Below are positions 1 to 45,985 of a stretch of DNA of 45,985 nt, in pieces. Source of the stretch: Crocinitomicaceae bacterium (GTDB taxonomy: Bacteria; Bacteroidota; Bacteroidia; Flavobacteriales_D; Crocinitomicaceae); assembly GCA_014762645.1 (NCBI GenBank), contig JABURP010000106.1, forward strand, positions 1-45,985. The letters run 5' to 3'. Made by a program: the position numbers and the translations under genes. A model generated the notes under the pieces. That model searched no databases and was not told the DNA's origin. It saw only the letters and a list, made by a program, of their open reading frames with translations. How positions within the stretch are numbered: the stretch's first letter is position 1; each line of letters opens with the position of its first letter.

Positions 1-473
1 GTTTCTTTATCGTAATCTATCTGCATTTGATTGGCTTCATTGTAGGTCTCATTAAACATATTTCTTATTTGGGTTTCAATGGTATTAAAGCTTGTATACT
101 TCGTTGTTTTGATTTCTTTGCGCAGCAATCTGGCGTGATATTCAGTAATATCAAAATGTAATTGCTCGTGTTTTAATATATAACTATTTACACCTTCTTT
201 TTTCCAGGATTTGGATGGATCAAACACGGATTCAATTTTAAATTCCAGGATCACACCGTCACTCTGAAAATCAAGACTTATGGCTGAATGGGTGAGTGCG
301 TGAAATTTTGAGTCATCAGGAACGGGGCCCTGAAAATCTGACCATTTCAGGTCACGCTCTCCCCAATGCACATAATTGTCATTGTTTTGCAGAAAATTTT
401 CACCAACCTGAACGAAAGAGACTAATGTGATTACGCTCAAAAGCAAGAGAAAATATCTGCCTATCAGGTTCAT
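1..473 (-). CDS. DUF922-like secreted protein with HExxH motif (3' end cut by window)
   Basis: The reading frame opens at an ATG at 471-473 and runs without a stop off the left edge, so the C-terminus is missing. About 157 residues are visible. A hydrophobic N-terminal segment (residues 5-21, rich in Leu/Val/Phe) looks like a signal peptide or anchor. The mature part begins with a W-G-E-R-D-L-K-W-S-D-F pattern and continues to HEQLHFDITEYHAR, a layout I recognise from DUF922 proteins, which are predicted secreted zinc-dependent peptidases. HEQLH fits a zinc-binding HExxH site, but catalysis is inferred. It lies 80 bases downstream of the globin gene on the same strand; nothing shows that they are functionally linked. 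Confidence 0.7.
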   Translation of the reverse strand, partial: MNLIGRYFLLLLSVITLVSFVQVGENFLQNNDNYVHWGERDLKWSDFQGPVPDDSKFHALTHSAISLDFQSDGVILEFKIESVFDPSKSWKKEGVNSYILKHEQLHFDITEYHARLLRKEIKTTKYTSFNTIETQIRNMFNETYNEANQMQIDYDKE

Positions 474-553
474 AAAGGATTAGGTTCAATAACCATACCG
501 AATATAATAATTTGCTTTTACAAATTGTGTAGAGATCTAATTTAACATCTAAA

Positions 554-928
554 CTAACTGTTAACCATGTGGTTGGCTAGTTTTGGGAAGCAGTTATACA
601 AAGCGGTTTTGTAATTTTCGTCCCAATCCAATGTTTCTATGGCTTCTTTCATCAATCGCAACCATTCATCCCTGGCAGCAGCATCAATTTTATGCGGTAG
701 ATGTCTCATTCGCATTTTTGGACTCCCATATTTTTCATTATAGCGAGGAGGCCCACCTAAAAATTGAGTTAAAAAACAATATTGTTTATCTTTTATGGTC
801 AGTTTATCTGTCTTGTTGAACAATGGTCCAATGATTTCGCTTTCAAAAACACGGTCATAAAATGCATCCAGAAGTTGCTGTAAACGTTTATCTCCAAGTT
901 TTTCGTAAATTGTCGGTAATCTATCCAT
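554..928 (-). CDS. Truncated haemoglobin, group II (YjbI-like)
   Basis: A 124-residue protein of the usual length for truncated globins. The stretch GGPPRYNEKYG followed by MRMRHLPHKI matches the E-F region of group II truncated haemoglobins such as Bacillus YjbI. His76 is the expected proximal haem ligand, Tyr24 fits position B10 and Trp89 fits G8, the residues that stabilise bound oxygen in this group. The ending ANHMVN is also typical. The likely role is binding of O2 or NO, or peroxide chemistry, in the cytoplasm; no reductase partner is adjacent. The start at 928 is the first in-frame ATG and gives a family-like N-terminus. The gene is divergent from the OmpA-like gene, with promoters packed into 66 bases. 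Confidence 0.9.
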   Translation of the reverse strand: MDRLPTIYEKLGDKRLQQLLDAFYDRVFESEIIGPLFNKTDKLTIKDKQYCFLTQFLGGPPRYNEKYGSPKMRMRHLPHKIDAAARDEWLRLMKEAIETLDWDENYKTALYNCFPKLANHMVNS

Positions 929-950
929 TATTATAGGTTTGGCATGAATT

Positions 951-983
951 GTGAATCTTTAAGTCAAAATTACCGTATATTTG
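951..983 (+). promoter_or_regulatory. Putative sigma-ABfr-type promoter for the OmpA-like gene
   Basis: TTG at 951-953 and TATATTTG at 976-983, separated by 22 bases, match the Bacteroidota housekeeping promoter (TTG, about 19-23 bases, TAnnTTTG). The start of transcription would fall only a few bases before the ATG at 995, leaving a very short leader. The -7 box lies 3 bases from the opposing globin -7 box. Confidence 0.5.
965..972 (-). promoter_or_regulatory. Putative -7 element for the globin gene
   Basis: On the minus strand this reads TAATTTTG, a full match to the Bacteroidota TAnnTTTG -7 consensus. Transcription would begin near 958, about 30 bases before the globin ATG. No clear TTG -33 element is found at normal spacing, so this is a consensus-based call only. 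Confidence 0.4.
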
Positions 984-994
984 TGTATTAGAGC

Positions 995-2182
995 ATGATT
1001 CAGCGGCGCTTGCTATCCATAGTACTTATCTTAACTTGCATACACTCCTATTCTCAAGGGTTCAAGATGCATTATTCAAATTCTATCGCCGATTGTTTCG
1101 GAGCAGTAGAAGTGTTGGATTTTGATCATCCATCCAATGTGACGTTTCCTGGGAATTATGGTAATAGGGATGATTTTATTACAATGAATCCTGATTTTCA
1201 TGAAGTTAACTCGGTTTGGTTGCGACTTGAACCTAATCTTGAAGGAACTTTCGAATTTGAAATAACCACTGAAGATCATACCGATTTTAGTTTCGTTTTG
1301 TTTAAAGCAAAAGATAATTCGTTTTGCGAGCAGTTAGAAAATGACCAGGTTCGTCCTATTTTGGCGTCTCAATCATCATACTACCCTAAAGGAGTTGGTT
1401 TTGAGTCAGATGACAAGAACTTTAAACCTTCTATTGAAACACAGTACAACGACGTTTATTACTTGTTAATTCATACGAATTCAACTTATCAAGGTAAAGT
1501 TAAGGTGAAGTATAAACGCATTGGTAAAGTTAGAAGAACGGTTAGTGAGATACAGGATTTTAGAAGAGATAAGAATGATCCCATGATCAGGGTTCGTATT
1601 CGTGACGCTGAAACCCTGGAACCGGTAGAAGCAAACCTTATCATTAATGGAGTAGGACGCGATAATGCACTCTTTATGGGGACAGATTTTATTTTCTCTG
1701 GAAAGCGTGTTAAGCAACTTCACATTGAATCAAACACACCGGGATATTTCATGTTTATAGAGGATGTCGTACTGGATAAAAAAGCAGATGAAGACGCAGA
1801 TATATTAATTGAATTAGAGAGATTGACTTCCGGTAAAAAACTTCAATTAGAAGACATTAAATTTTATCAGGATTCGGATGAATTTTTACCAATAGCAATG
1901 CCTGCACTAAAAAGATTGTTAGATTTTCTGGCACTCAATGATGAAATACGCATTGAAATTCACGGACACGTAAATGCACCGGATATGGAGAATAGTAGGC
2001 GAATACAGTCTTTATCAGAACAAAGAGCCAAAGCTGTTAAAAAGTTTTTGAAGAATAATGGAATAGACCCTGACCGGCTTGAAGCAAAGGGATTTGGAAA
2101 TACCCAAATGATTTACGAAGATCCTAAAAAACCCGAAGAAGAAGAAGCAAATCGTAGGGTTGAGATTCTCATTATAGAGTGA
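995..2182 (+). CDS. OmpA-family outer-membrane/peptidoglycan-anchored protein
   Basis: 395 residues. Residues 1-21 form a signal peptide ending in SYSQ, a typical Bacteroidota cleavage context. The middle part (about 25-280) is beta-rich and not recognised beyond a pre-peptidase-like fold. The C-terminal region (about 285-395) is an OmpA-type domain: an IEIHGHVNAP strand, then SEQRAKAVKKFLKNNGID, the AKGFG turn and a terminal NRRVEI. This domain normally binds meso-diaminopimelate in peptidoglycan and ties the outer membrane to the wall. The stop codon overlaps the tsaB start (TGATG), so the two genes are probably co-transcribed and translationally coupled, although no functional link is evident. 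Confidence 0.85.
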   Translation: MIQRRLLSIVLILTCIHSYSQGFKMHYSNSIADCFGAVEVLDFDHPSNVTFPGNYGNRDDFITMNPDFHEVNSVWLRLEPNLEGTFEFEITTEDHTDFSFVLFKAKDNSFCEQLENDQVRPILASQSSYYPKGVGFESDDKNFKPSIETQYNDVYYLLIHTNSTYQGKVKVKYKRIGKVRRTVSEIQDFRRDKNDPMIRVRIRDAETLEPVEANLIINGVGRDNALFMGTDFIFSGKRVKQLHIESNTPGYFMFIEDVVLDKKADEDADILIELERLTSGKKLQLEDIKFYQDSDEFLPIAMPALKRLLDFLALNDEIRIEIHGHVNAPDMENSRRIQSLSEQRAKAVKKFLKNNGIDPDRLEAKGFGNTQMIYEDPKKPEEEEANRRVEILIIE

Positions 2183-2859
2183 TGGCGTTGATATTAAACC
2201 TTGAAACAGCCACAAAAACGTGTTCTGTTGCATTGGCACAGGATAGTGAAATAGTGGCGGTAGAAGAATTCACCTCAGAAAAGTTTTCACACGCGGAGAA
2301 ATTGAATCTCTTTATTCAGAAAGTGCTCGAGTCTGCGAACTTTAGTATGAAAGACCTTGATGCTGTAGCGGTAAGTGCCGGTCCGGGTTCATACACGGGG
2401 TTGAGAATAGGTGCCAGTACCGCTAAGGGCATTTGTTATGCCCTGGATATTCCACTTATTAGCATTAATTCCTTGAAAGCGCTGGCAAATATGGCAGAAA
2501 CTGGTGATTCCTTAATCTGTCCAATGTTTGATGCAAGAAGAATGGAAGTTTATGCTGCAGTTTATGATTCGGATTTGAATACCATACAATCTACGAATGC
2601 CGTTGTCGTGGATGATGAAAGCTTTGCTGATTTTCTGAAAGAGAAGCAAGTGATTTTTATGGGTCCCGGAGCTGAAAAGTGTAAAGAGGTATTGAAAGCT
2701 GACAACGCCATTTTTGACCTGAGTACTCCTGTTTCAGCTAAAGGAATGGCAAGCTTGAGTTACGAGAAATTTAAAGCAAATGAGTTTGAAGATGTCGCAT
2801 ACTTTGAACCAGCGTATCTGAAAGATTTCGTTGCCGGTAAACCCAAAAAATTGATTTAA
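2182..2859 (+). CDS. tsaB: tRNA threonylcarbamoyladenosine biosynthesis protein TsaB
   Basis: 225 residues from the ATG at 2182, the usual size for TsaB. It has the ASKHA-fold opening ILNLETATKTCSVAL and the signature AVSAGPGSYTGLRIG near residues 62-77, followed by the KGICYALDIPL helix and the MFDARRMEVYAA strand that TsaB shares with TsaD. TsaB is the non-catalytic partner that dimerises with TsaD and, with TsaE, supports t6A formation at position 37 of ANN-decoding tRNAs in the cytoplasm. A GTG three bases upstream is also in frame, but the ATG overlapping the OmpA stop is preferred because it gives the normal MALILN start. tsaD and tsaE are not in this window. Confidence 0.95.
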   Translation: MALILNLETATKTCSVALAQDSEIVAVEEFTSEKFSHAEKLNLFIQKVLESANFSMKDLDAVAVSAGPGSYTGLRIGASTAKGICYALDIPLISINSLKALANMAETGDSLICPMFDARRMEVYAAVYDSDLNTIQSTNAVVVDDESFADFLKEKQVIFMGPGAEKCKEVLKADNAIFDLSTPVSAKGMASLSYEKFKANEFEDVAYFEPAYLKDFVAGKPKKLI

Positions 2860-2896
2860 AAACTCAATTCTGAGTAAGATCACATCTGAATAACAC

Positions 2897-2929
2897 TTTG
2901 GTCACTCAGGGTAAAACTCATTAACTTTA
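2897..2929 (+). promoter_or_regulatory. Possible promoter for the DUF1508 gene
   Basis: TTTG at 2897-2900 and TAACTTTA at 2922-2929 are 21 bases apart. The -7 box differs from TAnnTTTG at its last base. The ATG follows 21 bases later. Weak, consensus-based call. Confidence 0.3.
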
Positions 2930-2950
2930 GTTTTAAAGAAAACTTACGTT

Positions 2951-3130
2951 ATGAATAATCCAAAATTTCAAATTTTCACAGGAAAAGACGGACAATATTA
3001 TTTCAGATTGAGAGCTGCAAATGGTGAGATTGTATGTAGCAGTGAAGGGTACACTACCTTACAAAGTTGCAAACACGGCATTCAGGTGATTAAGGATATT
3101 GCCAAAGATGCCCCGGTTGAGGTAGAGTGA
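2951..3130 (+). CDS. Small DUF1508 (YegP-like) protein
   Basis: An ATG at 2951 opens a 59-codon frame ending in TGA at 3128-3130. The product starts MNNPKFQIFTGKDGQYYFRL, then reads ANGEIVCSSEGYTT and ends in an Ile/Lys-rich helix. The pattern of F-x-I-F-x-G-K-D-G-Q-Y-Y-F-R-L, G-E-I-V and S-E-G-Y is that of a single DUF1508/YegP repeat, a small beta-alpha unit of unknown function widespread in bacteria. E. coli YegP has two such repeats, so this is a one-repeat version. It is convergent with gpmI, with only 2 bases between the stop codons. Confidence 0.8.
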   Translation: MNNPKFQIFTGKDGQYYFRLRAANGEIVCSSEGYTTLQSCKHGIQVIKDIAKDAPVEVE

Positions 3131-3132
3131 TA

Positions 3133-4650
3133 TCAGCAAATTAGCGATTCACCTGTCATTTCTTCTGGTAAATCTATCTCCATAAGGTCTAGAATTGTTG
3201 GCGCAACATCTCTTAGTATTCCGTCCTTAACAGAGTTTGTATCGTTATCCAGTACAATGACTGGGACTGGGTTTAACGAGTGAGCTGTATTCGGTGAACC
3301 ATCTGGGTTAATTACGTAATCTGAATTTCCGTGGTCCGCAATAATGATAAATGAATATCCTTTTTTCTGACCGGCTTCCACGACTTCTTTAACACAACTG
3401 TCAACATATTCAGCAGCTTTGATTATAGCATCATAGACACCTGTATGTCCAACCATGTCCGTGTTGGCAAAGTTCAAACAGATAAAATGTGGTTCGATTT
3501 TGTTCATATAATCAATTACCGCATCTTTTACTTCACCAGCACTCATTTCCGGTTGTAAATCATAGGTGGCAACCTTTGGTGATGGAATCATAATTCGTTC
3601 TTCTCCACTAAAAGTGTTTTCTCTTCCTCCTGAAAAGAAAAAACTGACATGTGGGTATTTCTCCGTTTCTGCTATTCTCAATTGCGATAATCCGGCATTT
3701 GCCACAACTTCACCAAGTGTATTTTTAAGGTTGTCATTCTCAAAAATGACATGAATACCATGAAATGTTTTATCATAGTTCGTCATGGTTAGGTAATGCA
3801 GATCTAACATGTGCATGTTTTGCTCATGGTAATGTTGCTGTGTCAGGGCCATTGTAATTTCCCGGCAACGATCTGTTCTGAAGTTAAAGCATATCACTAC
3901 ATCTCCGTCTTCAATAGTGGCTATTGCAGAACCATTTTCAGTAATTACTTTGGCTGTAATAAATTCATCTGTGACGTTTTGATCATAAGAGTGTTGAATA
4001 GCCGCAATGGAGGAGTCAAATTGTTCCCCCTCACCATGAACCAGCAGATCGTAAGCTAATTTTATCCTTTCCCAGCGCTTATCTCGATCCATAGCGTAAT
4101 ATCTACCAATCACAGAGGCAACTTTTATGGATTGATTTGAAATATGATCTTCCAGGGTTTTCAGATGTCCTAAACCGGTCTTAGGATTGCAGTCTCGGCC
4201 ATCAGTAAATGCATGAATGTAGGCATTGTCAATCCCATATTCATCTACCATATCGCAAAGTGCAAGCAAGTGATCAAGTGAAGAATGCACACCACCGGTG
4301 GAAACCAATCCCATCATATGTAATTTTTTTCCTTTGGCTTTTGCATGGTTCAGAGCCTCTAGAAGGACCTTGTTTTTTTGAAATTCTCCATCTTTGATCG
4401 ATTTATTGATGCGGGTGAGTTCCTGGTAAACGATTCGTCCTGCACCAATATTCAGATGACCGACTTCTGAGTTACCCATTTGACCTTCTGGCAAGCCCAC
4501 ATTTTCTCCATGTGTTAAAAGTTCTGCAGAAGGGTGGTTGGCTTCCAGTTCGTCCATAAATGGAGTATCTGCGTTGTAAATGCCATCTGACTTGGATTTA
4601 TCTCCATGGCCCCATCCATCTAATATTAATAGTGCAACTTTTTTACTCAT
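3133..4650 (-). CDS. gpmI: 2,3-bisphosphoglycerate-independent phosphoglycerate mutase
   Basis: 505 residues, normal for the cofactor-independent mutase. It interconverts 3- and 2-phosphoglycerate in the cytoplasm (glycolysis and gluconeogenesis). The alkaline-phosphatase-superfamily opening VALLILDGWGHG carries the metal ligand Asp11; GQMGNSEVGHLNIGAGR carries the catalytic serine Ser61 that forms the phosphoserine intermediate. Further signatures are HAFTDGRD, VIGRYYAMDRD, CFNFRTDR, FANTDMVGHTG and IIADHGNSD, the last two supplying manganese ligands. The start ATG at 4650 shares a base with the stop of the upstream histidine kinase gene, giving TAATG overlap. Confidence 0.97.
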   Translation of the reverse strand: MSKKVALLILDGWGHGDKSKSDGIYNADTPFMDELEANHPSAELLTHGENVGLPEGQMGNSEVGHLNIGAGRIVYQELTRINKSIKDGEFQKNKVLLEALNHAKAKGKKLHMMGLVSTGGVHSSLDHLLALCDMVDEYGIDNAYIHAFTDGRDCNPKTGLGHLKTLEDHISNQSIKVASVIGRYYAMDRDKRWERIKLAYDLLVHGEGEQFDSSIAAIQHSYDQNVTDEFITAKVITENGSAIATIEDGDVVICFNFRTDRCREITMALTQQHYHEQNMHMLDLHYLTMTNYDKTFHGIHVIFENDNLKNTLGEVVANAGLSQLRIAETEKYPHVSFFFSGGRENTFSGEERIMIPSPKVATYDLQPEMSAGEVKDAVIDYMNKIEPHFICLNFANTDMVGHTGVYDAIIKAAEYVDSCVKEVVEAGQKKGYSFIIIADHGNSDYVINPDGSPNTAHSLNPVPVIVLDNDTNSVKDGILRDVAPTILDLMEIDLPEEMTGESLIC

Positions 4651-5549
4651 TAAAATTGTATTTCAACCGTTAACCCTTGAGGGGTATTATCTTTTAGTAG
4701 TATTTTACCGTTTTGTTTTTCTACCAGAAACTTGGTGATGTACAATCCAAGTCCCGTTCCTTTTGATTTACGTGTTGACTCATTTTCTACACGATAGAAC
4801 TTTTGGAATACACGTTCTTTTGCTATGGCGTCTAATCCAATTCCCTGATCAGAAACCTGAAGAATGGCATGATCACCACTTTTAAAGAGTCGGATATCTA
4901 TTGCACTTCCTTTCGGTGAATATTTACAGGCATTTTCAATCAAGTTATAAATGATGCTGTCCAGTGCTTCCTTGTCCAGGCTTGCGGTAATCTTTTCCGT
5001 TTCCAGATTAACCTGAAAATCTTTCATTAAAGTTTGGTTCAGGATATGTATTTTATCCTTCAGGTATTCATCTAACTGAACGTCTACTTTATGAATAAAA
5101 TAATTTTGACTTTCAATATTTCGTGCGGTGAGGATATCTGATATGAGATGGTTTAGTCGTTTTACTTCGGTGAGAGATTTGTCATAGATCTCACTTCTTT
5201 TTTCTTCGGTAAGCTCCCGTTTCTTTAAGGTCTCCAGGAAAAGTCCCACCGAAGCTAAAGGAGTCTTGAGTTCATGGCTCACAGATTGTAAAAAGTTTTG
5301 TTGGAGTTCATTGACAGCTCTTTCTTTTCTGAGAGATTTTCTGATCATGAAAGCGATACCTAATAGAATAAAAAGAAAAACAATTCCTTCACCGAGTAGC
5401 ATCCATGTTTTTTTCTCGAGTATGGCAGGGTCGTAGGTTTTTTGATATAGTGAATGAATAAGATAGAGCCACCAGCTACATTGCACGATCAGATACACTA
5501 CAAGGATGTAGAACAGAAATACTGGATTTTTTAATTTCCGTCTGAACAT
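4650..5549 (-). CDS. Membrane sensor histidine kinase (no adjacent response regulator)
   Basis: 299 residues. Two hydrophobic segments (about 11-32 and 51-68) bracket a very short extracytoplasmic loop of roughly 18 residues. Then follow a HisKA dimerisation domain with the phosphoacceptor His92 in SVSHELKTPLAS, and a HATPase domain with the N box (Asn206 in NLIENACKYSP), G1 box (DQGIGL at 234-239) and G2 box (GTGLGL at 264-269), plus the F box FQKFYR. All catalytic motifs are intact. The short loop suggests membrane or intracellular sensing rather than a large ligand-binding domain. No response regulator is adjacent; the only tight partner is gpmI, whose start overlaps this stop. The kinase is therefore orphan within the window and its signal is unknown. 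Confidence 0.93.
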   Translation of the reverse strand: MFRRKLKNPVFLFYILVVYLIVQCSWWLYLIHSLYQKTYDPAILEKKTWMLLGEGIVFLFILLGIAFMIRKSLRKERAVNELQQNFLQSVSHELKTPLASVGLFLETLKKRELTEEKRSEIYDKSLTEVKRLNHLISDILTARNIESQNYFIHKVDVQLDEYLKDKIHILNQTLMKDFQVNLETEKITASLDKEALDSIIYNLIENACKYSPKGSAIDIRLFKSGDHAILQVSDQGIGLDAIAKERVFQKFYRVENESTRKSKGTGLGLYITKFLVEKQNGKILLKDNTPQGLTVEIQF

Positions 5550-5615
5550 GATGCAAATTTCGCGATAAATCTAAAAATGAAAGCGTTCAATGTTATTAAA
5601 ATCCCTTAAATCAAG

Positions 5616-5642
5616 AAAACCGCCACAAAAAGGGGCGGTTTT
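5616..5642 (-). terminator. Rho-independent terminator
   Basis: A perfect 9-bp stem (AAAACCGCC with GGCGGTTTT) around a 9-base loop lies about 20 bases past the stop of the T9SS gene at 5664. Reading on the minus strand it ends in a T-run. It may work in both directions but serves the minus-strand gene. Confidence 0.8.
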
Positions 5643-5663
5643 CAATGAAATTATTTGAGCAGC

Positions 5664-7151
5664 TTAATGTCTTATGACAAGCTTTTTAGTGATTTGTCCG
5701 TTAGCTGTTGTCACCCGTACAAAATACGAACCATTTGAAAAGGCACTGGTTGGTATTGTTACGACTGATCCTGTTGATTGTTCACGCATTACGGGTTGCC
5801 CCAGAATATTGATTAGTTCAACTGTGGCCGGTCCATTCAATCCTGAAATACTTACACTGGTATTGGCAGGGTTCGGATACATTTTAAAATCAAACTCATT
5901 ATTTTCAACACCAACGTCATCCGTGGTTACCTGATACATTATTGAATCAATTCCACACTCGTTGTACACGTATAACCAAACATCATAAGTAGCAATTGAG
6001 TCATACTGATGAGTAGGGTTGTCCATACTTGTACCGGCTGTTGTATCGCCAAAATCCCACCAAATTGAATCTGCGTAACTTGACGTATTCGTAAAATCAA
6101 CTGTTGAAGCTGTTTGAACAAATGTAAAATCAGCTACTGGTTCGAATTTTACATGGATAGGTGTTGTTACTTGTCCCACACATACTGGAGAAGCAAAATT
6201 GTGCCTGGCAAGTGTGTCGTTTAAAGTAATATCGAAGTCACCAGAAGTTGTGTAAGTGTGACATGCTGTAGTAAGGTTAGTATTTTGGAATCCATCTCCC
6301 CACAACCATAATATATGATTAGTTGGAGTTGAAGAGTAGGCATTATAATGATGATTACTATAAATAGCACTTTGCGAGTAACTAACACAAGCTGCACTCA
6401 CAACATCCGGGCAAATCGTATCGTCAGATAATAAAAATCCATCATTTAAGTCATAATTTACTACCGGACTAATGAGATAATCTCCATCATAAGTTGGGCC
6501 GAAAGTATTGTATCCATTATACCACCCAATAAAAGACGAATAATTAGGATTACCATAAAATAAATATGAAACAGCTTCTCCATTACCGTCACCTCCAGCA
6601 AAGTCGCTAACCATTAATTTCAGGGAGTCATCATCCGGTGTAAAAATGGCCACCATGTAATCATCTGTAACAGTCACTGGTGTATCAAATACGCTATTAA
6701 CGCGAACATTTGGTAGCACAATTGTATAATTCTGGTGTGTAACCCACACTGTATCAACAGCAAGTAATGCTCCTACTGTATCGCCAACTGGCTCATAATC
6801 GTATAGGTGCGTAATTGCTATAACTGAATCAACAGTTGGATTTGTTTCAAAGGCATAAAAAGTAATGCCACTAACTTCAATTGGGACGGGTGCATGGAAT
6901 CGCTGCGCTCTACCGTTATAAGTATTTGCTGCCGCTGCTGTTCCAATCCGAATATCTTCATAGTAAAGTAAACTAGTTTTATTCAATCCAACATAATCGT
7001 TGATATATGCACCACATGAATCACCAGGAGCCTTGTTTTGTAGTGTCATCACAGGTTCAAGTCCTGTAGCTGTCGCATCTGGATAAGTTAACTGAGCATT
7101 GAGAATAAGAGGGGAACAAAAGGCCAGAAAATAAAGTATGAGTTGTTTCAT
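5664..7151 (-). CDS. T9SS type A secreted protein with PKD domain
   Basis: 495 residues. The N-terminus MKQLILYFLAFCSPLILNAQ is a signal peptide ending in the usual NAQ. Residues about 20-250 form an unrecognised beta-rich region. Two PKD-like stretches follow: one around 270-330, and a clearer one at about 340-410 with WWDFGDTTAG and HQYDSIATYDVWLYVYN. The last ~75 residues are a type A sorting domain: the FKMYPNPANTSVSISG start, an ELINILGQ turn, GSYFVRVTTANGQ and the basic ending KKLVIRH. Such proteins are exported by the Sec and T9SS pathways and anchored or released at the cell surface. No catalytic motif is seen. A strong terminator follows. Confidence 0.88.
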   Translation of the reverse strand: MKQLILYFLAFCSPLILNAQLTYPDATATGLEPVMTLQNKAPGDSCGAYINDYVGLNKTSLLYYEDIRIGTAAAANTYNGRAQRFHAPVPIEVSGITFYAFETNPTVDSVIAITHLYDYEPVGDTVGALLAVDTVWVTHQNYTIVLPNVRVNSVFDTPVTVTDDYMVAIFTPDDDSLKLMVSDFAGGDGNGEAVSYLFYGNPNYSSFIGWYNGYNTFGPTYDGDYLISPVVNYDLNDGFLLSDDTICPDVVSAACVSYSQSAIYSNHHYNAYSSTPTNHILWLWGDGFQNTNLTTACHTYTTSGDFDITLNDTLARHNFASPVCVGQVTTPIHVKFEPVADFTFVQTASTVDFTNTSSYADSIWWDFGDTTAGTSMDNPTHQYDSIATYDVWLYVYNECGIDSIMYQVTTDDVGVENNEFDFKMYPNPANTSVSISGLNGPATVELINILGQPVMREQSTGSVVTIPTSAFSNGSYFVRVTTANGQITKKLVIRH

Positions 7152-7206
7152 AGTTAAATGTGTTAGTTACATATACTAACGAAAATAGTGAATTTTGGGT
7201 TGGTAA

Positions 7207-10200
7207 TCACTCAATAATCGAAACATTTCCCTCCAAAACAATTTGCTCTCCTAGTACGGTTTCACCACTTAGCATATAAACAAAGGTTTGTGGAGATAGT
7301 TTATTTCCATTGAGCGTACCATCCCAATAGTCTTTCTGCTCATCAGAAACAAATACACGTTTACCCCAACGATCATAAATTTCAATTCTATAATTGAAGA
7401 GGCGAGGACCTTTTATTTCTAATACATCATTCCAACCATCACCATTTGGCGAGAAAATATTTGGCACAAAAACGTCCATATAGCCACTAATGTCTACAAA
7501 TACAGAATCTGTTGATTGACAACCATTTTGATCTGTAGCGGAAACAACATAGACGGTGGCCTGGTCAGGTACGTCATAAACGACACTGCAATTTGACTCT
7601 ACACAGTCGTCTACTTGTGGTGACCACGAATAATTCACTGTTCCTGGAGAAGTTGCCCACAGTGTCACTTCGCCTCCAATACCTATTAATGTATCATTAC
7701 CTGCGACTATATTTGGAAGTGGATGAACGATAACTAAAATACTATCATCCACTGAGCCACATGATGGGTTTGTGGCAGTAACGATCACTAAAGTTGTGGT
7801 ATCAGGTCCCAGGAAAACTGTTTCTCCTGTTTGACCCAAGCTCCAGGTAATGTCATAACCATTATTGGTAGCAGTGACTTGTATGGAGTCACCAATGCAA
7901 ATTTCTACCTGACCTATGACGTCTACAGTTGGAGCAGCATCTACGTTTATTATTACCTCAGTTGAATCTGATGTGCAGCCATTTAGTGTTTCATACGCAT
8001 AATAGGTTGATGATCCAATGCTTAAAGATGGTGTATATGTAGTACCTGTTCCAACATTGGTCATAGATGAGTTGTACCAATCTATTTGCCCACCAAGGTT
8101 TGGCGTAGCAGTAAGAGGTGTTGCCACTTCTCCTTCACAATAGTAGGTTTGTCCTGAAACAGCCGGTGGATTAGGAGTAGGCTTAACGGTATAAACAAGT
8201 TCAGATGCTGGTCCCTCACATCCATTTGCAGTTTCAGTTACCCATATACTGAAAGTTCCAACATTCATGGCTGGCGCATAGCTGTTTGCGGTAGAGAGTA
8301 CATTCGCCGGACCTGGATTCGGGTTGGCATCATACCAGGTTATTGTTCCACCAAGTTCAGGTGTTGCAGTTGCCGGCGTCGGAATATCATCTTCACACCA
8401 GGTAGTCTGACCCGTCCATAGTGGAGCTATAGGCACTTGATTAACTGTAATTGTTACCGCATCTGCAGGTCCTTCACAACCTAAAATTGATTCTGTTTCA
8501 GCAGCATAATAGGTTGTAACTCCGACACCCGGTGTTGGTGTATATGAGTTTCCAGTAGCCAAAACAGGTGGGTTAAGTCCCGGATTATCGTACCAATTCA
8601 CAGTTCCTCCATTCGACGATACCACATTTAACGCATTGATCGGATCGCCGTCACAATAAGTTGCATCTGCTTCAATATCAACCACAGGCGGAATAATTAC
8701 TGTTACATCCCCAGTTCCAGGGTTAATTGTTCCAGTACATCCGGCACTCGTAAAGGACGTTATTGTGTAAGTGCCATCTAATGATGCTGAAAATAAATAT
8801 GGACTACTACTAATGCCAGAAATTACGTAAGGACCACCAGGGCCATTAATGGTAAAATCATAAGGAGTTGGCCCGCTCAGAGTGACAGTTAAGTCAGCAC
8901 TATCTCCCTGACAAATTGTTACAGAGCCGCTTATTTCTGCTGTTCCCGTTGTGTATGAGTCCACAAAAACACTGTCGCTTATCGTACATCCTGTTCCAGG
9001 ATCAGTAACGTCCACAACAAACCAGGTTCCTGAAGGAACTGTAGCAATAGGATCAGGGTCTGTATCATTGCTTAGCAATGGTGTGTTGTTCCACTGATAT
9101 GTGTACGCTGGTGGTGGTACACCACAATCTACAGTATAACTATCTGTAGCACCATCAAACCATGTATTGCTTCCCGAAATTATATCACTTTCAATTTTTG
9201 CTACGGTGTCGTTGTTTTGATCGATTAAAAACACGGAACTTTCTTGCGGTTGAATGCCTAGTGTACCATTCACAACCAATTGAATATTTTGGTTGATATT
9301 CCAGCAAAAATTGAATATTTCTGTATGTGCTGAACCACCGCCGAGATTAGGTGGTGCATAAGTTCCCGCAGAAACACCGTCAACAAATACTTCTACTTCA
9401 GTGCCACCCCATCCGTCACTCCAGATATCATAACAGTGTAATTCGAAACAACATGAGCCACCAGTATATGGAAGGCCTTCAGCATGTAAAACGGTAGAAG
9501 TATTTGGGCAAATGATAGTATCATCCGCAGATACATTAACTTGAAAACCTACTCCTACGTTAATCACGGTGTCTCGTGTACAACCTTGGCTATCTGTTAC
9601 GGTAAGGGTTACGGGATGGCTGCCACCAGTTAAGAAAGTGTGCGAGGGAGTTGGGCCGCCATTAATCAAGGGTGTGCCGTCAAAATCCCAGTCGTATTGC
9701 ACAATTGGAAAATGACTTTGAACATTGGCCGTGAAATTAATAACTTGACCAGGACAGTTGGTAGGTGAAATTGTAAAATCCGGTTGTAACGCAATATTCA
9801 CGACTTGTTGATTACTGAATACCCCTGTCGAACCAGTCCATCCCCAGTAAACCATGGTGTTGCCCGCAAGACTGTTTGTAATCATATCTGCAGTATGTAT
9901 TAGAGAAGTAGCGCCATCCACTATTACTTCAATAGTTTGAGTAGCACCTGCTGTCCAAGATATCTCTACCAGGTGATAAGCACAATCTTCCACGTCCCCT
10001 GTGAATGTAGAAATTGGGTCAAGCGGTAATCCTGTAAGGCAATCAGCACTGTTGTGGTTGATATTTCCATTTTGCATCAGAGAAATATGATCACCGGCAA
10101 TATCCCAGTTGGTTGTTTGTCCTGAAGCCTGGTTATCGCGGGTGTCAAATTCTACGGCAAGTGTGTTAGTTAAACCTCCATAACCTAACTCGTAATCTCC

Positions 10201-10479
10201 GTTTCCAAGTGTCCACGCTCCGGGTTGTAAGACAAAGGCCAGTCCCTCACCACCAAATTCATCACAACCGAACTTAACTTCAAATAACAAAGAAAAGTTT
10301 GTGGTGAGATCAACCTGTGTATTGGCATGCATTGAACCTAACTGGTTTGTACTGTTCGGAGTTATCTCAAATTGATTACATCCGGACATAGGTGATGCAC
10401 TTCCCGTTGTCGTGTACTGAGAATACACATGTACACCGGTAAAAATCAAAATATATAAGAAGGCTAAAACCTTGATCAT
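7207..10479 (-). CDS. T9SS type B surface protein: L-type lectin, PKD and tandem Ig-like domains
   Basis: 1090 residues. A signal peptide (1-20, ending VYSQ) is followed by an L-type lectin-like domain (about 22-230) with GEGLAFVLQPG and the EFDTRDN loop. A PKD domain (about 235-312) contains YDWDFDGTP. A module at about 340-450 carries CYDIWSDGWGG, a motif seen in many Bacteroidota surface proteins. Ig-like repeats fill about 600-850. The final ~90 residues are a gliding-associated (CHU_C) type B sorting domain: VPNIFSPNGDGWNDVLEI, YDRWGKRVF and a Y-M-L-S-G strand. The lectin and Ig modules suggest an adhesin that binds glycans, which is inferred. It lies 55 bases upstream of the type A protein on the same strand; the two may share a transcript. 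Confidence 0.88.
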   Translation of the reverse strand: MIKVLAFLYILIFTGVHVYSQYTTTGSASPMSGCNQFEITPNSTNQLGSMHANTQVDLTTNFSLLFEVKFGCDEFGGEGLAFVLQPGAWTLGNGDYELGYGGLTNTLAVEFDTRDNQASGQTTNWDIAGDHISLMQNGNINHNSADCLTGLPLDPISTFTGDVEDCAYHLVEISWTAGATQTIEVIVDGATSLIHTADMITNSLAGNTMVYWGWTGSTGVFSNQQVVNIALQPDFTISPTNCPGQVINFTANVQSHFPIVQYDWDFDGTPLINGGPTPSHTFLTGGSHPVTLTVTDSQGCTRDTVINVGVGFQVNVSADDTIICPNTSTVLHAEGLPYTGGSCCFELHCYDIWSDGWGGTEVEVFVDGVSAGTYAPPNLGGGSAHTEIFNFCWNINQNIQLVVNGTLGIQPQESSVFLIDQNNDTVAKIESDIISGSNTWFDGATDSYTVDCGVPPPAYTYQWNNTPLLSNDTDPDPIATVPSGTWFVVDVTDPGTGCTISDSVFVDSYTTGTAEISGSVTICQGDSADLTVTLSGPTPYDFTINGPGGPYVISGISSSPYLFSASLDGTYTITSFTSAGCTGTINPGTGDVTVIIPPVVDIEADATYCDGDPINALNVVSSNGGTVNWYDNPGLNPPVLATGNSYTPTPGVGVTTYYAAETESILGCEGPADAVTITVNQVPIAPLWTGQTTWCEDDIPTPATATPELGGTITWYDANPNPGPANVLSTANSYAPAMNVGTFSIWVTETANGCEGPASELVYTVKPTPNPPAVSGQTYYCEGEVATPLTATPNLGGQIDWYNSSMTNVGTGTTYTPSLSIGSSTYYAYETLNGCTSDSTEVIINVDAAPTVDVIGQVEICIGDSIQVTATNNGYDITWSLGQTGETVFLGPDTTTLVIVTATNPSCGSVDDSILVIVHPLPNIVAGNDTLIGIGGEVTLWATSPGTVNYSWSPQVDDCVESNCSVVYDVPDQATVYVVSATDQNGCQSTDSVFVDISGYMDVFVPNIFSPNGDGWNDVLEIKGPRLFNYRIEIYDRWGKRVFVSDEQKDYWDGTLNGNKLSPQTFVYMLSGETVLGEQIVLEGNVSIIE
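7940..8690 (-). repeat. Three tandem Ig-like coding repeats
   Basis: Within the 1090-residue protein, three units of about 80 residues repeat the pattern YCxGxxxxPLxATPxxGGxIxWY, a spacer, SYTPxxxxGxxTYYAxET, then NGCEGPxxxVxxTV. The central unit varies most. They are degenerate protein repeats with no exact long DNA repeat seen. Boundaries are approximate. Confidence 0.65.
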
Positions 10480-10659
10480 ATAAGTGAAAACGTATTTCTT
10501 CCTAGGTTCGTTTGTTATACGAGTATTTCATTAAAAAAGTTGTTTAAACCCCCGTATTTTTAGGATTCGAAGATAATTAAAATTCCAGGTGTGTCAGATT
10601 GCTATTTTTCAACTTATGTTCTAAATTGAATTTCTAATGTACGTTACAAAGGATATTTA

Positions 10660-10667
10660 TAATTTTG
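10660..10667 (+). promoter_or_regulatory. Putative -7 element for the ArsC-family gene
   Basis: TAATTTTG matches TAnnTTTG completely. The ATG lies 13 bases downstream, implying a very short leader. No TTG is present at the expected -33 spacing. Confidence 0.4.
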
Positions 10668-10680
10668 ATGAAAAATTATT

Positions 10681-11019
10681 ATGATCATTTGGCACAATAA
10701 TCGTTGCAGAAAAAGTAGAGAAACACTTCAGTTAATGGAGGGAAAAACAACCGATTTTGAAATTGTTAATTACCTGGAAACACCTCCGTCTAAAGCAGAA
10801 TTGAAAGAGGTTATCGCTATGCTGGGAATAAAACCTCATGATCTCATTCGGAAAGGAGAAGCCGAGTACAAAGATAATTTCAAAGGAAAGGATTTATCGG
10901 ATGATCAATGGTTGGACGCTATGGTCAAATATCCAAAATTGATAGAAAGACCAATCGTTATTAAAGGCAATCAGGCGATTATTGGTCGGCCACCTGAAAA
11001 AGTTCTGGAATTACTCTAA
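10681..11019 (+). CDS. arsC: ArsC/Spx-family thiol reductase (arsenate reductase-like)
   Basis: 112 residues, the normal length for the ArsC family of thioredoxin-fold proteins. The opening IIWHNNRCRKSRETLQLM contains the active-site loop with Cys9 (canonical ArsC has HNPRCSKSR). The C-terminal block ERPIVIKGNQAIIGRPPEKV is the family signature. Glutaredoxin-linked members reduce arsenate to arsenite in the cytoplasm. However, no arsenite pump, ArsR repressor or other arsenic gene is nearby, so this may be a housekeeping reductase of the YfgD/YffB kind rather than a resistance determinant. The symbol is therefore a family label. A perfect terminator follows four bases after the stop. Confidence 0.85.
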   Translation: MIIWHNNRCRKSRETLQLMEGKTTDFEIVNYLETPPSKAELKEVIAMLGIKPHDLIRKGEAEYKDNFKGKDLSDDQWLDAMVKYPKLIERPIVIKGNQAIIGRPPEKVLELL

Positions 11020-11022
11020 AAT

Positions 11023-11055
11023 AAAAATGCTTCCTGATAGCAGGAAGCATTTTTT
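11023..11055 (+). terminator. Strong bidirectional terminator
   Basis: A perfect 14-bp stem (AAAAATGCTTCCTG pairing with its complement) around the tetraloop ATAG, ending in a T-run. It closes the ArsC-family gene and, read on the minus strand, also the 53-residue membrane protein gene that ends at 11079. Confidence 0.9.
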
Positions 11056-11078
11056 AATCATTTTATTCTACAGTAATA

Positions 11079-11240
11079 TTAGCTTTCACCATCTGTTGTA
11101 TCCATTAATCTTTTCGGTCGCAGCATTTCAACTGTACCTAATGTAATCCACATTGGAACAGCAACTCCAAGAAGGAAAACTAAAACCCAGAATGCTAATA
11201 AACCGATACCAAGAAATAAAGCGAAACCTAATGCTACCAT
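11079..11240 (-). CDS. Small hydrophobic membrane protein, 53 residues, unknown
   Basis: An ATG at 11238-11240 opens a 53-codon frame ending in TAA at 11079-11081. The product begins [20 protein letters not shown] and continues as one long hydrophobic stretch (residues 2-35, possibly two short helices), followed by a charged tail with [14 protein letters not shown]. The positive-inside rule puts the tail in the cytoplasm. I recognise no family. Support for its being real comes from its context: a full-match -7 element upstream on the same strand (TAGATTTG at 11267-11274), a bidirectional terminator just past its stop, and the lack of any other gene in this space. Confidence 0.6.
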
Positions 11241-11254
11241 GACTTATATATTGT

Positions 11255-11262
11255 TAATTTTG
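11255..11262 (+). promoter_or_regulatory. Putative -7 element for fumC
   Basis: TAATTTTG, a full match to TAnnTTTG, 50 bases before the fumC ATG. No good TTG at the -33 position. It lies 4 bases from the opposing -7 element of the small membrane protein gene, so the two promoters overlap and predicted transcripts share their first bases. Confidence 0.45.
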
Positions 11263-11266
11263 TCTT

Positions 11267-11300
11267 CAAATCTAGCGGTAAAGTTAATATTAATTCTCAA
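11267..11300 (-). promoter_or_regulatory. Putative promoter for the 53-residue membrane protein
   Basis: On the minus strand TTG (11298-11300), 23 bases, then TAGATTTG (11267-11274), a full match at the -7 box with a slightly long spacer. Transcription would begin near 11260, about 20 bases before the ATG. Confidence 0.45.
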
Positions 11301-11312
11301 ATAATTTCACAA

Positions 11313-12710
11313 ATGGAATATAGAATTGAAAAAGATACATTAGGCGAAGTAAAAGTGCCTGCAGATAAATATTGGGGCGCTCAAACCGAACGTTCCAGAA
11401 ACAACTTTAAAATCGGTCCGGAAGGTTCTATGCCTCTGGAAGTTATTTATGGATTTGCTTATTTAAAGAAGGCAGCTGCCTATGCTAATTGTGAGTTAGG
11501 AGTTCTTGATAAAGAGAAAAGAGATTTTATTGGGCAGGTTTGTGACGAGATACTGGATGGAAAATTAGATGATCAATTTCCATTGGTTGTTTGGCAAACA
11601 GGTTCAGGAACGCAGTCCAACATGAATGTTAACGAAGTTATTGCGAATAGAGCTCATGAAATAGCAGGAAAAAAAATTGGAGAGGGCGATAAAACGCTTC
11701 AACCTAATGATGATGTAAATAAGTCTCAATCGTCTAATGATACATTTCCAACGGGAATGCACATAGCATCTTACAAGATGATTATTGAGAAGACGATACC
11801 GGGGATTGAGAACTTAATGAAGACTTTAAAAGCCAAATCAGAAGCTTTTAAAGACGTTGTAAAAATTGGCCGAACGCACTTGATGGATGCAACTCCATTA
11901 ACACTGGGGCAGGAATTTTCAGGTTATGTCTCTCAACTGGATCATGGACTAACAGCATTAAAGGCTACGTTAACTCATTTATCTGAACTTGCCTTAGGTG
12001 GAACTGCCGTAGGAACAGGGTTGAATACTCCAAAAGGCTATGATGTATTAGTAGCACGATATATTGCACAATTTACTGGATTACCATTTATTACTGCAGA
12101 GAATAAGTTCGAAGCACTGGCAGCTCATGACGCTATTGTAGAAACGCATGGCGCACTTAAACAAGTAGCGGTTTCCTTAAATAAAATTGCAAATGATATT
12201 CGTTTAATGGCCTCCGGGCCGAGATCGGGTATAGGTGAAATAACAATTCCGGCAAATGAGCCAGGTTCATCTATTATGCCGGGTAAAGTAAATCCAACAC
12301 AATGTGAAGCACTTACTATGGTTTGTGCTCAGGTAATTGGTAATGATGTGGCCATATCAGTTGGTGGTGCACAGGGACATTATGAATTGAATGTATTTAA
12401 ACCTATGATGGTGTACAATTTGTTGCAATCTGCTGAATTATTAGGAGACGCTTGTCATTCATTCACTGAGAACTGCGCAAAAGGAATTGAACCTAACCAT
12501 AAAAGAATCCAGGAGCTTCTGAATAATTCATTAATGTTAGTTACAGCTTTAAATACAAAAATAGGGTATTATAAAGCGGCAGAAATAGCTAATACGGCTC
12601 ATAAGAATGGGACAACATTGAGAGAAGAGGCAATTAAATTAGGATATGTACCGGAAGATAAATACGAAGAATGGGTAGATCCCAAAAAAATGATCGGTTC
12701 ACTGGATTAG
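11313..12710 (+). CDS. fumC: Class II fumarate hydratase
   Basis: 465 residues, the normal length for FumC. It reversibly hydrates fumarate to L-malate in the TCA cycle, as a cytoplasmic homotetramer without an iron-sulfur cluster. The opening [20 protein letters not shown], the [13 protein letters not shown] block at 97-109, RTHL with His189 (base partner) and the superfamily signature [11 protein letters not shown] at 318-328 with the catalytic serine are all present. These residues distinguish it from aspartase poorly, but TGLPF, the [15 protein letters not shown] block and overall length favour fumarase. thiL follows after 23 bases on the same strand and is probably co-transcribed. Confidence 0.96.
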
Positions 12711-12733
12711 TTGGTTGTTTAAAACATAAATAG

Positions 12734-13780
12734 ATGGATAAAAGGACCGAGTTAGGTGAATTAGGTGAGTTTGGACTCATAGATAGAATTACTGCTGAAA
12801 CGAAGAAATACCACGATTCAACGGTTGAAGGTGTTGGAGATGATGCAGCTGTAATAGATGTTGGCGACAAGTATATGTTGATCACGACTGATATGTTAGT
12901 GGAAGGTATCCATTTTAATTTGATGTACGCTCCACTCATGCACCTCGGTTATAAGGCGGCTATCGTCAACTTTTCCGATATCTATGCAATGAATGGAGAT
13001 GTCACTCAAATAACAGTTTCCATAGCGGTGTCAAGTAGATTTTCAGTCGAAGCGGTTGAAGAAATTTATAAAGGAATCCACAAAGCTTGTGAGCTTTACC
13101 AGGTAGATTTGGTAGGTGGTGATACTACATCCTCAACATCAGGATTGATTATTTCTGTCACTGCAATAGGAGAAGTGAATAAAGAAGAGTTGGTGCTAAG
13201 AAAGGGTGGAAAGGAAAATGAATTGCTCGTGGTCACTGGTGATCTTGGAGGTGCATTCATGGGACTTCAAGTCTTGGAAAGAGAACGGGAAGTATTTAAG
13301 GACAATCCTGAAATGCAACCGCAATTAGAAGGAGTAGATTATATTTTAGAACGTCAGTTAAAACCGGAAGCACGTAAAGATGTCATTCATTTCTTAAAAG
13401 AATTAGGGGTAAAACCAACCTCTATGATTGATGTTTCCGACGGGCTTGCGTCTGAAGCGCTTCATTTGTGCAAGAATGGTGAATTGGGATGTGTTATTTA
13501 TGATGAAAAATTACCCATTGATCAGGAAACGTATAACACGGCTAGAGAGTTTAACCTTGACGCAAGCGTCTGTGCGCTAAATGGAGGTGAAGACTACGAA
13601 CTTTTATTTTCAGTTAAGCAAGAGGATTTTGATAAGATAAAAGGAAGTGAACACATGACAATCGTAGGGCATTATACAGATAAAGCTTCTGGTTGTTCTA
13701 TTGTTGATCGTGGTGGACAATCTATTCCTTTAACAGCACAAGGTTGGAATCATTTTACTGAAGAAGGGGAAGAAAAGTAG
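12734..13780 (+). CDS. thiL: Thiamine-monophosphate kinase
   Basis: 348 residues. ThiL phosphorylates thiamine monophosphate with ATP to give the cofactor thiamine diphosphate. It belongs to the PurM-like superfamily; the signature VEGVGDDAAVID near 31-42, TTDMLVEGIHF at 51-61, the helix AAIVNFSDIYAMNG at 75-88 and the later VGGDTTSS and IDVSDGLASE blocks supply the Mg-ATP and substrate ligands. GGEDYELLFSV near 280 is also typical. The ATG at 12734 gives MDKRTELGELGEFGLIDRI, the expected N-terminus. A strong hairpin terminator follows about 28 bases past the stop. No thiamine riboswitch was recognised upstream. Confidence 0.95.
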   Translation: MDKRTELGELGEFGLIDRITAETKKYHDSTVEGVGDDAAVIDVGDKYMLITTDMLVEGIHFNLMYAPLMHLGYKAAIVNFSDIYAMNGDVTQITVSIAVSSRFSVEAVEEIYKGIHKACELYQVDLVGGDTTSSTSGLIISVTAIGEVNKEELVLRKGGKENELLVVTGDLGGAFMGLQVLEREREVFKDNPEMQPQLEGVDYILERQLKPEARKDVIHFLKELGVKPTSMIDVSDGLASEALHLCKNGELGCVIYDEKLPIDQETYNTAREFNLDASVCALNGGEDYELLFSVKQEDFDKIKGSEHMTIVGHYTDKASGCSIVDRGGQSIPLTAQGWNHFTEEGEEK

Positions 13781-13807
13781 CTTAGACCATTATAAATTTA
13801 CAGCATA

Positions 13808-13841
13808 AAGAAACCCCGGAAAATTATTTCCGGGGTTTCTT
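13808..13841 (+). terminator. Strong bidirectional terminator between convergent genes
   Basis: A perfect 15-bp stem (AAGAAACCCCGGAAA with its complement) around ATTA. It lies between thiL and the convergent 1187-residue T9SS gene and can end both transcripts. Confidence 0.9.
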
Positions 13842-13863
13842 ATTTTATAAGGGTAAGTTATAG

Positions 13864-16800
13864 TTATTTTCCTCTAATAAGGTGGATATTACCTTGTCCT
13901 TTTAATTCTGTTCCATCCGTCGATACTCCTTCATATACGTAGAAATATACTCCATCCGGGCAAGGAGACCCATTCATATCTGTACCGTTCCATCCTTGTG
14001 AGATATCGTTGATTTCTCCAACAGTTGTTCCCCATCTGTTCACAATTGTACAGCTAAATGTCTCCACCGCTTGTGAAACGAATACAAAGGTGAATTCATC
14101 ATTGTCTCCGTCATTATTAGGTGTAAATACATTAATAGGTGTAAACTGAAGCGGGTCGTAAACAATCATTTTCTTACATACTGTATCAGCACAACCGTTC
14201 TTGTTTATAGCCACTAAACAAACATCATATTCTCCGGCAGAGGTGTAACAGGTATCAAATGTTTCATCCACATCATGCGATATCTGCCAGCCATAAGCTG
14301 GGTAATCTAATGACCAGAAGAAGGTCGTATCAGCATTAGGGTTATTAGGGTTTGCAAAGTACATGGATTGGTTTGTGTACGTGGCGCAAACAACAGCTGT
14401 GCCTTCATAAGTTAACGGGTCAATCATAGTTAATTCGTTAGAGGTCACATCAAAATCTGCAACAGGATTCAATGAATCCAATCGAATGGTATCCGTTAAA
14501 GAACAATTATTAGCATCTACTACAGATATTAAGTAATACCCTGGATTCCGTCCACCCCACGTCGTGTTATTCGTATTCTGTCCGGTTTGTAAGTTTGTCC
14601 ATGTATAGGAATAGCCTGGTGTTCCACCACCTGCGGCTGCATAAACCACCCCGTTACCGGATTGATAACCAAATTGTCTGCAATATGCCTCCTCAGTACC
14701 TAATTCCGTGAAGTACATTGAATCAGGGTAAACAATATTGAAGTTAAAAGAATTATCACAACCATTTTCATCATTAATTGTGAGCGTATATGAACCTTCA
14801 CCTACATGGTTAATTACATTTGAACCTATTCCATTTGGAATTCCAGGAATTTCTGGATTCCAGAAATAAGCAATTTGGTTATAATTACCGGTCGCATTAT
14901 ATACTGTGTCAACAGATACATATCCTGTTGGATCACCATAACATGCCGGCTGAATAATAGTCATATCAACATCTAACTCGCCTGGATCATCAAGGAAAAT
15001 TGAATCTTCTACAAAACAGCCTAATGAATCTACAATAGATGCATAATACCATCCTTCAGGCAGTGTATTAGCCGTAGTAGTATTACCCGAGTTTAATGTG
15101 TTGGAATTAGCATCCCAGATTGTAAAAGTGTTCCCTCCATTACCACCGGTTGTATTTACGGTTACTGAGCCGTCAGAGAACTGATAACAAGTCGGGTCAT
15201 TTGAAATCCAATCAAGTGTTAATTGAGGTGGTTCGTTAATTGTGAATAGCTGTGACCAGGCACATCCGTCCTGATCAGTTACGGTTACTACCCAGTCGCC
15301 TCCAAATAGGTCGTTGTGATCTGAGTCTCCTCCAGCAGCTACAACTTCTGAAGCAAATAATCCGGTAGTATGGGTCCAGGTGACATCAAAAGGAGGCGTA
15401 ATTCCTCCATTGATATTATTCACATAGGCACCTCCGTTATTGTCTCCATAACATGTAATATCTGTAAGGGAATCAAGTACAAAATCTGCCGTCACCGCAT
15501 TTTGACCTAATGAAACCGTTACTGCGGTGTCAACCGAGCAGCCATCATCACTAACTACATTTAAGAAGTAAGTAATCCCTCCATCAAGTCCTGGAAATAA
15601 ACCACTGTTTTGCGGGCCAAAAGTATTGCCACCACCAATGAGTGTATAGGTCCATGTAGGGTCATCTGGTTGTACAAGTATTGATCCAGGCACACCTGAT
15701 TGACCCGGGCAGTCAGTTGCATTTGTTACTGTAATATTAGTAAGGGTCACTGATCCCATGTCTACTTTTACTGAATCTGTCACCTGATAACATCCATCAT
15801 CAATTGTCAGATAATACCATGTCAATGAAGTTGGGGCAACAGCAATATCCTCTGTTGTTGCACCGTTTGGTTGCCAGCTGTATGTTAGCAAATTCGGATC
15901 GTATGGATTGTTGATTGTAGCATCAATATAAGCTGTATCACCAGGACATATCAGGAATGTATTCTGATTAAAGTTGATAGTTGGTTGCGGAGCGGCATTT
16001 AAGGTGACGTTCACTGTTGTATCCTGGACCATACCACATTCATCTGTTACCGTAACGGTGTATGTTTGTGTTCCCGGAACATCTCCTGGCAACGACGCAG
16101 TCGCTCCGGTACCATAAGCCCCCCAGTCAAAAGTTAGATTTGGTATACCTCCGTCTGTCCATGCTGTAACATCTATAAATGGTTGAGGACAATCTATTGT
16201 AGTATCATTGGCAAATACATTATATGCCGGTGGGTTGTCAACAATGTTGATGTTTGCACTAACGGAGACAGTGTCACCGCATGGAGATATGTAATAGGTT
16301 TCAATAGTTAAAGTTTCCGTTGGTTCGGAAATTGCATCAGCAAGGGCGTCGATAGATACGGTGAGCGTATCCTGACCTGAAGGAATAGTGTAACTAGGGT
16401 TAATCTGAGTGTAATCTGTACCATTAGTTGCAGAACCTGAAACAATAACTGGTACGGTAACGGTTGAGTCTGTATATCCGTTAGGTTTAATAAAGTTTAT
16501 GGCAGCGGATGTACAACCTTCTATCAATTCGTTTCCAATAAGTGGATCACCGTTTACATCAACCAACTCTATGTTAATATCCGGAGCGTTTGAGCTAAAT
16601 GAACTTGCCTCAAGAAATACGGCGGAGTCATAAATGTGGTCGGGAGAGGTGGGCCCACCACTAGCATCACCAATAGCTAATTTGATATGGTAAGTTTGTC
16701 CGCACTGCACTTGTGCAGCAGCTTGAAGAACCGTGGTGTAAGCGTCATATTGTATCTCTGTTCCACCTGTATTATCAATTAAATATTGGCAATTGATACA

Positions 16801-17427
16801 TGGCCCTGTGTTGGAACTACCATTATTAAGGTTGTTCATATTAACTGGAAGTGTCGTTGACGGAATCAATGCAATGTTTTCAGCTCCACCAGAATACGGA
16901 CCTGCAAATCCAGGACCGCTAATAAAAAATGCAAAACCATCATTATAACTTGAGGTCGACCATTCATGATATTCTTCAGAGGCAAAAATATAGTTGAATA
17001 CAAGCGAATCGCCGTTTGGAACGAAATCAAACTCTAAAATAGCTTCATCCCACAAAGTATTACTATTTAACGCGTCAAGGTCTACATCATTAGGGTCCGG
17101 AGCAACACCATTGTTATTGGATGCACTTCCCGTGTTGTTTGGCCCAATAGCTAAAGTTGCATCACCAGTGGCCAGCATCAGTCCTTCCGGAATTGGAAAT
17201 GAAGTGGATGTAGCATCAAAATAGGCCACTTGAGTTTGAACACTCTGCGCTAATGGTACAGATGCATTGAATTGTATATTGGAAACAGTAACTCCTGTAC
17301 CAACCAATACATTTTGTACCAGTTGCTCTGGAGTTTGTGTTACATTATCAACAATAAGTTGGGCATTTGATTTAAAGCCAAACAGCACTAATAATAGGGT
17401 AAGAAATAGACTTTTTCCGTATATCAT
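13864..17427 (-). CDS. Giant T9SS type B adhesin-like protein: choice-of-anchor L, SprB repeats
   Basis: 1187 residues. Signal peptide 1-22 (ends NAQ). Residues about 23-275 match the choice-of-anchor L domain: GLMLATGDATLAIGPNN, FDFVPNGDSLVFNYIFASEE and a cysteine pair in GPCINCQYLI. A Calx-beta-like region with SGSATNGTDYT follows (about 285-395), then PKD/Ig-like units. About 645-990 hold roughly four SprB-type repeats, each with DxTCYGxxxGxxxVxxxGG and YxxTVTDxxGC elements. The last 90 residues are a type B sorting domain with FTPNNDGDNDEFTFV, NRWGTTVGE and DGVYFYVYEG. SprB in Flavobacterium johnsoniae is a mobile gliding adhesin; this protein is far shorter and shares only the repeat type. 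A role in attachment or motility is inferred. Confidence 0.87.
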   Translation of the reverse strand: MIYGKSLFLTLLLVLFGFKSNAQLIVDNVTQTPEQLVQNVLVGTGVTVSNIQFNASVPLAQSVQTQVAYFDATSTSFPIPEGLMLATGDATLAIGPNNTGSASNNNGVAPDPNDVDLDALNSNTLWDEAILEFDFVPNGDSLVFNYIFASEEYHEWSTSSYNDGFAFFISGPGFAGPYSGGAENIALIPSTTLPVNMNNLNNGSSNTGPCINCQYLIDNTGGTEIQYDAYTTVLQAAAQVQCGQTYHIKLAIGDASGGPTSPDHIYDSAVFLEASSFSSNAPDINIELVDVNGDPLIGNELIEGCTSAAINFIKPNGYTDSTVTVPVIVSGSATNGTDYTQINPSYTIPSGQDTLTVSIDALADAISEPTETLTIETYYISPCGDTVSVSANINIVDNPPAYNVFANDTTIDCPQPFIDVTAWTDGGIPNLTFDWGAYGTGATASLPGDVPGTQTYTVTVTDECGMVQDTTVNVTLNAAPQPTINFNQNTFLICPGDTAYIDATINNPYDPNLLTYSWQPNGATTEDIAVAPTSLTWYYLTIDDGCYQVTDSVKVDMGSVTLTNITVTNATDCPGQSGVPGSILVQPDDPTWTYTLIGGGNTFGPQNSGLFPGLDGGITYFLNVVSDDGCSVDTAVTVSLGQNAVTADFVLDSLTDITCYGDNNGGAYVNNINGGITPPFDVTWTHTTGLFASEVVAAGGDSDHNDLFGGDWVVTVTDQDGCAWSQLFTINEPPQLTLDWISNDPTCYQFSDGSVTVNTTGGNGGNTFTIWDANSNTLNSGNTTTANTLPEGWYYASIVDSLGCFVEDSIFLDDPGELDVDMTIIQPACYGDPTGYVSVDTVYNATGNYNQIAYFWNPEIPGIPNGIGSNVINHVGEGSYTLTINDENGCDNSFNFNIVYPDSMYFTELGTEEAYCRQFGYQSGNGVVYAAAGGGTPGYSYTWTNLQTGQNTNNTTWGGRNPGYYLISVVDANNCSLTDTIRLDSLNPVADFDVTSNELTMIDPLTYEGTAVVCATYTNQSMYFANPNNPNADTTFFWSLDYPAYGWQISHDVDETFDTCYTSAGEYDVCLVAINKNGCADTVCKKMIVYDPLQFTPINVFTPNNDGDNDEFTFVFVSQAVETFSCTIVNRWGTTVGEINDISQGWNGTDMNGSPCPDGVYFYVYEGVSTDGTELKGQGNIHLIRGK

Positions 17428-17528
17428 GATAATAAATTTCTTTTTTCTAACTCCTAGACACTATTTACAGGTCAAAGGTTGCACAAGATACAAAGAAAAA
17501 TTTTCAGTTTTTAAGGTTATAGCGACAA

Positions 17529-17559
17529 CAAAAAAAGCGACCCTCAATTAAGGATCGCC
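17529..17559 (-). terminator. Rho-independent terminator
   Basis: On the minus strand GCGATCCT, a 6-base loop, AGGGTCGC (one G-U pair) and then a run of about eight T. It lies just past the stop of the 1454-residue T9SS gene at 17585. Confidence 0.8.
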
Positions 17560-17584
17560 TTTATATCGTTTGAGTAAAGGAGTG

Positions 17585-20500
17585 TTACTCTCTTACTACT
17601 TTTATGAACTGAATTTCTGAATTAGTCTGAACCCTTACAATGTAAATTCCAGGAGCAAAGTTGGATAAGTCAAATTTACTCAGGTGTGACCCGTTGAAAT
17701 GAATCACTTCTTGACCGTTAGAGTTCATTACTGTTACGCTGTGTTCTCCTTCTGTTTCCAAGGTAAAGATGTCTTTACCGGGGTTTGGATATATTTTGAT
17801 GTTGGAGTTGCTTTCATTGCTTCCAACGGTTCCGGCAACTGTTGACTCATCATGAGTGATGATATCCGTTGGGCTTTTAACTTCCATTATTGGAACTTCC
17901 ATGGCAACAGGATTACCATTGGCGTCATACTTGAGGCCATAGAAAGTTGTTCCACTATTTGCATATAGATTGTAAAGTGTACCGGTAATATTAAAGGTCC
18001 AAAAAAAGGAGCCGGTGTTAAAAGTTCCAAGAGGTGTACTTCTGACCGATCTATTTCCAACCCACGAATTCGCAGGTGGAGTAGAAGATTGGTTCCAGTT
18101 AAGTCCACCAGTTCCGGCATCAAAAGAAGAGACTTCTAAAACACCGTTGTCATTAACATAAGAAACAAATGCAGCTCCATTGTAGATATCCATATCTACA
18201 GTCCAGAGGTGGTTATTGGAAGCAAATAAAGGCCCCAATACTGTGCCACTGGTAGAAACAATAGAATTATCTAGTGTAATTAACCCTGTGGATAAAGTTC
18301 CAGGAGTAAATGTTAGGATTGTCGTTGACCCGGTTATATCATTCACGGGATTGTCAGAAACAACTTGTAAGGCTAAGTTTAGATTTTCCAAGTCAATTGA
18401 CTGAATATCCCAACCAACAGTGCTCGCAAACACCCTTGGAGTTGGTGAACCTTGTTGTGTTAATGTCAAATAATCAAATTTACCAACTATCCATTCTGTT
18501 GATGTCGATTGGTAAGCCACATAGACGTTTTGTCCATCAACGGCTACCCTGGCTTTAGGGTCAACCACACTACTGGTAATAATATTTGACCATAGATAAT
18601 TACCGTTATAATCTACCTTCAGAATAAAGGCATCTGTTGATGTAACTGGTATATTTACACCGTCATAAGTGAAAGCTCCCGTAGCATGCCCGACAAGGAT
18701 GATGTGGTTATCAACTTCATTTAATTTAAAGTCTGTGATGTAAGGGGTGTTAGGGCCTGTAATGAACGCATTCCAATCCCAGATAACATTGCCATTTGTT
18801 TCATCAAATTGAGCAAAATAAGTGTCACCGGTTGTGATCCAATCTGCTTTTGCTGAGTAAAATACCTTGCCTGAATTCGAGACATCCATGTGACCATATC
18901 TGTAGCCCGTTTCAACCAACCAGTCGGTGCAATTATTCTCAAACTTGACTATAAATCCGGCGGGAGAAATTGTGTTTGTTAAAGTTTCACTGCCGAAAAT
19001 GATATTTCCCACATATTCACCACAATAAAACAAAGCGCCGTTGTTATCAGCATCTACATCTTGTCCAAATGTTCTTATACCTTGGGTCCCCATTGAGTAA
19101 TAGTCAGGGGTTAAAGGGTGATGTTCTGGTACACTTCCATCAATACAACAATTATCATAAGTAATGCTTACAGAATAAGATTGGTTGCATGTGGAGTTGT
19201 CGGAGGGATTGATCGCAGTTGTTGGTAATGGATTGTAGTTTAAAGAAAAAATGTATTGATCTATGATAGGCGAACTTATTATTCCTGGAGAATAGACCTG
19301 ATTTGTACTTAAGACCGAATTGTTCTCCGCCGAAACCCAGCTGAACGAATTGCCTTGTGTGGCACAAAATACTTCTCCAAGGTCCAAAATTTCGGGAATA
19401 CAAGCTTCAACTTCTGCCGGTAAGTTTGGAAATTCCTTCTCCATAAATTCAAGATTTTCAATACCAATTTTACCAAACCTACGTGTTGCTCCGGAAGTTT
19501 TGATCGGTATGAATACAAGCATGTCGTATTCATCATTCGCAGTAAAGCAAAGCGATATGTTCTCTTGTGTCCAAATATGGTCAGCCGTAATTAGTCCTTC
19601 GTAAATTAGCTGTTTATCATAAATGTTCAAGTTTGGAAACTCATTTGCTGATTGGTTGATTGAACCATCTAAAACCTGTGAAGACTTCATAAGATAAACG
19701 AAAAAGCTCATGTTCGGGTTCGGGCCATTCATTGGTCCGTATTCATGATAATCACGGTCAAAAGAAATTGAATATTCTTCATTTAAATCCGCATCTACCC
19801 AAAAGAATATGGAAGAATAACAATCACTATAAGAATTTCCAAAATGATCATTGCCAGCAGTGGCGGCAGCAACAGTGAAGTAAGTGTTGCTGCCTCCTCC
19901 AAAGCCAGATGGTTCAGTGAATTGATTTCCTCTTAACAGGGTATGTGGATAAATTTCAGATGAAAAACAAACCTGATTACAGTTGCTGGCGTCATGACAG
20001 GTAAGTGCGTCAAGGTCTGCTTCACCACAGGCTGGTACGGAGACTTGAATATATGTGGGTAAGCCCACTCTTTCTGGGTTCGCAGGCACATAAGCAATAG
20101 TGTACACCCCAGGTTGAGTAGGAGTGAACTCAATTTCTGTTCCTGTATTGACAATTGTTGCGTTGGCAGCACCAGTTTTTAATACGGCCTCATCAATAAA
20201 TGTCGCATTGATATCATTGTCCAGTGGATGAATAATTAACGGCCATGAACCACAAATTTCCTGAACAATTGGTGTATACGGATCACTGTCGCAGCTAAAC
20301 CCAAAATTATTTGGTCCGTGCATAACTTCTAAGCCATCATGGTTACCAACTATGTAAAGCGTGTTGTTGAGCGTATAGTTAGTACCATTAAAGGGGTTTG
20401 AAAAGTTATACCCTAAATCTTGCAGGGCATTTATTTCCCTTTGGTGATAAAATCGTTTGCTATCATCATTAGGATTCAAGCCTGGATTCATCACGTTACC

Positions 20501-21949
20501 CCCTTGAGGAGAACCATTACAATCATCCACAAAATGACCAATAGAAGAACCTGATGAAAAAGTAGTTGGCGCGTATACTTTATCATTTGTATAATTTCCT
20601 ACAAAGTGTACAAAATCACATGTAGCTGTTACCAAAGCATTGTAGTTTGTAGGTTGTGTACAATTCAATAAGTCTGGATGCTCAATGTTAACTCCGTTTG
20701 ACTTAACCATATTGTGATATTTAAAATCGTTAAGATTTATCCCGAGAATATGAGTGATTTCATGTAGAATGACACTGTATAAATCGAAGTCACCTCCTGT
20801 CGTTGGACTTGGGTAACTGGAGTTAAAGTTGCTTATTGTGGGGTTGAAGTAAACCGTTCCACCCGCAATTACTCCTGATCCTCCGTGTGGACCACTTATT
20901 GTCGCTAGTTGTATAGAGGGAACTTCAACACAGCCCTGAGAAAGGTAATTGACATCAACGGGTAGTACTGCCTGTCCTGCAACTGCAAGAGCCGTTGTAT
21001 ACCATCCCCAATCAACCCAAACTTGTTTATAGGGTCTCAACGCTATGAGAATTCTTTGATTTGGATTCCCGCAGTTGTCATTGACAAAGTTAAAGTCTAA
21101 AAATGCGTCTAGATCCTCCAGTACCGCAATGGCGGTGTTAAACATGTTGACAGCGTCTGGTTCCCAGACAGCCGAGGCATAATCTGATGACGAAGTATTA
21201 TCTAAATAAGTTAAATAGAAGTTGTTTCCTACTGTTTGCCCAGGAATTATCGTTTTTGCTTGATTTGGAATATCTAACGTGGGGTCGTAATCATCCTTTA
21301 TGACGAAACAAAATGGGCGCTCACCTTTAATTCTGTATTCACATGCTCTTGATGTTTCCATAACTTCTTCACCAATAGTGTAAGAGACATACATGCTAAT
21401 TACATCACCAGGGCTAAAGTTTATCCCTAATGAATTTAAGGTGAAGTAATTGTCTGGTATACAGCCAGTGTTTGCGGATTGGCCTGTTGTAACGTTGGTA
21501 ACGTAAAAAGTATAACAAGTTGCTGTATAAAATTGAGTACAGTAAATTAAATCATCTGGTCCAATCTCTGATCCGCAAGGGTAATTTTCGATAATAAGTT
21601 GAGAAGGAGGGTCCATAAGCTCAAATCCACATGTTTCAGACCACTCTGTGTAGTAAGGTTCCTCACCAGGGTCAACCAATGCTCTAACCGTCACTTCATA
21701 AGGTGAGTTGTAAGTAATGATGCTTGAGAATGCCGACAAACTTATATTATTACTTGTACTTGTTTGTACTAATCCGTTACTGGTATTCATATTTACCAAT
21801 TTGAAATCGTACTGAGTTGCATTTGAAATAATGCTGGATTCAATATACCCGTCGGTTGGGATACCTGGGCAGTTAGATATAAAAGGGGCTTGACTGTGCG
21901 CGAGGTTGCAAATAGCAACAATACACACTAATAGAATTGAGTGTTTCAT
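17585..21949 (-). CDS. Giant T9SS type A protein with leishmanolysin-like zinc site and propeller-like repeats
   Basis: 1454 residues. Signal peptide 1-20 (ends AHSQ). A fibronectin-like stretch leads into a metzincin-like domain (about 215-535): HEITHILG at His396-Glu397-His400, a plausible third zinc ligand His472 in IGHFVDD, a Met-turn candidate at Met487 (NVMNPGL), and then INALQDLGY. This order (HExxH, distant H, Met-turn, DLGY) resembles leishmanolysin-type M8 peptidases. Residues about 650-830 look like a jelly-roll with many cysteines. About 960-1370 hold loosely repeated strands (GDTYFAQFDETNGNVIWDW and similar) like SBBP or beta-propeller repeats. The C-terminus is a type A sorting domain: IYPNPGKDIFTLETEGEHS, NFAPGIYIVRVQT. 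Secreted protease activity is inferred, not shown. Confidence 0.85.
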   Translation of the reverse strand: MKHSILLVCIVAICNLAHSQAPFISNCPGIPTDGYIESSIISNATQYDFKLVNMNTSNGLVQTSTSNNISLSAFSSIITYNSPYEVTVRALVDPGEEPYYTEWSETCGFELMDPPSQLIIENYPCGSEIGPDDLIYCTQFYTATCYTFYVTNVTTGQSANTGCIPDNYFTLNSLGINFSPGDVISMYVSYTIGEEVMETSRACEYRIKGERPFCFVIKDDYDPTLDIPNQAKTIIPGQTVGNNFYLTYLDNTSSSDYASAVWEPDAVNMFNTAIAVLEDLDAFLDFNFVNDNCGNPNQRILIALRPYKQVWVDWGWYTTALAVAGQAVLPVDVNYLSQGCVEVPSIQLATISGPHGGSGVIAGGTVYFNPTISNFNSSYPSPTTGGDFDLYSVILHEITHILGINLNDFKYHNMVKSNGVNIEHPDLLNCTQPTNYNALVTATCDFVHFVGNYTNDKVYAPTTFSSGSSIGHFVDDCNGSPQGGNVMNPGLNPNDDSKRFYHQREINALQDLGYNFSNPFNGTNYTLNNTLYIVGNHDGLEVMHGPNNFGFSCDSDPYTPIVQEICGSWPLIIHPLDNDINATFIDEAVLKTGAANATIVNTGTEIEFTPTQPGVYTIAYVPANPERVGLPTYIQVSVPACGEADLDALTCHDASNCNQVCFSSEIYPHTLLRGNQFTEPSGFGGGSNTYFTVAAATAGNDHFGNSYSDCYSSIFFWVDADLNEEYSISFDRDYHEYGPMNGPNPNMSFFVYLMKSSQVLDGSINQSANEFPNLNIYDKQLIYEGLITADHIWTQENISLCFTANDEYDMLVFIPIKTSGATRRFGKIGIENLEFMEKEFPNLPAEVEACIPEILDLGEVFCATQGNSFSWVSAENNSVLSTNQVYSPGIISSPIIDQYIFSLNYNPLPTTAINPSDNSTCNQSYSVSITYDNCCIDGSVPEHHPLTPDYYSMGTQGIRTFGQDVDADNNGALFYCGEYVGNIIFGSETLTNTISPAGFIVKFENNCTDWLVETGYRYGHMDVSNSGKVFYSAKADWITTGDTYFAQFDETNGNVIWDWNAFITGPNTPYITDFKLNEVDNHIILVGHATGAFTYDGVNIPVTSTDAFILKVDYNGNYLWSNIITSSVVDPKARVAVDGQNVYVAYQSTSTEWIVGKFDYLTLTQQGSPTPRVFASTVGWDIQSIDLENLNLALQVVSDNPVNDITGSTTILTFTPGTLSTGLITLDNSIVSTSGTVLGPLFASNNHLWTVDMDIYNGAAFVSYVNDNGVLEVSSFDAGTGGLNWNQSSTPPANSWVGNRSVRSTPLGTFNTGSFFWTFNITGTLYNLYANSGTTFYGLKYDANGNPVAMEVPIMEVKSPTDIITHDESTVAGTVGSNESNSNIKIYPNPGKDIFTLETEGEHSVTVMNSNGQEVIHFNGSHLSKFDLSNFAPGIYIVRVQTNSEIQFIKVVRE

Positions 21950-22119
21950 AAGTTTTGAGTTTTGAATTAAAATGGTTTTAAAAGTAGATTAATGAATTTT
22001 CGAAGTCAACCTTTTGGATTTATTTTTAGAAAAAAACCGTATTTCTACGGTATCGATTTTTTATGCATGGCATATTAAATTCAAACTATTGTTAATTTAG
22101 CAAACCGCAAAAAAGCAAG

Positions 22120-23502
22120 ATGATCAATCAATATATTTCAGATAACAAAAACCGTTTTTTAGAGGAGCTCCTTGAACTGCTTAAATTACCATCTATCAGT
22201 GCAGATTCCCGGTATGTAGATGATTTACGTAAAACAGCCGAATTAGTCGCTGAGAAATTGCGTGAAGCGGGAGCGGATAATGTTGAAATTCTGCCAACTG
22301 GTGGGCATCCTGCGGTTTACGGGGAAAAGTTAATTGATGATAAACTACCAACTGTACTTGTTTATGGTCACTATGATGTTCAACCGCCAGACCCTCTGGA
22401 TTTATGGGATTCTCCACCTTTTGAGCCCGTGATTAAAAAAACGGAGTTACACCCCGAAGGTGCAATTTTTGCAAGAGGAGCCTGTGACGATAAAGGTCAA
22501 ATGTACATGCACGTAAAGGCTTTTGAAGCCATGATAAAGACAGGTAATCTACCATGTAATATCAAATTTATTATTGAGGGAGAAGAAGAAGTTGGATCAG
22601 AAAACCTGGAAGGATTTGTTACTGATCATAAAGATAAATTGGCTGCTGATGTTGTACTGGTTTCAGATACGGGATTATTGGACAAAGATGTTCCTTCAAT
22701 TACAACTGGATTAAGAGGTTTAAGTTATCTGGAAGTTGAACTGACCGGGCCAAATCGAGATTTGCATTCGGGTTTATATGGCGGAGCTGTTGGTAACCCC
22801 ATCAATATCCTTTCAAAAATGATTGGAAGTTTAATAGATGATAAAGGCAAGATTACCATACCAGGGTTTTATAATGATGTAGAGGCGATTACAGATGAAG
22901 AGCGTCAACTTATCCAATCGGCACCTTTTTCAGAAGAAGAATACTGTAAGAAACTAGGCATAAAATCGACAGAAGGTGAAGAGGGTTATGTGACCCTTGA
23001 ACGATCTTCAATTCGACCTTCGTTGGACGTGAATGGTATTTGGGGCGGATATACAGGTGAAGGAGCTAAAACAGTGATTCCCTCAAAAGCTTTTGCAAAA
23101 ATCTCAATGAGATTGGTTCCCAACCAGGATTATGAGAAGATCATGAAGTTGTTTGAAGACCATTTTAAGGCAATTGCCCCGGAAAGCGTTCAGGTGAAAG
23201 TAGTTCCACATCACGGTGGAGAACCAGCTGTAACACCCATTGACTCTCCGGAGTACAAAGCTGCGAGTATGGCCATGGAAGAGACTTTTGGAAAGAAACC
23301 TATCCCCTTGAGAAGTGGCGGATCCATTCCAATTGTTGCCATGTTTGAAAGAGTATTAGGATTGAAAACAATTTTGTTTGGTTTTGGACTTGATACAGAT
23401 GCAATACACTCACCGAACGAACATTATGGTTTATTTAATTTTTATAAAGGAATTGAGACAATTCCAATATTTTTCAGAAATTACGCTGAGCTCAAAAAAT
23501 AA
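22120..23502 (+). CDS. M20-family dipeptidase/carboxypeptidase
   Basis: 460 residues, normal for M20 metallodipeptidases of the CNDP/PepV group. The di-zinc site is intact: VYGHYDVQPP gives His84 and Asp86, RGACDDKGQ gives the bridging aspartate near 123-124, and IIEGEEEVGS supplies the catalytic base and glutamate ligand near 155-157; a C-terminal DAIHSPNEH provides the last histidine. The central insert (about 200-380) is the dimerisation lid, including the LHSGLYGG block. It likely hydrolyses dipeptides in the cytoplasm, as no signal peptide is present. It is the first of a plus-strand run of closely spaced genes, with the next starting 6 bases after its stop. Confidence 0.93.
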   Translation: MINQYISDNKNRFLEELLELLKLPSISADSRYVDDLRKTAELVAEKLREAGADNVEILPTGGHPAVYGEKLIDDKLPTVLVYGHYDVQPPDPLDLWDSPPFEPVIKKTELHPEGAIFARGACDDKGQMYMHVKAFEAMIKTGNLPCNIKFIIEGEEEVGSENLEGFVTDHKDKLAADVVLVSDTGLLDKDVPSITTGLRGLSYLEVELTGPNRDLHSGLYGGAVGNPINILSKMIGSLIDDKGKITIPGFYNDVEAITDEERQLIQSAPFSEEEYCKKLGIKSTEGEEGYVTLERSSIRPSLDVNGIWGGYTGEGAKTVIPSKAFAKISMRLVPNQDYEKIMKLFEDHFKAIAPESVQVKVVPHHGGEPAVTPIDSPEYKAASMAMEETFGKKPIPLRSGGSIPIVAMFERVLGLKTILFGFGLDTDAIHSPNEHYGLFNFYKGIETIPIFFRNYAELKK

Positions 23503-23508
23503 GTTAAA

Positions 23509-23997
23509 ATGAAACATTTAATCCTTAGTCTGTTAACGGTTTTTGTGGTTAACGCTTATGCTAACGAAAAGCCGGATTATATTGAATTTTCAGAACCTGA
23601 AGTAACTGGTATGGATAATTTTTCTGTGGAGAGAAAGAATGGAAAAATGCATATCGGATTTGATTTCATCATTAAAAACCCAAATAAAATGGGTGTCGTC
23701 ATTAAACCCTCTTCTCTTCATTTAAATGTTGCTGGTCAGGACATGGGTTGGGTACGTGTTGAAGAAAAGATTAAGATCAAACGAAAGTCAGAAGATAGCT
23801 ATCCATTTATGTTGGTAGGCAACTCAGAAGATTTTGTAAAAAGTGCCTTCTCGGGAATTTGGGACCTTATTACCGGTTCTGGGATTGACTTTAACATTAA
23901 AGGAACCGTTAAGGCAGGTGTCTTTTTCTTTAAAAAGAAATGGAAAATTGACTTCACGTATAAAATGAGCAATGACGAATTTATGTCTATGTTTTAG
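23509..23997 (+). CDS. LEA14-like (WHy domain) exported protein
   Basis: 162 residues. A signal peptide (about 1-18, ending NAYA) precedes a beta-sandwich with IGFDFIIKNPNKMGVVIKP, the pattern of LEA type 2/WHy domains (alternating strands with a conserved N-P-N turn). It continues with SSLHLNVAGQDMGWV and later IDFNIKGTVKAGVFFFKKKW. Such proteins occur in the periplasm or on membranes of many Bacteroidota; their function is unknown, and desiccation-type stress roles are by analogy to plant LEA14. It lies 6 bases after the dipeptidase and 21 bases before ddl. Confidence 0.8.
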   Translation: MKHLILSLLTVFVVNAYANEKPDYIEFSEPEVTGMDNFSVERKNGKMHIGFDFIIKNPNKMGVVIKPSSLHLNVAGQDMGWVRVEEKIKIKRKSEDSYPFMLVGNSEDFVKSAFSGIWDLITGSGIDFNIKGTVKAGVFFFKKKWKIDFTYKMSNDEFMSMF

Positions 23998-24018
23998 GAT
24001 TAATATTAACTTTAATTC

Positions 24019-24990
24019 ATGAAACGTAAAGTTGCGGTTATTTATGGAGGTTATTCCTCTGAAGCCAACGTCTCCCAAAAGAGTGCCGGAACAATTTTCG
24101 AACGTTTAGATCGCAATCTTTTTGTGCCTTACATGGTAGAAATAACCAGAACAAGTTGGCATGTTCATCACAATGGTGGAGTTTTCCCGATTGATAAAAA
24201 CAAATTTACCTTTTTAACTGATGAAGAAGAGGTGGCTTTTGATGTCGCGTATATTATCATCCACGGTACGCCAGGAGAAGACGGCAAGCTGCAGGCGTAT
24301 TTTGATATGATCGGATTGCCGTACGCTAATTCAAATCAATTTGCCGCAGCTTTAACCTTTAATAAATGGGCGTGTAATAGTTTCTTAAGGGCTTTTGGAA
24401 TAAATACTGCCAAAGCAATCCTCATCCGTAAAGGAGATACCCCAAACCCTATTGAAATTGCAGATGAGCTAGGGTTTCCTTGCTTTGTTAAACCGAATGA
24501 CGGTGGCTCAAGTTATGGTGTTACTAAAGTAAAAACTCTAATGGAAATGCCAGACGCCATAGCCAAAGCCTTTAGCGAGGGAGACGAAGTGGTGGTAGAA
24601 GCATTTATATCTGGCCGGGAAGTTACCTGTGGTTTATATTTTGATGGTGAAACGTTGGTTCCACTGCCTGTCACTGAACTGATTCCGGAAGGGGAGTACT
24701 TTGACTATGATGCCAAATACGAAGGGAAATCACAAGAAATTACTCCTGCAGAAATTCCGGATGAATGGACAAAAATGGTGCAGGATACATCTAAGTTGAT
24801 CTACCGAAGAATAGGCCTGACAGGTATTGCAAGAATTGACTATATCATTACTGGAGAAGGAAAACTATACTTACTGGAGGCCAATACCAACCCAGGGTTT
24901 TCTTCCGCATCTATTGTTCCTCAACAAATTGAAGCTGACGGTAAAGAAATGATGGCAGTGCTTACCCAGGTGATCGAATCGGTGCTTTAG
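24019..24990 (+). CDS. ddl: D-alanine--D-alanine ligase
   Basis: 323 residues, a normal Ddl length. It joins two D-alanines with ATP to make the dipeptide for peptidoglycan precursors. The N-terminal block VAVIYGGYSSEANVSQKSA is the Ddl signature, followed by the ATP-grasp region: FPCFVKPNDGGSSYGVTKV (ATP lysine and glycine loop), VVVEAFISGREVTCGLYF, and the metal-ligand block YLLEANTNPGFSSASIVP. Usual Ddl proteins have LPG in the last block where this has NPG, a common Bacteroidota variant. It sits in the operon-like run between the LEA14-like gene and the small sorting-domain protein; no mur genes are adjacent. Confidence 0.95.
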   Translation: MKRKVAVIYGGYSSEANVSQKSAGTIFERLDRNLFVPYMVEITRTSWHVHHNGGVFPIDKNKFTFLTDEEEVAFDVAYIIIHGTPGEDGKLQAYFDMIGLPYANSNQFAAALTFNKWACNSFLRAFGINTAKAILIRKGDTPNPIEIADELGFPCFVKPNDGGSSYGVTKVKTLMEMPDAIAKAFSEGDEVVVEAFISGREVTCGLYFDGETLVPLPVTELIPEGEYFDYDAKYEGKSQEITPAEIPDEWTKMVQDTSKLIYRRIGLTGIARIDYIITGEGKLYLLEANTNPGFSSASIVPQQIEADGKEMMAVLTQVIESVL

Positions 24991-25023
24991 CAACTGGCTA
25001 TAGGAAAACAGCGTCTGCAGGAT

Positions 25024-25410
25024 ATGAAAAACATTCTCTTTTGTTTAGTGCTGAGTTTCTTTCCCATCCACTTGTTTGCACAGGAAACGCAAAGCGATAC
25101 ATGCACCTTTTATAGCCCAAATACGATTACCCCTGATTGCGATCAATTCCCCTGTGAGGGTTTTCAAATAGTCTCTAATTGCCCCATGGATAATTTCCAT
25201 CTGACCATATTTAACCGGTGGGGAGAAAAGGTTTTAGAGACCAAAGATCAAAATGAAGTTTGGTACCCCTGGAAAGATCAAAAGACGGATTTACCAGAGG
25301 GTGTTTATTTCTGGATTTTATCTTTCGTGAAACAAACGGATGAAGATATGGATGGCATCCTGGAGGAACAGGAAATTAATCGTAACGGGTATCTCACCTT
25401 TATTAAATAA
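25024..25410 (+). CDS. Minimal secreted protein resembling a lone T9SS type B sorting domain
   Basis: 128 residues: a signal peptide (1-20, ending LFAQ) and then almost nothing but a gliding-associated (CHU_C) C-terminal domain. Seen elements are SPNTITPDCDQFPCEG where the family normally has PNxFTPNGDGxND, the hallmark LTIFNRWGEKVLET near 60-73, LPEGVYFWILSF and the ending GYLTFIK. There is no cargo domain in front. Residues 106-117 (DEDMDGILEEQE) fit an EF-hand-type calcium loop with D1, D3, D5, G6, L8 and E12. Cysteines at 27, 39, 44 and 53 suggest disulfides. It lies 33 bases after ddl. Function is unknown; export by T9SS is inferred. Confidence 0.75.
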   Translation: MKNILFCLVLSFFPIHLFAQETQSDTCTFYSPNTITPDCDQFPCEGFQIVSNCPMDNFHLTIFNRWGEKVLETKDQNEVWYPWKDQKTDLPEGVYFWILSFVKQTDEDMDGILEEQEINRNGYLTFIK

Positions 25411-25487
25411 CCTCACCCCTCCTTTGTGATATTTTGGTTAATTTTAACCCTCCCAAATTATTGGGTAAACCAATCAAAATTCAAGGA

Positions 25488-27539
25488 ATGACCACATATC
25501 AGAATTATGCCAAAGGAGAATGGGTTAGCGGGCAAGGTGTAGAAACAGAATTATTCAACGCAATTACAGGAGAGAAGATTGGAGAATGTTCATCTGTTGG
25601 GCTTGATTATGCCGGAATGATGGACTACGCAAAAGATAAAGGAGGAAAAGCCCTCCGAAAAATGACTTTTACGCAGCGAGGATTAATGCTGAAGGAACTG
25701 GCTCTGTTCTTACTCAAAAACAAAAAAAAGTACTACGAGGTTTCGGCATGGACGGGAGCAACACGAATAGACTCCTGGATTGATATTGAAGGAGGTATTG
25801 GAAACCTTTTTGCCAATGCATCATTGAGAAGGCAATTCCCTGACCTTCCTTATCATGTAGATGGATCTGCGGTCCCTCTGTCAAAAGGCGGTTCGTTTAT
25901 CGGGCACCATATTATGGTGCCAAAACATGGTGTTGCCATACACATAAATGCATTTAACTTTCCAATTTGGGGAATGCTGGAAAAGATAGCTGTGAATCTA
26001 CTGGCAGGTGTTCCTGCAATCGTCAAACCCTCTGAATTTACTTGTTATCTAACAGAAGTAATGGTCAGGGATATTATCGATTCAAAAATTCTTCCAGAAG
26101 GAGCTTTACAACTGGTAGTAGGATTAGGACGAGGAGTGATTGACCATGTTGGGTCTACGGATACGGTAACCTTTACAGGATCGGCCGCTACCGGAAAGAA
26201 ATTAAAAGCCCTGCCGCATATCGTAGAAAATTCTGTAAGCTTTAACCTGGAAGCTGATTCACTTAACGCAGCAATCCTTGGAAAAGACGCAGTGCCCGGA
26301 ACGCAAGATTTTGACATCTTCATCAAAGAAATTCAAAGAGAAATCACGGTAAAAGCAGGTCAGAAATGTACTGCGGTAAGAAGAATTGTGGTACCAGATA
26401 ATCTTGTTGAAGATGTACAGAAAGCACTGTCATCCCGACTGGATAAAAACACGATTGGTGACCCATCTGACCCTTCTGTTAGAATGGGCTCATTGGCTAC
26501 TAAATTGCAGGTAGAACGGGTAAAAGAGAATATTGAACTACTTAAAAAAGAGCAGAGCATTGTTTACGGAGATCTTGACAATTTTGAGGTAATTGGTGCC
26601 GATAAAGACAAAGGAGCTTTTATGTCTCCAATTGTCTTTTTAAATGATGATCCGCACAAGAAAACTGCAGTACATGATGTAGAATGCTTTGGCCCTGTTT
26701 CTACAATAATGCCGTACAAAGATTTGGAGGATGCTGTGAAAATTGCCAATATGGGTAAAGGATCACTGGTTTCGACAATCGTAACTTCAGATGATGAAAT
26801 TGCTACAGAGTTTGTAGTAGAAGCGGCAACAATGCATGGAAGAATTCACGTATTGAATGAAAGGTGCGCCAAAGAGTCTACCGGACATGGATCCCCTATG
26901 CCGTTACTTACTCACGGTGGTCCAGGAAGAGCTGGAGGTGGTGAAGAAATGGGTGGCGTTAGAGGTGTAAAACACTATTTACAAAGAACAGCCATTCAAG
27001 GACACCCGCAAACAATTACACAGATTACACAACAATTCCAGTACGGAGCAGATCAGCCGGAGGCAAACCCTCATGTTTTCAGACAACATTTTGAAGAGTT
27101 AAATGTGGGAGATACAGTCTTCACGCACAAACACACCGTGACCGAGGCAGATATTGTCAATTTTGCAAATGTATCAGGTGATAATTTCTATGCACACGTA
27201 GACGATACATCACTGGAAGGAACTATGTTTGAACAAAGAGTAGCTCATGGTTACTTTGTGCTCTCAAAAGCTGCCGGATTATTTGTTGATCCTAAAAAAG
27301 GACCGGTATTATTGAACTATGGAATTGATGAATGTAGATTTACAAAACCAGTTTATGTTGGAACTACCCTGGGGGTAAGATTTACAGTTAAAGAGAAAAT
27401 CGATCAGGAAAAAAAGAATGACGCAGATGTAGCAAAAGGGATCGTCAAGTTTCTGGTAGACATGTATGACGAAACCGGAGAAACTGTGGGAATTGCGACT
27501 ATTCTTACCATGGTAAAAAAATTAGATCAAAGTTCATAA
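25488..27539 (+). CDS. paaZ: PaaZ-type bifunctional oxepin-CoA hydrolase / semialdehyde dehydrogenase
   Basis: 683 residues from the ATG at 25488, almost the length of E. coli PaaZ (681). Residues about 1-510 are an aldehyde dehydrogenase with VTFTGSAATGKKL, Glu255 in FNLEADS and the nucleophile Cys294 in AGQKCTAVRR, matching the E. coli positions. Residues about 535-680 are a MaoC-like hydratase with VSGDNFYAHVDD and QRVAHGYFVLS. PaaZ opens the oxepin ring of the phenylacetate pathway and oxidises the semialdehyde. A longer frame begins at TTG 25434, but its extra 18 residues are not family-like. No other paa gene except perhaps the next crotonase is in the window. Confidence 0.93.
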   Translation: MTTYQNYAKGEWVSGQGVETELFNAITGEKIGECSSVGLDYAGMMDYAKDKGGKALRKMTFTQRGLMLKELALFLLKNKKKYYEVSAWTGATRIDSWIDIEGGIGNLFANASLRRQFPDLPYHVDGSAVPLSKGGSFIGHHIMVPKHGVAIHINAFNFPIWGMLEKIAVNLLAGVPAIVKPSEFTCYLTEVMVRDIIDSKILPEGALQLVVGLGRGVIDHVGSTDTVTFTGSAATGKKLKALPHIVENSVSFNLEADSLNAAILGKDAVPGTQDFDIFIKEIQREITVKAGQKCTAVRRIVVPDNLVEDVQKALSSRLDKNTIGDPSDPSVRMGSLATKLQVERVKENIELLKKEQSIVYGDLDNFEVIGADKDKGAFMSPIVFLNDDPHKKTAVHDVECFGPVSTIMPYKDLEDAVKIANMGKGSLVSTIVTSDDEIATEFVVEAATMHGRIHVLNERCAKESTGHGSPMPLLTHGGPGRAGGGEEMGGVRGVKHYLQRTAIQGHPQTITQITQQFQYGADQPEANPHVFRQHFEELNVGDTVFTHKHTVTEADIVNFANVSGDNFYAHVDDTSLEGTMFEQRVAHGYFVLSKAAGLFVDPKKGPVLLNYGIDECRFTKPVYVGTTLGVRFTVKEKIDQEKKNDADVAKGIVKFLVDMYDETGETVGIATILTMVKKLDQSS

Positions 27540-27561
27540 GGAAAATATTAATTGAATTGTA

Positions 27562-28323
27562 ATGAAAAACGGACACGTAACACACGAGATATCAGAGAAG
27601 GGGATTGCAACGATTGAGTTTGGGCATCCGCAGAGTAACTCATTACCGGGAAAAATCCTGGAGAAACTGAGAAAGACGATAACAGATGTTGGGGCGCAGG
27701 ACGACGTAAAAGTGATTGTACTTAAATCTGCCGGTGATAGAGCTTTCTGTGGAGGAGCCTCTTTTGACGAACTCGTTGCCATCAACGACGAAAAAACAGG
27801 TTTACAGTTCTTTTCGGGGTTTGCAAACGTAATTAACGCCATTAGAAAATGCCCGAAATTAGTAATTGGCAGGGTCCAGGGAAAAGCTGTTGGCGGTGGA
27901 GTCGGAATTGCTTCAGCGGTTGATTATTGTTTTGCCACCAAACATTCCGCGGTTAAGTTATCTGAACTGGCCGTCGGAATAGGTCCGTTTGTTGTTGGGC
28001 CTGCAGTTCAAAGAAAAGTGGGCTTGTCTGCATTTTCTCAAATGACCATTAACGCGACAGAATTTTGGCCAGCGGAATGGGCTAGAGAGAAAGGTTTGTA
28101 TATGGAAGTTTACGAAAGCGCTGAAGAGATGGATGCAGCCATTCAAATACTCGCAGAAAAATTAGCTGCATCAAATCCTGAAGCAGTTACCAAATTGAAA
28201 CGTGTTTTCTGGGAAGGTACAGAGAAGTGGGATAACCTGTTAAAAGTAAGAGCCGCCATCTCCGGCGAGTTGGTTTTATCCGACTTTACAAAAAACGCGA
28301 TTAACGCATTTAAAAAGAAATAA
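27562..28323 (+). CDS. Crotonase-fold enoyl-CoA hydratase/isomerase
   Basis: 253 residues with a full crotonase core. The oxyanion hole is formed by AFCGGASFDEL (about 61-71) and VQGKAVGGGVGIAS (105-118). Of the two catalytic glutamates of classical hydratase, the one equivalent to rat Glu164 is present (Glu135 in LSELAVGIGP), but the position of Glu144 is Gly115. Family members with one glutamate are often isomerases, so isomerisation is a reasonable guess. Its position 22 bases after paaZ suggests a role in aromatic-CoA or fatty-acid degradation, such as a PaaG-like step; it is not diagnostic. The next gene, mrp, starts 2 bases after its stop. Confidence 0.88.
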   Translation: MKNGHVTHEISEKGIATIEFGHPQSNSLPGKILEKLRKTITDVGAQDDVKVIVLKSAGDRAFCGGASFDELVAINDEKTGLQFFSGFANVINAIRKCPKLVIGRVQGKAVGGGVGIASAVDYCFATKHSAVKLSELAVGIGPFVVGPAVQRKVGLSAFSQMTINATEFWPAEWAREKGLYMEVYESAEEMDAAIQILAEKLAASNPEAVTKLKRVFWEGTEKWDNLLKVRAAISGELVLSDFTKNAINAFKKK

Positions 28324-28325
28324 GA

Positions 28326-29387
28326 TTGGAAATCACAGAAGATAAAGTAATAGAAGCATTAAAGCGGGTAATAGAACCTGACTTGAAGAAGGATATTATT
28401 ACACTTGATCTGGTAGATAATATTAAGATTGAGGGAAATAAAATATCCTTTAATGTCAAAGTATATAACCCGGCCATGCACGCTAAAAAGCGAATGACGG
28501 AAGCGCTTGAGTTTCAGTTGGAACGTGCATTTGGAAAGGATGTCGAAGCGGAAATTTCTTTGCAACCACTACCGAAGGATAAAGAGCCTGAAGTGCGCTC
28601 AGTTCTTTCTAATATTGATAAAATAATAGCTGTGGCTTCTGGTAAAGGAGGTGTCGGTAAGTCTACAATCACAGCTAATTTGGCTGCAGGTTTGGCTAAA
28701 ATGGGTTATAAAGTGGGGCTGGTGGATGCTGATATTTATGGACCATCCATGCCTACTATGTTTGACGTGGTAGGGCAGAGACCGCAAGGGATTGAAAAGG
28801 ATGGAAAAACCATGATCAAACCAATTGAAGCCTATGGTGTGAAGATGCTTTCCATTGGCTTTTTTGCAGATCCCGAACAAGCTGTTGTATGGAGAGGTCC
28901 CATGGCAACTAAAGCATTAAATCAAATGTTCAAAGATGCGGATTGGGGAGAGCTGGATTTTATGATTGTTGATCTTCCGCCCGGAACAGGAGATGTGCAT
29001 TTAACGCTGGTTCAGAACGTTCCGCTTTCAGGAGCAATTATTGTAAGTACCCCACAAGAAGTTGCATTGGCTGATGCACGAAAGGGAATCAATATGTTTA
29101 GAATGGATTCGCTTAAAGTTCCTGTTTTAGGTATTGTAGAAAATATGGCCTGGTTCACACCGGAAGAATTACCAGATAACAAGTACTATATTTTTGGACA
29201 GGATGGAGCGAAAATGCTTTCTGAAACCATGAATGTCCCGCTTTTGGCTCAAATTCCGCTAATTCAATCCGTGCGAGAGTCCGGAGATGTAGGAAGGCCG
29301 GCTGTTTTACAGGATAATACCTTGTCTTCTAAGGTATTTGATGAATTTGTTCGTAAATTTGTCACATCACTTAAGGTGACAATATGA
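28326..29387 (+). CDS. mrp: Mrp/ApbC-type iron-sulfur cluster carrier ATPase
   Basis: 353 residues starting at a TTG two bases after the crotonase stop. This start is needed because a MIP18/DUF59 domain fills residues about 3-80 and the next ATG (residue 51) would cut it. The P-loop NTPase domain carries the deviant Walker A GKGGVGKS (106-113), DADIYGPSMPTMF and IVDLPPGTGDVHL. ApbC proteins carry and transfer [4Fe-4S] clusters in the cytoplasm. The usual CxxC pair near the C-terminus is absent: the aligned stretch reads ENMAWFTPEELPDNKYYIFG, a form common in Bacteroidota. Its stop overlaps the nfu start by four bases. Confidence 0.92.
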   Translation: MEITEDKVIEALKRVIEPDLKKDIITLDLVDNIKIEGNKISFNVKVYNPAMHAKKRMTEALEFQLERAFGKDVEAEISLQPLPKDKEPEVRSVLSNIDKIIAVASGKGGVGKSTITANLAAGLAKMGYKVGLVDADIYGPSMPTMFDVVGQRPQGIEKDGKTMIKPIEAYGVKMLSIGFFADPEQAVVWRGPMATKALNQMFKDADWGELDFMIVDLPPGTGDVHLTLVQNVPLSGAIIVSTPQEVALADARKGINMFRMDSLKVPVLGIVENMAWFTPEELPDNKYYIFGQDGAKMLSETMNVPLLAQIPLIQSVRESGDVGRPAVLQDNTLSSKVFDEFVRKFVTSLKVTI

Positions 29388-29608
29388 TCATAGAAGAAAA
29401 AATTCAGATAGCACTTAATTCGATCAGACCTTTCTTGCAAAAGGATGGTGGGGATGTTGAGTTGGTTGGTGTTGAGGGAAATATCGTTAAGGTTCGACTC
29501 GTTGGAGCCTGTGAAAGCTGCTCTATGCAAGCATCTACTCTAAAAGCCGGCATTGAAGAGGCCGTGAGAAATGCTATTCCTGAAATTGAATCGGTCCAAT
29601 CGGTTTAA
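29384..29608 (+). CDS. NifU C-terminal-type (Nfu) iron-sulfur protein
   Basis: 74 residues consisting of only the Nfu domain. It has RPFLQKDGGDVELVGVEG, the strand IVKVRLVGAC and the CxxC cluster ligands Cys43 and Cys46 in GACESCSM. Nfu proteins hold a [4Fe-4S] cluster at a dimer interface and hand it to apo-proteins. The ATG overlaps the mrp stop (ATGA), so coupled translation with the ATPase carrier is likely; together they form an Fe-S delivery pair. It may be the last gene of the run that started at 22120 and is followed by a weak terminator candidate. Confidence 0.93.
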   Translation: MIIEEKIQIALNSIRPFLQKDGGDVELVGVEGNIVKVRLVGACESCSMQASTLKAGIEEAVRNAIPEIESVQSV

Positions 29609-29670
29609 TTTATTTTCAAACCTTACTACTGCTACACGATAGTGATTTCTACCCTTTTTATGGTATTATA

Positions 29671-29703
29671 ACCTGATTAGCTTGATGTTTCGGGTGTTTT
29701 TTT
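29671..29703 (+). terminator. Weak rho-independent terminator candidate
   Basis: ACCTGA pairs with TCGGGT (one G-T wobble) around a 13-base loop, followed by GTTTTTTT. It lies about 60 bases after the nfu stop. The stem is short, so support comes mainly from its T-run and position. Confidence 0.35.
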
Positions 29704-29767
29704 GTATCTTATAAGGAAGTAAGAGGACCATAAAACAAAGAACACGAATTACAAAAAAACACAGATT

Positions 29768-30082
29768 ATGACATCACAAGATCAAGAAATTCAAATGACT
29801 CACAACAAAGAGAAGAATAGGTTTGAGTTTGATCTGGAGGACCACAAAAAAGGAGTTGTTAAATATGAACGATCCGGTCACAAGATGAGACTCACCCACA
29901 CCCAAATTCCCAAAGAAATTAGAGGGAAGGGATATGGAAAAACAATGGCAGAAATGACCCTGGAGGAAATAGAACGTATGCGAATGAAAGTGATTCCACA
30001 ATGCCCTTTCATAGATTATTATATTGAAAATAATCCGAAATGGGAAAGTCTGGTATATCACACCAGTAGCGAAATGAACTAG
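29768..30082 (+). CDS. Small GNAT-like acetyltransferase (NATD1/YjdJ type)
   Basis: 104 residues. It shows the short GNAT form: HNKEKNRFEFDLEDHKKGVV, the strand MRLTHTQIP, the acetyl-CoA loop EIRGKGYGKTMAEMTLE and then VIPQCPFIDYYIENNPKW with the Cys-x-Phe-Ile/Tyr-Ile pattern that marks the NATD1/YidJ-like group. These single-domain proteins are roughly 90-110 residues, so it is full length. The substrate is unknown; small-molecule or protein acetylation is possible. It has a gap of about 160 bases in front and is convergent with the TfoX-N gene, with 11 bases between stops. Confidence 0.85.
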   Translation: MTSQDQEIQMTHNKEKNRFEFDLEDHKKGVVKYERSGHKMRLTHTQIPKEIRGKGYGKTMAEMTLEEIERMRMKVIPQCPFIDYYIENNPKWESLVYHTSSEMN

Positions 30083-30093
30083 GCAGGTGATGT

Positions 30094-30444
30094 TTAACTG
30101 CTTTTCTTCTTTTTCTTTGGTTTCTTAGTGCGTTTAGCCACTAAATAGGCATCCTGTACCCATTTTTTCAACTCTGACCGGTCTTCTAATATGGTTTGTG
30201 GAACTTCGTAATAAGGCATTTTTATGGGTTTTCCCGGGATCTGCCAGGGGCTGCAATCATACTTCTCAAAATTGGGAATGGTTTCCGAATCCGCTTTTAA
30301 CCTGAACACACCCTCCATTATCCCTCCGAACATTAAATCGTCCTTAAAATAACCCACACCTCCAAACATCTTTTTAGAGTAAATCCCCTCTATTCCATCC
30401 AACTGGTCATTAATGAATGCATAGTAATCTTCAGATACAGGCAT
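30094..30444 (-). CDS. TfoX N-terminal-domain protein
   Basis: 116 residues. The block YSKKMFGGVGYFKDDLMFGG near 22-41 and FRLKADSE near 47-54, followed by PYYEVP, match the TfoX_N domain, which in Sxy/TfoX of Gammaproteobacteria controls competence. Here the C-terminal TfoX half is absent and replaced by a short Lys-rich tail (KKPKKKKKSS). Stand-alone TfoX_N proteins are common in Bacteroidota and their function is unknown; a competence role should not be assumed. No com genes are nearby. Confidence 0.85.
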   Translation of the reverse strand: MPVSEDYYAFINDQLDGIEGIYSKKMFGGVGYFKDDLMFGGIMEGVFRLKADSETIPNFEKYDCSPWQIPGKPIKMPYYEVPQTILEDRSELKKWVQDAYLVAKRTKKPKKKKKSS

Positions 30445-30522
30445 ATTTTTATGGAGGAAGATAATAATTTTTTCCTTTCGGTAACTCCCTTCGAAACTGC
30501 AGGAATGGGAATCAATAATTGC

Positions 30523-30553
30523 TTGAAAATTTATACAACAAAAAATAGAATTG
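30523..30553 (+). promoter_or_regulatory. Possible promoter for the CysO/MoaD-like gene
   Basis: TTG at 30523-30525 and TAGAATTG at 30546-30553, 20 bases apart; one mismatch to TAnnTTTG. It lies in the otherwise gene-free stretch 30445-30613, and would start transcription near 30560, ahead of the disputed start region. Confidence 0.35.
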
Positions 30554-30650
30554 ATCTAAAGTAAGTCATGGAATGGAGACAAAAACGTCTAAATTACATG
30601 CTTGCTTGTAGTGATGAAAAATTACCGCAACTATTATTAATCCAACACCT

Positions 30651-30902
30651 TTGCGTAAATTTACAGACAATAAGGAAAAAATCGTCACATCAGTGGAGTC
30701 TGTGGGCGATTCAATTCTACAACTGGGAACTTTGCACCCTGATCTCAATAAACACTTATTTAAAGATGACGGGGCATTGCAAACCTTTCTAAAAATTTAT
30801 CTGGGTGATACAGATATAAAAGTGTTGCAGAACGAAGATACACCAGTAAAAGATGGAGATGTAATTAGTATTATTCCGGCTATTGCTGGTGGAAAACAGT
30901 AG
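30651..30902 (+). CDS. CysO/MoaD-like ubiquitin-fold sulfur carrier, start unclear, GG-Lys-Gln tail
   Basis: The frame given starts at TTG 30651 (83 residues). The product fits the ThiS/MoaD/CysO beta-grasp family: PLRKFTDN, a helix with ESVGDSIL, then LKIYLGDTDIKVL and DGDVISIIPAIAGGKQ. Upstream in the same frame, codons from 30618 read KITATIINPTP, exactly the first beta strand that CysO-type proteins need, but this stretch has no in-frame ATG, GTG or TTG after the TGA at 30615. An ATG at 30614 is joined in frame only if one A of the A5 run is lost. Sulfur carriers normally end at Gly-Gly; this one has two more residues. The next gene, its likely activating enzyme, starts 3 bases later. Confidence 0.75.
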   Translation: MRKFTDNKEKIVTSVESVGDSILQLGTLHPDLNKHLFKDDGALQTFLKIYLGDTDIKVLQNEDTPVKDGDVISIIPAIAGGKQ

Positions 30903-30905
30903 GAG

Positions 30906-32075
30906 ATGAGTGATATAAAATTTAGTAAAGAAGAGCTTGAGAGGTATAGCCGTCATCTGATCATTCCTGAGTTCAATATTGAAGGTCAACGGAAATTAAA
31001 AGCAGCTCGGGTGCTTGTTGTTGGGTCCGGTGGACTTGGTGCACCTTTATTGCAATACTTAGCTGCTGCAGGTGTTGGAACTATCGGCATTGTAGATTTT
31101 GATGTTGTTGAAGATTCAAACCTTCAACGGCAGGTTCTGTTTACACAAAAAGACATTGGTCGTGCAAAGGTAGATGCGGCCAAACAACGTATTCTTGAAC
31201 AGAATCCGCATATTAAAGTGATTACATACAATACCACATTTACATCAGAAAATGCATTGGAAATTGCTGCAGACTATGACCTTATTGCAGATGGTACAGA
31301 TAATTTTCCAACGCGATATTTGGTGAATGATGTGTCTGTCCTCTTAAAAATACCCAACGTTTATGCATCCATCTTTAGATTTGAAGGACAAGTAACTGTT
31401 TTTAACCATGTTGATGCACATGGAAATACAGGTCCAAATTATCGGGATTTGTTTCCTACACCACCACCTCCGGGCCTTGTTCCTTCTTGTGCTGAAGGAG
31501 GAGTGATAGGAGTTTTACCTGGTATTCTGGGGAGCTTACAGGCTAATGAAGTGATAAAGGTGATTACCGGTGTAGGTGAAGTCCTCTCCGGCCGACTTTT
31601 TCTTTTTGATGCACTCAATTTTGAAACGCGTACCCTGAAAATTGCAAAAGATTTGGATAATCCTTTAACTGGAAAGAATCCAAGTCTTACCAAACTAATT
31701 GACTACGAGCAATTTTGTGGTCTCGGGATTGACAAGAAAGAAAAGAAACGGGAAAACGTCAAAGGTATCGACGTGGAAACCTTGAAAAAGTGGTTGGATG
31801 GTGATGAAGATATTCAACTCATTGATGTGCGAGAACCCTTTGAGTACGAGATTGTTAATATCAATGGCAAACTCATACCGCAGAGTGAAGTTTTAGAACA
31901 CGTGGATGAGATTTCGTCCAAAAATAAAGTAGTGATCCACTGTAGGTCTGGAAAAAGAAGCGCGGATGTAATTGAAATACTTCAGGACAAATATGGGTTC
32001 AATAATCTGTACAATTTGGAAGGCGGAATACTTGATTGGGTAGATAAAATTGACAGAAGTCTTCCGAAGTACTGA
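30906..32075 (+). CDS. MoeZ/MOCS3-like E1 enzyme with C-terminal rhodanese domain
   Basis: 389 residues. Residues 1-275 form a ThiF/MoeB adenylyltransferase with SRHLIIPEFNIEGQ, the nucleotide loop GSGGLG (40-45), DFDVVEDSNLQRQ and VPSCAEGGVIGVLPG with Cys195. Residues about 285-389 form a rhodanese domain with the active Cys346 in IHCRSGKRS. Such fusions adenylate the Gly-Gly end of a MoaD or CysO protein and load sulfur. The four zinc cysteines of classical MoeB are replaced (Asn178, Asp181, Asn252, Thr255), as in mycobacterial MoeZ, which serves CysO-dependent cysteine synthesis. The gene sits 3 bases after its likely carrier, so the pair probably acts together. Confidence 0.92.
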   Translation: MSDIKFSKEELERYSRHLIIPEFNIEGQRKLKAARVLVVGSGGLGAPLLQYLAAAGVGTIGIVDFDVVEDSNLQRQVLFTQKDIGRAKVDAAKQRILEQNPHIKVITYNTTFTSENALEIAADYDLIADGTDNFPTRYLVNDVSVLLKIPNVYASIFRFEGQVTVFNHVDAHGNTGPNYRDLFPTPPPPGLVPSCAEGGVIGVLPGILGSLQANEVIKVITGVGEVLSGRLFLFDALNFETRTLKIAKDLDNPLTGKNPSLTKLIDYEQFCGLGIDKKEKKRENVKGIDVETLKKWLDGDEDIQLIDVREPFEYEIVNINGKLIPQSEVLEHVDEISSKNKVVIHCRSGKRSADVIEILQDKYGFNNLYNLEGGILDWVDKIDRSLPKY

Positions 32076-32081
32076 CATTAC

Positions 32082-32115
32082 TTTGACTTAAAAAGATAGA
32101 AACTGAGTAAATTTG
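32082..32115 (+). promoter_or_regulatory. Putative promoter for the ferredoxin-NADP reductase gene
   Basis: TTTG at 32082-32085 and TAAATTTG at 32108-32115 (full -7 match), 22 bases apart. Transcription would start near 32122, leaving a leader of about 75 bases that includes a 6-bp AT-rich hairpin of doubtful meaning. Confidence 0.5.
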
Positions 32116-32197
32116 CACTATAATAAGTCGCTGCAACGCCTGATATTTGAAATTCTTGAGGATTTCAGGAGCGTAGAAGTAACGTAAACAAGAAGAA

Positions 32198-33211
32198 ATG
32201 ATCGAAACAGATATTATCATCATAGGAGCAGGACCGGTAGGGTTGTTTACCGTATTTGAAGCGGGATTAGTGAAGTTGAAGTGTCATTTGATAGATTCTT
32301 TACCACAGCCAGGTGGGCAATTGACCGAAATCTATCCAAAAAAACCTATTTATGATATTCCAGGTTACCCTGAAGTAATGGCAGGAGAACTGGTTGATAA
32401 ATTATTGGAGCAGGCTTCTCCATTTAAACCTGGATTTACACTGGGTGAATCAGCCGTTACCATTGAAGAAACAGATGACGATCAGTTTATTGTGACCACC
32501 AATAAAGGAACGGAACATAAAGCTCCGGTTATTATGATAGCTGGAGGATTGGGTGTATTTGAACCAAGAAAACCACCGGTTGAGAAATTGGCCGATTATG
32601 AAGAAAATGGCGTTGAGTACATCATCCGCGATCCTAATATTTATCAGGGAAAACGCGTGGTAGTAGCAGGTGGAGGAGATTCAGCTTTGGATTGGTCCAT
32701 TTATCTGGTTGAAAACAATATCGCCAAAGAGCTTTCTCTGGTACACAGAAGATCTTCTTTTAGAGGTCATCTGGATTCTGTTCAAAAAGTAATGGATCTG
32801 GCAGATAAAGGGGATATTCAATTAATCACAGAAGCTGAAGTGGTTGGATTGAACGGAAATGGAGTCCTAAACTCTGTGGAGATTAAGCATAAAGATGGAT
32901 CCCAGATTACAAAGGAAACGGATCATTTCATACCCTTATTCGGACTAAAACCAACTTTAGGTCCTATAGCCACCTGGGGACTGGAAATTGAAAAAAATGC
33001 CATAAAAGTAGATACACGGGATTATTCTACAAATCGTCCGGGAATCTATGCCATTGGAGATGTCAATACCTACGAGGGAAAACTAAAATTAATTCTTTGT
33101 GGTTTTCATGAAGGAACAATTGCAGTACAGTCAGCCTTTGCAAGAATTCATCCGGACAAAAAGAATGTGTTAAAATACACCACGGTAAATGGTGTAAATG
33201 GATTTGAGTAG
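32198..33211 (+). CDS. Ferredoxin--NADP+ reductase, thioredoxin-reductase type
   Basis: 337 residues, the length of the YumC-like group of ferredoxin-NADP reductases. An FAD dinucleotide loop IIIGAGPVGLF opens the protein, with PQPGGQLTEIYPKKPIYD next, a block typical of this group. The second Rossmann loop VVVAGGGDSALDW (about 155-167) binds NADP. The thioredoxin-reductase CxxC redox pair is absent, as expected for an FNR rather than TrxR. The C-terminal GIYAIGDVNTYEGKLKLILCG is the flavin-contacting motif. It would pass electrons between NADPH and a ferredoxin; a [2Fe-2S] ferredoxin follows after about 130 bases with its own promoter. Confidence 0.92.
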   Translation: MIETDIIIIGAGPVGLFTVFEAGLVKLKCHLIDSLPQPGGQLTEIYPKKPIYDIPGYPEVMAGELVDKLLEQASPFKPGFTLGESAVTIEETDDDQFIVTTNKGTEHKAPVIMIAGGLGVFEPRKPPVEKLADYEENGVEYIIRDPNIYQGKRVVVAGGGDSALDWSIYLVENNIAKELSLVHRRSSFRGHLDSVQKVMDLADKGDIQLITEAEVVGLNGNGVLNSVEIKHKDGSQITKETDHFIPLFGLKPTLGPIATWGLEIEKNAIKVDTRDYSTNRPGIYAIGDVNTYEGKLKLILCGFHEGTIAVQSAFARIHPDKKNVLKYTTVNGVNGFE

Positions 33212-33330
33212 ACAAGCATTACAGATTTGTCAGATTTTGATGATTTTATGGTCAGGCGTTTAGAAGTTCTGGACACTATCAACACATTCCTCCATGATAA
33301 GAATCATATAAAGACTTGAATTGAATTCAC

Positions 33331-33338
33331 TATTTTTG
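33331..33338 (+). promoter_or_regulatory. Putative -7 element for the ferredoxin gene
   Basis: TATTTTTG, a full match to TAnnTTTG, ends only 5 bases before the ferredoxin ATG at 33344. The start of transcription would fall at or beside the ATG, so a leaderless message is plausible. No TTG at the normal spacing was found. Confidence 0.5.
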
Positions 33339-33343
33339 CCCGC

Positions 33344-33673
33344 ATGTCAGATAACACGGTAATCATTCATATAATAGACAGAGAGGGAGTTCAACACGAT
33401 TTGGAGGCGCCAACAGATATGAATATGAACGTCATGGAAGTCTGCCGGTCGTATGAACTACCGGTAGAAGGAAGATGTGGCGGAATGGCCATGTGTGCTA
33501 CTTGTATGTGTTATTTGGAATCTGACCACGAACTTCCTGAACAATCTGATTCGGAACTGGATATGCTGGATGAGGCATTCTTTGTGGAAGATAACTCAAG
33601 ATTGGGTTGTCAGATCCATATCAATGATGATATTGATGGTATTGTGTTGAGGTTAGCTCCTGAAGGGAATTAA
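33344..33673 (+). CDS. Adrenodoxin-type [2Fe-2S] ferredoxin
   Basis: 109 residues, normal for this ferredoxin type. Cluster ligands Cys45, Cys51 and Cys54 lie in GRCGGMAMCATCMCYL with the Cys-x5-Cys-x2-Cys spacing of adrenodoxin-like proteins, and Cys89 in RLGCQI is the fourth ligand. Extra cysteines at 34 and 56 are not expected ligands. The protein is acidic, as usual for electron carriers. The upstream reductase is its probable partner, giving an NADPH-linked electron supply. The cytoplasmic acceptor cannot be told from the sequence. Confidence 0.93.
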   Translation: MSDNTVIIHIIDREGVQHDLEAPTDMNMNVMEVCRSYELPVEGRCGGMAMCATCMCYLESDHELPEQSDSELDMLDEAFFVEDNSRLGCQIHINDDIDGIVLRLAPEGN

Positions 33674-33711
33674 TATTAGCTTGCATTGTCTAAAGAGAAA
33701 ATATTTCTAAG

Positions 33712-34488
33712 CTACACTTTCAATTCCTCAGGAATCTTGCAAATGGGGATGGGTAGCATCTTGTGCTTATTCGCCAAATGAAATCCATCATAGATTCGCA
33801 GTACATCTTTTTGACGATCGTTGAGTTCAGAGCCATCACCTTTATATTCCATGGCCCATTCCAGCTCCGGATACGTAGCACCGAGCTGCCCCTCATCTGT
33901 TCGTTCATCTTTCCAAAGGCCATCTGTTGGTGGTGCATCCTGTATCGTCTGTAAGATATTCAGCTCCTTAGCCACACCGTATACTTCTGTCTTGTACAGG
34001 TCCGCTATTGGACTGAGGTCTACACCTCCATCACCGTACTTCGTAAAAAAGCCAACGCCAAAATCTTCTACTTTGTTTCCGGTTCCTGCTACCAGATATT
34101 TGTTGGCCTGTGCAACAGCATACAGCGTTGTCATTCGAAGACGTGCACGTGTATTGGCCATAGAAAGTTCATGATGCTTTGTCTTATCCGATAAAACGTT
34201 TCGTAATTCTTCAAACGTATCCGTCAAATTGATTCTTTGTGAAGAAATTTTATCAAAATTTAATTCTAACCAGGCAATATGATCCAGCCCTCTGCTTACC
34301 TGCTGAGGATCCTGATGAATGCCCATTTCAAGACACAGTACATCAAGTCCGGTTCGTGCGCACAAGGTGGAGGTAACGGCAGAATCAATTCCGCCGCTAA
34401 TACCTATTACAAATCCTTTTGCTCCGGCACTTTCGGCATAATCCTTTAGCCATCCGGTGATATGATCAATGACTTTTGGGTAATCCAT
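33712..34488 (-). CDS. nadE: NH3-dependent NAD+ synthetase
   Basis: 258 residues. It adenylates nicotinate adenine dinucleotide and amidates it with ammonia, the last step of NAD+ synthesis. The PP-loop signature GISGGIDSAV (SGGIDS at 31-36), the TRARLRMTTLYAVAQ helix, VAGTGNKVEDFGVGFFTKYGDG and SPIADLYKTEVY blocks are all present. There is no glutaminase domain, so it is the ammonia-dependent form. Its ATG immediately follows the TAG of the outer-membrane barrel gene (TAGATG), so translational coupling is likely. In several flavobacteria nadE lies beside gldB in the same direction; here it points away, with the barrel gene between. Confidence 0.95.
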   Translation of the reverse strand: MDYPKVIDHITGWLKDYAESAGAKGFVIGISGGIDSAVTSTLCARTGLDVLCLEMGIHQDPQQVSRGLDHIAWLELNFDKISSQRINLTDTFEELRNVLSDKTKHHELSMANTRARLRMTTLYAVAQANKYLVAGTGNKVEDFGVGFFTKYGDGGVDLSPIADLYKTEVYGVAKELNILQTIQDAPPTDGLWKDERTDEGQLGATYPELEWAMEYKGDGSELNDRQKDVLRIYDGFHLANKHKMLPIPICKIPEELKV

Positions 34489-35346
34489 CTAGAATAACAA
34501 GCCCAGCTTAATCTCAATAATGTGCTGGGGATTGTTTTTGATATCAAGCGGTTCGGTCGTAATCGTACCAGCTCCATCATCAATTTGGTTCACCAGGTGA
34601 GTTGATTCTATCTGCATAGATGGTGTCACACCATAGTTAAATCCACCCTCAAGATACAAGTGTGTGTTACCTGTAAAGTTCCACTCAGCTCCACCATAAA
34701 CACCAATTCCAAGACGGATAGGCGTTAGACCTTTAAGAGCAGATACAGGTTTCATGTCTGTTTGTGTTACCTGAGAATTACCTAAACGCGTAAATTCTTG
34801 TGTGCTTTGATCATACGCGGCTTCATATCCCTGGTCATCCATTCTTACACCCGCTAAAATCGAAGTACGCAAACCAAATTTTCCGTAGTACTTAAACTGT
34901 CCAATCATGTTTGTCTGGAACTTTAAGAAGAAAGGAATTGTCACGTATTTTCCACGATATTTTCTGGTTAACAGTTCAAAAGCCGTGGTGTCATTGAAAT
35001 CCTCGATTACACCATCCTTGTATTTCTTTATTTCTGTATCTGTATAAGCATAAAAAACATCACCTGAAGGAACCGAACTTGTCACTGCATCTCCATAATT
35101 GACTTTGAAACTTTCTATGTCAAATTGTACACCACTTGCAAGGCCTATATTTTCATTGAATAAGTAGTTTCCACCTATCCCAATAGTAAAGCCTGCACCT
35201 ATACCATTTCGTTCAATTTCAGATGTTTGGGTCTTTATCCAGCTGAAAGTACCACCGGTTACTAAACCGATTTGAAATTTCTTGTCCTGAGCGTTGGCTC
35301 CAAGAGTAACTGCTGTAATCAGCAATAGAGAAAGTAACTTTTTCAT
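34489..35346 (-). CDS. Outer-membrane beta-barrel protein, PorT-like size
   Basis: 285 residues from the ATG at 35344-35346, which opens the signal peptide MKKLLSLLLITAVTLGANAQ. A longer frame exists to 35400 but its first 18 residues are not signal-like and would overlap the gldB promoter region. The mature part consists of alternating hydrophobic strands with many aromatic ends: FQIGLVTGGTFSWIKT, GAGFTIGIGGNYLF, YRGKYVTIPFFLKF, KFGLRTSILAGVRM and the C-terminal IIEIKLGLLF ending in Phe. This is the layout of an 8- to 10-stranded outer-membrane barrel of the PorT/OmpW-type Bacteroidota class. Function unknown. Stop and nadE start are adjacent. Confidence 0.8.
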   Translation of the reverse strand: MKKLLSLLLITAVTLGANAQDKKFQIGLVTGGTFSWIKTQTSEIERNGIGAGFTIGIGGNYLFNENIGLASGVQFDIESFKVNYGDAVTSSVPSGDVFYAYTDTEIKKYKDGVIEDFNDTTAFELLTRKYRGKYVTIPFFLKFQTNMIGQFKYYGKFGLRTSILAGVRMDDQGYEAAYDQSTQEFTRLGNSQVTQTDMKPVSALKGLTPIRLGIGVYGGAEWNFTGNTHLYLEGGFNYGVTPSMQIESTHLVNQIDDGAGTITTEPLDIKNNPQHIIEIKLGLLF

Positions 35347-35399
35347 AATTTGTTGTTTATTTTGTATCCCAGTTACACAATAATAAGAATTTCTCTCCA

Positions 35400-36407
35400 A
35401 TGAAAGACGGCTTCAAGATATTAATATTCCTGAGTATAATTTTTACGGGTTGTAGCTCAGATCCATTGGATGTAGATGTCTCGGATATTGAATTCAGTAT
35501 GGAATTCGAGCGATTTGAGCAAAAAATGTTCGAAGTGAAGTCTGAAAAGGAGATGTTCGAGCTCAACCAGGAGTTGATTGAGATAGGTGGAGAACTGTAT
35601 GAATTCTACGTGTATGAAATGCTGCGTTCAGGTTCGGTGTATGACGACTCCGTGGGTGTTTATCTCTACTACTTTGTGACAGATAGTGTTATGAGAATGG
35701 CTTATGAGGATATCAATTCTGAGTTTAGAAATTTTGAGATGGAAGAAGAGTTGATCGAAGATATGTTTAAGCACCTGAAATATCATTTACCGGATGCACC
35801 GTTACCGGAAAGATTAATTACATATAACTCGGCATTTAATTACGGTGTGATATCTACTATTGATCAAATCGGTCTGGGACTTGAAATGTATTTAGGCCCA
35901 TACAACCGAATTATTAAGGAGCTGGGTTTTCCCATTTATATGAAAGAAAAGATGGAACGGGAGTATTTACCCGTAGATGTGGCACATAGCTGGCTTATTA
36001 CAAATGTCCTGGATGATCCGGGAGAGACTTTTTTGTCCAATATGATTTATTATGGTAAGTTAATGTATTTAACAGATGCCATGATGCCTGATCAGCCGGA
36101 TCACTTAAAAGTTAGATATACAGAAGAGGAATATGATTTTGCATTGGCCAGTGAAGATGATGTCTGGTTGTTTATCATGGATATGAATTGGGTATATTCA
36201 ACGGATATGAAGGTGCAACTTCGGTTTTTTGAAGAAGCCCCCACCACGGTTGGAATTGATGGATCACCTGGAAGGTTAGGACAATTTATGGGTTGGCAGA
36301 TGGTGAAACAGTACATGGAAAAAAATGAAGACGCCACTGTAGCGGATATGTTGGCAGAAAAGAACGAAGCAAAATTTTTAAAGATTTATAAACCTGATAA
36401 TGAGTAA
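35400..36407 (+). CDS. gldB: Gliding motility lipoprotein GldB
   Basis: 335 residues. A short N-terminal signal ends in the lipobox IFTGC with Cys18 as the lipidation site. The body is helical with QIGLGLEMYLGPYNR (about 157-171), then FPIYMKEKMEREYLP, LLD-like DVAHSW, TDAMMPDQPDHLK and GRLGQFMGWQMVKQYMEKN near the end. This order is characteristic of GldB, a lipoprotein essential for gliding and T9SS function in Flavobacterium johnsoniae. gldC follows with an 8-base overlap, the known gene order, which is strong support. It is divergent from the outer-membrane barrel gene, with 53 bases between the starts. Confidence 0.93.
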   Translation: MKDGFKILIFLSIIFTGCSSDPLDVDVSDIEFSMEFERFEQKMFEVKSEKEMFELNQELIEIGGELYEFYVYEMLRSGSVYDDSVGVYLYYFVTDSVMRMAYEDINSEFRNFEMEEELIEDMFKHLKYHLPDAPLPERLITYNSAFNYGVISTIDQIGLGLEMYLGPYNRIIKELGFPIYMKEKMEREYLPVDVAHSWLITNVLDDPGETFLSNMIYYGKLMYLTDAMMPDQPDHLKVRYTEEEYDFALASEDDVWLFIMDMNWVYSTDMKVQLRFFEEAPTTVGIDGSPGRLGQFMGWQMVKQYMEKNEDATVADMLAEKNEAKFLKIYKPDNE

Positions 36408-36738
36408 GAAATCACAGATCAAAATAGACGTTACCACGAATGAAAATAACGTTCCTGAAACAATTCATTGGACAGCACAGGACGGTGGAGTTGAAAATGC
36501 CAAAGCCAAGGCAATAATGTTGGCCCTGTGGGATGAAAAAGAGCAGAATACTATGCGTATTGATCTCTGGAATCAGGAAATGACTGTAGATGAAATGAAG
36601 CAGTTTTTTCATCAAACCTTACTCACCATGGCAGATTCATTTGAAAGAGCGACAGGTGAACACAACATCACAGAAGATTTACGTGACTATTGTTTACACT
36701 TTGCCGACAAAATGAACATATTGCCACCGGAAAATTAA
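36400..36738 (+). CDS. gldC: Gliding motility protein GldC
   Basis: 112 residues, the length of GldC from flavobacteria. It begins MSKKSQIKIDVTTNENNVP, then WTAQDGGVENAKAKAIMLAL, LWNQEMTVDEMKQFFHQTLL and a C-terminal CLHFADKMNILP. No signal peptide is seen, so it is cytoplasmic or membrane associated. GldC is an accessory protein: loss in Flavobacterium johnsoniae only reduces spreading, unlike GldB. The ATG overlaps the gldB stop, so the two are coupled. A hairpin terminator follows about 40 bases past its stop. Confidence 0.93.
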   Translation: MSKKSQIKIDVTTNENNVPETIHWTAQDGGVENAKAKAIMLALWDEKEQNTMRIDLWNQEMTVDEMKQFFHQTLLTMADSFERATGEHNITEDLRDYCLHFADKMNILPPEN

Positions 36739-36777
36739 TTTCTGTTCGGTTCAATCTGTTTTTACTTCCTTTCACAC

Positions 36778-36798
36778 GTGGATTTTTAATCCACTTTT
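36778..36798 (+). terminator. Rho-independent terminator after gldC
   Basis: A 7-bp stem (GTGGATT with AATCCAC) around TTT, followed by TTTTCC. It ends the gldBC transcript. Confidence 0.6.
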
Positions 36799-36861
36799 CC
36801 TGTTCATACAACTTGTGGAGAATGCGTATCTTTATTGGGCGCGAAAAATCGGTAGTTTAAC

Positions 36862-37638
36862 ATGAGCTTTAATAGGTTTATAATCGTTGGAATATTGTTG
36901 CTGTGCCTGGCATCTTGTTCTAATAATTCTTCCAATCAACAGGATGAATTGGAAGATGAAATTGGCTCCTTAGCTGACTCAATAGTTCATAATGCTATCC
37001 AGGCGCATGGTGGAAAAAATTATGAAAACGCTCATTTCTCCTTTGATTTTAGAGGGATGACTTATACGTTTAAAATAGATGGTGAACGTTTTGAATACAC
37101 GCGATCCCAATTTATTGATGACCACAATGTGTTAGATGTTTATTCAGATGCTGGGTTGAAACGCTACGTTGATGATGTAGAACAAGAATTAAGTGAAGAA
37201 GATGCTCAAAAATATAGCGAATCGATCAATTCGGTGATTTATTTCACAATTCTCCCTTACAAATTAAATGATTCGGCAGTGAATAAAGAATACCTTGGAA
37301 ATACTACAATAAAAGGTAAAGTGTATGATGTTGTTAAGGTAACTTTTGATCAACACGGTGGCGGTACCGATTATCAGGATGAGTACTGTTACTGGTTCGA
37401 TATACACAACCATTATATGGATTACCTGGCCTACAATTTTCAGGAAAATGGAGGCGGAGCACGATTTAGGGCTGCGTATAATCAACGAGAAGTTGGTGGT
37501 ATCCGATTTCAGGATTATGTCAATTACAAAGCAGATCCGGAAATTCCGCTGGAAAACCTTGCGAAACTCTACGAACAAGATAAACTTGAACTGCTTTCAA
37601 TGATTGCAAATGAGAATGTGAAAAATCTGGATGATTAA
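36862..37638 (+). CDS. DUF6503-family lipoprotein
   Basis: 258 residues. The signal peptide carries a lipobox (LASCSN) with the lipidation cysteine at 19. The mature part has AIQAHGGKNYENAHFSFDFRG, SINSVIYFTILPYKLND, YLGNTTIKGKVYDVVKVTF and GGGTDYQDEYCYWFDI, the pattern of DUF6503, a Bacteroidota family of single-domain lipoproteins of unknown function that look like a LolA/LolB-type beta sheet. Location is likely the periplasmic side of a membrane. No partner is adjacent on the same operon; the next gene is a T9SS protease after about 140 bases. Confidence 0.75.
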   Translation: MSFNRFIIVGILLLCLASCSNNSSNQQDELEDEIGSLADSIVHNAIQAHGGKNYENAHFSFDFRGMTYTFKIDGERFEYTRSQFIDDHNVLDVYSDAGLKRYVDDVEQELSEEDAQKYSESINSVIYFTILPYKLNDSAVNKEYLGNTTIKGKVYDVVKVTFDQHGGGTDYQDEYCYWFDIHNHYMDYLAYNFQENGGGARFRAAYNQREVGGIRFQDYVNYKADPEIPLENLAKLYEQDKLELLSMIANENVKNLDD

Positions 37639-37781
37639 TCAGGAATTTGTTATCTCCATAAGGTTTGACAGAAAGAACCATATTTATTTGTAATTTTATA
37701 AGATGTAAGGAATTCCTGCGTTTTATGTCTGATACTACACTCATAACAGGGATTTTTGAAATGTTTAGCAAAAGCTATTCC

Positions 37782-40700
37782 ATGAAAAAAATATATTTAC
37801 TACTAATAGGATTCTTAATCCTTCCCGCTTGTTTCTTCAGTTTATATGGACAGGATGCGTCATTACCATTACTGTTGAAATCAGGAACCTACAATCTTGA
37901 AAAAAATATTTCTGAATTCGTTGAAGATCCAAATTATACGCCTTCAGAATTATATCAAGAAACTTATTATAGGATAATTCAATTCTCAGAAGTTCCAGGA
38001 GTTACTCAAAAATCTGTGCTTAAAGCTGCCGGGATTGAATTGTTAGATTACCTACCCGAAAGAGCTTTTTATGCAGCTATTCAAACAGATGCAGATTTGA
38101 CCGTATTAAATACTACGAGTGCAGTCAGTGTTGTTCCGGTTAACTGGCAATATAAATTAACTCCGGAATTACTTGATAAAAAATATCCGGAATGGGCACT
38201 TTTTCCTAACGATAGAATTGGATTGAATACAGTATACTACGAAACCGTTGCAAAAGAAGATGCACTTCTAAAATTGAGAAATCTTGGTGCGGAAATCACC
38301 ATGGAAACAGATGTCGAGATTTTGAGCTTCATGATTCCAATAGATAAAGTACAGATGCTTTACGAAATTCCTGAATTTTATTACTTTGAACCATTTGATA
38401 AACCTGGTGAACCGGAGGGTTATGAGGATGTTACCAATCACCGATCAAATTATATCAATAACCCGGTTGGTGTAGGAAAAAGTTATGATGGATCAGGAGT
38501 TACGGTTATGATGCAGGATGATGGTATTATTGGACCACATATTGATTATGAAGGCAGAATCACCACTGAAACCTCAAGTAATTTTGGTGATCATGGAGAT
38601 CACGTTGCAGGTATTATTATGGGCGCAGGTAACCTTGATCCGGATGGTGTAGGTAATGCCAAAGGAGCACATTTACTAGTTTATAGTTCTTCGAATACTA
38701 ATTTCAACCTGGTTCCAATGCTTTATGAAAACGAAGAGTTGGTAATAACTTCCAAGAGTTATGGTAATGGAAATAATGCGGGTTATACTTCATTAGCCAG
38801 ACAACTGGATGAGCAATGTTACGAGCATGATGCCCTCGTTCACGTATTTTCAGCCGGTAATTCCGGAACACAGGATTACGGATACGGAGCCGGAGCCGGA
38901 TGGGGAAATATTACAGGTGGTCACAAACAAGGTAAAAATGTACTTGCTGTTGGTAATCTATCCGATACTGACGTGCTGAGCAATAGTAGTAGTAGAGGAC
39001 CTGCAGATGATGGCAGACTCAAACCGGATATTTGTGCAGTGGGATCAAGTGTTTATTCTACTATTGATCCAAATACGTATGAAGATAAATCAGGTACATC
39101 TATGGCATGTCCTGGGGTGGCAGGTTCACTGGCCTTGTTGTATGAAGCCTATCGGGATATGAACGGTGGCCAAAATCCATCTGCAGCTTTAATTAACGGA
39201 GCGGTTTTAAATACAGCTGATGACCTGGGAAATCCGGGGCCGGACTTTAAGTTTGGTTGGGGAAGGATAAATGTAAGAAGAGCATATAACTTATTGAATG
39301 AAGGTCAGTATCAAAATGGCGAAATTCAAAATGGAGCAGCAAACGTACATACGATAACAGTACCTGCAGGCGTGAAACAAGTACGCATAATGGTATATTG
39401 GACGGATTACAAAGGTTCTACAACAGCTTCAAAGGCCCTGGTAAATGATATCAATATGACAGTTTCCGCACCCGGAGGAAGTGTTCACCAACCATTAATT
39501 CTTGACCCTACTCCTAACGCAGGTATCTTGAATTCAGATGCGCAACCAGGTGTAGACGACCTCAATAATGTCGAACAGGTGGTGATAGATGATCCGGCTT
39601 CAGGAACCTACACGATAAATCTGAACGGGTTTAATATTCCGCAAGGACCTCAAAAGTATTATGTCGTTTACGAATTTGTTGAGGAAGATGTTGTGTTGAC
39701 TTTTCCAATAGGAGGAGAAAGTTTAACCCCGGGGCAATCTGAATTAATTCGTTGGGATGCCATTGGAGAAACAGAAACATTTTCTTTAGATTACTCTATT
39801 GATGGAGGCCTGACCTGGAACAATATTGTAAGTAGTCTTCCAGGTGATTGGAGAAGCTTTCCTTGGATGGTGCCGGCGAACTTAGTTACCGGTAAAGCAA
39901 GATTCAGAATAAATCGTGGAACGCAATCTTCAGAAAGCAAAGAAGATGTAAGCATTATCCGCCAGCCTAATAATTTAAATATTGAATGGGCCTGTCCCAA
40001 CTCGTTTAACCTAAGTTGGAACCCGGTGCCGGGTGCAATAGCTTATGAAGTAAGTCTATTGGGTGATTATTATATGGATTCAGCCGGATATACAACCACG
40101 ACAGATGCAACAATTTATGCAAACTCAATGGTGACCCAATGGGTAAGTGTAAAAGCTATTGGCCCGGACAATGCAGTAGGGAAAAGAGCCATTGCACTTG
40201 AAAAATCTCCTGGAACCTTTGGTTGTACGTTGTCACCCCCAGAAGCTGCTTTTACATCAGTTTGTAATCAGACCGGTCCTGGGTCATGTGTTCAATTTAC
40301 CGATATGTCCACTAATGCAGGACAAGGAGCAGCTTGGGAATGGTCATTCCCTGGAGGAAGTCCTTCAACTTCAAACCTGGAAAAACCGGTGGTGTGTTAT
40401 GATACAGAAGGGTTTTATGACGTGCAACTCATTGTAAAGAATGGTGTAGCAGAAGATACAGTAGTATATACACAATATGTTGAGATTAGAAATGGGGCTG
40501 AACTTCCTTTTAAAGAAGATTTTGAAGAAAGCATGATACCTGTAAATTGGGTTGTTGAGAATGATGGAAATAACACCAACTGGACCATAGATGCTAATTC
40601 AAGTGCTTATAACATTGGAAAAAACTCCATCATGTTCAATAATTTTAGCAATGATTCTATTGGAAGTACCAGCCGGTTTATTACGGAACAAATTGATCTT

Positions 40701-41279
40701 TCACAGGAAGATGTTATTTATGCCTTGAGTTTTGATGTGGCTTACGCTCCAGGAATTGGTATTAACGATTCATTACGGGTGTACGTAACCAACGATTGCG
40801 GTAATACCTATCAATTGATTTATAGTGCAGGTGGAAATGAGTTGGCTACCGCGGATCCATCATCATCATTATTTATTCCAACGTCAAATCAGTGGAGAAA
40901 TGAAGTGGCTTCATTGGCTGTTGCGAAAGGTATGACTTCGGTGAGCTTTATTTTTGAGAGTTATTCTGAAAATGGAAATGCTGTATACGTGGATAACATC
41001 AACGTTAAATTATCTGAGGAAAATTTCTCAGAACATGAATTAACGGTTTATCCAAATCCATTGACCAATGAGTTGAACATTGCTGGTCTAGTGGAAGGAG
41101 AAATTGCCACGATTCGTATACATAGTGCTAACGGAGAACTTGTCTACGAAAACGAGTTTGAAGTTCCTGGAGGTGTAATTACATTAAACACCACTCAATG
41201 GGCGGATGGTATGTACATCATCAAAGTGAACAGCCCGTCCAAAACGCACAAAGAAAAACTCATCAAAGGAGACGGATAA
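37782..41279 (+). CDS. T9SS type A secreted subtilisin-like serine protease
   Basis: 1165 residues from the ATG at 37782, which opens the signal peptide MKKIYLLLIGFLILPACFFS and ends SLYGQ; an upstream TTG frame adds a non-signal extension and is not preferred. An inhibitor-like prodomain (about 24-215) precedes the S8 catalytic domain with Asp246 (in MMQDDGII), His271 (HGDHVAG), an AGNSG oxyanion loop and Ser440 (GTSMACPGVAG). The usual Ser/Thr after the aspartate is Asp247, and HGTH reads HGDH; the triad itself is intact. Fibronectin- and PKD-like units follow, then a jelly-roll and a type A sorting domain starting VYPNPLTNEL. It probably degrades proteins outside the cell. It is convergent with the WG-repeat gene, with 3 bases between stops. 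Confidence 0.92.
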   Translation: MKKIYLLLIGFLILPACFFSLYGQDASLPLLLKSGTYNLEKNISEFVEDPNYTPSELYQETYYRIIQFSEVPGVTQKSVLKAAGIELLDYLPERAFYAAIQTDADLTVLNTTSAVSVVPVNWQYKLTPELLDKKYPEWALFPNDRIGLNTVYYETVAKEDALLKLRNLGAEITMETDVEILSFMIPIDKVQMLYEIPEFYYFEPFDKPGEPEGYEDVTNHRSNYINNPVGVGKSYDGSGVTVMMQDDGIIGPHIDYEGRITTETSSNFGDHGDHVAGIIMGAGNLDPDGVGNAKGAHLLVYSSSNTNFNLVPMLYENEELVITSKSYGNGNNAGYTSLARQLDEQCYEHDALVHVFSAGNSGTQDYGYGAGAGWGNITGGHKQGKNVLAVGNLSDTDVLSNSSSRGPADDGRLKPDICAVGSSVYSTIDPNTYEDKSGTSMACPGVAGSLALLYEAYRDMNGGQNPSAALINGAVLNTADDLGNPGPDFKFGWGRINVRRAYNLLNEGQYQNGEIQNGAANVHTITVPAGVKQVRIMVYWTDYKGSTTASKALVNDINMTVSAPGGSVHQPLILDPTPNAGILNSDAQPGVDDLNNVEQVVIDDPASGTYTINLNGFNIPQGPQKYYVVYEFVEEDVVLTFPIGGESLTPGQSELIRWDAIGETETFSLDYSIDGGLTWNNIVSSLPGDWRSFPWMVPANLVTGKARFRINRGTQSSESKEDVSIIRQPNNLNIEWACPNSFNLSWNPVPGAIAYEVSLLGDYYMDSAGYTTTTDATIYANSMVTQWVSVKAIGPDNAVGKRAIALEKSPGTFGCTLSPPEAAFTSVCNQTGPGSCVQFTDMSTNAGQGAAWEWSFPGGSPSTSNLEKPVVCYDTEGFYDVQLIVKNGVAEDTVVYTQYVEIRNGAELPFKEDFEESMIPVNWVVENDGNNTNWTIDANSSAYNIGKNSIMFNNFSNDSIGSTSRFITEQIDLSQEDVIYALSFDVAYAPGIGINDSLRVYVTNDCGNTYQLIYSAGGNELATADPSSSLFIPTSNQWRNEVASLAVAKGMTSVSFIFESYSENGNAVYVDNINVKLSEENFSEHELTVYPNPLTNELNIAGLVEGEIATIRIHSANGELVYENEFEVPGGVITLNTTQWADGMYIIKVNSPSKTHKEKLIKGDG

Positions 41280-41282
41280 CCT

Positions 41283-43769
41283 TTACTCTTCAGATACTAA
41301 CTCATGGGTAGAGTAGGTGTAAATTACCTCTCCTTCTTTATTAATGAGCGTTTCAGTATCTCCTTTTCTTACCCGAAAATAACCATGGGTAACTACGCTT
41401 ACGGCGTCGTAATAATCAGGGAGTTGTTCACCATTTGGCGTATATATTGTCCAACTGTAATCAGAGATTCCGGCTAAATCTTCTTGTACAAATTCAACCA
41501 GATAGTATTCAAATTCATCCACAAAAACGGGTATTATTTTACTTGCTGTACCATCAATCATTGGTTTTTTATCCACCTGATGAATACCCCATAATCCGTT
41601 TACTTCTTTGAAAATAGCCCGACCACTAGGTAATTCTTCGTAGACTTCATAAGTACCGGTTTTGTAAAATGTTGAGTTCTTCTTTACTGCTAGTACCTGC
41701 CATAACGGATCTTTAATTTTCAGCATGGGCGATCTTGATAACCTGTCAAACTCATAGGATGTGGTAATCTTATAATTTAGTCCTGAATTCATATCATCAT
41801 AGAGTTCCCGAAAAGGCTTGATGTCCTGTCCAGTATTAAAATTTACTTCACCTTTAAGCGCGGACACAGAACCATAACCATACCTTTTCATTATCCAGGC
41901 AAAATTGTTTGTGCTATGGGCATTTTTACTATAATAATCCCATTCCCAGTTCATTCTGAGACAAGGAGTCAGCTGGCTGGTATTCCACCCTGAAAAAACT
42001 CCGGGAGATAAATAGGCCAATACAGGTTCTCCGATTGCACCGCTGCTACCATAAAATGGAACCAATACCTCCTTAGTATGTATGAACGCATGATCAATCT
42101 TGTAGTAATCTTCTAATTGAACCTTGGCCATATCATTTCCATTTATATGGTGAATATTGAAGAATTCGGGTTCGAGTTGCCAGCCATCTCCAAATTTTCG
42201 TATAGAACCAATTTTTCCGGTTAATTGATCAAGATAACGCTGGTATTGTGGTTCCGGCATTTGAATGGGTGACGCAGACGACCATCTGTCATCAATTACA
42301 ATTTTCTTGTAGAGAGGATAAATAGTTGTATCTGCAATGGTATCATCCTCTAAATAATGAACGTAAATTCGGTTTCCGGTATAATATTTAACCACCTCGT
42401 TGTTTCTACTGACTTTGTCACAGTCAATTGGCGTAAGTAAACCGTGTTTATTGACCATGGTACTTTTGTTATTTCGAACAAATACCAATCCGCCATCCTT
42501 ATAATAGGCTCTTTCAAATGCAGGAGGAAGAATCTCAGTGGAGTCACTTCGAAAAAAACCTACCCGTCCATTATATTCTGTAATAAAGCCACCATGCGCA
42601 ATATGGGTGTTGGTGAATTTTACCGGGACAACAATATCTCCCTGAAGATCAGCATAGCCTTTTAAACGATAGTCGTAAAGCTTAAAATAATCTCCATCTC
42701 TTTTAACAAAGGTGTATTCAAAAGGAATAACTTCCTGTTCCTGTTCATTGATAACACCAAATTTTCCATTGGTCATTGCAATAAAAAATCCAGGTCCACC
42801 ATAAGTGATGTTCTCATAGTTGGCAGAGATAATGGTTCGTCCATCTCCGTCAATCACTCCCATTTTTCCGTTCCGTTTTACCGCATAAAGCTTCTCCACA
42901 GGAAGATCACTGTATCTGTTGGCCTGCCATTTTTGGCGAAATACAGTAATGGTGAAAATATCTTCTCCACGATAATTCACCTCCTTTTTCATTTGACGAT
43001 CGTAAATTTCACCTTTCCCGTTCTGATAAACCTTGTACGAGTGACCAATCGTTTCAATTACCAGTGTTGAGTCGGTATAAGGTATTTTTTCTCCCCCAAT
43101 TGAAAAATAATGACGGTGGCCGTTTTCATCTTCCACTTCTACAGTTGATGGATTAAACATTCCAATTGTTGACCATTCAGGTTCAACCACCTTTCCGTTC
43201 GCTGCAACAAATCCGAATTGTTCTCCCTTTCTTAGAAATACAAGGTGACCTGAGAAGAACGCATCATCATACACCGGTTTGATTAACCAATCGTAATTCA
43301 AATCCACAACCCCGGTTCCTTCAGAAGTTTTTAAAATGATTCTTTGACAATATTCGGCTGATTCAAAACGGTAACTTGGCTTTTCAAGTGTTGGATCAAA
43401 CTCCATACCGTGGACATGCTCAAACTGTTTTACTGTATCCAGCATCTCAGAAAAAACGGTAAGTTCTCCATAACGGTGTGCAAGAATTTTCCCGTGCTTT
43501 TTTTCAATTACAGTATATCTAGGTAAAAGAATCCAATTTAAATTGTCATCCAAAAGTCCCCAGACCCCACGTTTTTTCCCCAACAAGAGACGATCAGTTT
43601 GTTTAACCTTTATGTCATCTAAATATTTCCAATCGGTCAGGCGTTGTCCCTGTTCATTGATAAGGGCCATGTAGCCTGCTGAATCAACTGGAATTTTGGT
43701 TTGAATGTCTTGTCCGTGAGATACTCCCATCCACAAACAAAATGTTAATGTAATGATTGCTATTCTCAT
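41283..43769 (-). CDS. Exported WG-repeat protein
   Basis: 828 residues. Signal peptide about 1-19 (ends SHG). The mature part contains many WG-type beta repeats, recognised by forms of K-x-G-x-W/F-G-x-x-D/N followed by a P-x-Y or P-E/F: for example KKRGVWGLLDDNLNWILLP, KRNGKMGVIDGDGRTIISAN and MTNGKFGVINEQEQEVIPFE. At least six such units can be seen, packed mostly in the first half; the C-terminal third is less regular and has two more near the end. WG repeats are extracellular or periplasmic modules of unknown function; no enzyme site is visible. The gene starts 3 bases after the stop of the lipoprotein upstream, so they form an operon. Confidence 0.8.
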   Translation of the reverse strand: MRIAIITLTFCLWMGVSHGQDIQTKIPVDSAGYMALINEQGQRLTDWKYLDDIKVKQTDRLLLGKKRGVWGLLDDNLNWILLPRYTVIEKKHGKILAHRYGELTVFSEMLDTVKQFEHVHGMEFDPTLEKPSYRFESAEYCQRIILKTSEGTGVVDLNYDWLIKPVYDDAFFSGHLVFLRKGEQFGFVAANGKVVEPEWSTIGMFNPSTVEVEDENGHRHYFSIGGEKIPYTDSTLVIETIGHSYKVYQNGKGEIYDRQMKKEVNYRGEDIFTITVFRQKWQANRYSDLPVEKLYAVKRNGKMGVIDGDGRTIISANYENITYGGPGFFIAMTNGKFGVINEQEQEVIPFEYTFVKRDGDYFKLYDYRLKGYADLQGDIVVPVKFTNTHIAHGGFITEYNGRVGFFRSDSTEILPPAFERAYYKDGGLVFVRNNKSTMVNKHGLLTPIDCDKVSRNNEVVKYYTGNRIYVHYLEDDTIADTTIYPLYKKIVIDDRWSSASPIQMPEPQYQRYLDQLTGKIGSIRKFGDGWQLEPEFFNIHHINGNDMAKVQLEDYYKIDHAFIHTKEVLVPFYGSSGAIGEPVLAYLSPGVFSGWNTSQLTPCLRMNWEWDYYSKNAHSTNNFAWIMKRYGYGSVSALKGEVNFNTGQDIKPFRELYDDMNSGLNYKITTSYEFDRLSRSPMLKIKDPLWQVLAVKKNSTFYKTGTYEVYEELPSGRAIFKEVNGLWGIHQVDKKPMIDGTASKIIPVFVDEFEYYLVEFVQEDLAGISDYSWTIYTPNGEQLPDYYDAVSVVTHGYFRVRKGDTETLINKEGEVIYTYSTHELVSEE

Positions 43770-43772
43770 GGT

Positions 43773-45179
43773 TTAAAATCTTGAAATATGATTCTTAAAT
43801 GCTTTTTTATCGGCTACGGGTTCTGGTTCTACTTGTAGTTCAAGCTCCAGTTTTTTATTCGGATCATCTGATTTTCTATAGGCTTCGTAGGCAGATTCAA
43901 ATTGCTCTTCAGTAATGATTCCAATTTTATCATTGGGAAGAACAGCCATTACCGAATTGGTTGAATTAGGGTTATGCCTAAAATTCGGGACCGTCGGATT
44001 ATAAAACTTAATGGCCGCTTTTTTGTTCATGGTGATTAACCACCAGTTTCTGATTTTTTCCTGACAGGTTATGACTAACGCTAGCGGAACAGCTTTTACA
44101 AAGTCAATCAATTTATCACAGTTGAAAATGCCCATTCCTTTGAGTTCAAATTTTCTAACTAGATCAGCTTCTCTTTCAAAGGCGCGTCTTGCCTGTTGCA
44201 TTTCGCGAACCCTTTCCTTAAAAGCTAATATCCGTTGCTTGAAATTGACCTTTGCACGGTTCAAAGCGGGGCCTCTCCAAACGGGAGACACCAAATACCT
44301 TGTTTTATTGGTGTCATCCACGACATTAACTCTGTTCCACAAAGTCAGTCGGAATGAAGTGCAATTTGTTGTTGGCTCCAATGACAATTCATTATAAACT
44401 TTTCTGTCGCGTTTAAATCGCTCCACCATTTCCGGTCCTCCATCAACCTTCCACATGGCGCCATTAAATAATTTCAAACTGCTGTGTCGTTGAAGCTTAT
44501 AGTCAATATCAAAAACTTCATCACCATCTTGCATTTCAGCAGGTTCAATATCACAAACGGGTTCAACTGTTTTTTCTGCACTGTCAAGTTGTGCCAGACC
44601 TTCAATTTTACGAGTGTTGGGTTCTGCTTTACTCTCTTCAATAAACTCCCACTCTTTGGTCTCTTCATTTAAAGCATAAGAATTGAATTCCCCACTTTTA
44701 TAAGACGCCATTTCCACGTCAATTGTCTTACCTTCTTTTAGCTTGAGTTCCTGGTTATCCTTTAAAGCTCGTATTTCAAACATACCAGCTGATTCAAAAT
44801 CTCCATCAGGAGTATTCATTTTGATGCCGGAAAGCATAATGTCTGAGATATCATGAAATTCTCTGTATTTAATATCTACACCATTTTTTATGGCATTTCC
44901 GCTTTCATCTTCAAAGGCCTCTGCTGGTATCCTAATTTGGGTCCCACTGCTAATGTCAATGATGTTTTCTCTTCTACTGTTGTATTTAAAAGTTTGAAAA
45001 GGAACATCAATGTCCGCAAATGGTTTATCGATAACTTCTTTTTGTTTGAGTTGTATTTCCGAAGTTTCTTCTTGTTGAGGTTTAACTACTTGTTGCTGTG
45101 TTCGATTTTTGGGTTCTTCTTCGGTTGTACACCCAAAGGCCAGTACAACTGGAAGAATTAAATAGAAAAACTTTTTCAT
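43773..45179 (-). CDS. Lipoprotein of unknown function, partner of the WG-repeat protein
   Basis: 468 residues. The signal ends in a lipobox (LAFGCTT) with Cys17 as the lipidation site. A Glu/Gln-rich linker follows. Residues about 60-180 read RRENIIDISSGTQIRIPAEA, VDIKYREFHDISDIMLSGIK and ESAGMFEIRA, an Ig-like layout that recurs in many Bacteroidota lipoproteins but has no assigned function. The rest includes a charged stretch (about 310-360) with possible coiled coil and a C-terminal Glu/Pro-rich tail. It is the first gene of a two-gene minus-strand unit with the WG-repeat protein. Confidence 0.7.
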   Translation of the reverse strand: MKKFFYLILPVVLAFGCTTEEEPKNRTQQQVVKPQQEETSEIQLKQKEVIDKPFADIDVPFQTFKYNSRRENIIDISSGTQIRIPAEAFEDESGNAIKNGVDIKYREFHDISDIMLSGIKMNTPDGDFESAGMFEIRALKDNQELKLKEGKTIDVEMASYKSGEFNSYALNEETKEWEFIEESKAEPNTRKIEGLAQLDSAEKTVEPVCDIEPAEMQDGDEVFDIDYKLQRHSSLKLFNGAMWKVDGGPEMVERFKRDRKVYNELSLEPTTNCTSFRLTLWNRVNVVDDTNKTRYLVSPVWRGPALNRAKVNFKQRILAFKERVREMQQARRAFEREADLVRKFELKGMGIFNCDKLIDFVKAVPLALVITCQEKIRNWWLITMNKKAAIKFYNPTVPNFRHNPNSTNSVMAVLPNDKIGIITEEQFESAYEAYRKSDDPNKKLELELQVEPEPVADKKAFKNHISRF

Positions 45180-45322
45180 AATTTTGAGTTATTTAGTTAA
45201 AGTGCTGATTTTGATTTGACTTCGTATCACTTTACTAAATAATGTAAGAGGTATTAAAAGGTAACCAAAGAATTTTCAACCTACGGTTGGATCGTCTCAA
45301 CAAGACAAGAAAATCAGTCTTT

Positions 45323-45985
45323 TTAAGTTTTTTGTTTCAATTTATTATGCGGAAGTGTTGCCCGGTTTTTATAGGCATGAACAGCAATAATGATAAATAG
45401 CGTGACCGCACCGAGTATGGCTGTCCATGAAATTTCCGGAATTTCATTCCAGTGCCTCACAGAAATACCAATGAGTGCCCAAATACCCACCCCTGCAAAT
45501 TCTCTCATATTTCTTGTAAACACCATAAACAGGTTAATTGCAACTGCTATTAGTATGAAAATAATGGTCCAGGATATTTCTGTCAATCCCATATCAACAT
45601 TAATATGGTTAAGGTGTGCGGCTACATTGGCTATTGCGGCTACAGTGATCCAACCTACATAAAGATCGATAGGCCACCAAACTCCTGCCATGTAATCTAC
45701 GTCAGCATCCCAGCGCTCCATGTTCAGTCGTATCACAGCAATCAGTAGAAAAAGTAATATGAGAAAGATCAATATCACAGAAATGGCTGATTCTTTATGT
45801 AGCCAAAACCACAACCAGGCACCATTGGCAAGATGAGCAAGAATGATCCATGGAGCAGATTTTGGTATAAATTCATCTGATTTTTTTGCTGAAAACGAAC
45901 AATAAATCATGTAGATACCATAGTAGAGCGGCCCCATATAAATCAAGGCCCAAATACCAAAAGTATAACCTGCCGGGGTAAAGAG
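45323..45985 (-). CDS. TspO/MBR-related tryptophan-rich membrane protein (5' end cut by window)
   Basis: The frame is open to the right edge, so the N-terminus is missing; about 220 residues are seen. At the edge it reads LFTPAGYTFGIWALIYMGPL, which matches the first helix region of a Bacteroidota group of tryptophan-rich sensory-like proteins. Five to six further hydrophobic segments follow, with LANGAWLWFWL, WWPIDLYVGWITVAAIANV and FAGVGIWALIGISV as diagnostic pieces. TspO proteins bind porphyrins or sterols in membranes; this longer branch has no known function. A short TTG-started frame at 45946 would be wrong because homology clearly continues upstream of it. Confidence 0.75.
   Translation of the reverse strand, partial: LFTPAGYTFGIWALIYMGPLYYGIYMIYCSFSAKKSDEFIPKSAPWIILAHLANGAWLWFWLHKESAISVILIFLILLFLLIAVIRLNMERWDADVDYMAGVWWPIDLYVGWITVAAIANVAAHLNHINVDMGLTEISWTIIFILIAVAINLFMVFTRNMREFAGVGIWALIGISVRHWNEIPEISWTAILGAVTLFIIIAVHAYKNRATLPHNKLKQKT

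Follow-up and report, generated by a model that had tools for sequence, protein, structure and literature searches.

Start region and identity of the carrier frame

The window, i.e. the whole stretch of 45,985 nucleotides that we analysed, carries a gene for a small CysO-like sulfur carrier directly ahead of a moeZ-type gene. In the order in which they lie, the features relevant here are:

29768-30082, plus strand: GNAT-type gene (PF14542) after nifU; a similar gene of the same-genus genome G001 (41% identity) adjoins moeZ
30094-30444, minus strand: gene with a TfoX N-terminal domain (Pfam), the next one upstream of the putative scar
30525-30559, plus strand: probable scar of the mec 3' end (last ten codons and stop), KFIQQKIELI-stop
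30614-30640, plus strand: off-frame ORF MKNYRNYY, with its ATG at 30614-30616 and containing the A5 run
30618-30902, plus strand: cysO-like sulfur carrier frame, with no conventional start ahead of its first strand, ending GGKQ-stop
30621-30623, plus strand: ATT, a candidate weak non-canonical start, which a 3-base insertion would make the old start position
30624-30626, plus strand: ACC at the position of the relatives' ATG start in an ungapped alignment
30639-30641, plus strand: AAT (Asn), where the other homologues examined have an Ile before the conserved Pro
30651-30653, plus strand: TTG, the earliest conventional in-frame start, the use of which would delete the first strand
30888-30902, plus strand: GG, then Lys-Gln and stop, the C-terminus of the cysO-like frame
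30906-32075, plus strand: intact moeZ-type E1 and rhodanese gene with an NYRD motif (ThiF 262.8 bits, rhodanese 51.5 bits)

The KITATIINPTPLRKFT-coding frame opens after a TGA (30615-30617), immediately upstream of which lie two further in-frame stops (TAG, TGA), and it ends at a TAG (30900-30902). From the opening, its codons are AAA (30618), ATT (30621), ACC (30624), GCA (30627), ACT, ATT, ATT, AAT (30639), CCA, ACA, CCT and TTG (30651), the latter being the earliest ATG, GTG or TTG in this frame. These coordinates agree with the original prediction, which had also described an ATG at 30614, out of frame with the carrier and followed by five A, just as we find it: the A5 run spans 30617-30621, and the MKNYRNYY ORF terminates at a TAA (30638-30640). 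This TAA is completed by the same AAT codon that stands in place of the conserved Ile (30638-30641). Candidate N-terminal peptides of the carrier are TATIINPTPLRK and MKITATIINPTPLRK.

The ThiS family (PF02597) matched the frame with 39.1 bits (cut-off 22.5), while no NCBIfam model scored above its own cut-off, the best being SAMP1 (46.1 of 60). A profile of relatives matched the CysO chains 4n6e (E 2.1e-17) and 3dwg (E 8.3e-16). The predicted structure (mean pLDDT 89.8) returned 4n6e (E 1.3e-8), 3dwg (E 1.2e-7), 3po0 (E 4.6e-7) and also 3dwm in Foldseek, so that SAMP1 of Haloferax (3po0) is nearly as near in fold as the CysO structures. In this model, strand 1 comprises residues 3-6 and a short helix residues 9-12 (numbered from ATT 30621), whereas TTG 30651 is residue 11. 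The predicted first strand therefore lies upstream of the sole conventional start, as had been proposed, and gene callers limited to ATG, GTG and TTG would begin the gene at TTG 30651 and lose this strand.

As in CysO of Mycobacterium tuberculosis (3dwg, 3dwm) and Amycolatopsis (4n6e), there is a ubiquitin-like fold, a near-terminal GG and an adjoining MoeZ-type E1, and an IPT-LR motif is visible in the alignment with 4n6e. Unlike these proteins, the window carrier has no start codon and two residues past the GG, and its genome has neither cysM nor mec. Specifically, searches of the own genome yielded no close cysM (the best cysM-like matches were 34% and 30% identical, versus 61% in the same-genus genome G002) and no stand-alone Prok-JAB, the sole Prok-JAB match being a 460-aa JAB-E1 fusion on another contig. 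For this reason, we call the gene a CysO homologue by descent and not a working CysO; the CysO/MoaD-like assignment of the original prediction is thus specified as CysO type by descent. The fusion belongs to a four-gene ubiquitin-like cluster of the polyUbl/E2/E1-JAB kind on contig C121 of the window genome G000 (L081:5848-8392, minus strand), the other members of which are Multi_ubiq (106 aa), Prok-E2_E (131 aa) and DUF6527 (141 aa) genes.

The C-terminal Gly-Gly, whose role in sulfur carriers is treated in passages of PMC3227635, is not exposed in the window carrier but followed by Lys-Gln. Most unfused relatives likewise have at least one residue after the GG, while two (L114 and L129) end at it. 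Before the last Gly could be thiocarboxylated, Lys-Gln would have to be trimmed off; in the relatives, mec presumably does such trimming, and no dedicated JAMM protease for trimming was identified in the window genome. Among others, L084, L086, L088, L090, L094 and L112 have cysO and moeZ fused into a single open frame, so that freeing the carrier there would take a cut after the GG.

The start codon in homologous loci

We read 58 homologous loci, the window among them, out of 96 distinct match places: 30 came from a search of the order, which matched 41 of 399 genomes, and 28 more from one of the phylum, which matched 51 of 395. In the family, 8 of 240 genomes match, and a scan of genome contigs gave five distant relatives. 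An in-frame ATG lies 6-13 codons ahead of the conserved Pro in every locus read (57/57) except the window. Its distance to the conserved PTPLRKF motif is exactly six codons throughout the 29 other order-level loci; at that position, the window has ACC. The N-terminus reads MAxxIIPTPLRKF in G002 and G003 (same genus), G025, G010, G021 and G034 (same family) and G043 and G053 (same order), and MSYINIPTPLRKF in G058 (same order). The Ile before the conserved Pro is equally invariant in the 57 other loci and is replaced by Asn in the window. Private changes of the window at near-invariant columns number two in the 30-row set (as in L102) and one in the 58-row set (as in three others), which, as aligned, is not unusual.

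Where the lost start lay depends on the alignment. Without gaps, it would be about three codons downstream of ATG 30614, i.e. at the ACC (30624-30626). Since the GAAAAAT string of the window matches GAAAAATG of G025, an alternative alignment with a 3-base insertion (G025 GAAAAATG-GCAACT versus window GAAAAATTACCGCAACT) would put the old start at ATT 30621. Under either alignment, ATG 30614 is not the ancestral start, contrary to the expectation that it sits exactly where the start should be. Likewise, a version with four A, which according to the original prediction would join this ATG to the carrier frame, would by this comparison create a new start three codons upstream rather than restore the old one, because the ancestral ATG itself is altered. 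The original prediction had further held that an in-frame ATG further upstream in relatives would rule out a programmed event; the in-frame ATG of the relatives lies downstream of the position of ATG 30614. The A5/ATG arrangement is not common to the relatives.

We also scored start contexts with a model built from 53 gene starts of the own genome, a small set and not cross-validated. ATT 30621 (-1.89) and ATG 30614 (-1.67) both fell into the 4th percentile of these starts and are no better than an average ATG (median of all window ATGs, -1.54). TTG 30651 reached -0.72 (15th percentile) and ACC 30624 reached 0.3. The cysO ATGs of relatives scored 4.1 (G002), 4.3 (G025) and 2.4 (G003), with G010 at only 0.05. 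Besides, no Bacteroidota-type -7 promoter pattern was found on the plus strand of 30381-30640. Among the matches listed, literature searches returned no paper that treats a cysO without a start, which is not proof of absence.

Partner genes, a probable mec scar and moeZ

In relatives, the carrier gene is part of a cysM-mec(JAMM)-cysO-moeZ operon. This gene set is a known one, operon type 4c of Iyer et al. 2006 (PMC1779556), for which ThiS/MoaD, E1-rhodanese, JAB and cysteine synthase genes are listed, with one Bacteroidetes/Chlorobi entry. Relatives from the same genus, family and order carry the set. The window departs from it, retaining just the carrier, the E1-rhodanese gene and the probable mec scar; several relatives differ in having carrier and E1 fused. 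Within the stretches fetched (up to 1.5 kb on each side), mec and cysM were both present in 28 of the 30 order-level loci; the exceptions were the window (neither) and the same-genus G003 (a cysM remnant, no mec). Genome searches found both genes in G002, G025 and G010. Of the 28 loci from the phylum search, three yielded no mec and seven no cysM.

The top mec match beside the window gene (E 0.012) was rejected as a remnant, as it is part of the TfoX protein. The second, KFIQQKI (E 0.30), emerged from a closer test as the probable 3' end of mec (KFIQQKIELI-stop, compared with KFINQKIKIS-stop in G010 and KFIQQSILIRS-stop in G002). Five relatives were tried, of which the same-genus G002 and the same-family G010 were the two best. 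With the G002 mec end, this site alone among 1066 tiles (window, both strands) reached the score, which 4 of 2000 shuffles attained as well. The score of the G010 end was reached by 3 of 1066 tiles, being exceeded in two minus-strand tiles, and by 10 of 2000 shuffles. The mec-end scores were not reached in eight control comparisons in four other stretches. G025 (same family) matched more weakly (42 of 500 shuffles), and G021 and G034 did not match (286 and 304 of 500). Together, these sequence comparisons strongly suggest a mec scar at 30525-30559, and because of this scar we infer a probable in-place deletion that took cysM and almost the whole of mec. No remnant of cysM was found in the window, the scar test was negative in G001 and G003, and no cysO remnant was seen upstream of moeZ in G001.

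The four genomes of the genus that we compared form a graded series. G002 has cysM, mec and cysO, with moeZ cut by the contig end (this genome is fragmented, 93% complete and 4% contaminated, and the contig with the operon measures 5.4 kb). G003 has lost cysM and mec save for the cysM remnant, while its cysO is intact and differs from that of G002 in 2 of 89 residues. In the window, the cysO start is lost in addition to cysM and mec, and G001 has moeZ and no match to cysO. Within the genus, gyrB and mrp distances are smallest for the pair of the window genome and G001, with the fork unresolved; a single cysM-mec loss shared by these two is a possibility. That G003 cysO had been under selection long after the death of cysM was considered and rejected, as the cysM remnant (pN 0.088, pS 0.545 over 30 codons versus G002) is not clearly neutral.

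The moeZ-type gene scored 475 bits with the NCBIfam MoeZ model, below its cut-off of 647. Passages of PMC3227635 address the meaning of the NYRD motif in MoeZ-type proteins and report that mycobacterial MoeZ sulfurates both CysO and MoaD. A MoeZ search of the own genome matched the E1 part in just one further protein, the JAB fusion. Among the MoeA, MoaE and MoaC genes of this genome lies a moaD-like one (63.5 bits, slightly below the cut-off of 66.15), and a thiS (61.8 bits, cut-off 37.45) adjoins thiC; MoeZ presumably serves MoaD and ThiS in this organism. The terminal moeZ branch measures 0.078 in the window and 0.78 in G001 (L077:7954-9090), which lacks cysO, versus 0.02-0.15 in near relatives; the long G001 branch falls inside the same clade, its exact place being unsure. 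This suggests that constraint on moeZ was altered in G001 after loss of the carrier.

Probable gene decay and its alternatives

Ordinary gene decay, and not a new frameshift switch, is the most likely account of this locus. More specifically, we see an even chance that cysO descends from a CysO carrier, had its ancestral ATG destroyed and is now an incipient pseudogene in a pathway dismantled after deletion of cysM and mec. Taking together the altered start, the absent partners and the conserved remainder of the frame, we infer the following order. Deletion of cysM (cysteine synthase) and mec (JAMM protease) in place, with just the mec tail left, would have left the carrier with neither its acceptor enzyme nor the protease by which its capped C-terminus is presumably trimmed. 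Loss of the start codon and of the conserved Ile may then have been tolerated, yielding a gene that is probably translated poorly or not at all, while MoeZ was kept, probably as an activator of MoaD and ThiS. Start-codon-loss pseudogenes have, by the general notion, an open frame and a missing start. The window gene is like them in both respects and in belonging to a pathway that is losing members; it differs in that its frame is otherwise conserved, and its decay thus reads as recent or incomplete. The lost start codon is the disabling change present. Because the rest of the frame has neither a stop nor an indel, the start would have been lost recently, or a weak AUU at 30621 still works. Further observations sit uneasily with decay: pN/pS against G003 is low, if rough, private changes are no more numerous than in some other rows, the slow moeZ branch of the window looks as if CysO were still a partner, and two base changes within one start codon, with little else relaxed, would be odd for a short time unless they arose in a single event. 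With G025 as outgroup, the dN branches of cysO are 0.071 in the window and 0.059 in G003, those of moeZ 0.045 and 0.054.

The main rival, an ATT start being also among the options of the original prediction, is a living gene that initiates at AUU 30621, at or next to the ancestral start, and makes low levels of fMet-TATIINPTPLRKFT; we regard this as unlikely, albeit well worth considering. The gene body is conserved, with a pN/pS of 0.16 against G003 and 0.20 against G002, ratios that are rough given near-saturated pS (0.73 against G003). An ATT precedes the ATG in G003, and the GAAAAAT string common to the window and G025 would let the ATT equal the old ATG given the 3-base insertion. E. coli infC starts at AUU, yet AUU is a weak start codon. 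ATT 30621 has an A at -3, which according to passages of PMC6847099 aids initiation in Flavobacterium johnsoniae. Its overall context is nonetheless among the poorest of the own-genome starts, and the Asn in place of the otherwise invariant Ile likewise speaks against a working product. As a variant, CysO could still be made from the AUU and have outlived cysteine synthase and protease through another MoeZ job (for example tagging of proteins, or sulfur transfer to a different acceptor), with the weak start limiting how much is made. We consider this variant improbable; if it held, G003, with its partners absent and cysO intact, would be a second case.

Initiation at TTG 30651, perhaps by re-initiation past the MKNYRNYY stop at 30638, would produce a shortened protein without the first strand. 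The TTG is the earliest conventional start in frame, the odd changes lie upstream of it, and its context beats those of ATG 30614 and ATT 30621. However, it falls inside the predicted conserved structure, in the short helix behind strand 1, and the PTP before it is unaltered in the window, which makes such a start very doubtful. An error in sequence or assembly at or near 30614-30641 is a somewhat less remote, though still rather unlikely, explanation, the genome being a draft in 128 contigs. Against it, a homopolymer error alone explains neither the ACC at the ancestral ATG nor the Asn codon. In addition, seven neighbouring genes at 25.4-33.7 kb showed no frame break when ORFs of at least 90 aa from G001, G003 and G025 were compared with the window genes (nifU, 74 aa, and TfoX left out): single unbroken matches cover 25488-27533, 27559-28320, 28476-29384, 29768-30058, 30906-32072, 32198-33208 and 33344-33670. 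Finally, slippage of the polymerase on the A5 run, or a +1 ribosomal shift there, could join the off-frame ATG 30614 to the carrier, an event that the original prediction had put forward. AAA can indeed re-pair after a one-base slip on AAAAA, giving exactly the N-terminus M-K-I-T-A-T. Yet A5 is a short run for slippage, the context of ATG 30614 is poor, the ancestral start lies elsewhere, and none of the 57 other loci, all with a plain in-frame ATG, needs a shift. We consequently rejected programmed slippage for lack of conservation and hold any use of this ATG to be most improbable. As judged from the loci compared, slippage, a +1 shift and an assembly error have no comparative support.

Provided that the decay reading holds, the loss of this alternative cysteine pathway can be followed through its stages within a single genus, from the operon through loss of the partners and then of the start to loss of the carrier, and MoeZ may change pace after carrier loss. 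Should the gene still be translated, nature would offer here an instance of AUU initiation in a probable Bacteroidota lineage with little Shine-Dalgarno use, and the question would arise of what CysO does without CysM and Mec. The lineage is suggested by two proteins of the own genome with a Por secretion tail, just above its cut-off.

Further observations concern sequence near the cysO operon of G025. The window gene at 13912-15063 (minus strand) matches just residues 723-1105 of a 1105-residue G025 protein encoded there (45%). Besides, two G025 stretches (L078:3811-4821 and L078:11444-12449) match the ferredoxin-NADP-reductase-like gene of the window (70% and 75% DNA identity), which suggests that this gene has been duplicated in G025.
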